Shown piece after piece: positions 1-13,633 of a stretch of DNA of 13,633 nucleotides. The notes under the pieces were generated by a model, which was given only the letters and a program-made list of their open reading frames with translations, made no database searches and was not told the origin of the DNA. Origin of the DNA: Acholeplasmataceae bacterium. GTDB taxonomy: Bacteria > Bacillota_I > Bacilli_A > ML615J-28 > CAG-698. The position numbers were made by a program, and so were the translations under genes. How positions within the stretch are numbered: position 1 is the first letter of the stretch; every line of letters begins with the position of its first letter. The stretch is from assembly GCA_012840905.1 (NCBI GenBank), contig DUVT01000207.1:1-13633 (forward strand). Reading direction: 5' to 3'.

Positions 1-807
1 AAGTGCTTTTAAGCTATAGGATACTTGACTAATATCATCTAGGCTTCGGTTAAACATAATCGGGTTTTTTATTTGTTTGATATTTTCACCAACATATTGA
101 GATAAGTATTTAATATATTTTTTTGTAAAGACATCATTTTCACTAATTACATTTGGAATAGTTACATTAACTTCTAATAGTGAAGCTAAATTTTGAGTAA
201 CTTTTTTGATATCTCTTTCCAATGTATTAGCAAGGGTTAAAATTTCTTGACCAAATGAATAAGTACTTTTATCTAAGTTATATTCATTAACTTTATCATT
301 AATTGCATTTAGTAATTTTTTTGTTTCTGTTAAAAGCTTTTTAGTAAGTCTGTTTGTGGAAAACTTACTAGCCATCAAAACAACCGTAATACTATCTTGA
401 TTTAGATTTACATGATTGTCAGGATGGACAATATCATATTTACCTTTTTCACCGCCTAGTAATTCGTTAGCACGGTTAGCAATAACTTCATTGGCATTTG
501 TATTCATTGCAATACCTGAGCCACCTTGAACTAAGTCGGTTACAAATTGGCCGTGTAAACGCCCATTAATGATTTCATCGCACGCAAGTGAGATAGCATT
601 CTCAATCCTTGAATCAATATTACCACAATCAAAATTAGCTTTTGCAGCAGACTTTTTTATCCAAGCAAATGAACGAATCATTTGGCGGTTTAAACCATGT
701 TTAGTTATTTGAAAAAGGTCTTTAGATCTTTGTGAGCCCACTCCAAAATATGCCTGTAGGGGAACCCGCATTTCACCAAATGCATCTTTTTCTAATCTAT
801 ATCTCAT
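1..807 (-). CDS. Divergent aspartase/fumarase-superfamily protein, C-terminus cut by the window edge
   Basis: The frame is open from the ATG at 807 to the left edge (269 codons; full family members have about 460-480). The N-terminal half is clearly of the aspartate ammonia-lyase/class II fumarase fold: YFGV (residues 20-23), IKKSAAKAN (50-58), ACDEII (75-80), QGGSG (94-98), NANEVIANRA (104-113) and HVN (132-134). However, the residues that bind substrate in the family are altered: GGxGTS is GGSGIA, the SQSSND/SQSTND loop reads NQDSIT (136-141), the GRTxLQDA block is missing before FGQE, and GGTAxGTGLN is not recognisable. The start lies one base after the malic enzyme stop, with GGAG inside the upstream gene's end as ribosome site, so the two are translationally coupled. 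A lyase yielding fumarate would suit a malic enzyme partner, but this protein may have another activity or none. The catalytic Ser loop lies beyond the edge. Confidence 0.75.
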   Translation of the reverse strand, partial: MRYRLEKDAFGEMRVPLQAYFGVGSQRSKDLFQITKHGLNRQMIRSFAWIKKSAAKANFDCGNIDSRIENAISLACDEIINGRLHGQFVTDLVQGGSGIAMNTNANEVIANRANELLGGEKGKYDIVHPDNHVNLNQDSITVVLMASKFSTNRLTKKLLTETKKLLNAINDKVNEYNLDKSTYSFGQEILTLANTLERDIKKVTQNLASLLEVNVTIPNVISENDVFTKKYIKYLSQYVGENIKQIKNPIMFNRSLDDISQVSYSLKAL

Positions 808-808
808 A

Positions 809-1963
809 TTATTCTCCAGTTTCTATTATTGCATTTCTTACTGCAACTACCACTCTTTCATCAAATACAGATGGAACTATATAGTCAGGTCTAATTTCAT
901 CTTTAATTAAGTCAGCAATAGCATAACTTGCTGCAAGACACATTTCATCTGTAATTTTTTTATATCTAGCATCTAAGATTCCTCTAAATAAGCCCGGAAA
1001 AGCAAGTACATTATTTATTTGATTTGGATAATCGCTTCTTCCAGTTGCAATAATATATGCTTTTGATTTTTGTGCATTTTCATAACTAATTTCAGGATTT
1101 GGATTTGCAAGTGCGAAAATAATCGGTTTATCTTTCATTGTATTAACCATTTCAGGTGTTAATACATCTTGAACACTTACTCCAATAAATACATCTGAAT
1201 CTTTAACTATTTCAGCTAGATCATCTCTGTCCTTAATATCATAAGAATCAATTAAGTTATTTTCTAACATATCCGTAACTGTTTTTGGGTAGTCTTTAGT
1301 TTTACTAATTATACCTTTTCTATTAACAGCATAGATAGTTTTTACACCTAATTTTTTTAATAACTTTGCAATACTACTTCCAGCTGAACCAAAACCTGAC
1401 ATTGCAACTCTTAAAGTATGAAGTGGTTTATTTACTAATCTAGCGGCATTAATTAATGCAGCAGCTGTAACAATTGCTGTTCCTTTTTGATCATCATGAA
1501 AAACAGGAATATCTAACTCTTCTGCTAATCGTTCTTCTACTTCTACACATTTTGGGAATGCAATATCTTCAAGATTAATTCCTCCAAATGATGGTGCAAT
1601 TGCTTTAATAGTGTTAATTAACTCTTCAGTATCTTTTGCATCAATACAAATTGGAATTGCATCAACATTTGCGAACTTCTTAAATAACAAACATTTACCT
1701 TCCATTACTGGCATCGCTGCAACAGGTCCAATATCTCCAAGACCTAAGACTGCACTACCATCTGTAATTACAGCAATCGTATTATGCTTTGACGTGTAGC
1801 GATATGCTAATTCCTTATCTTCTGCAATCTCCAAACATGGATAAGCAACTCCAGGAGAATAAGCTAGTGACAAATCATTTTTATCATCAAGCTTAACTTT
1901 TGACTTAATTTCTACTTTTCCACCAACGTGGAATTCTAATGCCTTTGTTTTTAAATCGTTCAT
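809..1963 (-). CDS. Malic enzyme, NAD(P)-dependent oxaloacetate-decarboxylating malate dehydrogenase
   Basis: Cytosolic oxidative decarboxylation of malate to pyruvate and CO2, giving NAD(P)H. Counting from the ATG at 1963 (384 aa, the short bacterial MaeB/YtsJ-like form without the phosphotransacetylase tail): AYSPGVA with the catalytic Tyr (about 35-41), TDGSAVLGLGDIGP (67-80), catalytic Lys in MEGK (87-90), acidic metal-binding NLED (130-133) and HDDQKGT (156-162), Rossmann motif SGFGSAGSSI (189-198) and FALANPNPE (283-291). An upstream in-frame GTG at 1972 would add three residues but lies within the ribosome site AAAAGGGTGA, so the ATG at 1963 is preferred. The second strand of the Rossmann fold ends in N (VNRKG) where NAD-linked relatives often have D; I cannot call the cofactor. 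First gene of an operon with the lyase-like gene behind it. Confidence 0.93.
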   Translation of the reverse strand: MNDLKTKALEFHVGGKVEIKSKVKLDDKNDLSLAYSPGVAYPCLEIAEDKELAYRYTSKHNTIAVITDGSAVLGLGDIGPVAAMPVMEGKCLLFKKFANVDAIPICIDAKDTEELINTIKAIAPSFGGINLEDIAFPKCVEVEERLAEELDIPVFHDDQKGTAIVTAAALINAARLVNKPLHTLRVAMSGFGSAGSSIAKLLKKLGVKTIYAVNRKGIISKTKDYPKTVTDMLENNLIDSYDIKDRDDLAEIVKDSDVFIGVSVQDVLTPEMVNTMKDKPIIFALANPNPEISYENAQKSKAYIIATGRSDYPNQINNVLAFPGLFRGILDARYKKITDEMCLAASYAIADLIKDEIRPDYIVPSVFDERVVVAVRNAIIETGE

Positions 1964-1986
1964 ACTATTCACCCTTTTACATTACT

Positions 1987-1992
1987 ATAATA
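1987..1992 (-). promoter_or_regulatory. Extended -10 promoter of the malic enzyme operon
   Basis: On the minus strand TGG-TATTAT forms an extended -10 (TG at 1994-1995) about 24 bases before the ATG at 1963. No good -35 is seen at 17 bases, which extended -10 promoters tolerate. The transcript would start near 1980 with a leader of about 17 nt holding only the ribosome site. Confidence 0.55.
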
Positions 1993-2041
1993 CCATTTTT
2001 TTATGCTAATTAAAAGTAAATTTTAAATTAAACAGCAAAAA

Positions 2042-2070
2042 GAATATATTTAATTTATTTTTCATAAACT
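2042..2070 (+). promoter_or_regulatory. Possible sigma-E-like promoter before the murA homologue
   Basis: GAATATA at 2042-2048, 14 bases of spacer, and CATAAACT at 2063-2070 resemble the sporulation sigma-E pattern (kmATATT, 14-15 nt, CATACANT) with one mismatch in each box. No convincing sigma-A promoter is seen in this gap. In sequence this AT-rich a chance match is quite possible. Confidence 0.3.
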
Positions 2071-2093
2071 TTAGTGTCATATGAGGTGAAAAT

Positions 2094-3344
2094 ATGAAAA
2101 TAAAACTTAGAGGAAAACAGAAATTAGAAGGTAGTGTTCATATAAGTGGAGCCAAAAATAGTGCTGTTGCAATAATCCCAGCATCCATTTTAGCCGATGA
2201 AAATGTAGTGATTAGAAATGTTCCAAATATAGATGATGTAAATACTCTAATTGAAATAATGCGTGATATGGGTTATTTAATAACCTTTGAAAACAATGTT
2301 GTTACAATTAAAGCAAAAAGAAAAGTTCATTATCATATAAATAATGAACTTGTAAAAAAGTTACGTGGTTCATATTACTTTATGGGCTCAATGCTAGGTA
2401 AGATAGGAAATGTAAAAATTAGTAACTCTGGGGGTTGTAATTTAGGTAATAGACCTATTAATTTTCACTTAGAAAGTTTTCAAAAACTTGGAGCAAACCT
2501 GCTTACTAACGATGAAGAAATCCATCTAAAAGCAAAAAAATTAATAGGTACAAATATTCATTTAGATTTCCCTTCAGTTGGAGCTACAATAAACACAATA
2601 TTAGCAGCAGTAAAAGCAAAAGGCATAACAACAATAACAAATGCAGCAATCGAACCAGAAATTGTTGATGTAGGTAATTTCTTTATTTCTATGGGGGCAA
2701 AAATTGAAGGTTTAGGAACACCAATAATTAAAATAACAGGCGTGAAAAAATTAAAACAAACCGATTATACTATCATTAGCGATAGAATCGAAGCAGGTAC
2801 TTATTTAATCCTTGGAGCAATCGCAACTGGAAATGGTATTAATGTATTAAACGTCAATCCAACTCACTTAATTGCTTTAACTGATTTATTAAGAGAAATT
2901 GGCTGCACTCTAAAAATAAAAGAAAACGAAATATTTATTAAACGAGCTGAAACATTAAATAATTTCCTTATAACAACTAAACCATATCCAGGATTTCCAA
3001 CCGACTTGGGGCAACCTCTTGCTGCACTAATGCTTACTATAGATGGTGAATCAATAATTGAAGAAACGATTTTTTCAAATCGTCTTTCTCATGTTAATGA
3101 ACTTATCAAAATGGGAGCAGATATAGAAGTTGAGGGCAATAAGGTTATTGTAAAAGGTGGTAAAGAATTAAAACCTAGTAATTTAACTGCCTATGATTTA
3201 AGAGGTGCAGCTTCCCTAGTTTTAGCAAGCACACTTACAAAAGGAATTACTTAAATAGACAATATTGAAACCCTTCTTCGCGGCTATGAAGACCCAATCG
3301 GAAAACTAACTAAACTCGGACTAAAAATAACATTAGAAAATTAA
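2094..3344 (+). pseudogene. murA: murA homologue (UDP-N-acetylglucosamine 1-carboxyvinyltransferase) with premature stop
   Basis: MurA transfers enolpyruvate from PEP to UDP-GlcNAc, the first committed step of peptidoglycan synthesis. The family pattern is preserved: SGAKN with the Lys that matches Lys22 of E. coli MurA, GGCNLGNRP with catalytic Cys (Cys115) and Arg120, GATINTI, EPEIVD, DRIEAGT, and FPTD with Asp305. Translation starts at ATG 2094 behind GAGGTGA (2083-2089). It stops at TAA 3252-3254 after 386 residues. The same frame then continues for 29 codons to a second TAA at 3342-3344, and those residues are the normal MurA ending, including LRGYE with the Arg equivalent to Arg397 and a GKLTKLG segment. 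Read through, the product would be about 416 residues, the usual length. A nonsense substitution is the simplest reading; a sequencing error is the alternative. Without the tail an active-site Arg is missing. The terminator lies just past the second stop, not the first, which supports the longer ancestral gene. Confidence 0.85.
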
Positions 3345-3367
3345 AAACAGCCATTGTGGCTGTTTTT
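3343..3367. terminator. Bidirectional intrinsic terminator between murA and glyA
   Basis: Perfect 10-bp stem AAAAACAGCC / GGCTGTTTTT with loop ATTGT (3353-3357). It carries a T tract on both strands, so it serves plus-strand murA and minus-strand glyA, which ends at 3373. Confidence 0.9.
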
Positions 3368-3372
3368 GTTAT

Positions 3373-4611
3373 TTATACATATATCGGAAACTTACTTGTA
3401 AGCTTGATTACTTCTCTTTTTATTTTTGCTAACTCTTCTTTATTATCATAATTTCGAAGTGCTCGATCAAGTAGTAAAGCAACTTCTTTTACTTCTTGTT
3501 CTTTGAAACCTCTAGTTGTAATACTTGCAACACCTAGTCTTATACCACTTCCATACATAGGTTTTTCATCATCATATGGAACAGTATTTTTATTGCAAGT
3601 GATTAAGACATCATCTAGAACTTCTTCCGCAAATTTTCCAGTAATTCCTAAACTTTTCTTCACATTTACAAGCACCATATGGTTATCACTGCCACCAGCA
3701 ACAATTTCATAATTTAACTTTTTCAATTCTTCTGCTAGTGTTTTAGAGTTTTTAATTACTTGTTCTTGATAAGTTTTAAACTCAGGAGTCATTGCTTCTA
3801 AGAAGCACACCGCCTTCGCAGCAATAATATGCATTAAAGGTCCTCCTTGAATTCCTGGGAATATTGCTTTATTTATTTTCGTAATTAAATCTGCAGAGTT
3901 CGTTAGTATAAGCCCACCTCTTGGACCCCTTAATGTTTTATGAGTTGTTGTTGTAACGATATCAGCATACGGAACTGGATTTTGATGCAATCCTGCAGCA
4001 ACTAAACCTGCAATATGTGCCATATCAACCATCAGCAAGCTACCAACTTTTTTAGCAATCTCTCCTATTTTCCTAAAATCAATTTCTCTTGAATAGGCAC
4101 TTGCGCCTGCTACAATTAACTTTGGTTTTAATTTACTCGCCAATGATTCTAAACCATCATAATCTATCATTTCCGTATCTTTATCTACATAGTATGGATG
4201 AAACTCATAATCTTCCCCAGAAAAACTAAGTGGATGCCCATGAGTTAAATGTCCACCTTGATCTAGTGCCATCCCTAAAACTACATCACCAGGTTTCAAC
4301 ACTGCACGATATGCAGCCATATTTGCAGAACTACCGGAATGTGGTTGAACATTTGCATATTTTGCATTAAATAATTTGCATGCTCTTTCAATAGCTAAAG
4401 CTTCAATCTCATCAACAACCTCACAACCACCATAATATCTTTTTTTAGGATAGCCTTCTGCATATTTGTTTGTTAGGATTGAACCTTGAGCTTTTAATAC
4501 TGCATTTGAAACAAAGTTTTCCGATGCGATTAGTTCGATGTTATTTTGTTGGCGAACTAATTCTTTTTCAATTAACGAAAATATTTCAGGATCATTAAAA
4601 TTATTAATCAT
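3373..4611 (-). CDS. glyA: Serine hydroxymethyltransferase
   Basis: PLP enzyme of the cytosol that converts serine and tetrahydrofolate to glycine and 5,10-methylene-tetrahydrofolate, the main source of one-carbon units. At 412 aa it has the normal bacterial length. Visible signatures: ENFVS (31-35), [12 protein letters not shown] (53-64), QPHSGSSAN (89-97), VDMAHIAG (195-202), [14 protein letters not shown] with the PLP-binding Lys at 225, and FPGIQGGP. The start at 4611 is set by AAGGAG seven bases upstream. It has its own strong promoter in the 67-base gap after the PTA/PTB-like gene and ends at the shared terminator, so it is probably transcribed mainly alone. All key residues appear intact. 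Confidence 0.98.
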
Positions 4612-4645
4612 ACATTTCTCCTTAAACTTATATCCTTGCTCTATA

Positions 4646-4674
4646 ATTATATTTTAATTTTACATAAATTGCAA
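4646..4674 (-). promoter_or_regulatory. Sigma-A-type promoter of glyA
   Basis: Minus-strand TTGCAA (4669-4674), 17-base spacer, TATAAT (4646-4651). The start of transcription should fall near 4639, giving a leader of about 28 nt with AAGGAG before the ATG. No riboswitch-sized leader is present. Confidence 0.75.
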
Positions 4675-4678
4675 CACA

Positions 4679-5521
4679 TTATCCTGTCTCAACATTTAAT
4701 TCTTTATGATTTAATTTTGCTTTATGGATTTTGTTTAAGATGATGAGTCCAAATAAAATGTCAGACTGATCTTTAAATCTATTCTCATTCATCCCATACA
4801 CATCACCAAGGATGAAGTTAGCAATTTTTGTGTTTGCAAAAGTTTTAAGAGTATCAATAAAAATTTGACTAGCTTCATAATTTTTAAAGATAAGCAAATT
4901 TATTTTTGAGTTAAAAATATTTACTTTACTATTAACTAAAAACAAATTATAAATATTGAAATTATCATATATTTTTATATTTTTGATACCTTCTTTTTTT
5001 AAAATAACATCAATAACACTTGCTTCTAAAAAGTCTACTTTTGCGTTTAAATTACTAATTAAAGCAACGTTTAATTGTTTAATTCCAAGCGAATTCATAA
5101 TTCTTTTCGCATTTAATATTGCTAATTTTTTATCATCATAATCAATGACATGATCTTTTGAATAACTACTAACAAATAAAAAATGCTTTAAGAAAGGTAT
5201 ATCAATAATTTCTAAACTTCTATAACACTTTTCATCTTCACAATTTAAAATTTTGTTTTGATATTTCTCAGGAAAATCACCAAAAATTATTGCATCTATA
5301 TTTTCTTCTTTTAATAATTCTAAGCTGAAATTAACAATTTCCAAATCTTCACTAATATCATAAATAGTAAATTTTTTGCTTTGAATATTTAGTTTATAAC
5401 ATTTTTCAATAATTGTTACCTTATCACCAACTAAAAAAAACTTTCCTAAATTAAACTCTATTGCTTCATTTAAAGCATTAAGAAGAGTTGCTGAGTATGG
5501 ATTTATAACTAAAGTTTGCAT
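4679..5521 (-). CDS. Divergent phosphate acetyl/butyryltransferase-family protein
   Basis: 280 aa from ATG 5521, which has GGGTGA just upstream; a TTG 12 bases further up (5533) lies before that site and is less likely. The layout follows phosphate butyryltransferase/acetyltransferase (acyl transfer between CoA and phosphate): FFLVGDKVTIIEK (28-40), IDAIIFGD (75-82), then a stretch similar to the family's LAxxNAxxxxxSLGIxxxxVAxxS (133-156), and INLLIFKNYEASQIFIDTL (207-225), which matches the ADIxxxPxxEAGNxxxKxL region, followed by IANFILG. The family's glycine-rich KG..NT segment and the late TSRADS segment are not recognisable, and it is about 20 residues shorter than usual. The fold assignment is by my own pattern recognition; enzymatic activity is doubtful. 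It is upstream of glyA on the same strand, with no clear terminator between them. Confidence 0.6.
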   Translation of the reverse strand: MQTLVINPYSATLLNALNEAIEFNLGKFFLVGDKVTIIEKCYKLNIQSKKFTIYDISEDLEIVNFSLELLKEENIDAIIFGDFPEKYQNKILNCEDEKCYRSLEIIDIPFLKHFLFVSSYSKDHVIDYDDKKLAILNAKRIMNSLGIKQLNVALISNLNAKVDFLEASVIDVILKKEGIKNIKIYDNFNIYNLFLVNSKVNIFNSKINLLIFKNYEASQIFIDTLKTFANTKIANFILGDVYGMNENRFKDQSDILFGLIILNKIHKAKLNHKELNVETG

Positions 5522-5536
5522 TCTATCACCCAATAC

Positions 5537-5542
5537 ATTATA
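5537..5542 (-). promoter_or_regulatory. -10 box before the PTA/PTB-like gene
   Basis: Exact TATAAT on the minus strand, 15 bases before the ATG at 5521. No good -35 is found at 16-18 bases. The implied leader is only about 9 nt and would barely include the GGGTGA ribosome site, so the assignment is tentative. Confidence 0.4.
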
Positions 5543-5580
5543 TGTAATAAAATGCGAATATTTTGACTAATATTGTAAAC

Positions 5581-5611
5581 AAAATAAAAAAACTCAATTA
5601 AATTGAGTTTT
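5581..5611 (-). terminator. Intrinsic terminator of the tRNA/small membrane protein unit
   Basis: Ten-bp perfect stem AAAACTCAAT / ATTGAGTTTT (5589-5598 with 5602-5611, loop TAA). On the minus strand it is followed by TTTTTTTATTTT, directly after the stop of the 28-residue gene. Confidence 0.85.
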
Positions 5612-5698
5612 CTAAACTATACCATCCATAATTATTTTGGACAAAACAACAAACAAAATTGCAAGAAACAAAAATGCAAAAATCGTCTTCTTTTTCAT
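5612..5698 (-). CDS. 28-residue single-helix membrane peptide
   Basis: ATG at 5698, stop TAG at 5612. The product starts MKKKTIFAFLFL, continues as a hydrophobic helix (about residues 5-23) and ends KIIMDGIV, which suggests insertion with the lysine-rich N-terminus in the cytosol. GAGG lies 8 bases before the ATG. The gene starts 13 bases after the preceding 59-residue gene and ends right at a strong terminator; this ribosome-site/terminator framing is the main support that it is real. Function unknown. It is too short for homology from memory; it could be a small membrane regulator or a stress peptide, but nothing here shows which. Confidence 0.55.
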   Translation of the reverse strand: MKKKTIFAFLFLAILFVVLSKIIMDGIV

Positions 5699-5711
5699 TA
5701 ATTAAGCCTCA

Positions 5712-5891
5712 TTAATTATTCATCTTTTTTAACCAGCCATATGAAAAGGAAATAACTCCAATATAACCTAATACAATAAAACCAATTGTTTTAACTTCTT
5801 GTGATAGAATGTCAGATTCAGCAGAAATTGCAATAATTCCTAAAAAACAAACTATTCCAATTAAGATAAAAATGTATTTCATCCTTTTCAT
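5712..5891 (-). CDS. 59-residue protein with two membrane helices
   Basis: Starts at ATG 5891 with GGTGA five bases upstream; a TTG at 5903 gives four more residues but precedes the ribosome site. The sequence has two hydrophobic stretches, about residues 5-24 and 34-53, joined by a short acidic loop (AESDILSQE), and ends in KKMNN. It is probably a small inner-membrane protein. It lies about 40 bases behind tRNA-Gln on the same strand with no clear hairpin terminator between them, and is followed 13 bases later by the 28-residue membrane peptide, so all may share the tRNA promoter. I do not recognise a family. Confidence 0.6.
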   Translation of the reverse strand: MKRMKYIFILIGIVCFLGIIAISAESDILSQEVKTIGFIVLGYIGVISFSYGWLKKMNN

Positions 5892-5930
5892 ATTTTTCAC
5901 CAATTGTAAAATTCAAATTTATAAAAAAAA

Positions 5931-6004
5931 TGGCAGGGCTAGATTGATTCGAACAATCGATCACGGAGTCAAAGTCCGTTGCCTTACCGCTTGGCTATAG
6001 CCCT
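5931..6004 (-). tRNA. tRNA-Gln (anticodon UUG)
   Basis: A 74-base cloverleaf with encoded CCA (5931-5933). Acceptor AGGGCTA pairs with TAGCCCT, the anticodon arm ACGGA-CTTTGAC-TCCGT holds TTG, and the T arm is GATTG-TTCGAAT-CAATC. It is 15 bases downstream of tRNA-Tyr on the same strand, so the two are surely one transcript. Confidence 0.96.
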
Positions 6005-6019
6005 ACATTTTTATAAAAA

Positions 6020-6104
6020 TGGTGGTGGGGAGTGGATTCGAACCACCGAACTCGGAGAGAGCGGATTTACAGTCCGCCGCGTTTAGCCACTTCGCTACCC
6101 CACC
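6020..6104 (-). tRNA. tRNA-Tyr (anticodon GUA)
   Basis: An 85-base class II tRNA with encoded CCA (6020-6022). Acceptor GGTGGGG pairs with CCCCACC, the anticodon arm GCGGA-CTGTAAA-TCCGC holds GTA, a long variable arm (CTCTCTCCGAG region) is typical of bacterial tRNA-Tyr, and the T arm is GGTGG-TTCGAAT-CCACT. Confidence 0.96.
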
Positions 6105-6150
6105 ATGTTATATATAAGGGTAAAGTATTGCAGAACCAAACTGCTTATAT

Positions 6151-6179
6151 ATTTTACTACATTTAAAACAAAAATGCAA
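6151..6179 (-). promoter_or_regulatory. Promoter of the tRNA-Tyr/tRNA-Gln operon
   Basis: Minus-strand TTGCAT (6174-6179), 17-base spacer, TAAAAT (6151-6156). Transcription should begin near 6144, leaving a 5' leader of about 40 nt with a small GCAG/CTGC hairpin before tRNA-Tyr, to be removed by RNase P. Confidence 0.7.
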
Positions 6180-6202
6180 GCATTTTTTTAATTTTTCTAA
6201 AT

Positions 6203-6234
6203 AATTAGCCCATATATTATTATATGGGCTAATT
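6203..6234 (-). terminator. Strong hairpin after the chitinase gene, likely terminator
   Basis: A perfect 14-bp stem, AATTAGCCCATATA / TATATGGGCTAATT, with a 4-base loop (6217-6220), lies 33 bases past the chitinase stop. On the minus strand it is followed by an AT-rich but not uniform T stretch, so it may act as a terminator or as a 3'-end stabiliser. Confidence 0.6.
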
Positions 6235-6266
6235 CACTTTTTATTCGCTAATTAATATAGCATATT

Positions 6267-7940
6267 TTATGCTTTTGGTTGTTTGTTTAGATATTCATAC
6301 AACCAATCAACAACACGTCCTTCATTGTCATTCATATAATCCCAATACATCATTCCACCAAGATTGTGTAGATACGTATAATCAGCTTTTGCTTTTACTG
6401 AACGAGTATCATCAAAGGAAATAAAGGTACTTCCATCAAATAACCATGGTGCTTGTGCTTTTTCATCAAAGTAATACTTATACTTAGTTTCAGGATTATT
6501 GTAGTAATTTCTATATATATCATCTAATCTAATTGATTGATTAGGTTTATGCCCTCTTGCATTAATACCATTATTCGATCCAGGTACTTCTCTTACTTCA
6601 GTCGCAACTCTACCATAAGCAGCAACACCAATAACAATCTTCTCTGGGGATGCGCCACCGTTTATGTATGCTTTAATTGCTTTGTCTGCACTGTAACTTG
6701 AAGGTGCTATAGTTGAATCATATAAATTAGTATGATGTCTTGTATGACCTTCACCTTCAGAGAAATCATTATAATCATAAGTCATCATATTAAAGTAATC
6801 TAAATAGTTATTTAATGCACCTACATTATAATTAACATTTACTCTACCAGCTGCAGCACTGAATGCAGAAGTAAGTAATAAACCAGGTTTATAGTTATCC
6901 ATTGCTTCTCTTGTTTCTTTTACTAAAGCCGTAAAATTATCTCTTTCAGCTGCCGTTGGATACTCCCAGTCATAATCAATTCCATCAAGATCATATTCTT
7001 TAATTGCTTCAATCACTGAATCAATAAAGATTTTACGGTTTGCTTGTGTTGCAGTCATTTCACTAAAGTTTCCTGCACCCCAGCCACCTACTGCAGCTAC
7101 TACTCTAGTACCAACATTATGAGCACGTCTTACAAGCGTAGTTATGCTCGAAGTTATACTAAATCTAAATGCAGCAGTAACCCCAGCAAACGAATAATTA
7201 ATAACATCTAGTTTTTCAATGTGTTCTTGCTTCATCATTATTTCACGAGAATATGCCATTGCAACTTTCTCATTTGCTAGATTGCGCATTGGAAGTTTTT
7301 TCTTTACAGTTACCACTTTTTCAAATACCTCCTCAATGTGCTTATAAGACATTGTTGCAGTTAAAGTAACTTGAACGTCTTCATCTTGGCGAGTAACTCT
7401 ACCAACATTATCTATGACATCAGTATTTGAAACTTCCCAATTGATTTCACGATTACGTAAAAAATAATGTAGTGTTATATCGTTTTCTACAACATCAGGT
7501 ATCTTTGCTAGTTCACCTAATATATAATCAAAATCAATTCTAGCCCTTACTTCATCCATTGGAACTTCATATACTGTTATATCTATTACTAATTTTTGAT
7601 CTGGATAACTTGCAAGTATTGCAGTTATTTGTGCAGTTCCAATACTATTAGCTTTAACTAAACCAGTTGTGCTAACAGATGCAACTGCATCATTACTTGA
7701 TAGATAAATAATACCTAGTTCTTCATCAGAATCTACAATTTCAATATTAAGTTGTAAACTCAATCCATTTTCAATTTTATATTCTGTAGATTCAATTTTC
7801 AAACTTGGCTCTACTATATCTTCACCATTACCATCATTATCATTGTCATTATTATCATTGTTATTTCCATCACCATTTTGGTTACAGCCAATTAAGGCAA
7901 GTCCTAGTAACAGAAATAAAAATATTCTTAATACTTTCAT
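6267..7940 (-). CDS. Secreted GH18 chitinase-like lipoprotein with Ig-like domains
   Basis: 557 aa. The N-terminus is a lipoprotein signal peptide ending LIG-Cys19, followed by an Asn/Asp/Gly linker (about 22-41), so the enzyme should be tethered on the outer face of the membrane. Residues about 47-125 look like a BIG2-type Ig-like domain (SSNDAVASVSTTGLVKANSIGTA), and about 130-213 like a second bacterial Ig-like domain (INWEVSN...GRVTR). From about 222 to the end is glycoside hydrolase family 18: VGGWGAGNFS (284-293), catalytic DxxDxDxE as DGIDYDWE with Glu326 the proton donor, MTYDYND, and near the end GGMMYWDYMND. The catalytic motif is complete. The substrate is likely chitin or another GlcNAc polymer; an endo-GlcNAcase acting on glycans is possible. 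It has its own promoter and GGGAG six bases before the ATG. It is downstream of the zinc lipoprotein but probably a separate unit. Confidence 0.92.
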   Translation of the reverse strand: MKVLRIFLFLLLGLALIGCNQNGDGNNNDNNDNDNDGNGEDIVEPSLKIESTEYKIENGLSLQLNIEIVDSDEELGIIYLSSNDAVASVSTTGLVKANSIGTAQITAILASYPDQKLVIDITVYEVPMDEVRARIDFDYILGELAKIPDVVENDITLHYFLRNREINWEVSNTDVIDNVGRVTRQDEDVQVTLTATMSYKHIEEVFEKVVTVKKKLPMRNLANEKVAMAYSREIMMKQEHIEKLDVINYSFAGVTAAFRFSITSSITTLVRRAHNVGTRVVAAVGGWGAGNFSEMTATQANRKIFIDSVIEAIKEYDLDGIDYDWEYPTAAERDNFTALVKETREAMDNYKPGLLLTSAFSAAAGRVNVNYNVGALNNYLDYFNMMTYDYNDFSEGEGHTRHHTNLYDSTIAPSSYSADKAIKAYINGGASPEKIVIGVAAYGRVATEVREVPGSNNGINARGHKPNQSIRLDDIYRNYYNNPETKYKYYFDEKAQAPWLFDGSTFISFDDTRSVKAKADYTYLHNLGGMMYWDYMNDNEGRVVDWLYEYLNKQPKA

Positions 7941-7979
7941 TTTCTACTCCCTCTCTCTAGGATTTAACACACCTTACAT

Positions 7980-8007
7980 ATTATACCACAAAATAGACCG
8001 TTTCCAA
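7980..8007 (-). promoter_or_regulatory. Promoter of the chitinase gene
   Basis: Minus-strand TTGGAA (8002-8007), 16-base spacer, and extended -10 TGG-TATAAT (-10 hexamer at 7980-7985). A leader of about 33 nt follows, with GAGAGAGGGAG close to the start codon. The -35 box overlaps the inverted repeat at 8006-8043. Confidence 0.7.
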
Positions 8008-8043
8008 AGAAATATTTTCATTAAAAAATGGTGATATTTCTTT
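8006..8043. repeat. Inverted repeat between the zinc lipoprotein and chitinase genes
   Basis: AAAGAAATAT (8006-8015) pairs perfectly with ATATTTCTTT (8034-8043), and CATT/AATG adds pairs nearer the loop. On the minus strand it lies 13 bases past the zinc lipoprotein stop, so it may end that transcript, but no T tract follows. Because it touches the chitinase -35 box it could also be an operator. Confidence 0.45.
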
Positions 8044-8055
8044 CCTATATCTAGG

Positions 8056-9018
8056 TTATTTTCGCGGTAATGCTTTATCTAATATCTCTAAGTTGTATTG
8101 CATTAGCGATAAATAATCCATTCCCGCTTTTTCTTCTTCAGCAGTAATTGTTGCTAGGTGATGCAAATATAAGAATGCATCATTTCCTAAGCCTAATTGG
8201 GTACGATATTGATCAGCAATTGAGGAAGCTATTTCATTTTTTGTAAGACAAATGTATTTAATTTTTTTTTCCTTAGCTTGTTCAATTTTTTCGATCATAT
8301 CTTTGGGTATTGCATCCGTACTTTCGTTATCATTTCTGATTCTTATCCTCTCTAGTCCATAGCGTGCTTCCCAATAAATATATGCATCATGATCGACCAT
8401 TATAGTTTTATTAGCTATATCATTTGAATTGAGAACTTCAAAATACTCTTTATCTAGCTTTTTAAATTCATCAATCAAATTAGCAGCATTTTCCTTAAAT
8501 AAATCAATTTGTTCAGCAGTTAACTCAAAAGTTTCTAGAATTGTATCTAAAACTTTTTGGGTCATTTTTTGCATTTTGTACAAATCAAGCCAAATATGGG
8601 GATCATAAAATACTACATCCCCATCACCATGATGATGGTGGTGGTCATGAATATCTTCTGCATTTATTTCAATTAAATCCAGCCCCTCACTTAAACTTAT
8701 AGTAGGGACATTTTTTAATGTTGAATCCTTGGATTGTTCAATCATTCCTTCAAGACCAACACCAATATAAAATAACAATTTACTTTTTGTAATTTTAATT
8801 ATGTCTTTTGGATTTAATTCGTGGTCATGAACGTCTTTTCCTCTAGGATATATACTCTTAACTGTGAGTTCTTCATCTACTATCTCTTTTGCAATAAACT
8901 CAATCGGATAAATAGATGCATAAATATCAGGTATTTCATCATCACTATCACAGCCGCTCACTATTACTAGTGATAATATCATCACTAATAAAAGAATTAT
9001 TTTTTTCAGATTCATCAT
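8056..9018 (-). CDS. Zinc (or manganese) ABC transporter substrate-binding lipoprotein, ZnuA/AdcA type
   Basis: 320 aa. It begins with a lipoprotein signal peptide ending IVSG-Cys23, so it is anchored outside the membrane, where it would capture metal for an ABC importer. It has the cluster A-I metal-binding form: IYASIYPIEFIAKEI (32-46), His64/His66 in VHDHELNP, a His-rich loop with seven His at 124-133, typical of zinc rather than manganese binders, DPHIWLD with His141, and DHDAYIYWEARYG with His210. AAGGAG sets the start at the tandem ATGATG (9018 or 9015). No permease or ATPase gene lies next to it in this window. Its start overlaps the end of the repaired yabQ frame by about 70 bases, so it may be transcribed with yabPQ. 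No operator was recognised. Confidence 0.92.
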   Translation of the reverse strand: MMNLKKIILLLVMILSLVIVSGCDSDDEIPDIYASIYPIEFIAKEIVDEELTVKSIYPRGKDVHDHELNPKDIIKITKSKLLFYIGVGLEGMIEQSKDSTLKNVPTISLSEGLDLIEINAEDIHDHHHHHGDGDVVFYDPHIWLDLYKMQKMTQKVLDTILETFELTAEQIDLFKENAANLIDEFKKLDKEYFEVLNSNDIANKTIMVDHDAYIYWEARYGLERIRIRNDNESTDAIPKDMIEKIEQAKEKKIKYICLTKNEIASSIADQYRTQLGLGNDAFLYLHHLATITAEEEKAGMDYLSLMQYNLEILDKALPRK

Positions 9019-9488
9019 TAATTTCTCCTTTTAATTTTCTTAGTAATTTCTTAATCCGTTTAAATAGTTTAACTATTAATTTTTTTATTTTCCTAAATGC
9101 TTTTTTAATAAATAGAAATACTTCTTTTGGATATATAAGTAAGTAAATAGTCTTTTTATATTTACGATAAATCTTTCCTATAAATATAACAACTGAGTTT
9201 ATATTTTTTTTGAAGTCCTCCCGGAGTAGATATACATAGATAACAACCCCTATAAAGAAAAAACAAAAAGGTGTAAATCGTTAAGTAACCTTCGCTTACC
9301 TTTAACATATATAAACAAGCTATAATAACCATACAAATCCAAAAGATTAATTCAATTATATAGCTTATTATTTGCTTTACTTTAACTCTTCTTAAAAAAT
9401 AGTGCAATATATCAAACATCGCACCAAGAAACATTCCAAATATCAAGAAATAAATAATAAGAATAACTTGTTCTCGAAAACTAATCAT
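8948..9488 (-). pseudogene. yabQ: yabQ homologue (spore cortex biosynthesis membrane protein), frameshifted
   Basis: The first 78 residues have the YabQ pattern: short N-terminus, helix, FLGAMFDILHYFLRRV (20-35), further helices, and EGYLTIYTFLFFL (66-78). Uninterrupted translation would leave the family at residue 79 and stop at 9162 (108 aa). In the +1 frame from 9253 the coding continues with a matching helix (IGVVIYVYLLREDF) and then a long Lys/Arg-rich amphipathic tail, open down to TGA at 8948-8950. Skipping one base at CTT-T (9254) gives a 179-residue protein, within the family's normal range. The simplest lesion is one extra base in the run of six A/T at 9258-9263. Start ATG overlaps the yabP stop (ATGA). 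In Bacillus YabQ is a mother-cell protein needed for cortex formation. The overlap with the zinc lipoprotein start suggests the last part of the frame may not be native. Confidence 0.75.
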
Positions 9489-9760
9489 TTAAATAACTTC
9501 GCCAAAAATCCTTTTTCAGGTTGATTTTTTCTTTGGTTCAAATATTCCATTAAATAAACTTTCCCAGTTATTACTAACGTTTCGCTTCCAAGATCCAAGT
9601 GCTTCATTTCCAAATTTGATCCTTTTACAACCATTCTTCCTAAGACAGTTTCTACATAAAGTTCAGCTTCATTAAGGCTTTCTAACTTTTTTACACCAGT
9701 AATTTGGAGTTCACTTCTATTTTTTAAAATTATTTCTTGACTACTTACTTCTTGATTCAT
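9485..9760 (-). CDS. yabP: Sporulation protein YabP
   Basis: 91 aa from ATG 9760, with GAGGTGA five bases upstream; an in-frame GTG at 9769 lies inside that site and is discarded. It matches the YabP/YqfC pattern: NRSELQITGVKKLESLNE (14-31), LYVETVLGRMVVKGSNLEMKHLDL (34-57), TLVITGKV (61-68), EYLNQRK (72-78). YabP is made in the mother cell during sporulation in Bacillus and Clostridia; its biochemical role is not known. The gene overlaps yabQ by four bases (ATGA), the classic yabP-yabQ arrangement. A sigma-E-type promoter lies immediately upstream, in keeping with sporulation control. The reading frame is intact, unlike its partner. Confidence 0.85.
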   Translation of the reverse strand: MNQEVSSQEIILKNRSELQITGVKKLESLNEAELYVETVLGRMVVKGSNLEMKHLDLGSETLVITGKVYLMEYLNQRKNQPEKGFLAKLFK

Positions 9761-9777
9761 AACATTCACCTCGCTAA

Positions 9778-9806
9778 ATTATATGCTAGTCTTGAGGTAA
9801 ATATTA
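9778..9806 (-). promoter_or_regulatory. Sigma-E-type sporulation promoter of yabPQ
   Basis: Minus-strand TAATATT (9800-9806), a 14-base spacer, then CATATAAT (9778-9785). The sigma-E consensus is kmATATT, 14-15 nt, CATACANT, so only one base differs. The -35 box overlaps the stop codon of the upstream gene. The TATAAT could also be a sigma-A -10, but no TTGACA-like box sits at 16-18 bases. Confidence 0.65.
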
Positions 9807-10358
9807 TAAATCTGTAAAATGTGAATTAAAATCTGTAAAAGTTATTATTTTGTAATCGTATACTAAATCACTATACTTTAAAATAGCAATGTCGCTTTCA
9901 TTTAAATAGCGTTGAATTTTCATAGTAGACTTATACACTAATACAACCTTTAAAACTCCTTCCTCAGATTCCATTTTTAAAAAAGGAATAAGTTCGTTTA
10001 AATATCTTTGATATAAAAAACTTTTGCCAGGAGCGCCACTTCCACCATATTGTAAATTCCAAGTATTTTTGCTATTTACAGTAATTGAACTAACCTTTGG
10101 AACTTCAACTACTTTAATCAAAATCTTTTGATACTTTTGGTCTGATGTAGCCTTAAACACATAGTCATATCTTTCTTTTTCAGCTTCAAGTAATTCATAA
10201 TTGTTTTTACTTGCAACTTCACTAAGCAAAGTTTTGATTTCCTTTTTTTGCATTCTTGGCTTTATTGTTACACTCCAAACCATATAAAGAATAGCAAAAA
10301 TAACACCTGCAACTAAATATTCAAAATTAAAGTTTTCAAATACATTTAAAATTTTCAT
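9804..10358 (-). CDS. Membrane-anchored protein of unknown function
   Basis: 184 aa with one hydrophobic segment near the N-terminus (about 13-31), followed by a basic stretch (KPRMQKKE, 33-40) and then a soluble domain, most likely in the cytosol. The domain has alternating strands and polar turns: YDYVFKATSDQKYQKILIKVVEVP (64-87), ITVNSKNTWNLQYGG (92-106), LKVVLVYKS (136-144) and DYKIITFTDF (168-177). The strand-turn-Lys pattern recalls small alpha/beta nuclease-like folds, but I do not recognise a family and assign no function. It starts at the ATG seven bases after a perfect consensus promoter, with no ribosome site, so the mRNA should be leaderless. It ends 44 bases before the yabP start, and is divergent from the SGNH hydrolase gene. 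Confidence 0.75.
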   Translation of the reverse strand: MKILNVFENFNFEYLVAGVIFAILYMVWSVTIKPRMQKKEIKTLLSEVASKNNYELLEAEKERYDYVFKATSDQKYQKILIKVVEVPKVSSITVNSKNTWNLQYGGSGAPGKSFLYQRYLNELIPFLKMESEEGVLKVVLVYKSTMKIQRYLNESDIAILKYSDLVYDYKIITFTDFNSHFTDL

Positions 10359-10364
10359 ATGTAT

Positions 10365-10393
10365 ATTATAAAGGTTTTGGCCGAGATTGTCAA
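10365..10393 (-). promoter_or_regulatory. Perfect consensus sigma-A promoter, probably leaderless
   Basis: Minus-strand TTGACA (10388-10393), exactly 17 bases, TATAAT (10365-10370). Six bases separate the -10 from the ATG at 10358, so transcription should begin at or next to the A of the start codon. No SD lies between. Confidence 0.85.
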
Positions 10394-10440
10394 AGAATAA
10401 ATCTTATTAAATAATTTATAGATAATATTGTTTAAATATA

Positions 10441-10449
10441 TGCTATAAT
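10441..10449 (+). promoter_or_regulatory. Extended -10 promoter of the SGNH hydrolase gene
   Basis: TGC-TATAAT with the -10 hexamer at 10444-10449; there is no good -35. GGAG (10460-10463) lies eight bases before the ATG at 10472. Confidence 0.6.
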
Positions 10450-10471
10450 AGTTAAGAATGGAGATCAAAAT

Positions 10472-11185
10472 ATGATTTTAAGTTTATTTCAAAATATTAT
10501 TTTAATAATTTTCATAGTCGTTTTATCTATAACTTTTGTATTGTTCATTTTTCTAATTATTTATGTTTTAAGATTAATTAGAATAAGTACAAAACTAAAA
10601 GCAAAACAATTTGAAAAGTTTAATGGGTTTGCAATGAAAAACCAAATTGTTTTCTTAGGCGACTCATTAACAGAATTTTACCAAATTGAAGAGTTCTTTC
10701 ACGGCTATCCAGTATATAATAGAGGAATTGCTTCTGACACAACAGATGGTGTCTTAGAAAGATTGGATTCAAACGTTATTGAAATTCAACCAAAAAAAGT
10801 CTTTATTCAAATTGGAACTAACGATTACCGTGCAAGAAAGAATAATGATTATATTTTCAAAAACATCAAAAACATCGTTACGAAATTAAAAGAAAATCTT
10901 CCTGAAGTAAAAGTATACATTATATCTTTATACCCAGTAAACCATAAAGCAAAGATATATAGTAGATTCTTTACTAGTCCAAGAAAAAATCAAAACATCA
11001 TCGAACTAAATCAAATGCTTAAAAATTATTGTAGTGATAACAATATACCATTTATTAATGTTTATGATGAATTAATTGATAAAGATGGTAATTTAGATAA
11101 ACAATATACTGTAGAAGGCCTACATATTAGCTATGAAGGTTATGAAGTAATTACTAAAATACTAAAACCTTATTTAGAAGAGTAA
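10472..11185 (+). CDS. Membrane-anchored SGNH/GDSL hydrolase
   Basis: 237 aa with a long hydrophobic N-terminal helix (about 5-35) and then an SGNH-fold esterase domain. Block I is FLGDSLTE (61-68) with nucleophile Ser65; block II has Gly in NRGIASDTT (Gly85); block III is IGTNDYR with Asn117; block V is VEGLHIS with His218. In block V the usual Asp three before the His is Glu here (Glu215), a conservative change that may still position the His. Expected reaction: hydrolysis of an ester, such as an O-acetyl or acyl group on an envelope lipid or glycan. The substrate is not evident. Orientation in the membrane is uncertain, because RLIRISTKLKAK after the helix would favour a cytosolic domain by the positive-inside rule. 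It lies upstream of lysS but that gene has its own promoter. Confidence 0.85.
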   Translation: MILSLFQNIILIIFIVVLSITFVLFIFLIIYVLRLIRISTKLKAKQFEKFNGFAMKNQIVFLGDSLTEFYQIEEFFHGYPVYNRGIASDTTDGVLERLDSNVIEIQPKKVFIQIGTNDYRARKNNDYIFKNIKNIVTKLKENLPEVKVYIISLYPVNHKAKIYSRFFTSPRKNQNIIELNQMLKNYCSDNNIPFINVYDELIDKDGNLDKQYTVEGLHISYEGYEVITKILKPYLEE

Positions 11186-11215
11186 TGTAAATTTAAGTTT
11201 GGCTAAAACCCAATC

Positions 11216-11243
11216 TTGAAATTTTATAGAAATATGGTATAAT
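11216..11243 (+). promoter_or_regulatory. Promoter of lysS
   Basis: TTGAAA (11216-11221), 16-base spacer, extended -10 TGG-TATAAT (hexamer at 11238-11243). GAGGTGA (11258-11264) lies just before the ATG at 11269. The leader is about 20 nt, so there is no room for a T-box. Confidence 0.75.
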
Positions 11244-11268
11244 AAGTAAATATATTAGAGGTGAAAAA

Positions 11269-12753
11269 ATGGCAAACGAACATTTAACAGATCAAGAAAT
11301 AGTAAGACGCCAAAAGATGGAAGAGTTACGCGAAAAAGGTATTGATCCATTTGGTCAAGCATTTATGCGCACTACTAACTCTAAAGAATTATTTGATAAA
11401 TATGGCGACAAAACTAAAGAAGAATTAGCTGAAATAAATGACACTGCAATAATCGCAGGGAGAATAATGACAAAGCGTACTGCTGGTAAAACTGGCTTTA
11501 TGCATATTCAAGATCGTTATGGTAAAATTCAAGTGTACTGTAGAAAGGATACATTATCCGAATTAGAATTTGAATTATTTACTAAAGCTGATCTAGGTGA
11601 TATTGTTGGTATCGAAGGTGAAGTTATTAGAACTAATATGGGTGAGTTAACAATAAAAGCAACTAAATATACTCATCTTACAAAAGCTCTAAGACCACTA
11701 CCTGATAAATATCACGGTCTTCAAGATAAAGAGGAAGCAAGACGTCATCGTTATGTTGACTTAATTGTCAATGAAGAGTCAAGAAGAATTGCTTTTTTAA
11801 GACCTAGAATTATACGTGCTTTCCAACACTTCTTTGATAGTAGAGGTTTTGTAGAAGTGGAAACTCCAATTTTACAACCAATCCTTGGTGGAGCTAATGC
11901 ACGTCCATTCGTAACTCATCATAATGCACTCGATATGGACTTCTATTTAAGAATTGCTACAGAATTGCCGCTTAAGAGATTAATTGTCGGTGGTATGGAA
12001 GCAGTTTATGAAATTGGTCGTCTATTTAGAAACGAAGGTATGGACTCAACACATAACCCAGAGTTCACTTCAGTTGAAGCATACTTAGCATATTCTGATA
12101 TGGAAGGTATGATGAACCTTGTAGAAGAGTGCTTCAAATTCTTATGTGATGAAATCTTAAATACTAGAGTTTTCGAATATCAAGGAAATACTCTAGACTT
12201 TGAAAAACCATTTAAACGCATCCATATGGCTGATGCAGTTAAAGAAGCAACAAACATTGATTTTAGAACTATCACACTTGAAGAAGCAATGAGCCTTGCA
12301 AAAGAACATGAAATTAAGGTTGAAAAGCATCAAGAATCAGTAGGACATATCCTTAATTTATTCTTTGAAGAATATGTGGAAGAAAAACTAGTTCAACCTA
12401 CATTCATCTATGGACATCCAATTGAAATTAGTCCACTTGCAAAGAAAAATCCAAAAGACCCAAGATATACAGATCGCTTTGAATTATTCATTAGCACAAA
12501 AGAATATTGTAATGCATTCAGCGAGTTAAATGATCCAATCGATCAAAAAGAACGTTTCTTAGCGCAATTAAAAGAAAAAGAATTAGGAAACGACGAGGCT
12601 AATGAAATGGATACAGATTACATTGAAGCATTAGAATACGGTATGCCACCTACAGGTGGACTTGGAATAGGAATCGATAGAACAGTAATGCTACTTTGTC
12701 AAGTAGATTCTATTCGGGATGTACTCTTATTCCCACATATGCGGAAAAAATAA
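11269..12753 (+). CDS. lysS: Lysyl-tRNA synthetase, class II
   Basis: Cytosolic enzyme that charges tRNA-Lys with lysine using ATP. 494 aa is the usual length. Visible order: N-terminal helix ([21 protein letters not shown], about 9-29), OB-fold anticodon-binding domain (about 60-135), RHRYVDLI (159-166), class II motif 1 (about 178-205: [11 protein letters not shown]), motif 2 (about 246-270: [11 protein letters not shown]...HNPEF), and motif 3 GLGIGIDR with LLFPHMR at the end (about 464-492). Transcribed from its own promoter and stopped by a strong terminator that starts inside the stop codon. Not part of a recognisable fusion; all motifs appear intact. Confidence 0.98.
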
Positions 12754-12786
12754 ACTATGAAGATTTTCTTCATAGTTTTTGTTTTT
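12752..12786 (+). terminator. Intrinsic terminator of lysS
   Basis: An 11-bp stem, AAACTATGAAG / CTTCATAGTTT (12752-12762 with 12768-12778), begins within the lysS stop codon and is followed by TTGTTTTT. Confidence 0.9.
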
Positions 12787-12791
12787 ACATA

Positions 12792-12818
12792 TAAAAAAAG
12801 CTCATTTATTGAGCTTTT
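12792..12818 (-). terminator. Intrinsic terminator of the SDR gene
   Basis: Stem AAAAGCTCA / TGAGCTTTT (12796-12804 with 12810-12818), loop TTTAT. On the minus strand it is followed by TTTAT, and it overlaps the SDR stop codon at 12817. On the plus strand it also carries a T run, so it may back up the lysS terminator. Confidence 0.85.
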
Positions 12819-13593
12819 ATTTTTGTTTGAATTTTATTTTTACAAGTCTATTAATTAACTTTGGATTTAACGCTTTGCTTAAACAATACATAAGCTTATT
12901 TTTAAATCCAATTGTCACTGTCATTGGAGGATTATTAGTTTTACTCAGTTTTAATATTTCGCTAGCAATTAACATTAGCTCTAGGCCGGTTTGTTCAAAA
13001 TGGGCAAGTGAATTTACCGCACTGTAAAAGTTAATACTGTATTTACCAGTATTAATTTTACGCTTAAAAGTAAAATTTGTTTTAACTCCACCAAAGACTA
13101 AGTTTGTCACATATATATTATTCTTATTAAGTTCTAAGTTTATAGCATTATTAAACGCTTCAACTGCAGCTTTAGATGCTGAATAGTAAGGATCATATGG
13201 AATTGGGATTTTGCTTGCAAGTGAACTAAGATAAATAATTTTTCCAAATTTATTATCTTTAAAATGAGGTGTAATTGCTTTTACAGTTTCAATATAGCCA
13301 AAGACATTTACTGAAAATAAATATCTATAATCATTACTATCTACATCTTCAATGGGACTAGCCATACTAAAACCTGCACAATATACAATTAAGTCAATTT
13401 TACCTTCTTTTTCAATTACTTGATCTAAGGCATTCTTGATTGAAGCCGTATCACTTACATCCAAATAAATATTAGTTTCCAAATTAAGTAGTTTGTTTCT
13501 ACTTAAATTATAAACAGTATAACCTTCTGTTAACAATTTAACTAATGTAGTTTTACCAATTCCATCACTTCCACCAATAATCACAACAACCAA
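12817..13593 (-). CDS. Short-chain dehydrogenase/reductase (SDR), NAD(P)-dependent
   Basis: 258 aa, classical SDR. The Rossmann cofactor motif is GGSDGIG (7-13), then LDVSD (44-48), CAG (72-74, the NAG position), VNVFG with Asn96, catalytic Ser in YLSS (121-124) and YSASK with Tyr137/Lys141. The Asn-Ser-Tyr-Lys set is complete, so it should be active; SRNK after strand two suggests NADPH. The substrate is unknown. The start is TTG 13593: the first strand (VVVIIGG) needs it, no ATG lies between it and the in-frame TAA upstream, and GGTTGGTG provides a poor ribosome site. The C-terminal 50 residues are basic (KLINRLVKIKFKQK), which may touch a membrane. Its promoter is probably outside or only partly within the last 40 bases. 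Convergent with lysS. Confidence 0.9.
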   Translation of the reverse strand: MVVVIIGGSDGIGKTTLVKLLTEGYTVYNLSRNKLLNLETNIYLDVSDTASIKNALDQVIEKEGKIDLIVYCAGFSMASPIEDVDSNDYRYLFSVNVFGYIETVKAITPHFKDNKFGKIIYLSSLASKIPIPYDPYYSASKAAVEAFNNAINLELNKNNIYVTNLVFGGVKTNFTFKRKINTGKYSINFYSAVNSLAHFEQTGLELMLIASEILKLSKTNNPPMTVTIGFKNKLMYCLSKALNPKLINRLVKIKFKQK

Positions 13594-13633
13594 ACTTACA
13601 CACCAACCTTACGTTACATTTCTAAAATTTATT

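Follow-up and report, generated by a model that had tools for sequence, protein, structure and literature searches.

The question raised by this locus is whether a murA gene that is closed by a stop codon ahead of its conserved end is in the course of being lost, or is an ordinary gene that carries one isolated fault. The window, that is the whole stretch of 13,633 nucleotides that was analysed, is contig C127 of a draft genome (G000) of 1,254,086 bases in 308 contigs, which is 82% complete. murA, encoding UDP-N-acetylglucosamine 1-carboxyvinyltransferase, lies on the forward strand at 2094–3254 and consists of 386 codons followed by an in-frame TAA (3252–3254) at codon 387. Translation of positions 2094–3344 gives the 386 residues, this stop, a further 29 residues (3255–3341) and a second TAA (3342–3344). 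The second stop is the end of the full-length frame, which has 416 amino acids. Scored against the MurA model TIGR01072, the whole frame with the one stop inside it gives 485.9 bits (cut-off 392.7), and the 386 residues alone also lie above the cut-off (453.8 bits). The gene resembles other MurA sequences of this family in its homology over the whole length and in the presence of the catalytic cysteine codon (residue 115, 2436–2438), and differs from them in the stop situated 30 codons before the normal one. A terminator-like hairpin lies between murA and glyA at 3342–3368, with 12 pairs on the forward strand and 11 on the reverse strand, and is common to murA and the convergent glyA on the reverse strand. 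Two terminator-like sites are found in 1950–3450 against 0.5 expected in shuffled sequences. Promoter-like sites for murA give no signal (7 found, 7.9 in shuffles).

The nearest relative among the matches listed is P0001, a public MurA of 416 amino acids that represents a cluster of 18 member sequences. It is identical to the window MurA at 382 of the 386 body residues and at 28 of the 29 tail residues (99%), with a sense residue where the window has its stop (column 387). Nine other close homologues share 18–23 of 28–29 tail residues with the window, and four genomes of the family share 17–19 of 28–29. For wider comparison 148 relatives were aligned, made up of the 120 best of 8000 scored proteins together with 28 of the 29 loci L004–L032; the protein and locus sets may overlap. 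L008, in which no frame was found, was left out, and L022 and L032 were trimmed at an inner methionine. Mean identity to these 148 relatives, the best 120 of 8000 included, is 0.55 for the tail and 0.53 for the body, and the tail is without decay relative to the body of the gene. An open run of 29 codons is expected by chance at this base composition in about 10% of cases; the open run alone is weak evidence, and it is the conserved sequence of the tail that carries the argument. Judged in this way from sequence comparison, the homology to murA beyond the first TAA is far above chance. An earlier note on this DNA had described MurA similarity for 29 codons past the first stop and a second TAA followed at once by a terminator, and both descriptions hold.

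The place of the stop is not shared. Relatives whose MurA naturally ends at codon 387 had been named in the earlier note as a result that would speak against a mutation, and there are none among the 148 aligned sequences (again with the best 120 of 8000). Homologue lengths range from 412 to 451 amino acids in 119 of the best 120 of 8000 proteins scored, the exception being P0031 (327 amino acids), which lies on a 2.6-kb contig. The note had also proposed a comparison of the codon in close relatives, which is answered by the sense residue of P0001. As P0001 is near-identical and full length, an intact murA exists in the same species or in one very near to it. On this comparison the stop is not fixed, and it does not characterise the species and its near relatives generally. 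A scan of genome contigs gave one relative only (44%). The cluster that contains the LysS of the window (P0121) is found on four contigs, the longest of which has 1,607,940 bases, which suggests that close kin have been assembled far more completely.

The 386 residues of the window MurA align to 419-residue chains such as 1uae, which we take to be E. coli MurA, with an offset of one. Since the same offset persists up to residue 412 in P0001, which is intact, Arg397 of the 419-residue chains corresponds to residue 396 of the window frame. Its codon (3279–3281) lies nine codons past the TAA and therefore outside the 386-residue product. Cys115, Arg120, Asp305 and Arg397 have catalytic roles in MurA, and murA is essential. 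Arg396 and Tyr398 are invariant across the 148 aligned sequences (the best 120 of 8000 among them), as are Cys115, Arg120 and Asp304, and column 387 is occupied in the same set by many different residues. Cys115, Arg120 and Asp304 are retained in the window MurA; we take these to be the residues with catalytic roles, Cys115 presumably being Cys115 of E. coli. The product ends before the C-terminal RGY motif, which contains the Arg397 equivalent, so that the earlier claim that the stop removes the Arg397-bearing tail was correct.

The structural consequences were considered on a model of P0001, which has a mean pLDDT of 93 and a pTM of 0.92 and falls below 50 only at residues 114–119. Residue 387 falls inside a β-strand (385–389) of this model. 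The lost part comprises the end of that strand, two short helices (392–395 and 401–407) and the last strand (411–415). With these elements and the conserved arginine gone, a real stop would leave a product that is misfolded or has no activity, and loss of MurA function is the expected outcome in that case. Papers listed for MurA Arg397 and for premature murA stops in metagenome genomes did not, from their titles and abstracts, bear on this case.

It had also been suggested that the organism may have a spare murA or may be losing peptidoglycan synthesis, and neither suggestion is supported by the rest of the genome. A second murA was not found in the readable contigs of the 82% complete assembly by profile search (E ≤ 0.001). 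The only other match at this threshold, L002, scores as AroA, above the AroA cut-off, and was rejected as a spare copy. MurB is complete, with 304 amino acids and no internal stop. MurC, MurD and MurE are cut by contig ends and contain no stop in their readable parts; the cut MurD passes the cut-off of its model, and the cut MurE and MurC fall below theirs. A SpoVD-like penicillin-binding protein (PBP) was read in part (401 amino acids), and its whole frame of 633 amino acids is without a stop. The fourth Mur-ligase match is FolC. Decay or absence of the peptidoglycan pathway as a whole was not observed where the genome is readable. No ftsW, mraY or murG was found in this assembly, which is 82% complete and in which sampled contigs of less than 3 kb read as N. 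The gene order in two relatives (G001 and G018) is PBP, Mur ligase, mraY, Mur ligase, and in G010 mraY directly follows the PBP. As contig C300 ends inside MurE and contig C63 begins inside MurD, mraY may well sit in the gap between them. ftsW and murG, which lie side by side in most relatives, could be absent as a pair. Next to murB, at 2401–3666 of locus L103 (contig C277), there are three consecutive short ORFs, which we take to resemble small heat-shock proteins.

Interruptions were sought in a sample of the genome consisting of 23 readable stretches, the window included, with 145,594 bases in all and a G+C content of 27–33%. It derives from the window and 36 further contigs, of which 14, all shorter than 3 kb, read as N. 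The scan used 788 ORFs of at least 120 amino acids from 68 loci of relatives (E ≤ 1e-10), and matches that overlapped a better-scoring one, many of which were antisense and stop-rich, were excluded before the count. The 58 non-overlapping gene matches that were left, covering 46,035 bases, contain one clear interruption, that of murA. The other stop-containing match that was kept, L073 (31% identity), has its stop at position 24 of a 197-amino-acid query and is most likely an alignment that overruns a start codon. That murA alone is interrupted is in keeping with a stray error or a rare allele but not with broad decay, and the lack of any other clear stop in the sample means that the general error rate of this genome is not high. 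The division into 308 contigs and the completeness of 82% would suit thin coverage.

Broken genes are also seen in related drafts. In G006 and G025, of the same family, rpoB lies in two open frames; as real loss of rpoB is not credible there, base-level artefacts do occur in such assemblies. In G025 murD is likewise split across two frames (1747–2984 of L155, on contig C88), probably by assembly errors. A further draft of the same order, G037, has an in-frame TAA in its own murA (1459–2727 of L044, which is C1:9700–13800), with 206 codons, the TAA and then the remainder in the same frame, at 32% identity. The murA matches of four other genomes in that genus are without a stop. Nonsense codons recurring in wall genes were considered as a pattern and the idea was dropped, the murD of G025 being a frame break and G037 being one draft only. 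An apparent TAA inside murG of G018 was similarly set aside, as an intact ORF of 359 amino acids has its start codon just after it.

The family of the window is mixed with respect to wall genes. MurA, MurB, at least four Mur_ligase_M matches and a transpeptidase are found together in 11 of its 28 genomes, G000 included, and the best Mur_ligase_M match in each of these is 4.4e-33 or better. The other 17, with absence judged on draft genomes, have no transpeptidase match. They have 0–3 Mur_ligase_M matches (best 2.3e-15), among which FolC is to be expected, and their weak matches to MurA (G020) and MurB (G007 and G020) are none better than 1e-4. FtsW and MraY are present in ten genomes, namely the 11 without G000. 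murG has strong matches in the same ten, all below the curated cut-off, and one weak match in G009. Within one genus, g6, wall genes are found in G018 and G025 and none in G005 (97% complete) and G027 (61%). An rpoB tree of 27 of the 28 genomes requires at least six changes of wall-gene state, a count that does not separate gain from loss. The tree was made by a quick method with several partial sequences; G015 gave no match and was left out, G010 is on a long branch and the position of G000 is not settled.

A spore gene follows the same division. yabP and yabQ are uninterrupted in the window at 9162–9769, about 6 kb from murA. In the family yabP was detected in every genome with wall genes except G011 (10 of 11) and in none of the 17 without. 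Five of the nine yabP-bearing relatives in the family (G001, G002, G010, G018 and G024) resemble the window in carrying murA and yabP no more than 9 kb apart on a single contig. Repeated and ongoing loss of peptidoglycan and sporulation genes, down to the genus level, has been described for Bacilli near Mycoplasmatales, with mur genes in 40–60% of Anaeroplasmataceae genomes (Field et al., 2024; PMC10868615). The identity of the window's family with Anaeroplasmataceae is only a lead, and the word murA does not occur in the main text of that paper. The likeness to that wall loss is that the family mixes genomes that have wall genes with genomes that lack them, and that a spore gene tracks the wall genes. 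The difference is that here a single nonsense codon affects one gene, the other genes of the pathway being open where they can be read.

These observations bear differently on the possible explanations of the stop. The window very probably holds an ordinary murA in which one nonsense codon stands isolated, without being fixed in the species or its close kin. This codon would be either a base error or a rare allele of recent origin. Of these two, a wrong base in the consensus of a fragmented metagenome assembly has about an even chance of being the cause, and a very recent, rare strain allele is possible but less likely. In our judgement the odds of a sequence error are no lower than those of a true mutation. 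As the gene is complete in a near-identical relative, the stop most likely stems from an error or a rare mutation rather than from a novel biological feature. Against this explanation it must be said that what is seen in rpoB is a broken frame, in other genomes, and not a substitution in G000, that the error rate suggested by the sample of G000 is not high, and that the repeated wall-gene changes in the family raise the prior for real loss. The murA of G037, as a second draft of the order with an in-frame TAA in this gene, also counts against it. The recent nonsense mutation in a conserved gene proposed in the earlier note stands in so far as there is a single, recent-looking in-frame stop ahead of an undecayed tail.

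Were the stop real, the cell would have to rely on readthrough or go without peptidoglycan synthesis. A strain truly without MurA, at the first step of the loss seen elsewhere in the family, is unlikely. It would be in keeping with wall genes found in 11 of 28 genomes and not in 17, with both states in g6, with the state changes on the rpoB tree and with the published losses to genus level (PMC10868615). Against this, murB, the readable parts of murC, murD and murE and the SpoVD-like PBP are uninterrupted, yabP and yabQ are open in a family where yabP was found only alongside wall genes, and P0001 is intact. It is improbable that the murA nonsense allele is real and common locally and marks a walled, spore-gene-bearing lineage at this first step, the rest of its pathway still being largely intact, in a family with several losses of wall genes. 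Decoding of the TAA as an amino acid, so that full-length MurA is made, would agree with the conserved tail and with the variety of residues tolerated at column 387, which together suggest that a misread residue would probably be harmless. It has very little probability, however, as a stop at this place occurs in 0 of 148 aligned relatives (with the best 120 of 8000) and no tRNA with a TTA anticodon is among the 14 ARAGORN-confirmed of 15 tRNA matches of the incomplete genome. General reassignment of TAA is very unlikely, since 79 of the 118 sampled open frames with 150 codons or more end in TAA (counted as frames and not as curated genes). Activity of the 386-residue protein itself can hardly be expected: the invariant Cys115, Arg120 and Asp304 are retained, with the roles assumed above, but the Arg397 equivalent that would be lost is invariant in the same 148 relatives (best 120 of 8000 included), and in the P0001 model the cut would fall within strand 385–389 and take two helices and the last strand.

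Returning to the ordinary murA with one isolated nonsense codon, the finding as it stands matters little: it is a single such codon in one draft genome, and the gene is whole in a near-identical relative. Neither nonsense alleles nor assembly errors are new in kind, and the same holds for the repeated loss of the wall in these Bacilli. If the allele were real and common, it would offer a rare view of wall loss that starts at the first committed enzyme, before the pathway decays.
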